Source of the DNA: Datnioides undecimradiatus
Taxonomy: Eukaryota > Chordata > Actinopteri > Lobotiformes > Datnioididae
Assembly: GCA_008933995.1 (NCBI GenBank)
Contig: WARS01000026.1
Span: 2,556,501-2,620,500, forward strand
Length of the DNA: 64,000 bases
Reading direction: 5' to 3'
Made by a program: the position numbers and the translations under genes. Positions 1-64,000 of the stretch are shown here, piece by piece. The stretch's first letter is position 1, and each line of letters begins with the position of its first letter. The notes beneath the pieces are model-generated. The model saw only the letters and a program-made list of their open reading frames with translations, searched no databases and was not told the DNA's origin.

Positions 1-125
1 TGCATGATGTGTTAGGAATACAACTGACAGGTTGAAGGCATAAGATTTTTTTTTTTTCCCCAAGACAAGAGGTGTAGAGCAAGGTATGTTTTAGATCAAA
101 GTCAGTGAAACCATCCTCTACTCAC

Positions 126-302
126 CATAGAAAGACAGCTTCTCAACAGAGTTTCCTTCTCTGCTGTTTTCAGCCACACATTCATATATACCCGCATCTT
201 CCTGCTGGAAGTAAGGGATCTCTAAAACTCCGCTGGCTTTATTTATGTCCACCTTCCTGCCAAATGAAGCTCCATCCACTCTTCTCCAGCTGATAGTTGG
301 CA
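126..302 (-). CDS. cntn3: contactin coding exon 7: Ig3 domain, second half
   Basis: The 177-bp exon starts after an AG acceptor (304-303) and ends before a GTGAGT donor (125-120). It enters with two bases of a split codon and leaves with one, so both flanking introns are phase 1. The translation begins [11 protein letters not shown], runs through [20 protein letters not shown] and ends LSFYG, with no stop. It supplies the Trp of the first-half/second-half junction (SWRR) and the second canonical Ig cysteine (YEC) of Ig3. The residues match the contactin Ig3 pattern closely; the ENSREGN stretch replaces the usual ENSRGKN. The exon looks functional, in contrast to the exon before it. The rest of the gene (Ig4-6, FNIII domains, GPI signal) lies outside the window. 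Confidence 0.9.
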
Positions 303-592
303 CTGCCAAGCAACATGAAAAATATAACACACAGCAAGGCCACAAAATGAAAAACACTCCTGAAGATCATTTTATCTAGGGATTTTGCTCAGTTGAAAAA
401 ACACTGATAAGGCATTCCAATGTTTAAATTAATCTAAAGCATTAACTGGTGAATGTTTCTTCTCTATGTAGTCTGGATGCGCTAGACAAGAAGAAGTCAT
501 TAAAATGTGAAATCGCATTACCATTCAGATTTGACTGTCACAGTAAACAACTAATGGTGTAGTTATTACTGTGGTATAAATAATACACAGGG
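303..592 (-). other. contactin intron 6
   Basis: This short intron separates the damaged Ig3 exon from the intact one. The acceptor end (CATGTTGCTTGGCAG) is good. The donor end lacks a consensus site at the family position. No second copy of the missing exon end was seen in it. Confidence 0.6.
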
Positions 593-699
593 ACATATTT
601 CCAAGTGCAAAGTATTCCAGTTTGACAGTTGAGCCTCTAGCAACGGGACAACTCTTAGGAACTGCACTTCGATCTTGGCCTGTGATTCTACCATCACAC
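593..699 (-). pseudogene. cntn3: contactin coding exon 6 (Ig3 first half), apparently broken
   Basis: After an AG acceptor (701-700) the exon continues the split glycine codon and reads GVMVESQAKIEVQF, matching the contactin start of Ig3 (family: GVMGEYEPKIEVQF). Just after the Phe codon, around 655-660, the family frame is lost by one base. The remaining recognisable residues, VARGSTVKLEYFALGN, lie in another frame. In that stretch the conserved Ig cysteine of the family LECFALGN is a tyrosine codon. The family exon ends one base into a codon just after FALGNP, followed by a donor; here that point reads AATATGTCCCTG, without a consensus donor. A weak GTATTA follows about 10 bases on (near 588), which is why the 593 end is approximate. 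The three changes together argue for loss of constraint rather than one sequencing error. The lesions are described only; no restored sequence is given. Confidence 0.75.
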
Positions 700-1686
700 C
701 TGTTACAAAAGAGAGACAAAGAGTTGATGCCACGCGATGTCTGAGGGGAATTCCTTCAGCCTGTTGCCTGAAAAGGTCACATAATAGAAACAAAAAATCA
801 AAACAAAGTTTAAGGTTATGACTGTGTTAGCTGAAAGAAACGATGAACACTATACTGTACATTGGGGCTGAGGAGAAAATACACAACTGTGGTTTTTCTG
901 ACCAGTATTGTAGTTGTAATTTTATGGACTTTTATCATATATTTGACTTTTTCCCCCCCCCCCCCCACAGTTCCAGAGTGCAATTGACTAAAATCAGTCT
1001 GAGATTTACTCTTGTTCTCGCTTTTTCTTTTCTTAGCTTTCTCCATCAACGTCCTCTTCGGCCTCCTCACCTCTGACATGGTTACTGTACTGAGAATACT
1101 GAGTTAAGACCCATAGTTGGTGGTGTGAGTAAGTTCCATAAGGCACTACAGACTAATGCAAGAACAGGCGTTCGGGGCACAGAGTGGGCGTGAACCCAAC
1201 TCCATACTCAGCATTATTAGTCAGTGTACCATTTAAGTGGGTTTGAAGCTCTTATTTTTTGGGTAAAATAGCAGTATAGTATTTGTAAAATTGCAATTAT
1301 TTCCTATAAGGTACACTTCAGGTCTGTATATGTGTTAAACATATCATCTGTACGCAGAGTAGCGCGTTCCTTCCTAATCCATTCTAAGAATGAAAGTTTA
1401 GCGAGCACACATTTTGTAGGTGCCGTAAAGTCATGGACATAAATGAGCGACAGATGATGAAATTTGCTGGCAATAAGTAAGCGACGACCTGACAAAATCA
1501 CTGATGACCTGCTAAACATGCATGTCTTAAAACATGTTAACTTTCCAAGCTACATCTGATTAAAGTCACTGCACCAGCAATTTCAAAGTTGAACTACCTC
1601 GGTTTTCATTTTTGAAACAAAAACAATTCATCACTGTGCCTCTACGATGTTTTCCATATCAGACAAATGGGGTAAAATTCTCATAC
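700..1686 (-). other. contactin intron 5
   Basis: An intron of about 1 kb with a GTATGA donor and a TTTTGTAACAG acceptor. It holds a run of 14 C on the plus strand (953-966) and otherwise nothing I recognise. Confidence 0.75.
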
Positions 1687-1890
1687 CGTCAACTCGCAGC
1701 ACTAGAGGAGTTGGTGGTCCTTGAACACTGCTTTTGGTGACCATGTTGGTGACTACACAAGTGTAGTTACCCACATCAGAGGGCTCGACTTTGGCAATGT
1801 AGAGGTTGCCAGTCTTCTGGGACACAAATCGCCGTGTGTCCTGGACCACGAATGAAGGGTACTCATTGAAGATCCATGTGAAGGTAAGTT
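1687..1890 (-). CDS. cntn3: contactin coding exon 5: Ig2 domain, second half
   Basis: The 204-bp exon lies between an acceptor (TTTGTTCACAG, ending 1891) and a donor GTATGA (1686-1681). The split codon joins the preceding exon to give [16 protein letters not shown]. It then reads [19 protein letters not shown] and [15 protein letters not shown], and ends [10 protein letters not shown]. It carries the Ig2 tryptophan region (TWIFNEYP, the contactin-specific form) and the second Ig2 cysteine (YTC). The linker to Ig3, [12 protein letters not shown], is [12 protein letters not shown] in CNTN6 and VLGSPTPLVLR in CNTN3 as I remember them, so this exon does not decide the paralogue. It is open throughout, and both flanking introns are phase 1. 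Confidence 0.92.
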
Positions 1891-2341
1891 CTGTGAACAA
1901 AGACAGAGATGTGAGGTAGCATACACATACTGAGGGTTACATACACATACTGTATTTATACATCATTTATCCACATGTACAAATAATGTGTGCTTTATGG
2001 GCAGTCTCATCACTTCAGTGTGAGTGGATGCCTTCAGGGATAAAGCAATTAGTTGATTGGACTGAGTGCCAGCCTTCCATGATTAAAAACACAATTTATA
2101 ATTGAAGAGCAATTACTCTTATTCACTGTTGGATAAATGCCCTTAAAATTGAAAAGTTTGACAGGTTCACTATGTTGGAGTGATGATGCTGAGAGGATGA
2201 ATGATTGGCTTCACACCCACAGCACAAATGCTGAAATATTTTCTGCCATGGTGTGCCTGACTTAAAAGCTGGTTGGATATAAACAGGAGCGGGGTGGTTA
2301 TTTAATGACATAAACTGGTCCCTTTCCTAAAACCGATGAAA

Positions 2342-2400
2342 CACCCGTGAGCAAGGCATTTAAGTCCCATCTGCTCCAGTGGCACTGCTCAGTGACATCA
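2342..2400 (+). repeat. teleost SINE-like fragment
   Basis: The stretch GAGCAAGGCATTTAAGTCCC, followed by a CTGCTCCAGTGGCACTGCTC-type segment, resembles the common fish motif around GAGCAAGGCACTTAACCCC with a downstream ACTGCTCC. It is short and diverged, and I recognise it from memory only. Confidence 0.45.
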
Positions 2401-5400
2401 GGATAATGGCGCGTTCACACTGACAGCTAAATAAAAAACACGGTCTGTTCATTTAATTCAATGAGACTGCTACGTTTGTACGGTGGGGCACCATATGAAG
2501 CAGAGGGCTCGAGCTGAACAGTCTACACTTTGCTCAATGTTTGTTGAAATACAGTGCAATATTATACAGCAAATACAATGCACTGACCATCAACAAGCAC
2601 AGCTGCATCACTAGTTATTTAGAGTTTTTCCTTTAGTTATTTATCACTGCATGTACATTCATACTACAAAAACTCACCCAGTATACGTGATTATATTTAT
2701 TAACATTTAATTATGCCCTGTATTTATTTTTTTTATTTATTTTACCTTCTTTTTCACATCTTATTTGGGATTATTTAGCATATAAGATTTTTTTTAAAAA
2801 ACACAGACAGTGGTGGTTTATGAAAAAAAAACAATCAAACAAAAAACAAGCATCTCCCTTTGTGGCTGTCGTGTAGCAGCAGAGGACACTAAATCAACCT
2901 TTAAGCTGCAGATCCTGCATAAAAAACTGTATAATGCCCAATAAAACCAATATATTACAGATCATGTTATTCAGTATGGTACCACCTAGTCTACTATTCA
3001 TCATCCATGATAACAAGCTTCTGGGAAAGACTCCCAGTACCATCAACCAAATGGAGTGTAGTCAGAGAGGCTTTGCACTAACAATCAGCAGCATTATAAA
3101 AAGGAATGATGGTGTTTTGACATATTGACACAAGGATAGATTGCTCTGGACCGTATTGCATCCCTGTCCCAAAAGCAATCTTGGCCGTTGGTAAAAACTT
3201 GTCTAAGCGATGACTCGGCACTACAGTACAGGGAATAATTGAGACGTCAGTTGGACACTCATCTACTGACTCAGTATTCTTCACTTCTGCTCTTTAGGGG
3301 GTAAGAGGATGTGTGGGCTTTGACATATTAGTGCAAACCTTGCAAATCACAACGTGACATAGAACTTGTGAGGTACATGTGAGGATGCTCCCTTTTATCA
3401 GCAACAGACTGGAGTGGGTGTATTTTTGTGGTTTGGACTGGCAGAGGACAACCCGACCTTGTGATCATCCCAAGAACACAACATGAGATTAAATCTTGGA
3501 CCACACAGTAATCACATCTGTCTCTGTTTTGTGCCAATGATTTCAATGTTTCCTGTTTTCCAACATGCCTCATTTTGAAAATCATAATGTACGCAGTACA
3601 TGTAAACAGAATCTAATCCTAGTCTTTATACAATATGTCTACTAACAACCAGCCTTGGTCTTAAAGGAATAGTTTTGTTAAACTGTTTGTGTAGTTGCTA
3701 AGATTCATGTCATATTTCCATTGCGTTGTAAGCCATGACCGACGGAGTTGCGGATAGTACCTGGTGCATTTTGTGGTATTACCTTTGTTGTGGTTCTAAG
3801 AAAGCTGATCTGTTGCTAAATGGTCCAATAAAAACACTACACACCACTGACTGGTCAAAGAGCATTGTCAATAGAACCGCAACCTTTGCATCACTGGTAT
3901 CCTACACAAACACTACAAATAGCAACAGTAGTATTAACACTCCAACCTACTTTAAATGACTATTTTTATTTAATTAAGCTAACTGACTCTTGAATCAAGC
4001 TCCACATTTGACAAACAGCCATGGAAAGCATTTCAATCTTATCTCCCTTTTGGCAAAAAAGTAAATGTGTGTATTTTCAAAATGTTTGGGACACATAAGA
4101 GGAGTTGCGACTCAATTTCAACATATATCTCTTGTGGTTTCTTGTACCACAAACACACTCCTAGCCTCCATATCTTGTACCAACCATAACTTCTTGGCAT
4201 GGTCCATCTGACCCACAGAGAGAACAGCTGTAATATCCTGTCTCCTCTAAATAATATATCCCAGCTCTCATCCTGATAGGGTCATGTATATTTAATGTCT
4301 GTTTTTGAAACAATATCTTCCAATGGTGCAGGGCATGACAAACTGGAACAACAGCAAATAAGAGGTTACTAATTGGTTAGTTAAAGATTCATGGTGAGAA
4401 ACAGGAAACAGGAAATAGGAAGTGGAATGTACCAATGGCTGCATTTGATAATCTGACTTGAGAGCCTTCTGCAGATGGGAGGTAATGGAATAATGCAATC
4501 ATGACTGACAGTGAGTGGCAGATTTTCATTGTGGTTCCATTTAGCCTTTGTATAATGAACAGGCAGCATCAATTCCCCCTTAATGATCTGAGAGGAGGAA
4601 AGAGAAATGGAACATGACAGGCCAAGGACATACTGAATCCAGAGTGGGTTTATGCACAAGTGTGTGCTGTATCAAAGAAAAGTATATGCACAACTTGTGT
4701 CAAAGTTTGTACTCGTAAGTCTCCTCCCTAGACAGTAACAGCCATTAACCACGGCTACCTATCTGTATTCATAACACACAACAAGTTCGCTCTATGTAAT
4801 GGCTTAGGTCACGCACATGGGAAAAATGCCTGCAAGCTATGGGTGCTGTTAGTGGCCACCGAGCAGCCTCTGTTTTGGGGCAGATGCACTGCATAGAGAG
4901 AACAAGTGATTTCAGCCTTGAGTAAATCTAAAAGGCCAGTTTCCATTAGTGAAAGGAGGTCAGATGCATTAGGTCTTGGATTTGACTCACTACAGTCATT
5001 CAGACCCTCTCAGAGCAAAAGATGGCACAGACAGACAACTAATGCGAATACAGTATAGCACTGTGGAACAACAACACTGGAGCTCCTCTTAGATGTTTAA
5101 CAATATTTTGGTCGTTCTTTAAGCTCAGCTCCAAACTGCCTTATACTTTCAGCACATCCTGGCTGCACCAAACTCATTCCTGCAGCCGTCTTGAAGGTTT
5201 TGAGGCGTCGTTAAAATGAAATAATGGCTTCCTGAATCATGCATGGGATATTGAAATCCTTTAAAGGGGAGATGAGGCAGATCCTTGTCTAAGGCTGTAT
5301 TGCGCTGATCATGAATTATGCCCTGTCACCCTTTATGAGAGCATGTTTCTCACTTTTCCAATGCTGTGAGAGTCTATTTAAACACCAGTCACATTTGCAG

Positions 5401-8400
5401 AGATCTTTTTAGTCTCAATTATTATTATAAGTTTTCACACTGAAAGTTATTGCGGCAATATTCGGAAAGAAATTCTTTGCTAATCCTATTTCAGCTTTAA
5501 ATCAAAAAGAAATATAAATCAAAAAGTTTAAATTTAAATTAAGACAAAATTCAGCTCATGAAATAAAAACATCTTAACATTCTGTATTTTTTTCTAATCT
5601 CCTGTGATAATAAATTCATTGGATTATTTGGATTTTGGACTGTTTCTCAAACAAAACAACATTTTAAAAATGCAATTGGATCTGTGAACCTCTGACGTAT
5701 ATCTTTGTACTTTGTACTGTAGACAATGAGCCTAAAAATAATTAGCGGCAGCTCTCTTTCCCTTAAAAATAATTCAGTGGATGAAAGTGACCAGGTACAG
5801 TATAGACAGTCATATCCATAATGTAATACCAGGGCTGAATGAGGACAAGAAAATAGTCTGTTAAGCGTATGTATGTGTACGTGTAACTAAAACTAGACAG
5901 GGTACATCATTACCATAGCAGATATGGCCAGGCTAGACTTTCAGCAAAGATGCTGGAAAATTGGAGATGATTCATCTTAAAGCACATTCTCAGCATCCTC
6001 AACATCTCCATCAATAGGCATAATCTACAATGACAGCTGCTGAAAATATTGTCAGAAAATGGATCATTCCAAGCACTGCGCTATGTCTCCAGAGAACAGC
6101 TATGATCCATCACAACAAGAGGGAATGAAGGGCCTGTTGGTGTAAATAAAAGGAGGCTGTACATTACTGGTTAGTTGGACAAAAGCATGTTCGGGCTGCA
6201 TTTATTCAATATGAGGGACACAGCAGGGAAGCACACTGACCCAGTTTGAATGAATTTTACCAAGATTAGCAATTAATCACCACTCACCCAAATAAAACCA
6301 CTCTTGGCTGTTAGAGTGAGAGCACTGATGTTATTGGATTTTGAACATCCTTGTATTTCATGTTATCACATTATGTTTGACTGCGTTTCCTTGTCAGTGC
6401 TTCATTGATGATCCATTCTGAACAAATTTGGTCTCTGTCTCCTGAGAGTACAGTACCGCTCTTCTGTACTTCTTGGCATCAAAAAGTCGGTGGCATAAAC
6501 TTTTTATCATTTAAACAGTATGTTGAACAGTATGTTAAAAGACTTGATATTACTTTATTAACTTTCCCAACACAGTTTCTCTATGAACCAGTTTTGTTCT
6601 GTTCTTTTCCCAAAGAACTCCTGAGGAAAAGTTTGTACAGTAAAATTGCTCCTTTAAAACACAGCTATCAGTCGATGATTGTTCCTGAAAAAAGACAGAT
6701 GCATGCATTTGACATGTACCAAAACTGCTATACTTGCTTTGGTTAACGTGCATCATAAACTGTCATGCAGTAATAACACCTTTATTTCTATTAAGAAAAG
6801 AACTTCATGTCTGCGGCAACGTGGCACTTCCTTCCTTTATGCTCGTGCAGATTTCATCACTTATGGGATATTTTCAACCAAGTCTTGTTCGTACAGACGG
6901 CGACTTGCTGAAACTAGTAAAATAGTCAGAGACTGAGACAACTCTGAGAGAAATATGAACTCTTAAAGAAATATCGGTCATCTTAAGCTGGTTGTTGTTT
7001 AGTAGCCTCTATTCAAGCAAGTTGCTGCTTGTCAGCCGAGAGAGAAAGATGTTTATCTATGCGCACACGATGTGATTTTTTAGACAGAGGATTGAGTTGA
7101 TTTTTTAAACAAGATTGTTAGACGTGTACTTTGGTTGCACTGTGTAAATCCAACTCAAATCCAACTCAGTTTTAGTTAATGAATTTCTTGAGTCTGCCTC
7201 CTACAACCTTCTGAGGCCAGACTTCCTCACAATCTCCTCAAATGAATGGGCTCAAATTTATGTTCTTTACTTCCTATTACTGATAAGTCAGAGGGGGACT
7301 GTATCAAACTGAGTTGTAGAACAAGTAGCAAATGCAATTTCTACCCAGCCCGTGTATAAATATACATCAGTACAACAGGTATCACATCTAAAATAATAAT
7401 AAATTCATGGGAGTTTATGAAGCCCAGCGGGATTGAAATTATTGAAATTTCTCAACATGGCAAAGCCTTTAATGGGGCTAGAGATTTTATGTTGGCATGG
7501 AAGTAGTTATCATTCCTTTTTAAGAGCAGGTAAAGGCTTCGTATCAGACTGGATGTGACAGATATGGGCCAGGTGCAATGTAACAGTGTTGGTTACTGAC
7601 AACAACCCCTCCAGGACTGTAGTCCCAAATGATCAGTGTCATGTTGGAGGGAAGTCTAAGGGGAGTTCGCAGTCTAAATGAAACAGAGTATGTTTTAGTA
7701 ACAAATGACAGACAAGACAAACATGAATTATTAAACCGAGTTATTGAATAAGTCCATTTCCATTTCCCTGAAGACAAAAACATCAAGACCAAGATATCCT
7801 ATTTCCGATGATTTAGTCAAATCTTCATCCGAAAATATTGTAGCATACATCTCGGTAAACATCTGTGAAGTCTGATGTTGTCAAATATGCATGATAGCAC
7901 TCGCAACAAAGCAGTTGGTGTTTTTGAGCAAAGAGCAACATCAGAAGCCGAGGGAGTCTCCTGAATATTATGAAAATGAGTTTATAAAGAGAGAGCGATG
8001 TTACATTTTTAATCCTAATCTAAATAAAATGATGTCCTGAAATCCCCTTATTGCACGAGGGTATGACAGCAAAAGATGATAAAGAATATAGAAACCCCTG
8101 CTGATTTAACCATCTGTTAGTTAAAGGGTAAAATAATATATTTCATAACCCGTTAAGAAAAAAGAAAAAAGCTTTGCAAGTGACAGGGCAATATGCCACA
8201 TGTGCGAGAAAAATGTAATACAGAGATTATTCATATGATTAAAGGAGGTGAGTTTCAAAGGTGCTTAAATGACACACACTGTGAGCTGTCTCACAGGGTG
8301 ACGATCCCACCTGCTGTTAACATAAATAAAATGGGATTCATCATCAGATGTGTTTCTACGCTTTAAAATGCAGGTGTGATGTTCACATTGTGAGCCTTGT

Positions 8401-9424
8401 GACCGCTGTGAACACTTCCGGTCCTTTCCAGACTCAAGTGCTGAATAATTCTTGAGGTTTGAAAATGTGAGTTTAAGTAAGCGCCTACAGTCAAATCTCC
8501 CAAGTCTTGTTTTTCTCTGTAATACTAATTCTCTCAGATCTAAAAATAAAAGAACTTTTGGACTTCCTTTTTTTGTAACAACATGTTGCACGTATGCCAC
8601 ACTGTATTATTTATTTCTGCTCCCAAAGTAGTTGGTATTGTGCTCTCACGTAATTGTCACCAGGGGGAAAAAATGGTAACCTGTGCATCCCAGTAAAATG
8701 ACATTTTGATTATGATCAAATTATCAATATACAGTATTTAGCCCAAAGTATAGCTAACATGGAAGACCTAAATCAAAAGGTGTAGCCTATGCTGACTTCA
8801 ACATTCACTGAACATGCAAACAATGCAGAATGGTTTCTATACTCAAAGGTCACTTAAAGTAAATTCATTAAACTACATCAATACATTTTCTGAGGGAATA
8901 AATGAGTGGTTGTTTTCTGAATGGCTTCCAAATAATACTTGTAGGCTGTGTGTGTAATGTGTGCAAATTGCTCACAAGGATTTGGTACATGTAATCTATC
9001 CAAGGAGAAGTCAGTCAATGTCAACTCATTTCTGTGCTCATCGCTAAAATACCGGAAGGTTGTCCAGGGAGTGCTCCAGTCCCTGTCAATGCACTCACAT
9101 AAAGAACACAATCTTCCTCTTCCAAATTGTAAGCATTAGCCTGGTGCCTGCAGGATTGCCTTCACAACAGACAGTATATCAAGCTTCTAGAAAGAAACTA
9201 GACAGAATTTTGCATATGGGACACTGTCCTGACTAAATTAGTGCCGTTTCCCTACAAATAATGAATAAACAATTTAAACTGCTTTGCCCAGATCTTTCAA
9301 AATATTTTTAGACACTGTCATGACACTGCCACCACAGCCCAACACTTACAATACTGCTGTTTTGTTTTTAGCTGGTTGGAGTGTGTGCTGGCACTTGGAC
9401 ACCTTGTCGCAGGGAATGAGAGAG

Positions 9425-9446
9425 AAAAAAAAAAAAAAAAAAAAAA
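9425..9446 (+). repeat. poly(A) tract
   Basis: A run of 22 A on the plus strand, in a contactin intron. It may be the tail of a decayed retroposon, but no body was recognised beside it. Confidence 0.9.
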
Positions 9447-9767
9447 GACAGCATTACACTACAAGGTGCCAAATGTAAGCATATGGCTCATTGTTCCAGC
9501 TTTTCTAGTCAACATGTGGTGACATGTCTCATTGTAACATATACAGAACAAAGTACTATGATGAGGGTCTACCTTTAGTTTGAATAAGTGAACTTATGTT
9601 TCAGTGACACCATATAATTGTTTAGGTTCAATATGTGCATATATTATCCAGCAGCCAAAGTTTAGGTTCACATTTTCCAGTTCGTTAGCTGCTCCTCAGT
9701 GTTTTAGTGTAGAGACGTCAGAATTGCATTCGGTACAAAGGATATCATAAGTTTAAGGTGTGTCATT

Positions 9768-10010
9768 ATTTGGGCTGGGCAATATGACCAAAACCAATAT
9801 TACAACATATATGCTACCACATATAGAATATAGTTATTTTTAACAATAACCTCTACTACCAATGTTAAAGGTTTTCGTGCAGTCATTAATTCTGGCAACA
9901 AATCATCATGATATCATTCCATAAAAACACAACAACAAGTTATCACCAAACCTTAACCAGTAGAAATGTATTACAAATAAAATAATTATCGTAATCCCAA
10001 TATCTGATAC
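9768..10010 (+). repeat. degenerate dispersed repeat (GGGCTGGGCAATATG type)
   Basis: The start TTTGGGCTGGGCAATATGAC followed by ACCAATATTACAAC recalls a widespread fish/vertebrate repeat that begins GGGCTGGGCGATATGG and is rich in ATATC motifs. The downstream part, with TCATGATATCATT, is consistent. The right boundary is approximate. Confidence 0.45.
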
Positions 10011-10755
10011 AACAACAACCTTCAGACTACACCATGGCTTTGCACTAAGAACCAATTGAAAATACCAGCTTGTGGAATTTCAAGGCCATTTCTTTGAAAC
10101 TGAGAAGGATAATTTGGTGCAAACCAGCGCTTTAAAACTAAAATTTAAAACAACAGACATCGCTTCCCACCCCCTACTGTGAGCACTACGTTACAGCAGG
10201 GCCTGATTCTCCAACAGTGGAGAATTGCATTCAGCCTTGCTGGCTGGCAGAGCAAAAAAGCCATCTCCAGACCCCTGTGTAGGAGTTAATAGCACTGGAT
10301 GCTAACACCCATTGATAATGTCACGGATGCAAAGGGCTGATGAGACGCAAACAAAGCACCTTCAGAGAGAGGCTCTATTACTCAGCCTGGCAGGGCCCCA
10401 GTCACAGGCAGCCTCTTCAGTCTGCATGCCAAAGTTTTTCCTCGCCCCCATTGAAAATCAAGCTGACAGGCCAGAGTGTCCCAAAGTAAAAATGATTCAC
10501 TCGACTGACCTCAACAACACAAACAAACAGCCAGGAGATCTGAGGTGGAGAGCACAAACATGACTTCCACTTTGTCCAGATAAACACGCAGTAGATGAGG
10601 AATCAGAGAAGTGATAGCACAGCATGTCGATATTTCTGTGTAAAACTGATAGTGACTCCTCACTGACACTAAGAATTTGTTAAACTGCAGCACAAACAAC
10701 TGGCTGTGTATGATGGCGATTAAAATGATGGACAATTCAAAATAGGCTATCTTAC

Positions 10756-10851
10756 CTCCAGAGTGGGGTGGCGGGCCACACAGTAAGACCACTCCTTGAC
10801 CTTCACGAACCCTCACTGGACTTCTTCTCTGGGTCTTGAAGTTCTCCAAGT
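10756..10851 (-). CDS. cntn3: contactin coding exon 4: Ig2 domain, first half
   Basis: This 96-bp exon starts after AG (10853-10852) and ends before GTAAGA (10755-10750), entering with two bases and leaving with one. With the preceding exon it reads [18 protein letters not shown] followed by [14 protein letters not shown]. The [16 protein letters not shown] block with its first Ig2 cysteine is a hallmark of contactins 3, 4 and 6, and LENFKT with VREGQGVV is closest to CNTN3 from memory. The Ig1-Ig2 pair in contactins packs into a horseshoe and binds partners such as receptor tyrosine phosphatases gamma/zeta; that role is known for the family and not shown here. Confidence 0.92.
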
Positions 10852-12295
10852 CTGTTTACCACAGCATAAAAGCAATAAAGCAAAACAATCAAGACATTTT
10901 TTTTCTCAAAAGTCATAAGCACACAGGAAGTGAGTAGATCATGCCTAGTTGTTGATAGAGATAAAATGCTCTACGAGTCATATCTGCAGCTGCTAAGTAA
11001 CTTCATATCTGGTTGGAACACAGCTACAGAATTTCTGTATATTTTTAATGAAACACCCATGCTATGTTTGTATAAATACAGACAAAGTGCTGTAAAGTCC
11101 TAAACACTTCTGACTGAAGCAGAAAGCAATTCCTCAAGTATAAGTCACACATGAGTGAATTTAATTGGAACTGTGCATTGTTATCACTTTCTGTGTTTCA
11201 TCCACTGCACACAGACCAGCAACAATTAAATGACTAAGACTGAAACATCATTTGTATGGAGGCCGATTACTTGTTGACAACCTGCTGAGAGAAAACAAAT
11301 AGAGACTGCAATCCTTGAACACTTTGCCTTTTCTTGCCTGCTGTGGCTCTTGGAGATATCGCAGGCAGTGCAACCAAATATGCGGCTGCCATATAATGAC
11401 ATAATCAAGACTGAATTCAAAAACAGGGAGAAAGAATGCAGAACTGACACCTCCTGTGTACAAGCACAGCAGGATGAGCCCCTGCATAATAAATACAGTA
11501 CGTGGTCTTTGCAGACCTTGTGAGTAATGGAAAACTGCATCCAGCAGGGCAGTTTTACATTATCACAATTGAAGGCGATTTTTTTGGTTCACAAATGATT
11601 TAGCGTAAAACTGCTACAGGACTCAACAAATAAATTAGTTAAGTTCTTTTCATATTTGGTGGGAACAGATTGTGCCTTTGCTTCAGTGGTCAATTCTAAA
11701 TCTATGGCTGATCCATGGATAACAATCAGATAAAGCCTCTCTGTGCATGAACAGATTTAGCACAGTTAGGGTCCCTGTGGACTGGCAACCCAGCTATACA
11801 TACCTTTAGGTGTGCAAAAACTCCAAATGTATCCTCTTTTACAATGTGCACACTGTAAACGTTTGTAAAAGCAGACATTACTTTCATAATGTTGATGCAA
11901 TGTCCTGCTTAAAAAAACAAACAAAGCTAAAATATGTTTGTAATGTGACTATAACAATATCCAAAACACAGCCTTGGAAAGCAAAATCACATAGAAACCA
12001 ATGTTTTCTTTCAGGCTGATCAAAGCATGTCAGTTTTATCTTATTTTTTCATCTTTAAAAATACTCTTGTGGATTAAAAACCACTGAGCCATATAGATTA
12101 AAAAACAAAATTGCAGTGGTATGCCTCTGCCTCTGAGCAATTTGCGGTTAACATCCATGTCTGTCCAGGCATAAATAATATATTATAAAATATTTGCATT
12201 TTTATGTAAATGTTTTCAATTTAGCAGAATTAGGCCAAAAACACTTTGTCACATGTAATAAAACACCTACTTACCTTCCAGGTATATTGTGTTTA

Positions 12296-12470
12296 CAAGA
12301 AATGAGGTTACTGTGACCTTTGACCTTTAGCCACCCAAAATATATGTGTCCAATTTTCAGATCAGTTCAGTGTGTCCAACTGGACAGTTGTGCCAATTTT
12401 TTAAAAATAAATGTAAAGCCATAACTAATCAATATTGGAAGGAAGGACAATTGTGACAACGTAATGTGTC
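12296..12470 (+). repeat. teleost dispersed repeat (GTGACCTTTGACCTTT type)
   Basis: TACTGTGACCTTTGACCTTT, followed by AGCCACCCAAAAT, CAGATCAGTTCAGTGTGTCC and AACTGGACAGTTGTGCCAA, matches in order the common fish repeat with GTGACCTTTGACC, CACCAAAATCTAATCAGTTC, AAGTGGACGTTTGTGCCAAA. The copy is diverged and partial. I do not assign a class. Confidence 0.65.
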
Positions 12471-13929
12471 CCTCTCTCAGCTGTTGCCAGCAGAGACATA
12501 ACAAGACAAAGAGTCTACAGCAGCTTTGTGGGGCTTTACTTCCAGTGTTTTGTGATAAAATGAGACCAACATTAAACAGAGTTCAGTCAATCATTTTATT
12601 ATTTAAACCTTTGTTTTTCCTACTCCCTGTATTTGTCAAGCCACTTCACTCAAAATCATTAATGTCAAAAAAACAACATATGGAATGAGTGCAGTCTCTA
12701 AGTTTCATCCTCCACAAATTTTAATGACAGCCCAATTAATTAATCAACGTGGCATTACCATTGCTAGAGCCAGGCCAGTTCCATTTCTTCTCTCTTTTTT
12801 TAAAGCGCTCCTTTTTTTCCCCATCTACCTCAATTCTCAATTTACTCTTTTGGCATGGTGAGCAGGCTAAAAGCTATCTGATAACATATTAAACTATAGC
12901 TGCTCTGGCAGGGACCCTGCCTGCTGAGTCAGACAATACATCCCAGCAGCTGCAGGAGCAACGATTCTGAATGGTCTGATGTTGTGAATCGTTTGGTTTG
13001 AGTTTATATTCTGCACACTCATCCGAATGCTGATAAGATACAATACACTATCTACAGAAGACTGTCTGTGGTTTCAGATTTGCTACAGAGAACATTTAAA
13101 CAACCAGCCATTTTATGTGTACAGTGTTTGTGTGGTTCCTTAGACAGAAAATCGGTCTGTGTATGTCTGAGTACCTCCTACATTACATTGTGAGCACCAA
13201 AGACAAAACACAAATGATATACACAAATACCACATACATCCAATTAAAGGAAAACGTACCTTTGGAAACTTCTACTTTAAGATTCTTGCTTGCACGAGAA
13301 CTCTGCAACAACTCTTATCATCTGTTCTTACCATTCGGAGAAGCAGCTCATGTGAGCATTTGTATATGTATGTGTGTGTCAGCTTTAACTCTTTCACTTT
13401 CACAGACCAGGCTCCAACATTAGAAAATATCAGTATTGCTCAACTCACACAGAGAGTGAAGCTCCTCTGATCAATATTCCTTTGGAGTATGGTGGGGCGT
13501 AAATGAGCTAGACACACTAAAAGCCAACAACGCCTGACAACCCAAGCTGTTCTGCACCCCGTGGATCATCTTATCAAGCCTATCACGGCTCTGCACCTCA
13601 ATGTGCTTCTCCATGGCAGAGTTCAGGCTATTTTGAGTGCTTTCAGATCCATGAAATTAGATGTGAATTTGCATTTTTGTGCCAGCTCCAGCAATGTGAC
13701 CCATTGTAATGAACAAGGGGCGATTATAGAGAAGAAAAATTGCACCCATTCTGTTGAAGTGTGAGCTCACGCACAATTTGTGATGTAGTTACATTTGTCA
13801 CCTAACTGTTAGACATAAGGAATTAAGAGTTTTAAAAAAAACTTTCCAGGAGTGTCTTTATCTGAAGTCCTATCACTATCACTATGGTATCACTTGCCTC
13901 ACCTTGATGGTCACTCCGTGAGCTGACCA

Positions 13930-14025
13930 GTTGTATGGGTTTGCATGGGGTGGGTGGATAGATGGGTGGGTAGGTGGGTAGGTAGGTAGATACTTTATTA
14001 ATCCCAAAGGAAATTCAGGTTTCCA
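13930..14025 (+). repeat. GGTA/GATA tandem plus 'TACTTTATTAATCCC' repeat tail
   Basis: An imperfect GGTGGGTGGATA / GGTAGGTAGATA array leads into GATACTTTATTAATCCCAAA and GGAAATTCA. The motif GATACTTTATTGATCCC...GGAAATTC is a very common end of a teleost retroposon, usually joined to a GATA-type microsatellite. Confidence 0.65.
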
Positions 14026-17000
14026 ATGGTAAAGGCTAATGTAAATATCAATGGGACCTAAAGATAATTCGAACATTGGTTTTAATGCATTTTAAGGTTA
14101 ACACAGCAGCAATCTCCTTTTCTTTCCAAGCTAAAGTCCTCTCCTTTTTAGGGCTTTAAAACTGAAACAGCCAAGGCTGTTAAAAAGTTGCTGTGAAGTC
14201 ACCACCCACCCAGCTGTAGTCAGGCTGTAAATGGGAAGAGCCTTGGAACCAACTTTAATGACATTCACTGATTCTTCATCTTTACCTATCAATGCCACCC
14301 CTCTATAAAGCCAGTTTACCTCAGCACTTACTTTTCCTGAATTTATTTAAAAAGAGGTGACAGGAGTTTTTAAATCTATCAAAAAATCTGGAGTCTAAAT
14401 AACAAAATGATGCAGTGTGGTGAAAAGAGGTAGTTATACTTTTACCAGATCTAGCCTCTCTCCTTCCACTGTAGTGCTATCGATACACTTCACTGAATTA
14501 AATTATACTTGCACTCAGCTCCAGTCCTTAGGCTAGCTTGCTATCTTGGCTGACAACTAAACTTATCTGGTCAACTAACACAGCTCTGCCTTGTTACCGA
14601 CAGGTTTTATGTGCGCTTTCTTTCTTCTTTGTATTGCTGCTCCTTGTGGTGGTATAGTGGCATTAATAGTAGTACTTGCAGTATGTCTTGGTCAAAGAAA
14701 ATGTGTCAAATGTAACATGAAATAAAATTTATTTGTGATCAACTGTCTCATTTAAAGGCATTTAACTCTACTCAAACATGACCACCACAAGGAAAACAGC
14801 TTTCGCAGCTGCAACAGTACATTGAGTGGTCAGGATTTCTGTAAATTCAGCTGGATTTTCACTTAAGAGACAACTTTATTCACTTCTAAACTTTTTACTT
14901 ACTTACTGAAACAAACCCATGCTGTCCTAATAAAAACTCTGACATGCAGCCAAGTACAATTGTTGAGTCAATGCCTTTTGTACTTTACTTGGAAAGAAAC
15001 AACACTTGTACAGTGCAGCAGGGTTTAATAAAACTGTTCTAAATGATTAAACTCTCCAAAATTAGAAAGTGAGATTTACTGACGATAATTCCTATAAAGT
15101 ACACAAAATCTTTGCAAAGGTACATAGAAACTTGAGAAGCTGTAACATAGTTGGTGGACCTGATTAGTCATAGAGTAGATGTTTCTAAAGACTAAATGAC
15201 GAGCTCTACTGCACTATTCTTAGGCCTCTGAGGGAGGACATTCAGTGCAAAAAGATGTGAACTGTGGCACATTTGGGTCCCCATTCATGGAAATGCGCTG
15301 TCTTTCATCGCACTGAAAATGCATGTTTTTGGCCGCACAAATGCAATCACCAATCACCCAATAGCCCTAATCACTGGATTTCGCTCTATGCAACTTTTTC
15401 CTAAAACGCAATTCAAGCTGAAAGGCTACCATTTTGACGCAGTGGAGGAGGCCCAGTTTGCATTGCACACAGTGCACATAGTGCAGGTCAGATAACAGGA
15501 CTTACAGAAAGCAATCCAACAATGGACAGAGCAGCACTGCATCTATTTATAGAAGAATGGCTGCCAAATTTAAATCTAGTGTGATTTTTTTTTCTTTGTT
15601 AAAGAACTTTTGATTGTGCACTGAATCTACCATAACAGTGAATTTATATTTTATGGCTTAATGCTCTTGGAATATCATTTTTTGGCAAAAAGGTCAGTCT
15701 GTTGAGTCATGCTAGTATGCTGAGAGCTGTATGGCTATTTCTGAAAGCATTGTTTACTTTTCACAGCTTTAATTTACAGCTAACAATTGATTGATGCAAT
15801 ACCTCTGAAAAATGTTTTAGACTGGTCAATATTCTTAGCATGGAGTATCAAGTCTTCACTCGGATACTGAAAATAACTGACTGTCACGGTAACTAATCAG
15901 TAAATTAAGTTTCGTAAACTTAACTGCTAAGAAAAATAATGAATCCCAAAAAAGGTACAAGTATAGTGCAAATCCCCTAAAACTACAATAACTAGCCAAA
16001 AGCCATATGTTGCTATCATTAAAGGGGAAAAAAAAAGTACCGGTATACAATGAATATCCATCATCTCTTTTATCCCTGTGTGCTTTTCTTCTTATATTCT
16101 CTGTTCTTACTAAAGTATTATCCAGACGAGCCCTAAGAGTGAGTGACATATGAAGTTTGAGGAGCGATAAACATCAAAAGGGGCCTAATTCATACAGAGG
16201 GCTACTGCTAGCATCTCCTGACACTTACAACACTGTTGAGAAGTGCTAAAGTCAGAAAATGCCTGCTGCCCTCCCCACTAAAAGATGATTTGAAACCCAG
16301 ATAGAGCACTTAGCATCCCAGTGCTGACGATAAATGTTATTGTCCTTTCCTCAGATGCTCTCAAGCTCAAAACAGACTTAATTTTCACCTGAGGCAAAAG
16401 CAATGAATAAAGAGTACAGAGCTGATGGAAATGAGAGAAGCAAGAAAAAAAACAAGAGATAGAAATCTTGCAAAGTAATTACAAAGATAAGGCAGTTAGG
16501 TTAGACTGGAGCCAGTGAGAAAAAAAAATGCAAATTATGTGCAATTACAGGACTGAATTTGATAGGAGAAATCATGAGCACTGAGATACAAGGGAGTCGC
16601 ATCCTGCAATGCTTTCATAAATACAGCTATTTCACCCTTCATTAAGCACTGTGTTACCCTTGTGGCTCTATAAGCAGCACAGCACCGAGGCTGTAGCATG
16701 TTCCTTCATAAGGACAGGCATCCAATGCACTTCCAATGCACCGCTCCTACGTTGCACGCCTTGCAATCTGTTGTAAAATGTTGCATCTTGCATCACTGAA
16801 AATCCCTTCACTTACACCAAAAATATCCCTAGGAGATTAAGAAACTCAATCTAGCTCGATATCCAACTAGATTATTCCTTCCAGCATTCCCAGCAGGCGA
16901 GCAGAACCTTTTAAACATTTAAGTCTGTATTGTCAACAGGATCGAGAACCTACTTTTAGAGGTTTAAGCCCCAACCAGATGCTAACATCAAGTGTTATAT

Positions 17001-18523
17001 CATCCATCCTTCAGAGGATTACGAATGAATATGAATCTTGACTGTAATGTACACATTAATGCAATACAAAGTTGATGTTATGGGACATCATTAGTCAGTG
17101 TAAATCTAAGACACTGATCTTCTTCACCATCACCAACAAGACTTATTGCATTGTTTAAGATACTCTATACATTATACACTAAAGTAACAGTAACGTTTTC
17201 TGCAAAAGTGCCCCAAAGCACTGTTTTTAGATTACCAGACTTGACAAGATCATCTGCTGCACACAATTTTAGATTCCTATAATTTCTTTATTAATAGCCT
17301 CTTTGTCTAACCGAGCTATAACATGACCCCGAGAAGTGCAAGCCCTTCTGGGTTGGAAACAGCATGTTAAGTCAGATCCTGTTACAAATGACACGATACT
17401 GACTCTCATACCAGGCTCTTCCTCGGTGAGTTATTCTCCTGACCTGAGACCTGCTCAATCATACGCCACACTTAATTAAGTTAAACCAAGAGCAATAAAT
17501 AAAATATATGAACCATCAGCACTGATGCTTGTCCTCATCCGTTGACAAAAGCAGCTGGTCCCAGGTCAGGCCCAGGCAACGGATGAGACCAATCACAATG
17601 ACATACAGTTCAGGTAAGGCCTTGGAAATTGATAGGAAATGTGAATATGATCGACAGCCTACTGGCAACTCATGGCACTGATTTGTGAGATATGCTGAAG
17701 ATTTAATGCTGCTTTGTGACAAAGAAGCACCAAATTGTGGCTGGATGGATACCTCTGGCACTCTCTCTTCCAAGGATCATCACTGTGCCTGCTATGGCGT
17801 AGAAACAGACATCAGAATTCAATCTAGCTGCACCATCTGTTCACAGATATCAGGGCTGTCATTTGATATGGGCTGCCCATCAAGAATGGAGGCCTCAAGT
17901 TCACCTTGCCATCAGAGATGCCTTAGACTCTGCTCTTATAAACCGTGATGGATGAGGGCTGTAAAGCATCAACTATACAGGGTCTGTCAAGGCCCACCAC
18001 ACAATCGTCACAGGGTTGTGAGAAGTTTAGAACCACCAGACAGAGTAAACATGAGCACTGGAGCTTTAATCTGGGTTAAAGAAAAAAAAACATACTGTGA
18101 TGTAAACATGGACGGTTCATTTGTGTTTTCTCATTAATAACTTTAACAGAATCAGCCTACTGATCGAGTCGGTGTGTCGCTGGTTGTTGCTGGGTTTTCT
18201 TTTTTTTTTGTTTAAGACAATCAGGTCTGACAACAAACAATTTCTGGAGAATCCAACTGGGTCATTATACTTTCAGTGAAACAGAACGTCTGATGTTTAA
18301 TGAAACTTTTACTTTCGAAGGCAAACAAAGACTGAACTGAAGTCAGAAGAGTTGAAGTTGAATCGAGGTGAACAAACTCAACAGGGGTGAAATAAGAAAA
18401 CTGAGAAGAACACAAATTGTTCGAGACTGTCTTTGTATCATTGTGTTTTGGCTTGTTAGAGGAAGGTTATCACCAATCATTCTGAAATAACACATTGTTT
18501 GGTTGAGCATATTATGGACTTAC

Positions 18524-18699
18524 ATGCGATATGCAGACTGGCCTCTCTGCTGACGATGGTGCCAAAAGAGTTTGATGCCAGGCACTGATAAATGCCAACA
18601 TCTCCCTCTTTATTCAGATGACTGATGTGTAAGTTCCCTCCCATTAGAGAGTAACGTGACCCCGGTCTGGGTAGGATGAAAGAGTCATTGAGCTTCCAC
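18524..18699 (-). CDS. cntn3: contactin coding exon 3: Ig1 domain, second half
   Basis: The 176-bp exon is bounded by an acceptor (CTATTCACAG, ending 18700) and a GTAAGT donor (18523-18518). It completes an arginine codon and reads R-WKLNDSFILPRPGSRYSLMG, then GNLHISHLNKEGDVGIYQC, LASNSFGTIVSREASLHIA and the first base of a Tyr codon. The tryptophan of RWKLN and the cysteine of YQC are the canonical Ig1 core residues, and SNSFGTIVSREA is the contactin Ig1 end. DVGIYQCLA resembles the CNTN6 form (DIGMYQCLA) more than the CNTN3/4 form (DTGTYQC / DAGTYQC), as remembered. The exon is open throughout. Confidence 0.92.
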
Positions 18700-21686
18700 C
18701 TGTGAATAGGTACAAAATAACACAACAACAAAAAAAATCCTTAATACAGAATAAAGTTGATACCCATGAGCCCGGTCTCTGATAATCAGTCTGGTTCATT
18801 GTTTTGGCACATGCTGATGCATAAACACTGAGTCCAGTTCATGTAAAGTAGAGACTACGCAGTAGCCTAAAGTGTGACCCGACCCTTATTTAGGATAGAG
18901 CCAACATTAATAGAAATAACACAGACTGATGTGTGTTGCAGCAAAACCAAAATGAATGTAACAGAAATGAGAAGCAATCAGTAACAGCCATTTCAAAAGG
19001 ACTGTTCATTTCTATTCAGGCTTTTTTTTCCCCAACTTCAAACACAACTCACAAATCAAATGCCCTACATTCCTTTGACATTTCCTTTTTCTTTTCAGTC
19101 AGTTTGTCCATCAGCCACAGCCGCATGAGGGAGGCCCTTTCACCATGAATCAAAATCCTCTCCTCCAATCATAGTGATTATCAGACGGGAGGGCCAAACA
19201 CCAGGGCTGCTCAAACAAAAAGGCCACATGCACGGTACAAGATAATAGTGCTTTTCGATTAAACCTCTTGTTTTGAATAATATGGGTGTGCAGCAAAAGT
19301 GTATCTGTATGTTTGTGCGTTTGTGAGAGAGCGATATTGAGAGATCAGAAAGATGTGTGTAATCAACTTTTAACTATTTTACTTTTAACTTAATGTTGTT
19401 CACTTTGTATAATTAAAGCTTCTGCCCAAGAAAACCTGCTGAGTTGATGATACGAGTTGGACCAAACGCAGCATGTGACCATGAACTCTTAGTTGATAAT
19501 GGAGACTTGAAGTCTCAGTTTATACTCACTGCAAACAGTGCATGAACAACACATGAAAAAGGATTTGGCATGTTTTGTAGAAAACTTTCTTGATGAATTC
19601 ACATACATTTCATCAGTTCGATAGGTTGCTGAAATAGTCTGCATTATAATCAGGCAAAATGCTGGTGTGCAAATGGCACTTTCATTCTCAAACCAAATTA
19701 CAGTCAAAGGGAAGGAAAATGAGAAAAAAGAAGAGGGTAAACACAGACTAACAAGAAAAGTGACACTTGCAAAAGAAGACTCACACGAACCAGCTTTTCA
19801 TCGAAGAAATAAGGCACAATTAGGTTGAACGTTAGCTCCTTGGTCCTGATTAGATTTTCACATCTCTTAGAGAAAAGAAAAGCTTGAGGTTTCTATTTCT
19901 GACTTTATTTCTCCTTTTTCAGTCAGAAGGATTTAGACAAAGAGAGCGAGAGGCATGGCTGAAGAAGGGAGGGAATGGGGTGGGGGTATATGCAGCAGAG
20001 CGGTGCTCACAGGCAGATTGGCTGATTAGATTGATTTAGTGATTTGGTGTTGCAGCTGGAACGGGTCCAAGAGCTCCAGATGAGACAAATCAAGGGACCA
20101 TAGTGACAACTTGGAGTGGGGGCTTTATGTGGCAGCGGTCATTGGGTAGTCTTAGACAAATTAATTTGTCCTTGGTTGGCGCCCCTGAAATAGACTTGCC
20201 TACATACTCAGCAATGGAGAGCCACTCAGCATATGGTGTCCTGCTGCTGAACCTCAAAAGAACCCCAAAAAAAGACCCTCAAAACTCATTTCCAAAGCTG
20301 GCATAAGTGACTTTGATTAAAAAAAAATAGTGACAGCACTGTGTTGTTGCTAACTGAACAAACAACAGAAAATATGTCCATCTGAATATATCAGGCCAAT
20401 CATTAAAAGGGATAAAAATGTATGATATCATAACAGCTTGTGATCAATCTGAAAATCGCTTCTTAATGTGGTACATCAACTACCACAGTTGGTGGCACTT
20501 GCTGTAATTAAAGAGCTAATTAAAGCAAAATTTGATTTGATTAGGAGCCGAGCACGCTCTCAGAACTTGAACTCAGAAGGGCAAAAAAACTTGCAGATTT
20601 GAACTCAGAAATTGGTTTTCATTTTACAAAGCTGGACTACCCAGACAGTGAACTACCGACTGATTGCTTAATAAGTATTCCAGCCGATCCAAGTGATAGG
20701 ATCTTGTACATTCATTTCAATTTGTGCCCATTAGCCATAACACCAAGGATCTTCAAGCTACATTAACGGCCGCATATGCTGATGTTATGAGGGATCGTTT
20801 CAACCTATTACACATTAAATGCTTGGCTTTGCAATTTGCATTTAATTACACTGACAGGGGTACAACAGCTACGTGGCCCCATTTGATAGACTGTGAATTA
20901 ATAGCTTATGCGCTTGATGCACTTTAAAGCAAATCATGGTTTGTCATTTGTTTTCATTTGTCATCATTTTAGTGGCAGGGGAAACCGGGCATCAATTTGT
21001 TTCAAACACAATTGCCGAGGGACTACTCAACTTAACAGGGCCAGTGCACTGAACAAGGACAATGGATAGCAGCTGTTTTTATTTTGCACCTCATTCCACC
21101 AAGTGATCTGAATCATGTTTATCATGTAGCAATAGCCTCCGAATCAGTTGCCCTGTAGCAATGTCTTTGCAGCCTTGGGCAGTGATGCTGTACATAAAAC
21201 GTTACATGTTGCAGGCCTAGAGCACCAATATGGTAAGACAACTTCTGCATCATTTCTAGGATGTGAAATGTACTCGGCTGGTGTTTTTCCTTCTTCAATC
21301 TGTCTGAAGTCATGAAAGCAGCAGAGTTTTCCTACATGGTCCTCTTGGGTCACTTGATCTTTTCAATAGTGAGTGATACTGATGACAGGAAGCTCACAAA
21401 GTGAATTTGACAATAGATCAATGTCCAGCCTCCAATGCAAATATAAAATAGACCACAACTGAGGCCAATTAATTCATCATTCTCAGATTCACCATGACTG
21501 ACAGTCAAGCTAAGTGCTGCGGGCAGTTAGCAGAAGCGAGCCATAAGGTCCACAAATCCGCAGTTTTCCCTGGACAATAAATCCTGTCTCGCTTGGTTTT
21601 TAGTACAAATGTTGCACTTGAAAGCTCAGGGAAATTGGGCAACAAAAACCGAACAGTGTGCATAAAGCCGTGCCTGCAGGTGTTAC
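18700..21686 (-). other. contactin intron 2 (3.0 kb)
   Basis: A phase-2 intron separating the two halves of Ig1. It contains a candidate conserved non-coding stretch at about 20470-20960, listed separately. No exon or repeat family was recognised. Confidence 0.75.
20470..20960. promoter_or_regulatory. candidate intronic regulatory element
   Basis: This repeat-free stretch carries clustered homeodomain-type sites (GTAATTAAAGAGCTAATTAAA, about 20503-20523) and an octamer-like POU site (GCAATTTGCATTTAATTA, about 20830-20847), close to the Ig1 exons. The composition resembles teleost conserved enhancers. Conservation cannot be judged from one sequence, so this is inference. Confidence 0.25.
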
Positions 21687-21819
21687 CTGTAGAAGGGCGG
21701 TGGGTGTCCCTGGGCCTCGCAGCTGAACACCACCTCTCTGCGATTCTCGCCAGGTTGAAGGGGAAACACCACACTGCCGGGTTGTTTGGTGAACACGGGC
21801 CTCAGCAGGACTCCGTTTC
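21687..21819 (-). CDS. cntn3: contactin coding exon 2: Ig1 domain, first half
   Basis: The 133-bp exon follows a good acceptor (TTCTCCACCCAG, ending 21820) and ends before GTAACA (21686-21681). It reads G-NGVLLRPVFTKQPGSVVFPLQ, then PGENRREVVFSCEAQGHPPP and FY plus two bases of Arg. The PVFxKxP...FP-L motif and the first Ig1 cysteine (FSCEAQGHPPPFYRW) match the contactin 3/4/6 N-terminus. The exon enters with two bases and leaves with two, consistent with its neighbours. The mature N-terminus of the protein should lie at or just before this exon, after signal-peptide cleavage. Confidence 0.9.
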
Positions 21820-24679
21820 CTGGGTGGAGAACCAACAAAACCGCATCAGCTTTGATGTCCTGGTGAGCCTTGAAAACCAATTTTCACATTTTTCTGCTGG
21901 CAAGCAGATTTCGGAGGCATACACAGGATGGAAGCAAGTGGAAAACAGTGCTGCTCAAGAGAAGGCTGAATCACAATAAAATCCATGTTTGGCACGGATG
22001 CGTCGGCCATGTGAGCAGAGCCCATGAGCATTTTTCATATTAGTCGTAAAAAGTTTCCCTGATCCCTGAGGTACTGCATAATCAGGCTAGTAACCTTCAT
22101 AAAACTTTAATGCAAACATCTGAATGTACAGACTTGTCAAAGGCACACTGCAGTGCCGCCATGCTTCGGCACAATTTCATCTAAACCTTTCAAAGCTATC
22201 ACCTCCTTCCCAGGGGACGTCATCCAATAAGAATTTTTTTTAAAAAATGCCACAACAAATACTCAAAGTAACATGGCCTCATTTTAAATTGCCCCCACTA
22301 ATTTGAGCGGTCAAAATAGTGGCCTTTGTGACTCAGTTGTCCTCCGCTCTAGTTGCCCTCCTCTCCTTCCTGAAATACAAAATCAAAACAAATTACTGCA
22401 GTCTTTCTAAATAGATTTCTGAGGAAGTGGAATACTAAGTGCTTCTATTTTAATTTTATCCAAACTACCCATTATTATTACAATGCAAGCTTGCCACAAT
22501 ACAAAAAAAATCCCCAGTGCTGCTTGTGAGGCACTTCGAATGACACTTTGACTGTATCTCTAGTTGTTATCAGAACTTCATAACTGTTTATCATGCAGTG
22601 TTATGCAAAGACAGAACACTTTTAAATGAACAATACATACAGCACAGCACATGAATTAATACAATAACTCTGAAGTCTCTTGGTGATATCACTGCATTGT
22701 TGATTCACTGTCTTTGTGAGAACAAAACAAAAAACAAACAACTATGACAGCAGCATGTTTCTAGTGTGACATTTGTTTTTTCTTATACAAAAGGTGCAAC
22801 AGTGAATGCATGTAGTGCAGGCAAAGCCCATGACAGAGGTGACCCATGGGGTAGTCAGCATTTCATTGGAATAAACATTTCTTTCTGTGATAGAAGAGGA
22901 ACTCGTTTGGATTTGTCAGAGTACATTTGCATTTCTGTAATGGCACAGAAGTATAATTCTGTAGGTAGGGTAACTAATTTGTATGAGAGGCAGGTATCCT
23001 TTTCAGGTCTCTGGCACCATGGGAGTACAGGTTTATCCTCAAGACTCAAAATAACTCTCTGAGAGGGTGGAGCTGCTTGACAAGGGACCTTGTGCGCTGA
23101 TTGTTCCTCTCCACAAGGATAAACCTCTCAAAAAGTTACACAGAATAAAAGGCTGGCTAATTATCATCTTTGTTAGACGAAGCATGTCCCTCGAAGCAGT
23201 GTTGAGAGATGATTGATTACCAGAAGACACATCTTGTACAGTCCATATTCCAACACAGATCCACACACTTGTTGTACATAAACTTGGGAGGATGATGAAG
23301 CCTGCGGTAAACATGAGATGATTCACTGCGGCTTATTAAATTGATAAATGATTGCCGTTATCAAGTCAAAAACATTTACATTCAGCATTACTTTGAAAAA
23401 TGCTTAAAACAGGGCTCCCTAGCTGGAAGCCACAAAAATTAATCCAGCCCTTCAGTTATTAATTAGCATTTTAACTTCCAGCAATTGAAAAGTCAGCAGC
23501 CATAGACATTTTATCCAGAATTAACTTAATTACTTAAAAAACCTAATATTTATTTTTAGGTTTTATTTTTGAAAACAAACAATTGTAGTGCATTTTTTCT
23601 TGGAAGAGTTGCCTCATGATTTAGGTTTGTTACAGCAGCTGTTCATATTAACAGCTCAATAAATGCATGGAAACTGTCAAAGTGAAACACACTGCTCTGC
23701 ATTCTCAACTTCTTTTCATAACCACCTGATTAAGAATATGGGAAAAAATTGTCTCTGAGCACAGTGAATGATTTATGGTGCTTATTGAATGTGTTGGACT
23801 CACTTATCACTTGTGCCCTGCTGTTGCTGCACTTAAAGCACAAACGGAACAACTTGCATTGCCCCCACTGCACCCACAAGCAAACACGCTCATCCTACTG
23901 AACCATGTCTATCAGAACATTTCTGCATAAGCTCTGTGTGCGCTGAAAAAAAATCTCTAGATCGATCCCTGCAGCACACAAACCTAACTCAATATACAAT
24001 TAATGAGAAATTAATCAACAAATATTTGGTTGCACCACCTAACTGACCTGATCTTTGGCAGCACCATGGCAACTGTTATTATTATGGTGAATAAGTGTCA
24101 GAATAATGAGAAGGGATTTGAGCTCCAGGGGCTGTGCCTGGGGGCTCAGTTCAAACTGATGCAAACTCTCTGAAACTCTTTCATTTGCAGATCGAGAATG
24201 AATGTAAGATGCAGTGGTGAAAAATAGAATAATTTTCAGGCTTGCTTACTGGTACTCAAACACGGAGATGCTACACACCACGCCAGTGGTGGTCAGACTG
24301 AGATCCACAAGCCAAGGACATTGAGGGATTTTTTTTCTTTTTTCCCCCAGGTAGAATTGTATTTTTGTGGCTTAACCAGACCATGGTTACATAATGGAAA
24401 TACACGTAGCTAAGTAGTAAAATTGTAAAATTTAAAATCAGCACTGACATTTTAGTTGACAGTCGGTTACCGCTTTAAGATCAAAGAGGTAGTCAAGAAA
24501 TCATTCTGAAACCAGAACATCAGAATCTGACAGGTCCAACTCTGAGCACGACAGAGCACAGAGAGCAAAATGATGAAAAAGTGCTCTATCAGAGAAGTGC
24601 ACTGATCCAGAATCCTAACAGGAAGTTGACTACATAATGCAGCAGGACAGAGATGGAGGTCATTATAAAGGGGTCCTTT

Positions 24680-24705
24680 AAAAAAAAAAAAAAAAAAAAA
24701 AAAAA
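24680..24705 (+). repeat. poly(A) tract
   Basis: A run of 26 A on the plus strand, the longest homopolymer in the window. No retroposon body was identified on its 5' side. Confidence 0.9.
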
Positions 24706-26805
24706 GGCCACCTCCACTCATATCTGTCACCCTCTGCCAGATGGTGATATGTGCAGCCGTTTTCCAAGGCTCCTCAAACAACACAGGACTCAGCATCGAA
24801 GCACAAGTGGAAGGCAGAGGGAGCTGTTTAGGAGGCTGAAATAAAAACTAATCTCAAATTCAATACTAGCTGACAGCAAATGAATTCCTCCAGCTTACCT
24901 CAGCATGAATAAACAGGCACACGGGGAGTCGGCTGTGGGGGAGGTATCGGTCGTTTGTGAGGTCCCAAATCCATTCGTTTCAGCTCAGGGTTTTATGCAT
25001 CAAATAAAAAAAGCCAATCTTGCTTTTTAAAGCATCTTTCCCCTCTGTCCAGGCCGATAAGGTACACCTTTAAGGTCTCTCATTCAGGGGCAGCAAATGT
25101 TACTCCAGAGCAGACGGACGATTTAGGAGGAAGCTATAGATTTGATCACATCTAAATGTTTGAAATATCTTTGGAAATTGTTGTTCATGGTCTTTGACAA
25201 AACATTGAATATAAATAATAAAAAATACTTTTTAGAGTTCAACAGAAAAATAGTGGGAAAGGGAAATAGTAAATAGTGGTTGCCATAGCCATGTGATTCC
25301 ACAACTACAGGAGGAGTAGTATATATTAAAAAAAACGTATAGAAAGAAATCTGCCCAGACTCAGACTAATACAAAATGATCCGGGCCATACTTAACTGCA
25401 ATCACTGTCAACTAGGGCGTACTATACAGCAGGCTCTTGTTAATTAAGTTAATTACATTTTCAGTGACAGAGTCCGTAAGGAGAGGAATGTGGCCAATAC
25501 ATTCCCAACCAATATCCAAGCATCTCACACCATTCTCTAGTTAATCAAAGCTTGTGCATCTAAAATTCAATACTCTTGTATCCAGGGTATCCAATGGCAT
25601 GTTCACTGGGGAAACATAGAATTGATTAGGTCCAACTCCACATGTGGATATGGCAAATTAAAGCTATTTTCTGTTGTTGTTGTGGTTGTTGGTCTCCCTA
25701 TTGAATGTCTACATAAATGCAGGAACGTATTGCATCTGAGAATGTCATTTATCATGTAATGTAGTAATATTCCTACCTTTTCCTCTTCAAGACTGGTTAG
25801 AAGGTTATTTGTCACTTACCAGATGCTATGGCCTATACTAATGGAAACATTCATCATGCTTTAAAACTATATAATGTTTCCAGTGATAGTAACTTGTAAA
25901 ATGCTTTATTTGATCATTTGTGGTTTTTATTTTTTTTAAATGTAGCATCCAGGGGGGAATGGAAAATGTAAATAAAAATGTGTGGTGCACTGGAAAAAAG
26001 ATGTATGCACTTCTGGGGTTTATCAAGTACTGCTGGTAAACTTTGAAACTAATTTACAAAAAAGTATTTTTTTTCCAGCGCGCCACATTTTTTTTTACAT
26101 TTTTCCAATTAAACTAATGTATGTAAGAGTTATAAGAAGGATGTCATAGTCTGACAAATATAAATCTGGTGATGAGCATAATTACTACCTTTGTGTGTGA
26201 TTTTGTGCTTTTATCTAAAATAAAACAGGTAAAATATTCATATTAATGTAATCTTCACAGGAAAGTAACTTCAGGGTCAGCACAGAAGACAAAATATCCC
26301 AGCAAAAGCAGCTCACAAATAAACAATTCTGTTTTATTGATACTGATATATTTAAATGAAACGATACATAGTGCAAATTAATTATTCTGCATCTATAATA
26401 ATTGGTACGCCATTTATGCAAACACATTTAAATTGGCTGATTTTTCATTCCTGGATGAAGAAGGGGTACCAGCCAGCTATGGGAGGAAGATTCACTGGGG
26501 AATATTCCACATCTTCACATATACAGAACTTCAAAGATGCAATAAAATCCTTGCTTAAGGATTCCTAAAAGGCTTTGCCATGTTCTGATAAATCAATGAG
26601 GTAAGTCAATATTTGAAACTCTGGGATGCACACAGGGGGATACAGAGCAAAGTAAATGTGGTTCTAAGAGCTTATAATGCTGGCCAGAAGCAGACCTTCA
26701 TTTCACTAGTATCTGCTTTAACTGAACAGCAGTGGTGGTAAAATTCTAAATCTTGTCTTGTGACTGAAGTTTACTTCAGGTGACCACTGTGCTGTGTCAT
26801 ATTAA

Positions 26806-27115
26806 AGGATAGGTTCATATATTTTTTTAAAAGTCTGTATTAAAACAGTACTTATGTTTACATTTAACAGTATTTAATGTAATCACTCCTCCTGTTCATA
26901 CTAGCTGCAAAGAGAATGCTTTTTCAGTGTGAGTGATGGGAGACTAAATGCATAGTCCTAACATTTAAAGAAAGTTAATATGAGAGCAGCTGCAGCAGTT
27001 GCGATTAGAAAAATCAAACAGCTATCTTCAAAGTTACAGTCTTTCTAGGACAAATGTATTTTGCTATCTTGCCTTACTGCAGCTCACTAAGGAATCACTG
27101 TGCAGGGAAACGTGA
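26806..27115 (+). repeat. teleost dispersed repeat (GGATAGGTTCA type)
   Basis: A series of blocks appears in the order I know from a common fish repeat: AAAGGATAGGTTCA, AAGTCTGTATTAAAACA, CACTCCTCCTGTTCATACT, GTGAGTGATGGGAGAC, TTAATATGAGAGC...AGCAGTT, CTATCTTCAAAGTTACAGTC, and CTGCAGCTCACTAAGGAA. The copy seems near full length but diverged. Its transposon class is not assigned. Confidence 0.7.
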
Positions 27116-28097
27116 TGCCCACTAGATCTGACCAACACAAACTGCTGAAAGCTCAAATTATCTTCTAAACTTAAGAATACATTTTTACTCAGAAACACTT
27201 TTTCCGCAATCACTTTTAAAATGGATGTCTTCAAAACCAGTATAGACAGAAGGAACAAATCCAGCAACCAATACCAGCTGAAATAAACATACTGACAAAT
27301 CAGTATTAAGATAACACTTGTGAAATGTGGTTCCATCCTTAAAAGCAAACAGTTGCACACCCGCAAATTCAACTCAACATTCATTGACACACACCATCAT
27401 TTGAGACAGTGGCACAATTGCGGTGCCAAGCCACTTCAGCAAGGCACAATAAAAACTCATTAGAGCCCTGCTGAATACTCGGTTCTGATTGGCCACTAAA
27501 ACAGTCTGAGATAAATGATTTCTGAACACTAGACATCTAATCATATCACTCAATTTAAGAAATCCAAAAGAGATTTTGTAGATTTTTTATCAAATTAAAC
27601 GTCGTATTCTTGTGCCAAATATACATCGCTTCGCTGAAACCGTAGGAAAGAACTCCACTAACTGTGCAAATGTTACAGCTGTTTTGAATTATTTTTAATG
27701 GTAAAAAACATCTGACTGTTGGCTAGAGCCTTAACAGTAATCTTTCTGGATTTGTTTTTCATTCGTCTTTCATGTGCAGCAAAATTGTACCCCTCCACTG
27801 CCAACTACAGATGTTACTATGATTTCAATCCTGCCAAGTACTTTTAGGCAGAGGCTTCTAAATGCTTGAAATCAATAGTTTTCACCAAATTATTCATGTT
27901 TTTTGGCAAGTGATTGTGTCATAAGAAGGAATCTGTACAGCAAGTTTTATGGCAGGATCTTTATTTCTCTTTATTTAGCTCTTCCTAATGGCCAGATCTC
28001 TTTGATATATTTTAATGTTTGTTAATATTGTGGTGTGCTCATTGAGCAAAAATTCCATCTCCCATCTTCAATTCTGCCATAAGATCAGCTACTTTAA

Positions 28098-28147
28098 GAA
28101 ATTAAAAAAAAAAAAAGAAAGAAAAAGAAAAAAAATATATATATATT
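28098..28147 (+). repeat. A-rich and (AT)n low-complexity tract
   Basis: A tract of A runs broken by G, ending in a short TA repeat (ATATATATATAT). Simple sequence, with no coding content. Confidence 0.8.
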
Positions 28148-29256
28148 TCTGGTGAATACACCTTTGTGAACACACAAACAAGGTTATGACTGCATGACAA
28201 AACAACTTCTGTCAGATGGACACTGTTGCTCCAGTGTTGGAAGTGGCTTGCTGTGCGAAGGTTAGATGCATCTGTGAGGGGCAAACCGCATCCTGCTGAA
28301 CTTCAATGCTCACTTGCTCTCACTCTCTCTCTTAAACACTCTCACAAACACACATCAGCACACGCCCCTGCTTCAGGCCATTCAGATCCACGGGGAGCAA
28401 TGGAGGGAGAGCTGGTTAACTCACGATGAACTCGCTACGGGAATGACTTCCCCTTGGCCCCAGTGCTCTCCCACACAGCCAGTGCCTACTGTTTAAAATA
28501 AAAAGAGACTCTGGATAAATAACCTACGTAGAAGCACCTATCTAACACCCTCACACTGTGCTTTCTCTACCCAGTAGTGCGCATCCGCATACTAAAATGC
28601 TTATCGTGTCTTTCTCAGAACATTGAGGCTTTGGAGGTCTATCGTTATATTGCGCCATACTTGTCTTGCAAGCAGAGCATATGTAATGTAACCTCATACT
28701 GAATATTAATGCTTGGTTACACTGTGCTACCAACTGGGAGTGTGAGCCTCAAAAGTGAGGCAAGGGCTGTGCAACACAATGCTTTTCAGAAACGATTTGC
28801 CCTCTGCTCCTTTGTTAGGCGCTAATTTGCTTTGGATAGATAACTCTGGGTGTGTTTTCTGCACCTAGTGATTGCGAGAGTACATTTTGTGGCTGGTGTG
28901 TGCAGCATCGACTGCAAACTTGAATTGTTTCCTTGAAGCTGTCTGAGATCAAAACTCTAACTACGTTTGTGGCAGGATTTCCATCGATGTCGAAGACATT
29001 CAATCGTCTGTGTATTTAACAGAATGCTTAAGTAGGACATAATATGTGATCCAGACTAGTGGTGTAGATCCTAATCCCATAGTGACTCACAGATCCCTGA
29101 GGAAAGCCTCATTAGACATCCACTGATGTGTATTGGATTTAGTGATAAGTGGTGCTAATTGCCATGTAGGCAAATTTAGGTGTTGACGTGCTGTTGTGCT
29201 TTTGAAAAGAGATGCGCATGCACAAACAAATACACACATTGACAGCTACAAGCACA

Positions 29257-29287
29257 AACACACACACACACACACACACACGCACAC
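29257..29287 (+). repeat. (CA)n microsatellite
   Basis: About 15 CA units with one CG interruption near the end, in the first coding intron. Confidence 0.9.
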
Positions 29288-29927
29288 TAATTATTTTAGG
29301 TCCCAGCTGTGAGGAGGGGCTGCTGATTTGGAGCAAGGCAACATGAAAGATTACTCATTCCTCGAGATACTGTGCTCATGCGACAAAGCCCTTATTCATC
29401 TTGTTCGCAGCTTCAGACATTCTGAAGAGAAATAGCATTTGACCCTGAACTTTTTGTAAGGGAGGAAAATTAGGTCTCTCATTAAAAGCAAGATCAATGA
29501 CAAGATTTCTATACTACTAGCAGCGCAATCTCAATTAGGGTAACAATTGAGAGCTCTTTAAAATGAATGACTGAACATTCAATCACAGTATAGGGACTGT
29601 CTTTCAGAGGTAGAAACCTGCCTTATTCTTTTTTCCATCAGGATTCGCTACCTTAAAGAAAAAGCAGAGATAGCTACTATGCACAACTAAAGGTATGTTG
29701 ATTTGCTGCCTTAAGCTGTGAATGAAAAGACAACAAGGTGAAGCTTTCCTACCATTTGTAAAATTGGTGGAAAGCTTTGGGCACTCTTTGCCATGAAACC
29801 TTTTAGATTTCCATTTTACTTTTAAGTGGCATCTGTATGCCAAGGAGCCATCACAAAACAATCTATACATAACAATTCATAGCCCCTGTGCTAACAACAT
29901 AAAAAAGTGCATCTTTGGGAGGCTTAC

Positions 29928-29982
29928 CTGCCAGACACTCCACCAATGACAGCAGCAGTATAAGTTTCCATAGCAACTCCAT
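29928..29982 (-). CDS. cntn3: contactin coding exon 1: start codon and signal peptide
   Basis: The start codon is at 29982-29980, in the context ATTAAAATGG, with a purine at -3 and G at +4. The 18 full codons read MELLWKLILLLSLVECLA, then one base of the next Gly codon before a GTAAGC donor (29927-29922). This is a typical secretory signal peptide: a lysine, then a leucine-rich core, then small residues. It resembles the CNTN6 and CNTN3 signal peptides in placing a Trp-Lys pair before the hydrophobic run. The split codon joins in frame to the Ig1 exon. This is the first coding exon, and the same exon extends upstream as 5'UTR. Confidence 0.9.
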
Positions 29983-30071
29983 TTTAATGGTCTCAGGTCA
30001 ATACAAGCTCACATCCAATCACAGGTGTGTAGAATCCCGGCTTTGTCCTTTCCAGCACTTTCACCGTTTGC
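29983..30071 (-). other. cntn3: 5'UTR part of the contactin start-codon exon
   Basis: Upstream of the ATG the exon runs to a strong predicted acceptor: a pyrimidine-rich stretch (CTCCTCCTTTTCTTTTCGTT, about 30079-30099) followed by GACAG ending at 30072. There is therefore probably an intron within the 5'UTR, as is usual for contactin genes. The acceptor is inferred from consensus only. Confidence 0.6.
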
Positions 30072-33000
30072 CTGTCAAACGAAAAGAAAAGGAGGAGGAA
30101 GCCATTAGACATTCAGAACCACTGGTCACTAGTCTCATCAAATGATGTCATTTCACAAGGACATGAATTGTCCATTTGCTAGGCAAGGAATTTAATGATA
30201 TGTTGCACAAGAGGATGGTAAAAGTCATATCCTTAAATATTTGTAAATAATATATATCTTAGCAAACACTTCTCAGGTCTAAAAGACAGTGAACATTTTT
30301 AAATAGCAGCCACTGTGATAGTCTGGGTATAAGGTATATCAGTAAGAATAATCAAGAAATTGCTCTGTCGTGTGCAAACGCAGAAAGTGATTTGTCAAAG
30401 CGAAGCACTTACAAAACACTTGTGCTGTAGAGTTTGCTTAAGAGTGCTTAACATTGCATAATAGGGATCATGTCTGCAAGAGAAACATAAAGGGATTGCT
30501 TGCTTGTACTCAAACCTGCTGAGACAAAACAAAAAGCAAGCTGCTGTCAGACACATCCCTAGCATGTAATGAAGCACTGTCCTGGCTCCTCGAATTCGTC
30601 TGAGCTGGAGGGATTATGCATTTCTGACATAAAGAGATGACTATATGCAGGGCAAAACCATTTTCAGTCCCCCGGGAGAATCACACAATTGATTTTCTCA
30701 AGGACTAAACCGTAATTTATCCCTGCTAAGTCTCAAATGAAGTCCCAAAAAAAAGTTGTGAAATGATAATGAGCCATATTCTTCCTTACACTGAAAACCA
30801 GCGATGTAGTGATTTGTCTAAACACGTTCCCAACATGTTGATAGCCAAGATCCTTTCTGATAAAGCGGCAGATAAATGTTTGCGTATGATGGGCCGGATA
30901 TGGAGAGAGGAGAGTGAGAGAGGATGAACAAAGGAAATTAGCCATTGTCTTTGCTCAAACTGACTCTCCCTGGTACATTTAACTGACTGATGGCACTGTT
31001 TCCTCTGACTACACACCATCAGCATGCTGAAATAAATGAGAAGACAAAATTAATAAGAGTATACAGTATAGTCTATCAAGAGGCAAGTGCCAAAAAAGCA
31101 GGGACAACTGAAAGATTACACATTCATAGTTTCTCAGTTATCTACTCGCCTCTTATCATCACACCACTGAAAAGCATGACAGAGCACACTGATGCTTATG
31201 TGAATATATCAACTGCGTCCCTGACACATTCGCCTACACTACTCTTCCTTCTGCGTGTACTAAACCATTAAAGGCAACACTTTCCCCCTATAAATCTCAT
31301 TATGGAGATTGGGTTTAGAGTGTCATCTTAGTTCCAACTTATCTTGCAGTTATTAGGATGCAAATGTCATGAGTAAATGTTGGCTTTTAATAATAAAACA
31401 GAGAGACTTCAAATCCCTTCTTATGCTCCTGGATATTTTTGGAGTGCTCCTCCTTTGAGGGAATAATTGTGAGAGATGCGCTGAATAAATTACTCCACAC
31501 AATGTCTTTAAAAGAAAAAGAGGCGCCTAGACATTCAGCAAAACTTTGCATTTCACTTTCCCACTTACAGCATGCTATCAAATGTTTGGTTAACATTTAA
31601 CATTTACATCTACGCTAAATAAGACAAATTATCAAGTTTTATTTTGACTACCAAAGAAAATTCATGCGTCACTTCAGGCTGCAAATTAAACTTGCTGCAA
31701 TCTGACACTCAAACACTCATACTGTGCCAAATGCTTCATGTTTTCAGGAACTGTTCAAGTAATTGTTTTGTCAGCTATGTAAATGTTTGACACTCTGGTC
31801 ATCCAAAAAATAATTTATTCTGCCTTGACAGCACCACAAGCCAACACAACCAGAATGTGTGAACTTTTGAGACACTTCATTCATAAAGGTATCTGATGGC
31901 CCCTAACAGCAGTCTCTTGATCTCTATTACTCAGTGGGCTCAGAGACATCAGACATCAGACAGCAGGGTTAGTGGGGGTGGTGGGGAGGTTAAGACAGCC
32001 TTTTGATCTAAAGAGGCTAAGATGACGGCTAGGGGAGTCGGGGGTGTCTATGACAGTATTTGACTTCTTCAGTACAAATTAATTACCCTTGTGACCTTAA
32101 GTGGTAGTGACAAGGCCAATGACTTACTTTCATCGCAAATCGATTCTCTCATTTGTTTGCTGTATGAAATGAAAGTTAATGATGGGAAAAGCTTTCAAAG
32201 TTTGCCTTTCAAGTTCCACCCTCTTTCATGTCTCTGGAAAAAGCCAGTGGTTGAAAAATGGAAAATGATCAAGGCCGGAGTGACAGTCCTGACCTAAACA
32301 TTTCCTGACCCAATTTGCACAAACTCAACTGCATTCAAATGTAACGCAACAGCGATGGATTCAGCTGCTCATTTTAGTGCAGATGACATCAATGGAGAAT
32401 AACAGACAAACTCTCAAAGCAAAAAATGACACACATTTACAAATTGACTTTCTTTCTGGGTAATGAATTCACCACTGCTGACCATGTGATGGGCATGCTG
32501 CATGCAGCATTACCCCTGTCGAGTGCCTCATACTCAGAGCTACAAAACTGACATTTTAGCTCAAGTACTTATACAAAGTTGTCAATTTCTGAAGCAAATG
32601 TAAATGCTATCTGAGAAATTCAAAAGCTTTGACATAAGTTTACTAAATGTGTGTCAAACTGCCAGTGATTGATGTTGGAAGATCAAAACATTTTAATTAA
32701 AAGCAAGTCGTGATGATGAGAGCAGATCTGGAAATGTCAGGTGCGGCTCAGAGATATCGTCTCTGACTTCACGATGTGGCAAAGTAAAAATATATATTTC
32801 CAGTTTCAGGAAAAATCTGTGTAAAATGCCCAAATGTCACGTTATCATAAGAAACATTGCATACAATTTCAATATTAGGACCCAATTCCTTTAAAGATTC
32901 ATCTATAGCATGTCAAAATACCACATTCACTCATTCGGGGTAATCAAATGTTAGGATTTCCTTTTTTAGGATTTCATTGTTAAATAAATGTCTTAAGGTT

Positions 33001-34859
33001 TTAGTTTGTTGGTCAGACAAAAAGAGAATAAGAAGCCCCCCCCTCACCTGTGCTGGAGGAAATTGCAATGGTCCTACTTGCATGATTACATGTACTCAGA
33101 CTTCTAGTCACATTGCCATGTTTTGGTACATCAGAAAGCTTGGGTATAAAACTGAGCGTTTAATTTTATTTGACTTTTGAGGAAGTGCAGCTGCTTTGAG
33201 GGACGCCTCAGATTTGTGGAGACAAAGCCGTCTTCCAAATTTCAGTGTTGTCAAAGTGACACCTCTTTTCCTCTTCTCCTCTGACAGCACCAGCTGGAGT
33301 TGATAAACCACAGATTGTAGTTCAGTCAGCCACAGACGTTGACAGTGATGGCAGTTGATTCGACCCTCTCCACTACACCCGATCTCTCCTCTGCCATCAA
33401 TTTTTCAGGGCTCAAAAATGTATTAATAGAAGGGTACTCCAGGTCCCGTTGGTTGAAGAGTCCAGATGAAGATAAAATTCACACTAAAATGCATGAGTGC
33501 CCCACACACACTCACGCACGCCCACGCCCCACGAGCTCTAAATCATGAATGAGACCAGACTCCCACACTCTGCAGGAACGAGACAAGACGAGGAAAAATG
33601 GCATACAATGCTGCATCTTTAATCACCTGAGCTGTGACTTCACTTGATCTGCAGACACCAGCCCGATCAGTGTTTTCCTGCATGCGAGGCTCATCTCACG
33701 GCTCTGAGTGCCTCCAGACATTTAAAATTCATTTTCTGGTGATGCTCGAGTTGAGACTGGGGGTAGTAGGGAACGTGAAATTTCTACTTAATCCTGCATA
33801 CTCTGATTCACCGCACACATGAATCCAAGATTTACCAAGCAGCTCTGTGCAAGAGTGGCGGTGATAATGATATCAAGTAGTAATCAGATGAGAGTATTTT
33901 ATAGTTGAGAGGTTCTTTTACACTAAATATTCAATTATTGAACCAAGTATGGAAGACAGCAATTTGGGTTTTCCCATTTTATTTCTTTTTTCTGACTGGG
34001 AGAACCATTTAAGAACAGCATACTGCTGTTCTTTAAAGTTTTGCAAACAGTTTTCATTTTCATCATCAAACTGACATGGTACTAGTCATGTGTTAGGTGG
34101 CTGTCATGTCCACTGCTCCTATAAAACATGACTATAGCCTCCAGCACAACAAAAACAAGAAACGAATGACAGTTCTTCCAAAGGTATTTCGTGGGCGCTT
34201 CCTTCTGTTTGTACTGACTGTAAACATTGAACTCAAGGGTGCTTTAAAGGTTGCACCAACATGAAAGAGCCACCAAAGAAAAAAAACAAAAACTTCCCTC
34301 CCTATCTTACCCTTCAGGAATCTGTGCACATGCAACCAATGAACTCAAAACTTTCTTGAGCTGAAGCTTTTGTGCATGCCAACCCATTTTTTTTTCCATT
34401 CCCCACAAATGGCACACCACGGGAGTCAAGGAAGTGCCAATGTATTCCCTAGCCAAGATTCTACCTCAAACAGTGGCACAAGACAAAGAGACTAATGGTG
34501 TTTTGATCTAAGCACACAAGCCGCAGGCATGACATAACACATGCCAGCTTCTTCATTCCTCCAGACCACACCAGGGGCTCTCCACGAAAGCGCGCATCCC
34601 AATCTCCCGTGTGACAAGAACTACTGAGTATGTTGAAAGGTTCTTGCTGCTTGCACACAAGCTCCATGCCCAAGTTTTAACATAATAGGTAGAGTATATG
34701 GTTATAATTTACACATTATTAGTGAGCTTTGCATCTAAATACAGCAAGAGCATTTTTGATTAGTTAAACTTTAAGCAACTCATTGTAAATGCCCTAAAAT
34801 GAGTGACAAATGCAAGTGAATCAATAAATCATTACTTTCTTATTGGAAATATCCTAAGT

Positions 34860-35170
34860 TCGATGTGACTGGAGTGGCCTAGATTTTAATAACTCCAATT
34901 AGGCACCTGCAGGAAACATACTGTGTATTTATCTTATAACTGATGCAAGTTCTGACTGAAAGTGTCTTTTAGGCACAAGTGGTTGACTATTCCAGCGCAC
35001 CTGCTTTTACTAAGGTACTAATTAAGGATCCCATTAGGATTTAAAAGCCTGCCAATTATTAGTTCATTAAATTCACAGATTTAAGTCTATGGTGAAACAC
35101 TTAAGTGGAACTCAGCCATTATCAAGGGATGCAATTTTAAGCCCTTGATGGAGAAAAGGTTATGAGGAAT
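34860..35170. promoter_or_regulatory. candidate conserved non-coding element
   Basis: A repeat-free stretch rich in homeodomain-type cores (CTCCAATTAGGC, TACTAATTAAGG, CCAATTATTAG) and E-box-like CACCTG motifs (GGCACCTGCAGG, GCACCTGC). It lies in the first intron of the gene. This is inference from composition; no alignment was possible. Confidence 0.2.
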
Positions 35171-35244
35171 AAACAATCCTCTTACAAACAAAAAACCCTC
35201 AAGTGTCTTTGACCAACTTGACTTAAGGCATCGATACAAGCTTT

Positions 35245-35290
35245 TATATATATATATGTGTGTGTTTCTGTGTATATATGTGTGTGTGTA
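35245..35290 (+). repeat. (TA)n/(TG)n simple repeat
   Basis: Short TATATATATATATG and TGTGTGTGT runs in succession, with interruptions. Confidence 0.8.
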
Positions 35291-35539
35291 AAAAAATCCA
35301 ATATATTAATCGGAATAAGTATATTATATGCAATTGCATCACAGCTCTAAGAATCAGCTGTAGAACATAAAGGAAATTGCATGCTTCATGTGCCTGGTTC
35401 CATTTCTTAGTTCCCTTCCACCTTCTCCACTTTACCCGCTGTCAAAGTAACAAACCTGCAGTATTTAACCAATAATGTAAAAATTACTTTGAAGAGCAGC
35501 ATTTTACAAATACAGAGATTTTGTTTGTATGGGTTCTGT

Positions 35540-35745
35540 TGAATGTCTGTCTGTCCCGAGAGTGGGATCCCTCTTCTGTTTCCATTTCTGGGGTTTCTTG
35601 CTTTTTATAAGGAGAGTTGCTCCTCACTCCAATCAAGGGTCTAAGGACACAAGGTTTCATATGCTGTTACAAACTGTAAAACCCCTTGGGTCAAATTGTG
35701 ATTTGTGATTCTGGCCTGTATAAATAAAATTGATTTGATTTCACT
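35540..35745 (+). repeat. teleost retroposon 3'-end-like repeat
   Basis: Blocks in order: CCCGAGAGTGGGATCCCTCT, TTTCTTGCTTTTTATAAG, GGGTCTAAGGACACAAGG, TATGCTGTTAC, AAACCCCTTGGGTCAAATTG, TGATTTGTGATTCTGG, and TATAAATAAAATTGATTTGA. These match the widespread fish element ending in CCTTGAGGCAA...GGCTATATAAATAAAATTGAATTG. It is one of the better-preserved repeats here, lying in plus orientation against the contactin gene. Confidence 0.75.
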
Positions 35746-37536
35746 TGTGAGGAGAGGGAATCATTTTTCTATGACTTTTTATGACACAATATTTCTCTGC
35801 CAGCAGAAAATTGCGTTTATGGATGGACACAACTCTGAGGATGCCGCCGTCTCAAAAACAGGAGGAGGTCGCACCGTGAAGTTTGTGGTACCCTACTGAG
35901 CAGGTGTGTATGAAGAAATGGAAAAACAACACATGAAGCAAAAGACTGCGGTACAGTATCTTAATGCAGGGGAAACCATCTGCATTCTGATTAGACAGAG
36001 TTTGTCAATTTCAAGGCAATAGGTAAGTAAGGGGTTTTGCTGCTGTTCCACTAACCATTTCTGTAAAAGTAACATACAGCAGAAAGAGCATAGAATTTTT
36101 AACTGGCCCAACTGCACTTTTAAATGACTGATAAAGGTTAAATAGATTAAATAGCTCTGCAGGTTAAATATTGGTGGTCTGCTGCAGAACAATGAACAGT
36201 GGAGACAGAAAGCAGACACAGATTTCTGAGGAAACCATGTAGATCATCCAACTAGCAATGCTTACCTGTTGTGTTAAAAAACTGTAAAACTAACAATCCC
36301 CACTTGCATCCAATCAGGACGTACATCATTTTACATCAACAACCTTCATAATTTTTATTTTTCCCCCCACAGCTCATGCAGAATCGGCTGTGTTCATTGA
36401 GCTACTATGAACTTCATGTTCCACCCTCCTCCTCTTTCTGAGCCAGTGACATCATCAGAAACGTGTCCAGCCATAAGCACACTTCCCCAAGGAGATGTGT
36501 AGTAGCTCTACTATTCCAACCACTTGGATACCAAAGGTAAGAACAGTAACTGCACTGCAAAGTAGAGTTTGTGTGCTGGTTTAAACCCCAGCTTCTGGTA
36601 GAGACACTCAGCACACATCCAGCAGGCCTTAAGTCGACAGGAAACAAGAGACAACACTGAGACTTCCTTCACAAACAGAGGGGCATATGACACAAACTGT
36701 TTACATTGTGGCACAGGGAAGAGTTGATTGTCAAAAGAACCCTTTCCTGCAGCCACCTCTAATTTTCTTAATAGCAGAATCATGATGTGACAGGCAGCTC
36801 CCTCTCAAACATATGGACACTTGATTTCATGAGGATAACTATTTCCAACAGAGTCTCACGCTAAAAGACTTCAGACAATCTGAACGGCAATCAGACTGGA
36901 GCTTGGTGCAATCAAAGAGAGGGAGAGATGATGAGACTGGACTGAGTCCAATCCCCTGTTGATCACTGACGACAAATGAGTTCTGCCAGAGGATTTAAAT
37001 GAGGAAGAACTGATAGGTGGATTTGTGCCCTATCCAGTAGAAAAGATGCATGGTATAAATGATGGCCATGGAAATTAGAGAACACGGAGAATGTTATTAT
37101 CTCTAATGGCTTATGTGGAAATTGAACAACTCAATTGGGAAGAGGAAACTGGTATTTCATTTAGTTTTTCTTCTAATTGACACATGGCCATAAATGAACG
37201 GACGCAAATATATTCATACATGGGCAATTACACGCTAGGCATGATATAATACGACTGCTGCCTCGTGCTGTTCATTGCCCGTGTGAGAAATGTCAATCAG
37301 CATATCCTTTAAAAAACAGATCATGACAGCCTTATGCTGATATTTTTCACTGCATGTCTAAAATATTTGGTTTTCATCTGATTTACTACAATTACCTTCG
37401 ATGCCAGAAGTGGAAGTTTGCGTTGACCGAAGAAAAAGAGCACCACAGAGCGAAAATGAGGAAGAATGAAATTAGAAAACTGAAAACGAGAGTTTACTCA
37501 GAACAGAGAGAAAGGGAAATAGTAGTTATTATTTAC

Positions 37537-37950
37537 CTGAGTGCGTCCCCTGTGGTGTTTGCTTATGGTTATCCCTTCTCGGATATCCATGTTACACCGC
37601 GCATCTCCTCCTCACTCCTTCAGCACCGCGTCTCTCAGCATCGACTCCACAGCGACAGTGAAGTTCCTCTCTTCAAAGTGATGTCGGATGTTGCTCTCGT
37701 GGAAAAGCGGCCCCTAAACTCTCCTATCGCCTCCTCGGAGGCAGCTTACCCCAAAAACCTATGGCGTTCGCGCTTTTCACTCCAACTACCGTCGTTGCTT
37801 TCAGAGTCCGAGTGGTTGCTGGCTGCCTGGTGCTCCGCTCTCCACACTCCAGTCCCCGCACGTTCATCTAGGGCAGCCCGGCAGTCCCGTTCGAACCGCC
37901 GCCAGGCTGGTACGAGCCAAACCTGCAACCTAACAAAGAGGTCTGCGGGG
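37537..37950 (-). other. cntn3: probable 5' non-coding first exon of the contactin gene
   Basis: Within the CpG-rich block, a consensus donor CAG|GTAAAT on the minus strand sits at 37537/37536. It could pair with the acceptor at 30072 across an intron of about 7.5 kb. The sequence upstream of this donor is GC-rich and lacks AG-rich intron-like features, as expected of a vertebrate first exon. The transcription start cannot be fixed; the right edge given is arbitrary. An open frame on this strand (37746-37928) begins with TTG, so I do not call it a uORF. Confidence 0.45.
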
Positions 37951-38110
37951 TGAGGCTTGTTACATTTCGCTGTGCAGTTTCATTTTGGCGTTTGACTACG
38001 TTCTGGTCAACGTCGGTGTTCAGAGTGAGCGTCCGGCGCGTCCACGGGATGAGGACCGTAGTTGTATGCGCGCGCGGCAGCAGTGGCACATGGGACATCA
38101 GAGGAGGATA
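37560..38110 (-). promoter_or_regulatory. CpG island, likely contactin promoter
   Basis: CpG dinucleotides are frequent here (for example ACCGCGCATC, GCGTTCGCGC, GAACCGCCGCC, GTCCGGCGCGTCC, GCGCGCGGCAG), while the surrounding tens of kilobases are strongly CpG-poor. The density, and the position just upstream of the inferred first exon, point to a TATA-less vertebrate promoter driving minus-strand transcription. No convincing TATA box was seen. Whether it is bidirectional cannot be told. Confidence 0.6.
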
Positions 38111-39025
38111 CAGCTACAGTGGGATTTTTTTTTACGTTGCAGGTTCTCGTTACCTTTTCCACAACGTCCTATCCTCACGAGACCTCAGGATTTAGAGACA
38201 AAACTCAAACACGTGTCACCCTCTATGATGAAAATTAAAAAAGTTATGCTTTCAAAATATTACATATAAATGTAAATATGATCAGAAAAATGCACTAGTT
38301 AAGTATCAAACGTTAAAGATATCCTACAACAGGGAGGAACCTTTCTGTATTGTATCTAAACACAGAAAAAATTATGGGACCATTAAAATAAGAATTTAAT
38401 GTATTATATTATTGCTCGGTAGTATAATCAATTATCATGCTTTATGTCTTGTAAATCGAAAATATATTTTGGGTGAAAAAAATCTTCTACGGCTGTTCTC
38501 AGGTGTTTTCACTTAGGTTTCCTAGTTAAAGCTCTTCTCAGGACAACCTGCAGACTGCGCTTGATTGACATCTTCTTCAGCCTTCTGTTGGTTTTGTTGT
38601 ACTCTGACTGTTAGAGGGGGTAACTCACTGTTGATCATTTGTTTGGCTACGTATAATTTACCTCGACATCACACAATTTGCAGCGCCGCTCCACCCAACA
38701 CACACACCTGACTGGAGGTCCAATCAGAGTAAACATGTGTGTGGGTGCGCAGTCTTTAATTTGCAAAGTAACCGGTAACAGCTGTCAAACAAATGCAATG
38801 GATCTTAAACTATGATGAAATGTATCAGTAAACGTAACAGCAGCCTATAACATGGAGATATATTGAGTAAAATAGTTGAGCAAAGGTACTTGTTTCTTTC
38901 CACTGCCATAATTCTGGCTATTGCTATACCAAAAATGTTACTTTAAAGCATTAGGTCTTTTATTGTGCCATTTTGCCTAGCTAATCCCTATATGCTAATA
39001 CTTGTTGATGTCCTTCTCCTTACAT

Positions 39026-39059
39026 ATTGTTTTCACATTTCCTAAAATGTGAAAACAAT
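39026..39059. repeat. perfect 15-bp inverted repeat, 4-nt loop
   Basis: The arms ATTGTTTTCACATTT (39026-39040) and AAATGTGAAAACAAT (39045-39059) are exact reverse complements around the loop CCTA. It is followed at once by short tandem repeats. Confidence 0.9.
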
Positions 39060-39099
39060 TACTATACATACTGTACTAAAACTACTATACTAAAACTAT

Positions 39100-39131
39100 A
39101 CATAAGTACAATTTTACATAAGTACAGTTTT
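39100..39131 (+). repeat. 16-bp tandem duplication
   Basis: Two adjacent copies, ACATAAGTACAATTTT and ACATAAGTACAGTTTT, differ by one base. Looser ACTATAC/ACTAAAACT repeats precede them. Confidence 0.85.
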
Positions 39132-41169
39132 GAGATGTTTGCATTTCCTGGGGTATTTCTTTTTTTACTACTTTATTCTTTCACAATATTTATCCACTAG
39201 CTGTAGTTACAGAGGAACAAGAATTTGATTTTTCATCAAAACACATGATTAGCTTATAAAATATGACATTTTATTCTTTGTGTTTTAGACTGACATGATT
39301 TTTTTTTTCCCAGATGCAGTTGGTGAAACAAAAGATATATGCTTCTTTGTAGCTCTGTTGATTGGCTCCTGCTGCTTTGAAAGTCACACAAAAAAGTGTT
39401 GATTATGTCACAGCACCTTGTAGCAGCAGTTGTAACTGTGATGAAATTATTCACAGCTGCAGCAATTTTTCATGAGGTGTTAACATTTTTGTCCTCCTCC
39501 TGTGTATGTTATTAACACAAAATTAACACAAGAAATAAAATAAATATATTATTGTGCAACACATCTTTGTCAGATGATACAGGCCTATGATCATGTATTT
39601 GTTTCAATCATTACGTCTACTAGACAAAACAGGACAGATTGCCAGCTCATAAAGTTTAAATAGTCAGAACTTGTTATATGCACTATGCCTCTGGCTCATA
39701 ATCCACTCAGTGTTGAGTGGGATTTAAGAGAATCTACTTCTGTTTGAGCCAATGGGAGAGTGATAATTACAGCAGAAACTACTGAATGCCCCGCTGAGCC
39801 TTGGAAAGGCAAAAGGAAAAAAAGCGTATTTGGATTAACCCACTGAATGAACATTTAGTATTCCTTAGCCACCCATACACACAGCTAATAATGGCACATC
39901 AAAGCTCCAAGGAATACTTAACAGTATAGCCACCCTAAACACAAATATCTGCCAGTAGGCTTGAATATTTCATGAATTCTTTAATGCTCAAGACTGGGGG
40001 GAAATTTTCTTATCATTTTACAGTGATGGTTTCTTCTAAAGAAAAACTAACTGAATTTTACCTCATGCAGTTTTACTCATTTCCCTCCACTCTCCAAGGG
40101 CACAAATACTGCATGCGACCATCCCCATGTGACAATGAGCTTTTCACTGTTGTTTGGAAGATGTCATTTAAATACATGAATTACGTTTGTCCCGAGGCAG
40201 TAAATGAGATGCTGAAATGAGCTACTTGTCAACGCCGCCAGGAGTCAGGAAGACAAGCACTTTCAGGGACGTCTCTCTGAGAGCACGAAAAGGCAGATTG
40301 TTCTCTACAGAGGTGTCACACCACACACTCTTTCAGATGCATGCAAAGCAATGATGTTAAATAAAATATTGTTTTTAATCACAAACTGTTTCAATGTTGT
40401 GTCATACTGTTATATATCAGACTCCTTTCATACCTGCTTCTGATTCTCTGGTTTACTTAACAGTCTGTTTAACTTTAGTAAACTATCAATGTAACAGAAA
40501 AATGTACATCATCCATTTTTGTTTTCTCTTCAGCCTGTATTTTAGATTAGACTGGTTTTAATGGTGCCTATGAGAAGCAACTAAGGTAAAGGTGGATTTT
40601 ATATTGGACCTGCACTGTCTGTTGGAGCAAAGTTTTTGGCACAGATGGTCACCATGGTGTGCATTGACTGAGCTAGGGCAATCCTCCCTGCCCTTGTCTC
40701 TGCATGATGTCGTTCATTTTTAATCAAATGAAGGCTGTCAACAGCTCAGTCACCTGCTCAGCAATGCAGACAACACACTGGAGCTTATCCTTAGGACAGA
40801 AGGATGTGGAGTTAACCTGGGACTGACGCCTGATGTGCACCAGGTGATGTGACTGGCTATACTTTAACACTGGAAATTAAAAATATGATCATTCATATAC
40901 TTGGTTTAAGTTTAAGTTTATATGATAATTATGTCTGTCTTAACAAATATGCCACAAATTTCCTTGTTGCACTACTGTAAAATGGATGTATAATGATGTT
41001 GGTTGGACGACATAATCAAAGACATCATCGTGGGCTCTAAGAGCTTGTGATAAACGTTTTATAGAATTGCCAATTACCGGATTAATCAACAATAAAAATT
41101 CAGCCCAAATTAGCTGCTGCAGAGATCCTGTGTAAGTGAATGCACAGTTTACATATAAGTGTGTTCATC

Positions 41170-41530
41170 TCATGGTTATCAAGTGACTGGAGAAGTACAT
41201 ACAATCAGGGATGTTGGGTGAGTGTAGGAGAGGAAAAATCCCTGTGGTACACCTGTACTTCCAGCCGGGGGTTTGACAGGTAACTGCCTTCACTCTGTCA
41301 GGAAGTCTGACATCCACCCACTCATTTAGACGAGCAATGTACAGCTGCAACACACTACTGTGGTGCAGGTCCAGGATGATAGTATTTAAACGAGAGATGA
41401 GGTCCACAGATGAGATCTTGGCAGCGAAACAAGAAACAAAAACTGCGGGGTTTGTGTGTTGACTGTGTTTATTCCACAAGGCAATATTGAGATTTTGACA
41501 AAGCAGGTCTTCAATAAGACTTCGCTCTGA
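41170..41530 (-). mobile_element. LINE reverse-transcriptase fragment, decayed
   Basis: A minus-strand frame, open for 142 codons (41165-41593), resembles the central RT domain of fish non-LTR retrotransposons (Rex1/L2-like). In order: ERSLIEDLLCQNLNIAL aligns with the RS.EDA...LHTAL region; DLISRLNTIILDLH aligns with DFSSAFNTI; LNEWVDVRLPDRVKAV aligns with W..DFLTGRPQ.V; and GIFPLLHSPNIPDC aligns with GCVLSPLLYSLYT.DC. The QG motif before PLL is lost and the FADD catalytic box beyond the fragment is absent, so it is a dead remnant. No other part of the element was found beside it; a CA microsatellite lies about 120 bp to its right. Confidence 0.6.
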
Positions 41531-41651
41531 AAAATGTGAATACCAGTGGCCTGAAGTCATTGACGCTATAGAAAGGGTGTCCTTCAAATGCAATGAATGG
41601 TGGGTCTTTCATTGTAAATTAATAACTAACAAACATAAAGCAGAAATGGGA

Positions 41652-41652
<1 letters not shown>

Positions 41653-41706
<54 letters not shown>

Positions 41707-41716
41707 CACACACACA
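41653..41716 (+). repeat. (CA)n microsatellite
   Basis: About 24 CA units, then TATATA and a further short CA run. Confidence 0.95.
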
Positions 41717-43528
41717 GCAACTGTCTGGTTTAAGGTTCACTGAGGATGGCAGAAGTTAGGATGTTAGACATATCTATAGCCTGCTCAGTGAGGCAACATT
41801 AGCAGCTACCACTGGACCTCTTCTAACTCTGAGATCAGCAGTGGTCATATTGCATTGTGGGTAATGTAGGATTAGACAAGAAGGAAACAAAAAACACAAT
41901 ATTTACATTTCTACTACACTGACTTTGATACTTTAAAAAACTCTATTGACAGTCCAACAATGCTAAATGAGTGAATTCAAGTGAATATTGTACAGAAAAC
42001 GATTAAAGTACATTGACACTTACCATTTTGCAGACACATTCAATATTCTGCAAATGCTTCCTAAATATGCTGATAATAAACATAATCTAAGAGGCAGTAC
42101 ATTAACCTTAACCTTAAAAGGAGGCAACATCATTAAACAGCTGTGGAAAGAGAGACATATACTGAATACACAACTTCTGTAGTGTTAAGACAAAGGGTGG
42201 CATACTTGATATTATTCAGTTTTTGTAACAAAATATAATGCCCTTTGTTTTTTATTCAGTGATATCTCAGAAAAAGCCTTGTCCACTCACCCCTTGTTTT
42301 GTCATTACTGTATATAATTTATGAGTACTAATACGGTCAGGTCCTCTATATACGATATTTGGATAAGACTGATGCTGAGATGTCATTTAAGTTTTGAACT
42401 TTTGATCTCATTAATTTTGTTGTTCTTACCTTTAAGTGCCAGCTGCATATGTGTGATATGTACTTGTATATTAATTTTCGTAACCATATCAACTGAAACA
42501 ATACCTCATAAACTGTGCACCTGTTGCAGGTCATGTGATCGTTGTAAGTTTTGTGCAGCTGAATAAATTAATTAAATTAATCTAGACATGATGCTGTGCT
42601 ATTATTATTGTGTTTACATGCTGAAAGATCACAAGTTCTGCTAGTTTCTCTGTCAGACAAACACTTCTGGGATCAGTATTCCTAATGAATGCAGCTTAAC
42701 TGACATGAGCTTAATTAAGCAAAATAAATATTTTGACAGATGTACTCGTCTAATGATACATGTCTAATACCTAGTGAGCTTTCAGAAATACCTCCACAGG
42801 AGGATTTGACTATCTTTTTCTAATTAGTCACGTTTGTCTGAAATAGTCAAACATGGGGGCACTGATATTGAATTGTGACTCCTGGCTCTGCGGGCCAAAT
42901 TGTCTGTTTGGGAGATATCTCACAGAAAATCAAGAGGTAGAGGGTTTCTCTCTTACCACCAGCCTTCACTTGCTGCACACTAATGACTGTCTCGCCAAAG
43001 CATTTAACCTTGAGCCAATCTGTCTTCTCACTAAGAAAAGCTGAGTTCTTGAACCATGAAATGGAGGTAGTTGTCCCTCTGAAAGGAGGTTACAACCCAG
43101 ACTACTTCAAGATAATCAATTATTGCCATTTCCAGTGTCCTGAAGTCATTGGCGGGAATCATCATCAAAATGTTGCTAATTCATTCTGCTCTCTGTGTCT
43201 TGTTTCTCAATCTTTTCCGAATGAATAATTCTGAAACAGTGGACACACCAACTATGACCATTATTAAAATAAGTTTATATGAAGGGATTGTATACCTGTC
43301 CAAACACCACGGATGCAATGACACATAAGCAGAATTAATTTGTCAGACTCATCCTGATCCAAAGGGACTCTGCTGTCATACTTGGTGAAATTTATTTATA
43401 AAAATGTTGGTACAATCCAGTGCCTGTACCCAGCTGTCTCTGTGCAGCCAGGGAGCAATGTGAAAGGGGATGAAGGAACGTGGCAAATCACCCACTGAAT
43501 GTAACACAATCAAAGCCAAACCTGCATG

Positions 43529-43568
43529 CACGAACTCCCTCTGAATTTTGATTCAGAGGGAGTTCGTG
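43529..43568. repeat. perfect 18-bp hairpin
   Basis: The arms CACGAACTCCCTCTGAAT (43529-43546) and ATTCAGAGGGAGTTCGTG (43551-43568) are exact reverse complements around the loop TTTG. Three of the next four flanking positions also pair. No terminator or RNA family known to me fits it. Confidence 0.95.
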
Positions 43569-43786
43569 TATGTGTGTGCGTGCGTACAAATTAAATATTT
43601 TCTGAAACGCACTTCTAAAAGGGGAATCTCAAATGCACCAAAAAAGATTTATATGATACCCTTCCCCTTGAGTTTTTAATCACTATAGTAGTTAAGAAAT
43701 ATTTAGGATTTGAAGTGACAGCCCCCCCCCCCAAACAACAAACTGACTCAATCTTTCTTGCGTATTAAAGTCAGAAAAAGTTATAA

Positions 43787-43788
<2 letters not shown>

Positions 43789-43824
<36 letters not shown>
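43789..43824 (+). repeat. (GT)n microsatellite
   Basis: About 18 GT units, preceded some 60 bp upstream by a C12-type homopolymer run (about 43723-43732). Confidence 0.95.
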
Positions 43825-43826
<2 letters not shown>

Positions 43827-44250
43827 GTTTGTGTGTTGCACGGTGGGTCTGCAAACGTGTGTGGAAATGTATGCCCTGGAGCTGTTTCCACTAATTTGTA
43901 TGTGAGAAGTGTATAGGAGATTTATGTGTTTGCTCTATATTTATTTCTATATTCTTGTGGATGTGTGCCAGTCTCTTGAAGCTCACAGAGGCCACACACT
44001 TGTGGGTACATTTTGTTTAGGAGCAGCATGATTAATATGTTCATATATTTAGCCTGAACTTAATGAGCTTAGGTAAGTTAAAAATGAATGTCAGTACATT
44101 CCTCTAATGTTGTGATGATCAGTGTTGAATTTTCCATTTACTGTACTTATATTGTGCCTTTCATTAGATTCCTCGCTCTCATCTCAGAGCTTGAAAAGAA
44201 GTAATTCTCTGAGTGTGAAATGACTGGAAAAGCAATTGAATTTTTGCTGT

Positions 44251-44287
44251 AATGACATATGGATTCAAGGAGAAACCATATGTCATT
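44251..44287. repeat. perfect 12-bp inverted repeat, 13-nt loop
   Basis: AATGACATATGG (44251-44262) and CCATATGTCATT (44276-44287) are exact reverse complements. The stem is too short for a microRNA precursor. Confidence 0.85.
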
Positions 44288-46911
44288 TTACATGAGGACA
44301 CTGAAAAAAAAGTGGTATATTTCCACCTTTAATAAGGGTCATGCAGAGTTTGCACTTGCCACATTCATTGTAGAGTTTTCATTTAATTTCAAACAATTGT
44401 CTCTGAGTCTGACCAAAAATAGGCAGAGTAAGTGGTAGCCCTGAATAGCCTTGTTAGCCATGATCTATATTTCCACAACCTTTTCTTTCCGCTAAAGTTA
44501 CCATTGCAAAGTTGGATCATTTGGGGTCATGGAAAACATGTAGCCATTTGCTATTGTTTACTGCTAATGGGCCACACATCCTGCAGTTCATAACATCAAA
44601 CTAGCTTTTATATGTTGTAATTGCTTTTTCTTATTGTAAGGCGAGCTAGCCAACTGGCATCTGTTTGATCTTGAATGATACTCATCATAAATGCATATTT
44701 AGTGGCACTAGTTTTACCGCATGAAGACAGGAGAACCTGCAGGCTTGCTAGAGAAAAGACCTTTCCCAGTTGTTTCCATTTCAAATGTTTACAGCATCGT
44801 CAGAAGCTGTGTTGTACCTGCCCTGACACAGAGGGAGCAGGAGAAAGAAAGCTAAACACCAGGAACTGGAGTACTTCTGCTCTGAGATTTAGGGAATGAT
44901 ATGGTTAAGCTTTCATATTCTTTGTCTCCAGCACACCTCTGCAGTGGCAGCAATTGTGACTGTGTCTCTCCTGTCTAATGAATAATGCACACTAAGACAT
45001 CCTGAGTTATCCAAAACCAAGTCCCTCTTATCCCTGTTTGAGTGCATTGATTTCCTAGCTCTCACCAGCATCTGCAGAGGCTCAAAGGCTGCTACTGTGT
45101 AAGGGGTAGGGGGATAAAAGAATAACAAGGCGAGCGTCAACCTTGTAGTGCACTTGTGGATACTCATTGGAGTTCACTACCTGGTGTTCAGATGAAAGCA
45201 GAGGCCACGTCATCACAGTGCTTACAATATCTGTCATTCGAAAATTCAGTTAAAACTGATCTGTGGTGACTATGTGTCAACCTTGCTGTGATCACCTACC
45301 AAACAGGTAGCTGACACTGGGCTCTGCTGAGGCTTGCCCTTATTTCAAGGCGAGGGCTTGCAGTAAATCCTTTGTAATTATCCTCTGGCACAAGGAGAGA
45401 GCTTTTAATGAGCTGTGGACAAGGATGCTGAAACAGCCTCTGTTCTACAGTTGAAACTAATTCTCATTTTTCACAATCAGTAACATCACTCACCCAAGAG
45501 AAATGATTATATGCAACATCTATTGTAATCATGGCAGCATATTAGTGAGGATGAGAGCAACAATGGTTTATTAATTTGTAAAATATTAGAGCTAAGGAAA
45601 CAATGTGTATATGCAGACACATTCATTTAAGGTCATCAGCTCTTATGACTTTTACTGTAGTACATATAATAGTTTAGCATAGTATATTTATAGTGAATTA
45701 CTTTAGATACATTGCAAAAAATATTTGGCAGGAGTAGCGCCGAAGAGTTTAGGTTTCAATGTTGCATGAGAAATTATGGTCTTATGCTGTAAAGAGACAA
45801 AAGAAGTGCACAACCCTGACTATTTCCATTCAAATGTTGCTTAGCCCATTATAGAACATACTTTAATATTCTACAGCTGCCTTTTCTTTATGCAGAAAAG
45901 ATGGATGCCAAGAGAACATAGTGCATTATCGACAAGGGTTTCAGAATTCAAGGTCTTTGTACTGTCACCATCTGTCCCATATTTAACAATTTCAGATTAA
46001 ATCAATATTAATCTTCTGCTGACCAAAAGGGACTTCACTCCCATTCAAATAAACCAATCCAATTTGATAAGGAGCCAGACTATTTGGATAAGCGTGGCGA
46101 GCAAATCAGCATGAGATACTCTCTTGGAGATTGTCTATTTTCTCCTCATCCTTGATTGCTTTAAGGACTTAGTGCATTGGAAAGTAAGTTTAGTGGAGTT
46201 TCATCCCTGCTAGGGACAGGTCATTTGAGAAAGGCTTGCTTAACACTCAAATAACTCAAATATTGAAAGGCCACAAGAGCAAAGTATATGGTATAATCTC
46301 ACCTCTTGAGTCAAATTGTGGGAATCAGAAAAATGATGAGTGGCCTCCAGAAACGCCCCATATAATCCAACTCAAGGGAACATTTTTCACTGTGTTCAAA
46401 AATGTATAGAAATCAATATTTAATCTGCACCAAATATTGGACAATGCACAAAAGAGCCTGAGATACTAAATGCTAGACAGTTACAGCGGTTTGCTGTCAA
46501 TAGAATGAATAAGCTTTTAGAAAGGATTAGAAATAAAATTTGTGCTTGGAGAAGCATCTCTGTTGCGTTGAGCGGATTTTGGAGTGCCACACCTTGTGTG
46601 TACAGTATTTCTTGAACCCATCAACCTCTGCAGGAGGAAGAACAATAAGTTTACCCTTGACAGTCACTGGATTCTTCGCTGTCTGTTGATGAATAAGCAT
46701 TTGCAGGGGATAAGAAATACATTTTGTGGCTGAAACAAAGCATCAAAGTTGCAGACAGCGTAACACCGCACCTAGACTTGTTGTCTTGTTGAAGGTGACC
46801 TCAGCATTAGACAGAACAATACGTTTGCTTGCCATAGCGGCTGCTGTGGGTACGATCAAGATGGTAATTCATGCCTGCACTGTACAATGTCTTGTCTGCC
46901 TGAAATGAGTT

Positions 46912-46953
46912 TGTGTGTGTGCTTTATTTTGTGTGTATGTGTGTGTGTGTGTG
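46912..46953 (+). repeat. interrupted (GT)n microsatellite
   Basis: GT runs broken by CTTTATTTT and AT. Confidence 0.85.
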
Positions 46954-48847
46954 TTCACAGTTCACAGTCTGAGGGATATGTCTTATACTTGTTCTAATAG
47001 GCTTTGCTCCAGTGAGTGCAGGGCTTACAGGTGTACTGCCTCCTATACACACAGGTGTGCGCACACACACACACACTCAGTAACATTAGATTTCAGGAGT
47101 CATCTCACCTTACATGCTTTGCATGCCACTTTTTTGTCCCTGCCACTAATTAGGAGCTGTTTTCACATTACTAATTAGAGTACACTGTATTTTGAAATAC
47201 AGCTACTTTTCAAGAACAGCATGCGACACATTGCTTGTGATATCACTGAAAAGATGTCACTGATCACTTTTAATTTTACATAATTTAGTATATTTACCGA
47301 AACTTAAAACATAAAACTCGGCCATGTCTTAACCCTTCCCAGTTTAGCCAATTCAGATAATTCAATTTGACTACTGACTTGAAAGCGCTCTATGTGACAT
47401 CACAGCCGGAGCACATGAAAGCCCGGCCCCTGCCTGGGACACCTGGCAATCCACCTGTCACAAACGTGTTGTGCACCTCTTGGACTGGGTAACAGTGGAC
47501 ACACGATCCTTGAGCACAGAGCTACCAACGCCCTGCAGGAGCTTCCATCTCTGACAACAGGTGCATCTGTTCCTCATGATTCGTCCCATAACAGACCAGC
47601 AGAACCACAAAGAAGGTAGAGACAGGGTGCAAAGTCAGCATAAACAAGATTATGCTTCTACAGACACATGGAGTGGTCTTAATTTTTCTCAAAAGTATTG
47701 AAACAGTTATTTTAATTTAGCATCAAAGATGTTATATGATGCATGATAACTTAATGGCTGCATTGTTGCATTGCACTGTTAGATGTACATTATCTTAAAA
47801 AAAAAAAATTGGGGGGGGGGGATGCACTGGCAACATTTCCAGTACTGTCACTTAAAGAAAAGGGCTCAGCTCAGTGAGAGACGGACAGCCGGCCTCACAG
47901 TTGGTGACAGCCTCTTTTTGCCAAGGTCAGGAAAGGTCAAAGTCACCACATGCTTCCTAACCAGAGCCATACCACTGATGTACCTCCAAAAACCCACATT
48001 AGACGCATAAACAAAGAGAAGCAGGACATCCTGTGTTGTTTGTTTCTGAGACTAAAATATGAATTTTAAATCCTGGATTTTAACACTATTAATGGCACTG
48101 TCAAAATACACACAAGAGAATTACACGTGTAGTTACGAGTTATGAATCATGAAATAATGGTTTTAGGATATAAAATAAACCTGCCCACGGACATGTATGA
48201 CTTTTCTGAGGAGCTCAGTATTATGACAAATTGACAGTGGACCCAAGCATTAATTCTTGAAACAGTCTGCAGGAGACTTACTCCAAGCGCAGCTCTGTCG
48301 TAATGAACACTTAAGCCCCCAACAGACTCTGTGACAGTGTGTCTCTAATAGACCAAGGATTAATATTTCATGCATATTAGGACCCTTAAATTATAAAGTA
48401 ACTGTAATTTACAACAAGCAGAACACCAGTATATGAGAGAACGGTTTGAATTCTCCTGTGATCGGGTCAAAACTATACTTGGTTATTTGCGCCTGCATTC
48501 AAAATATCAGGATATGTTTTCAGTATATTTTTATTTTATTTGATTGATGTTAAGAAATATTATTCATCCACTAATTTATCATATCACCAATATGGAACAA
48601 CATTGCTTTAAGGAAATTTACAGCAGGCTCACATGGTCTTGTAAATCAAATACTTCTTCTATTGTACATAATTCACTCTTGCTCACTAAATCTCTTTTGT
48701 TGGCATTAACTCTCCACCATATGGATGAAATCAAATCGAATAATAAAAACAAAACAACACAAAAAAAGTGATGTCCACTGTGTAATGTCCAACATTATAA
48801 CAAGTAATTATACATCCTTTGTTGACAAATATCCCTAAAATCAAATA

Positions 48848-49175
48848 TCCATCCATCCATTATTCAAACCCACTATCCTTTGAATGGTTGTCAGGCATTG
48901 GAGCTCATCCCAGGTGAGACTGGGTGAGAGAGGCTGGGGTACAGGTCATCAGTTCACCACCGGTCTGACACATAGCTGAAATAAACAACCATTCAGGCTC
49001 ACATTCACACTCAGGGGAAATTTAGAGTCAACAATTAACCTGCAATTAACCTGTCTTTGGACTGTCTGATGAATCCCACAAAGACATTGGAATGTAAACT
49101 CCACACAGAGAAGGTGTAGCCAGCCAGCAGGCTGAGACACAGCAACAGTGCTAACCACTGCACCACTATTCCACA
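48848..49175 (+). repeat. teleost dispersed repeat (CCATCCATCCAT...CACTGCACCACT type)
   Basis: In order: CCATCCATCCATTATTC, GGAGCTCATCCCAGG, GGGTGAGAGAGGCTGGGGTA, CACATTCACACTCAGGGG, AATTTAGAGTCAACAATTAA, CTGTCTTTGGACTGT, GTAAACTCCACACAGAGAAG, and CAGTGCTAACCACTGCACCA. This is the order of a very common fish repeat found near LINE 3' ends. The copy is nearly complete, diverged, and on the plus strand. Confidence 0.8.
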
Positions 49176-51179
49176 GAATCCCATAATATATGATTATATT
49201 CAGTTTTTTTCAGTCATGTTTTTAGCCTAATCTGCTGGACTTTGTTCTCAAATGTATCTCTGGTTTTCAAACTACATTTCTTTCAATAAATTCATCACAG
49301 TCGCTCTGGCATCGATGCATTGCTGCATATAGTTCTGTTGGCAAGCATTTCTTGCTTGGTGAGCTTGTGTTGTGATGTAGAATATTTTATTGCTTATATC
49401 ACTGCGCGCTGACTTTCATCATCAGCAATGCAGTGGGAGTCACCAGAACTTCACTAACTTATAATGAGGTGGCTACATGATGTCAGTCTTCTTTCCCCAA
49501 AGTCTTCCAGCTACAGCATGATATTCTGGAAGCAGAGAGGGCAGGGGAGTGACTTGGGTGTGTGATTCACCGGCGTGTACATTCAAACAGCGAGCATGCA
49601 AACGCGGGTCAGTACATAGATCTCACTCAGGAGAAGAGCCCCCCGCAGGCTACAACATGCAGCTAAAGGTGGAGCACTCACTGAGGAACATTATAATGAT
49701 GTTTGTCACTCCCAATGATTCTGCTTGAGTAGAGAAGAAGAGGGGCGCGAGTGGGTTTGTACTCAATGGAGCAGAAGAATGGCTGAGAGAGGTGGTGGTA
49801 GTGGTGGGGGCGAGTGAGGCAGGAGTTTATTAGATAGGTTGATACACTCAACTGGCCAACACTGGCTGTGTGTTGTGGGAAAAGGTGTGTATTGGGCACT
49901 AACATCCCTGCTGATGACCTCATTATATGAACATCAGCTAATGATTTAATGCTATGTAATTATACAGATGCTGTTTGTGACTGAATGGTGCATTGGTTAG
50001 TACAAAGATGAAGCTGCGGTGATGCTGTGGTATACTGGTTGTTACTGGCATGGACTGGTGTTATCTTAGTGGGAAATATCAGATGTATTCTGTTATGTTT
50101 CCTGTTCAGCTGCAGTCATAAAGTAGCTATAGGTCACGCTACAGCAGGGACAAAAGCCCATAGCTCCACTTTGATTTGATGTTTATCCCAATAACCTCAG
50201 TATTTGACCCCATTCGGTCCCATCAACTTTTAGCTAACCCAGACTTGGGAATGGGCGGGCCCCAGGGCATTGTCTTTGCCTTGACCTGACACAACATCAT
50301 ACTGAACAATATTTTTTCTGGGCCACTGTAAATCCTCTTGGCCAGACGGCAGTACCAAAACCTGATTCTGAACAATTCTGACCCAATTTCTATCAGTTCA
50401 TTTAAATACAGAATACAAGTTGTGAACATCTTATTAACATACTATCACTTTTTAAGTTTGTACAGCAACCTTGTTAGAGGCTGTAAGAGCTGCCTGTTTC
50501 ATAAATTAAACAGTTATGGAGCAACATTGCTGGTCATTTGGAGTTATGTTTCTATCCACATGCCCACTGTAAGTCTAGGAGTTGCTTTCTTTTAGCTCTG
50601 TCTTTGGTCTCCACCAGGTCCTGCAAGAGGTATCTATTTATCTATCTCTTTAGCCGCTAAATGCTGAGTGATGTCCCAGCCAGGGAACCTGGGTGCGACG
50701 CAGGATGATCAGCTATCCTTTGCAGCCAACATTGCTAAAACAACCCGCTCTTGCACACAACATCACAGGGATATGTTCAGTCCTCATTCAGGACTCAGAG
50801 CAGGTTCCGGTGCAGGATCTTCTCAATTTGCACCTATACTTCTGCCACATTAGCCGCTTGTACTCTGCTGCAACTCATGCTTGGTGATTACTGCAGTATT
50901 TTCTCTGAATCTTAGTTGATTTAGAAAATGTGAAATCACAGACTTTTTATTACCTTAATCGAATGCACACACAAGACGGTTGAGTCAAAACACAGGAGAA
51001 CACAAAATTCCAGGGACTTAGGATCTCAGAGAAACTTACAAGATAAAACCTGACAACAACATGGAAGCAGACTGCCTTCTTCAGCTGGTTACATGTGTGT
51101 ATGTTATGTTTTGCAATGTAAAACAAGTCATTTCTGAGAAGCACACTTCATACATGTTGTAGCACAAGCTGGTTGACGT

Positions 51180-51248
51180 ACTCTTATGGCTGAATGTAGT
51201 TATTGTAAATCACTCTGGATCAAAGCTAAATAAATATAATGTCATATA
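51180..51248 (+). repeat. SINE/LINE tail-like fragment
   Basis: TTGTAAATCACTCTGGATCA followed by AAGCTAAATAAATATAATGT resembles the common fish tail TTGTAAGTCGCTTTGGATAAAAGCGTCTGCTAAATG...AATGT. Confidence 0.6.
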
Positions 51249-51249
51249 A

Positions 51250-51500
51250 GTGGTCCACTGTGTTCACCAGATAGCTGATTAACTGTGTGTCAGCCATTTG
51301 ATGCTGAGAGTGTGCAGTGGGCTTTTAGATCTTTTTAAGAGAAAACAGCTGCCTGCTACAGACAAAACAATAGTATGGAAGCAATGTGAGTTAACCAGAA
51401 CAGTAGAGTTGCAGGACAAAAAAATAAAAATTAGCTGAAACTCACTAAAAAGGTCCATAATTCAGGTCCAGATTTGGGTGATAATGAAAACATAGATTGC
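51250..51500 (+). repeat. possible teleost dispersed repeat (CCACTGTGTTCACCAG type)
   Basis: GGTCCACTGTGTTCACCAGA followed by TAGCTGATTAACTGTGTGTC, a TTTGATGCTGAGAGTGTGCA segment and GGGTGATAATGAAAA is reminiscent of a fish repeat containing CTCCACTATGTTCACCAGCTAG. It directly follows the SINE-tail fragment. Diverged, moderate to low confidence. Confidence 0.4.
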
Positions 51501-54500
51501 AGTTGCTCCCAGTCTATGCAACAGCATGCAAAAATCCTATCTGAGAAAAAATCCTTCATGACTTTATTAAAGTAATTACATTTAAATTGAACATTCTAAC
51601 TATGTAACCAATGTTTGTGCTCTAGAGTTATTAAAATTATCCTTCATCTGACATAGTAAGCAGTAGCTCATTGAAATATTTTCAGAGAGAGAAGTAAGAG
51701 TCTCTTTGTGTGTCAGCATGTCTGCTGTAGACAGCCACAAAATTTAAAAGAAGAAAAACTGGATAGCTGATTTGATGTTTTCAGTTCCCGGAGTGTGAAA
51801 AAGCAGAATAATTTGTCGCATATGATTGTGGTGTTGGTGAGAACACAGTGACTGGAGGGCTGTTGTGTTAGCTACTCTGAAGAGGCTGCACCTGGCCACT
51901 TGAATTGGTCAGGCTTGAGGGTAGACACACAGAGAAGGAAAGCAGGATCAAACACTGAATGATAAAAACATCAGAGGAGGTTGTGGAGGTGCTCCCTTGA
52001 GAGGTTACAGAGTCGCATGTGTGCGTACGGTTGTCCGTGCATGTTCACTGGTACGTGTGTCACGTTGTTTCTGTCTTATATAACCCACTGTGCAGAAGTT
52101 AATCATCATCACACCTCACCAGCTGTTTTGGTGTCATTCAGTTTTACTTGTCTCAAACATCTCCACGCAACAGCTCCATTAGTTTCCAAATGGAAAGCTG
52201 TTGGACACATGTTGTTTTGCTGTTCAGTAGAGATTGACCAACATTCCACTTGAAAATTACTTTGCAGCAGTTGCAGTCGCGCAATTCAACGTGGCCGCCA
52301 GTTTCCGTCTGTTCCTGTGTGCAGTTAAAATCAGTGAAGCATGGCTAATACAGAATTTGATTGCAATTTACATTTGTTCTCCTGCCAGCAATAATTGCGG
52401 GTGTTAACACAGACTAAATGAGGTGAAGCTCAGTTGTTAAGGTGAATGTGGACTTTCCCTTTTGTCTGTCTTTACTATTAGCCTAATCAAGAATACTTTA
52501 GCAGGACAATTCTCATGAGTAAAACTCACTGATGAACAGAGATTATACAACAGATTGGAACCAAGTGGTTACAAAAGAAAATATCTTGGACTCAAAGTGA
52601 CCAGGATGCTCCTCACACTGGAGTAAAATGTAGAACTGGAGGCAGCAGCAGCATCAGACTGTATTAGACCTGAGTATTTCCTTGTTACATTTTAGTATGA
52701 TACATTATTTTTTTGCCCTAGTCCATAGATACTCCAATGTAAAAGTCACATTATCAAATAGCTACATCACCAAATATTTGTGTGGAAAGCATGCATAAAT
52801 TAAATAAAATAATAAAATTAAAAACATTTAAAATATTGTAACACAAGATAAGAATGTATTTTGGTGTGTATGTGTTGGTGGTGTGATGTAATGATTTTGA
52901 ACATTTGTCTTGATTAGAGGGTTTTTATTCTATGCACTTATCAACTTTGCTGCATGCTGTTTTGTAAATGGGTAATGCAGTATTAATTGCGTCTTAATGA
53001 AGGACAAAAATATGAATAAATCTGAATTATAAACAAAGCCTAATACCATAATTATCTAATTTCCTGTGAGTAGGAAGGAAGTAGGGAGGTTATTTACTCT
53101 CAGACATGATCAGAAATCTAAATAAATCTTAATAAGAGTGTTATTCCATGGCCCTATTTTAAGAGTCTGTGGTATGAAATCCTTATGGGCTGGATTATGA
53201 GCACAGCAACACAAACTAACACATACCAAACACCTTGTAGGTTTATCTTTGTGGACATATTTGTTTCCCTTCAGTTTTCTGTCTTTTGATGGATTGGTCC
53301 AGCCTCAGCTACAGAGTTTTAGATCACAGAACACTGAAGCTCACTGGAGAAAATATTATCAATCATCAAGACAGTGTGAACTTTTCTGAAGATGCCAAAT
53401 GTTCAGCTCCACAGCCAGCTACAGGACTAAAAAGTGTCTGGCCAATCTGTGGTAGGTACTCTAAGTTTGCATTTATAGGAAGAAGTAAGAAGAAAACATT
53501 TCTGAATGAAGACTCATCTGCACTGGCATCATGTGCCACAATTACTAGAAACAATGCCTATATTGACTGCATACATATATAACATATTTTGGTCCATACA
53601 GTATCTGTAAATGGAAACTTACATGAAAACATGAATAATGTCAGACCATTTAATCAGGTTTGAGAGAGAAAAAAGTCCCCACTGACTGCAACAGTTGTGT
53701 AACAGGCCGGATGATGATCTGAATTTCACTCAGTCAATACTCTTTTGAAAAACTGGGCCTGTGGTCAATTTATCACAAACTGTGTTGCTGTGAATGGGCT
53801 AGATTTTCATTGTGTTGTTGGTCAAAATGCACACACATACTTTCAAGTGGGAGCACTGTGCAGTTGAACCTGCATTGTTCTGTGCTTGCCTGTGTTTGTT
53901 CTGTCCAACATGCAGCTGCTGGTTAAAGAGTAGAAGAAGAGTGGAGAAATACTTATTTTTGAAAAATGCCCATGTACAGACTGTGTGTCAGGTGTGTGCG
54001 TTTGGATACAACAAAGAGCTTCAACAGACATGACCTCATTTCCCTGATCAGCAACACTGACCATTAGCCATTCATGCTTTATTTTAATGCGCTCATGGCT
54101 TTTCATTACTTTTTGAGAGTGCCGACTAACCCCCGCCTCAGCCCAGCTGGTCCCCCTCCCAGTGTCTGGCTGAGGATTTTGCCCTTGACTGCCATTATGA
54201 GATGAGACACAAAAGAGGGCTGCCAGCGTTGAAGGCAAATGCTTAAGGCCATTTCACCACGCTGACCTTCACACCCTTAATTTCATTGCACTATGAACAT
54301 CACGCCACTTCCTATACTGGGTTTAACAGTTACCATTGATCATAAGTAACTCATGTACAGTAGCTACATATTTTAAGTGTAGTGGTAGTGGTCCTTTGTG
54401 GAGGACTTTTATAAGCATATGAATAGGCAGCAAAAAACAAACAAGAGGCAAAATCCATTACTGAAACGTAATTGCTGCTTGTAATCAAAGGTCCCACCAT

Positions 54501-55424
54501 TTTAAACTTGTGATATTTGTGCAAGGAAGTAATCTTTGCTTATTGCTGATGTCAATTTAAAATCTATCTGGAAGAAGCAGGGCATCTTGCATGTGGATGA
54601 AAAAAATAACTGCCCATACTCCTTCAAAAATAAGCTGCAATGGAGACAGTGAAGCAACTTATTTTGCCTGCTAGATTGCTGGGACAGATGGTAGGATAAA
54701 AATGACAGGGAAAACATCAGTTTGCAGGTCACAAAAAAAAGAAAGTACTGACAGAAAGAAAAAAGGAAGGCAGCATTAGTCAGGCATGCACCCATAGGCA
54801 ATATTACAGAGATTCAGCAGTGATGTTTCAAACAGCTTAAAATGGCTAAATTATTCCAAACACAGTGGTTTTACCACTTTGCCACTTTCCAAGTTCCAAA
54901 AGTCATGTTGACCTGTCAGACTTAACACTTGTCAAAGTTAAAATCTCTGAGAAGCCCCCTGGTTCTGTAGTGCTCCTTATAACTGACCATTGATACATGA
55001 TTCCTGCAGCGGTAAAGCTTTTTACAGTGGCAAATCCTGTAGTTTCTTCTTACAAAAGCTACACTTATTGCATGTGTGGGTATTGGTATAATATGAAGTA
55101 TAATTGTAGATTCATCTGTATATTCACACCATAATCCAAGTCACTGTCTAAAGTTTGTACAAAGTTAAAACACACTAACAGACAAGGATGAGTACATTCA
55201 TTTCATTGTCATGTGAAGAGATAAGAACAGTTAGTTGGGCCCGGAAGGAGAAAGCACAGCAAGTAATTAGATGATTTACAAATCAGTATGTATAATAATA
55301 AATGACAATATTTAATTGTTCCTAAACTTTCAAGCATGTTGCTCTCTTTTCCTCTTTTGTGAAAACACATTATTGAGCTGATGCTAGTTTAGCTAATTTT
55401 GCCTGAAACTATCAATGCTGTGCT

Positions 55425-55925
55425 ATGCAGGGAAAAACAAGGAGATGGACCAGCAGGCAGAGACACGAAGCAGAGAGGCAAACAGTTTATTGTACAACAG
55501 GGTTAGGCTTACAGGTGGGTCAAGGCAGGTAAGCAGGGTCAAAACCAGGTATTCAGTCCAGAGCAAGTAAACAAATCCAAAGGGGCAGGTGAAAACAAAA
55601 TCCATAACACAGGCAAAAATCCACAACCATAAATCCAAACATGCAAGGGCAACGCGAAGGAACACAAGAAAAACAACAGAAACAAAACAGAAGGTAGGTG
55701 CATGAATTCACACACTGAGCCAACAGAGCCCAAAGGAAGTGACGCAACATATATGGACCATAGACCGTGCAGGAAAACAAGACACAGGTGAAACAAATGA
55801 ACTAATGAAACACAGAAAACAAGAACACAGAGAGGGAAAAACTTTTCAAAATGAAACAAGAAACCAACCAAAAACATTGACAGAAACTCAAAACCAAGAC
55901 AAAAACACTGATGCTTTTATGTTGT
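55425..55925 (+). repeat. probable teleost dispersed repeat, A-rich
   Basis: A long A-rich block containing GGCAAACAGTTTATTGTACA, CAGGTAAGCAGGGTCAAAAC and then many AACAAGACACAGGTGAAACA- and AAACAAGAAAC-type segments. This layout resembles non-autonomous elements common in fish that run from TTTATTGT to a tail of repeated AAAACAAGAAA. Minus-strand open frames here, rich in Phe, Leu and Cys, are artefacts of it. No terminal inverted repeats were identified. Confidence 0.55.
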
Positions 55926-58900
55926 GTTTTGGGTAAATTGTTAAGAATTAGTCTGACAAGCTGTATTAATGAAAACTAAAACGTGACCATGTTAAAAGTT
56001 AATCCTTCAGTCAACTATGTTAGATTTTAAGTAGCAATATCTCCTAAATGAAATGATTTATTTTTTATAGTGTTCTGTTGACAAATGGTTGGTAAAAATA
56101 TTAAAACCAATGCACTACAATAGTCTAAGTTTGTGAAGAAATTCAAAGCATTTCTAAAACGTTATGTATGTCAACTGCAAACTACCAGACCACCAGCTTT
56201 TGCATTTTTTGTTTTTGTTGTTGTTTTTTAACTGAAAAACAGCAAATGTACTGTCACCATACAGTTGTTTGTTCCTTCACATCTATATGCTCATACGCAC
56301 CGTATAGCTGTATATGTTACAGAGGGCTCTTAGAACCCTCACAAAGGCCTCCTTTACACAGACTTCAGTGCACTCCCAGCACAGCTTTGGCAGTGTTGGA
56401 GAAAGCCTTGTGATGTGTGTCAGGTTTCTGACGTGTTGCTTTGATACTGATAGACCCTCATGGGTGGCACCGGAGGAGTCCTCCTACAAACCAGAACAAA
56501 CAAACCGGCAAAAGCATCAAAATGTCAGAAGTGACATAATGAGGACAATGAGAGTACTTCACTTACAGCTGAACTACTGAATGTTGTCTGTGGCTATGAG
56601 ACATGGTTGGAGTGTTAAAATTTCATCCCCTGACCTTTGCCACTTAGTAAAGAAAACAAAGTATGTTTATTGATTAAAATCCTGCCTCATGTCCTTATAT
56701 ACTGTAATATAATGTCATGTACAACTTGACCATGAGCAGCTATTGTAGTTTAGTTCTCTGAAGCGCAACAATGCCAATTACATGTCAACATTTGTGTGGA
56801 TGACGACTGTATAAATGCTCTGCTGTTGTTATATACGTTCAAAATGCACCACAGGTTTACAAAATCAGTCATTCATTATCGAGGAACAGCTCCAGTTTGA
56901 GTCTCAACAAACATCTGTCCTGTTTAACTCCAGCATCTTAGGAGCGTCAAGTTCGCCTCACAAGTTTAAAATGAGCTGTCCGAGATAATTGGAAAACATT
57001 CTTCATGTAAAATTTAATTAAAATCAGGATTGTTGTGTGAAATCTCCATCTGCGTATTTTGTGTCACCTGTGAAATATACAATTACTGAAAAAAAATGTG
57101 TCTCACTAATGCTCTAAAGTTTTATTTTCATTTCATTTTTATCCACACAAGGGTTAACACTCATGGACAGTATTGCTATAGAGCCAATAAAATTCAGACT
57201 TTGTTAGGTTATAGTCAAGCCAATGCTAGTAAGTGGATTTTGGTTTCTTAGCAGAATATATGAGGCAGTGACAATATAAAACATTCTTTTCTACACAGCT
57301 TTCAACTATATTTTGTCCACAGATGGAAATGTACATAAGTGAAACAGCACATAAATCAAACAATTAGACCTCTATCAAGATTTATGAAGCCTTTAATTTA
57401 ATCACCTTCTGCAACAGTGAGTAGGGACCTGGTTATTACTGAATGGAACTGTTCAGTGGAAAGGCAGACTTCTATAACAGAGACACCTCAATATCACCAT
57501 AATTCACAGCTGAGAGTGTTACCTTTCCTAGAGTATCTCCAGCCAGACTGCTTTAATCATATTAAATTGGGCCAGGGAACGGTAAAGGTTGACATTTAAA
57601 CTTTTAAATGAAAAAGGGCAACATGTGTTTTCATGAATTCCTATTTGATTAGTTAAAGGGTGATTCCAACTATTTATGAAAGTTTTGTTTAGGATAACTT
57701 TGTTTAAAGAATCAAGAGCTATTACTAAAACTAAGTCTGATAATGTTGTAAACTAACTATGGGTTAAGTCATATTATCAGAGCACTTTAGTGAAGCAAAA
57801 TGGAGAGTGCGTGCTCCAAAAATGATTTCCTGGAGTGAATGATTAGCACCTTTTGACTGCACCCTGCACAAAAGCCATTTACCATAAATGTTATGGATAA
57901 ATATTAACATGTATGTGGTACATATGATGTATGAGCCAGTCAATAAAACAGATTTAATACACAGTTTTCATATGTAAGTGCAGATATGTTTTAATTCATA
58001 TCCACATATATTACATATATGTAAATTCAACATACATACATTGATGGTTTAACTTCTCACCTCGCTGTCACAATGTCAGAGTGTACCCAGGGGTGTGTCA
58101 GTTTACTGTGACATCACAGTTAGGTTTGGTAACAAGGCAACGGCACACTTCAAACTTAAAACAGACTGAGCTCTTATCCAGAGTGTGCACTGATGCACTG
58201 CTTCTGCCAATGTTCATCCCAAAATTGAGGAAGATGCTTCAAAAATAGCTGTTAATACCTTTTTAGGAACAAGAAATAAAAATTAAGGCAGCGTGGCCCA
58301 AAGGAAGGAACAACAGGGCTGGATTAAAATCTTAACATGAAAAAAATTCTGGGAAACACATGAAGAAATTTTCCAATATTTACCGTTGCGTCTACTGTTA
58401 CCTAGAATCACATTAGAGTTTATATTACAGGTGTTTTTATATCAACTGGCAATTTAGTTTAATTCAAATATGTACATAAACCTTTAAAAGTCACCGATTG
58501 CCAAATCATCAAAATTTCTCTGTAGTACTTATCAGATTAGAACAGGAAATCTCATCTTGGATTTGATACACTCACTACAAAAACTATCAAAGCTAATGTA
58601 CAAAAACAGCGAAAATTTACATAATCTCTATACTGTGATAGAAATATAATGTCATAATGAAAAAAAATCTATTCGTCATCCAAAGTTTTATTCTATGAGG
58701 ATGAAAAGAATTTCATTCAAACACTTTATTTGACCTGCATCAAACCAGAAAAGTAGCAGGAAACTTTCTGCAAAACTTACGTCTTTTCATAGTTTTGGTG
58801 AGCCAATGAATGTCAGTATTATTCTGAAATGACTCAGGACAATTGCAAAAAAGATGAGGCTGGACCTGGCAGTTGCATGCATAAATAGAGAAATAAAACG

Positions 58901-59689
58901 CGCATTCAACCATGACTAGTTCCTTTCAAACTTATAGCCTCGTAGCCAGCATTGAATGTTCATGAGCTTTTGAATAGAGTGGATTTTACGAGGCAGAGCG
59001 GCAGATGAAAATGCACTGTGTTTTGGGTTAAAGCTCGATAAGGCAGCATTTTATGTGGGGTTACAGGAGGGAGGTGGAGGGAGCAGGAGTGCGAAAGTTA
59101 TGTTGTCAGCGAGGAGAACAATTGGAAAGGACAGGGGAGGCACGGAAGATAAGAAGCACAACAAAAAGCATCATCTGTTTGTCAGGATGCCTTGCTGTAA
59201 CGCTCTGCTAAAATGTATTGGTTTTTCTCATGTTTCATTTCTGTGAGCAGAGGTAAGGCAGCAGGGAGGGAGGACAAAACAGAGCGAGCGGTGCTGCTTT
59301 TGTGGTGTTGACACCTACAAAGAACTCGCTCTCTCTGTCTTGACATCGTTGTTTTTCATCATCAAACACTCCCAGGAGAGCCAAAAGATTCTCCATGAGC
59401 TGCAACATAAATATTAATGCTGTTAATTATTACGTCCTCACTTTATTTAAAATGTGCCTGCACATGTGCATATTTCTGATTTAGTGCCCAACTCAGCCTA
59501 ACCTTTATCCACAACTCCCATCATTAAAACCTCCAACCAAGCACACACGAGACCACTTGATTGTACTGAAGTGGTGATGTCAGTTCTGGTTTCTAGGGAG
59601 GATGTCTTGACTTTGTGTAGGGCAAATTGATGTCAGGAATGGTGGAAGCGGGTGGATGGCGGGGTGAAGCAGTGGTAGAGGGGGTCTCC

Positions 59690-60130
59690 TGATGCATGCT
59701 AAAGTGCCAGTGAGTGGACTGGCATCTATTATTTATCTCCCCTACCCACCATTAAGCCTGTAATGAGCTGGTTTAATTCACTAGGCAAACAGGCTTACAG
59801 CAGTCATGTATCAATAAATGTTAATTATCCTGGCTCCTGGTCGCGTCTCAGAGTGCCCCAACGCTGCAGTCCTGGCTTGATTGCTCCAGCATGGAATCCA
59901 ATATGTTGGATGTCAATGCCGCATCAAATGAGGAATGTGGTGTGTGTTGTTTAGACGATTAGGGCTGCCCTCCCTTGTCTTCGGTTTAGCATAATGGAGC
60001 GAGCCCTCTATCGCTTCAACAACACTGGCTCATCTGGATTCTCTGTCAACAAGGCTATTGATCCAGCAATGGATCAGTGTCAAATCATTGTCTTATTGCG
60101 CTGAATTAGGAATCAAGAATTTTGCATCCC
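59690..60130. promoter_or_regulatory. candidate conserved non-coding element
   Basis: A repeat-free stretch with balanced composition and motifs common in vertebrate enhancers (TCAATAAATGTTAATTATCC, GGTTTAATTCACTAG, CATAATGGAGC, CTGAATTAGG). It stands out from its AT-rich flanks. Only inference; no alignment was possible. Confidence 0.2.
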
Positions 60131-61163
60131 ATACCATTAATCCAAATATCACCAATCCAGACAATATAGACTGAATTACCACAAATGTCTGCTTTTGAAA
60201 AATATTGCACTTTCAAGTGGTGTTGAGTACATATTCATACGGGTTGAACTACTAGCTTGGCTGTAACTACTCTATTACCAAAGCTCCAAAGCGCTCCAGT
60301 TAGATCATCATATCATTTTGTATAATCTGCATGCAAACAATCACAACTGTTTTTTTTTAAAGTATGGGTTATGTTTATAGTTTATAATATGGGAGGCTAG
60401 GCAGAGCACTATATTTTATACTTTTTACATGGTTACAAACATTTCAGCACTGAAATAAGGCAATTATAATATGAAATCAATGAATTAAATATTAAATCAA
60501 TTAAAATTATATCCCAAAAACTGAATAGAATATCTCATAAAGTAATATACAATCATAAAATTACAATAAAACACAAATGAGACATGTTGGAAGTAAAACA
60601 CATCTCTATCATTAATGAAAAATCATTTACGTATATATCTTTTGAGAAAAATCGTTTACAAATATTTTGCATTTCCCAAAATGTCAGACTATACTTTTAA
60701 TATGTACATTGTGAGCTTCTGTCTGACCAACAGCAGAGGACAGAGAACAATAACCTTACAGTATGGGTGGAAACCAATAAATCTCCCATTCTCCCATCAA
60801 TCCAGTGAGAGGCCTCTGCTCTTGAGTCATTTAAGATTTACAGCTCAGGCACCCACAGACCACGTGACTCCTATTCATTCAGCCACATTCAAGTCAGTTT
60901 AAAAAAGAACAATGTCTCCTGTGATTTTTCTCACTTTTTGGATGAAGACTACACATTGAGAACCATCACTTCAGAGACACAATGTGATATATCTGCGCCC
61001 ACCTTGCCTCTGTCAAGTTGAGTCAGCGAGGGTGGCTGTGAAGAAAAAAAAAACAATGTTTGGGATTAAGAATAGACTTCAGAAGGAATAACATTACCAA
61101 AAGGTAAGCGTATCCTTTCGGACAGCATTGTCAGTGAGCCAGCAGCACAGCACAGCACTTTAA

Positions 61164-61250
<87 letters not shown>
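61164..61250 (+). repeat. compound (CT)n-(CA)n microsatellite
   Basis: About 23 CT units with one TT interruption pass directly into about 20 CA units with an initial ACGC. Confidence 0.95.
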
Positions 61251-61252
<2 letters not shown>

Positions 61253-63056
61253 ATTTTCTTAAGACATGATTTGGTTCAGCTGCTCTAGTGCATTTTTTCC
61301 AGTTCAAGTGCAGTTCAGCCCTCTGATCCCCTCAGCGCTCCCTGGGGTTCATTCAGTGAGAGACGCACGACATGATTAATGGGCAACAGAGGTGGCTGAT
61401 GGGAGAGAAGGACAGAAAACAGCACCACATTAGTAGAGAAATTAGAAATGCGGCTGTGAAGTGAATGACCAGGTAAGACAGTCAGTACAGGTGAAAACTG
61501 TCCCTCAGTGTAGTTCAACACCTCATAGACATATACTCAATAACAGTTTGTTTTACATGTGTCTTTTTAATATGGTTCATTATTTTATTATTTGATTTTT
61601 GCTCTGTAATACCTGCTCATGGCAACGACAGTATGGTTGAGGTTGGCAGTCAACTCTTGGGGAATATTACATTATGGGCTGTATAAAGACAGCTGCAGGA
61701 AGAGCTGCGTGAAATGTGATAAATTGCCTCATGTGATGTCACTTGAGTCAGCCTCAGTTGTTTGTAAATATAAAAAATGCAGAATTAAAAAGGAGTAAAA
61801 ATGACCAAACCATGGCAGAGCTCATCTCTTCTTTAACCTAGCAGCTTGAGGTTACATTAGCTGATGCTAGTAATGCAATCAAATCTCTGACTGGTTATGC
61901 ATGTGCCAGGTTAGACAGAAGAATGTGTGGAAAAAGATGCTGCTACTGCTAATTACTGCAGTACTGGAGGTACGGTTAAGGGCAATTGGCAGTTTAAATG
62001 AGCGAGAGGGGACAGCATCCTCCTTACAAGCAAAATGACCAAAATGCAACCCCTTGTTAACCAGCTCTCCTTCTCAAAATTCCTCTAAGGTCGTTTTAGT
62101 TCAACCATGTGTCCATGGTCACGATCCGCTTCAGACCAAAACCAGATTGACTATTGAGAACTACTGTGAATAATTTAGTTTTGACAAAGCGTTTCCATCT
62201 TAGTTCTAAGAATTTTTAACCTTTAATTCACTGGTTTAAAGCAAACACACAGGTCAGTTACAGGCATTGTAAATCATCTCACTCTGAATGTGCAATGTGA
62301 ATCAAGTCAGTGAGTGACATACACATAAGCAGACACATAAACACACGCATTTCTCAGAAGAGAGAACCATTAAAAAGCAACAAACTACTGGTTATACTGG
62401 TTAGGGCAACAAAAAAACCCTGGCTGAGGCTGGGGTAAAATAGTATGAATTGATATAAACTGCTTGTGTGTGGTAAGAGGTGAACTCCGGTCAGATGTGC
62501 CACACGTCCATACATCATCCTGACCTCCTGACATCAACGCTTCATCCAGTATGGACTCCATTCCTACAGCTATGTGGCTTGTTCAGAGATACTCTCTGCT
62601 TTGAGAGTGTAGTTAACAGTGTTGTCAGGTTGCACCTGCCTCTGTGACAATGCCACTGTTGTCTAACTCCATTACTTCAGTAAATAACAAACTGGAGTTC
62701 ATGTTCCCTGATCAGTGGATGACATTTTCAAAACAACAAAAAAAGGTGAGACAGCTTCAAAAGCATGACATTAAATAGTCCATTATCCTTAATGTAATTT
62801 CAACAAGCAGAGAGCCACTATGTAAAGAGAAAGAGCCTATTTGTCAGCATCTCTCTCTGTATCACTGATATACATGTTTTTATTGAAGGATATTTCCACT
62901 GAAACATTGTGAAATACAATTTCAGTGTCTTGTGAAAACAAGCTTAAGTAAACAACATCAAGCAGGTATAATAGTGGAACGGGAGTTAGGGATAATTTCG
63001 GTGCCTACCTGTGGATGTTGCACAGTGTTCACACTGACTTGTCACAGTTGTTGCAT

Positions 63057-63058
<2 letters not shown>

Positions 63059-63107
<49 letters not shown>
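63059..63107 (+). repeat. (TG)n microsatellite
   Basis: About 24 uninterrupted TG units, followed after a short gap by a further GTGTGTGTGT run at about 63129. Confidence 0.95.
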
Positions 63108-63110
<3 letters not shown>

Positions 63111-63169
63111 TGCGCGTGTCTAGGGGCGTGTGTGTGTGTTACATGACAGAGAGGAAGGGACAGGGGCAG

Positions 63170-63500
63170 ACAAAATGTGCCCCTCTAGCCTTTGTAATTA
63201 TCTGCCAATTTTCTCTCCGTCAGTTGCCTTTATCATCCCTTTCAGATCTCACCTAGGGGTCGGAGACTGTCACTCTGTGGCACCTCCATCTCTCAGTGTG
63301 TACCGGATGAAATGTAGAAGTCCTCCCATTGACCTCTGCCTGCCAGCTCCCGCTTCCCTCTCCCCTTATTTGTTTCCCCGTAACGGGAGACATTTTGAGA
63401 TAAGGATAATTATCAATCAGCGATCTCAGCAGCTATTTATGCAGCCACTGAAGAGGAGGCAGTGGATGGGTGTTACTTTCTGACACCCGACTCAAGATGG
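63170..63500. promoter_or_regulatory. candidate conserved non-coding element
   Basis: A repeat-free stretch with CCTTTGTAATTATCTG, GATAAGGATAATTATCAATC (GATA and homeodomain-type cores) and GCAGCTATTTATGCAGC. An open frame across part of it (63130-63483, plus) does not resemble a protein known to me. Regulatory function is inference. Confidence 0.2.
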
Positions 63501-63869
63501 CATGATAGATTGTCTCTTTTTTTGCCCACAGGTTTCCTCCACATAGGCAGTTTTCTTGTAGGAGATTTGGACATTTGGATTATGCTGAGTAATAAGACTA
63601 TAGTTTATTGTCACATCAAGAAAAGCAGGCTATGATATGTGATGGCAAACCGCTGCGAAAATCTTGGGTAATGTCATTTTTATCACATTTTTATGCCGGT
63701 TTATTCTTCAGATTGCCAAGCATCTTGACATTTTGCAGTCAGACCCTTGGGTTGTACTGATGTCAGTGGCCTTACACTCATACGGCATGCCACTTTCACC
63801 CCAGCACTCCCTGACAAAAAAACATAATAATCCCCCATCTGATGTGGCATTTGGACAAGCAAAAAAAGC

Positions 63870-63892
63870 AAAAAAAAAAAAAAAAAAAAAAA
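63870..63892 (+). repeat. poly(A) tract
   Basis: A run of about 23 A, just after a short AAAAAAAGC repeat. It gives rise to Phe-rich false open frames on the minus strand. Confidence 0.9.
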
Positions 63893-64000
63893 GAGAGAAG
63901 CATATAAGGCCAGAATTAAGAGCATTATTAGTGGGTTGAACACAGCTTTTCTTTCCATCATGCAAGTTAGGGTCATACATGAGGAGGCAATCCCTCTATA

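Follow-up and report, generated by a model that had tools for sequence, protein, structure and literature searches.

A contactin gene of Datnioides undecimradiatus with a damaged exon in its third Ig domain

Introduction

Two exons for each Ig domain, with matching phases, are a family-defining trait of contactins. Paralogues that are duplicated or redundant are commonly lost and, where a vertebrate exon loses its donor and keeps its acceptor, exon skipping is the usual outcome. Two familiar kinds of change are the closest counterparts of the locus described here, namely exon loss in a coding gene and the early stages of a paralogue becoming a pseudogene. The locus resembles both in having a donor-less, phase-symmetric (1-1) exon whose skipping leaves the reading frame intact. 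It differs in that the exon lost encodes half a domain and in that the case is known from DNA alone.

The nearest relatives of the gene, CNTN3, CNTN4, CNTN5 and CNTN6, are neural GPI-anchored adhesion proteins of the IgSF, and by comparison with these the gene has a broken first exon of the third Ig domain. In excerpts from a paper on contactin 1, contactins are described as folding their first four Ig domains into a horseshoe, and Ig2 as touching Ig3 in the corresponding horseshoe of neurofascin (PMC9633819). PTPRG is bound through Ig2-Ig3, according to excerpts from a review of CNTN6 (PMC13148036). Searches of the literature on pseudogenes and exon skipping in contactins, on loss of cntn6 and on paralogues in fish showed no such case among the listed titles and abstract openings, and absence from print is not claimed.

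Results

The window, by which we mean the whole stretch of 64,000 nucleotides that was analysed, holds on its minus strand a gene assigned by its sequence to the CNTN3/4/5/6 clade of contactins, from the exon Ig1a to the exon Ig3b. Searches by tblastn with contactin queries placed Ig1a, Ig1b, Ig2a, Ig2b, Ig3a and Ig3b in succession, collinear and on that strand. Five of these exons are open: Ig1a (21687..21819, 133 nt, phase 1-2, donor GTAACA), Ig1b (18524..18699, 176 nt, phase 2-1, donor GTAAGT), Ig2a (10756..10851, 96 nt, phase 1-1, donor GTAAGA), Ig2b (1687..1890, 204 nt, phase 1-1, donor GTATGA) and Ig3b (126..302, 177 nt, phase 1-1, donor GTGAGT). Over their total of 786 nt there is no stop and no frame shift, and 10/10 borders are AG/GT. 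The sixth, Ig3a (593..699), which corresponds to the N-terminal half of Ig3, is damaged and measures 107 nt, against a family length of 108 nt with phase 1-1, as counted from solved chains and exon phases. Each Ig domain is split over two exons, and the phases of the six chain correctly with the interior of Ig3a excepted. The initial annotation had described the flanking and upstream exons as open and in matching phase, and so they are, except that its count of the upstream exons was slightly high: there are four in total, three of them beyond the flanking one. With a donor scoring matrix, the donors of four of the five sound exons scored 8.5 (Ig1b), 9.9 (Ig2a), 5.6 (Ig2b) and 10.4 bits (Ig3b).

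These six exons are the whole view of the gene, as the exons for Ig4-Ig6, the four FnIII domains and the GPI signal would fall beyond position 1. A signal-peptide exon was not found in the window with the CNTN4 signal peptide as the sole query, and tblastn with the queries tried gave no convincing additional contactin exon between 22000 and 64000. Two small differences from the relatives were seen in the open exons. Ig1a (21819-21687, minus strand) has two additional residues ahead of its first Cys when compared with CNTN4 and CNTN5 (PGENRREVVFSC), whilst Ig3b (302-126, minus strand) is one codon shorter than in CNTN3, CNTN4 and CNTN6, the codon being absent after the second Cys; the latter possibly reflects relaxed constraint across the whole domain. 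Elsewhere, the window contains several dinucleotide arrays. A Pfam scan of 10 of the 28 ORFs of at least 90 aa in the window gave no match at the cut-off and one weak match (E 0.088), and neither Rfam (gathering score) nor ARAGORN reported anything on the window.

Of the solved chains, those of CNTN4, CNTN3, CNTN5 and CNTN6 matched Ig2b best, in that order, and CNTN4 followed by CNTN5 matched Ig1b-Ig2b best, the CNTN3 and CNTN6 chains spanning Ig2 only. Over Ig2a, Ig2b and Ig3b combined, identity was 111/153 with CNTN4, 107/155 with CNTN3, 100/155 with CNTN6 and 92/154 with CNTN5 (the final CNTN5 letter being assumed). In a tree with CNTN3-6, support of 23-39% was too low to assign the gene to a subtype. 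Relatives were also sought by pattern in viral_contigs (57 matches) and genome_contigs (47 matches), of which 0 were confirmed, as expected for a vertebrate gene.

The acceptor of Ig3a, ttgtctctcttttgtaacag, ends at 700 and the exon opens at 699 with GTGTGATGG, so that the good acceptor and recognisable contactin start noted in the initial annotation were both recovered; the 5′ part reads GVMVESQAKIEVQF in the family frame. Between TTC (661-659) and AAG (656-654) the sequence then leaves that frame by a single base, at a site (657..659, minus strand) with no homopolymer longer than two. Past the break, family similarity continues in another frame as KSCPVARGSTVKLEYFALGN (tblastn match 659-597, E 1.5e-6 with the CNTN3 query, 2.5e-6 with CNTN4 and 4e-4 with CNTN6). 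Within this part the Cys of the Ig core, which stands in LECFALGN or MECFALGN in CNTN3, CNTN4, CNTN5 and CNTN6, is replaced by Tyr (TAC, 612..614, minus strand), and GVMGEYEP, fixed in the four CNTN chains, appears as GVMVESQA. In the family position of the donor, where GT is expected, CC is read directly at 591..592 (minus strand).

The one-base loss of frame and the missing consensus donor had thus been described correctly, and the earlier description was somewhat understated, the change from Cys to Tyr and GVMVESQA being further changes. Its proposal of very recent decay gains no support where Ig3a itself is concerned. Three disabling changes lie within 69 bases (591-659) and eight family-fixed residues are lost, Cys included, which suggests from the sequence that the decay of Ig3a has not been brief. 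Among the six exons in view, disabling lesions are confined to this one. We also compared the gene with two marks of the contactin clade, the GVMGEYEPKIEV motif and the core Cys of Ig3, and found GVMVESQAKIEV and Tyr in their places, which we read as exon decay within a gene whose other exons are family members. A second copy of Ig3a was sought over the whole window by tblastn with the CNTN3, CNTN4 and CNTN6 Ig3a sequences at E up to 20, and none was found, the only match below E 0.01 being 700-597. The next-best match, 4481-4431 (E 0.019, CNTN3 query), is without the Cys and was taken as a chance match.

We then asked whether Ig3a is looser than the other exons at sites identical in CNTN3, CNTN4, CNTN5 and CNTN6. 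With the residue at the frame break excluded, Ig3a retains 15/23 of these sites, compared with 32/33 in Ig2b and 20/22 in Ig3b (Fisher p = 0.0018, Ig3a vs Ig2b and Ig3b pooled). Shifting the gap in Ig3b by one column gives 20/21 retained for that exon and p = 0.0007. When one reference was left out in turn, the window retained 16/24, 16/24, 16/25 or 18/26 sites in Ig3a, whereas the held-out known contactins retained 24/25, 24/25, 24/26 and 24/27. The same control in Ig2b shows that working contactins lose such sites too, since held-out CNTN5 retains 33/43 and CNTN6 33/41 there. Counts for Ig1b and Ig2a rest on CNTN4 and CNTN5 only, and Ig1a was left out of the site counts. With these two as the sole reference, retention was 19/29 in Ig3a, 24/33 in Ig1b, 20/23 in Ig2a, 40/45 in Ig2b and 26/34 in Ig3b; Ig3a is the lowest and not far from Ig1b, and its contrast with the other four exons pooled (110/135) is weak (p = 0.08).

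A simulation of neutral decay covered nine depths and three indel rates, with the five sound exons represented by their 786 nt. The joint outcome of five clean exons and an Ig3a with its frame shifted and its donor and Cys lost reached peak probabilities of 4.4e-5, 3.2e-5 and 2.6e-5 at the three indel rates, figures that come from a simulation run after the pattern had been seen, with assumed rates and six exons only; allowing for any of the six exons being hit makes the even-decay probability approximately sixfold higher. By itself, Ig3a acquires its three lesions with a probability of 0.07 to 0.11 at depth 0.20. Given how rarely even decay yields the pattern, a decay centred on Ig3a fits better than even decay of the six exons. 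The simulation leaves room for a gene that became functionless recently and had lost Ig3a earlier.

Discussion

We hold with about even confidence that Ig3a has been released from constraint and is unable to provide a normal Ig3 domain, while its neighbours remain under selection or did so until recently. Because Ig3a retains its acceptor and has lost its donor, skipping is the most likely splicing result that we would predict, and Ig2b, which ends at 1687, would most probably be spliced to Ig3b, which starts at 302. Joining these two exons preserves the frame and gives an open reading. The predicted product would contain a complete Ig2 followed by the C-terminal half of Ig3 alone, the half that carries the W and the second Cys. 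Its Ig1-Ig4 horseshoe would be broken, and binding of the Ptprg type via Ig2-Ig3 would probably be lost; on the published descriptions of these domains, both should suffer when half of Ig3 is missing. The product may be an altered contactin, or a functionless stage on the way to loss. Several points count against a loss centred on Ig3a: the weak contrast when CNTN4 and CNTN5 are the sole reference, the loss of conserved Ig2b sites by held-out CNTN5 and CNTN6, and the codon missing from Ig3b. Half an Ig domain is moreover improbable to fold, and the maintenance of a gene in such a form would be unexpected a priori.

The weak contrast and the missing codon also favour a second reading, which we regard as a serious alternative and somewhat less probable. 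On this reading the gene as a whole would be a young pseudogene, a contactin paralogue in the course of being lost from the lineage, with most of the visible damage falling on Ig3a by chance and more lesions beyond position 1. With the CNTN4 and CNTN5 reference, Ig1b and Ig3b are nearly as loose as Ig3a, and one codon is missing from Ig3b. The branch of the gene is 0.32 against 0.11 for CNTN4 and 0.15 for CNTN3, but those of CNTN6 (0.36) and CNTN5 (0.43) are longer still. Moreover, in excerpts from a study that argues the case for zebrafish, cntn1-5 are given as having clear fish orthologues and cntn6 is absent from the list (PMC8808184), an omission which hints that this member of the family has been lost there. 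A pseudogene is expected to carry lesions or relaxed constraint across its coding region. Here 0/5 of the other visible exons, over 786 nt, have a stop, frame shift or lost splice border, and against CNTN4 and CNTN5 the retention is 24/33 in Ig1b and 26/34 in Ig3b. Even decay produces such a picture with a probability of 2.6e-5 to 4.4e-5 at best, under the assumed rates. The initial annotation had offered loss of the paralogue and loss of the exon from the mature mRNA as alternatives; the contrast between exons favours a decay centred on the exon, and skipping keeps the frame, the two alternatives being weighed here and not separated.

A stronger form of the Ig3a-centred loss would be a working contactin that is permanently without half of Ig3, in which all transcripts skip the exon, Ig1-Ig2 and the rest are under selection, and the horseshoe and the Ig2-Ig3 partner site have been given up in the lineage. 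This we consider unlikely.

It is very doubtful that Ig3a is still used by way of a GT at 594 (105 nt) or 588 (111 nt), to give a protein with a rewritten stretch. Each length is divisible by three and keeps phase 1-1, the acceptor is retained, and the unshifted frame of the exon is open as far as TAA at 566-568, its 44th codon. But the two sites score -3.9 and 0.0, whereas the other donors scored with the same matrix, four in number, lie between 5.6 and 10.4, and 76% and 37% respectively of all minus-strand GTs score equally well. The strongest GT between 640 and 311, at 521 (4.6), would give 178 nt and lies beyond the stop, and the rewritten stretch has no family similarity by eye. We also considered whether another exon lying between Ig2b and Ig3b might stand in for Ig3a. 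One candidate, 1145-1071 (minus strand, 75 nt, phase 1-1), which sits between Ig2b and Ig3a, is open and has a strong donor (11.5); however, 8/30 control tiles of the same size yield at least one candidate by the same rule, and it was rejected. By eye, the candidate has no family similarity.

An error of sequencing or assembly, or a damaged allele in the single individual sequenced with the exon intact in the species, is about as improbable. The lesions are of three kinds in three places with eight family-fixed residues lost, Cys included, the frame break is outside any long homopolymer, one base-calling error would be insufficient, and the window contains no N and yielded no second copy of Ig3a; a damaged allele would be compatible with all of this.

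Taken as exon loss or as early gene loss, the change is of a known kind, and its unusual part is that the visible damage is concentrated in an exon for half a domain. If the gene is dying, a neural adhesion paralogue would be disappearing from one lineage, to which its loss could be localised. If it is otherwise intact, it would be a natural experiment on the role of a contactin that lacks both the Ig1-Ig4 horseshoe and the Ptprg-binding surface of Ig2-Ig3.
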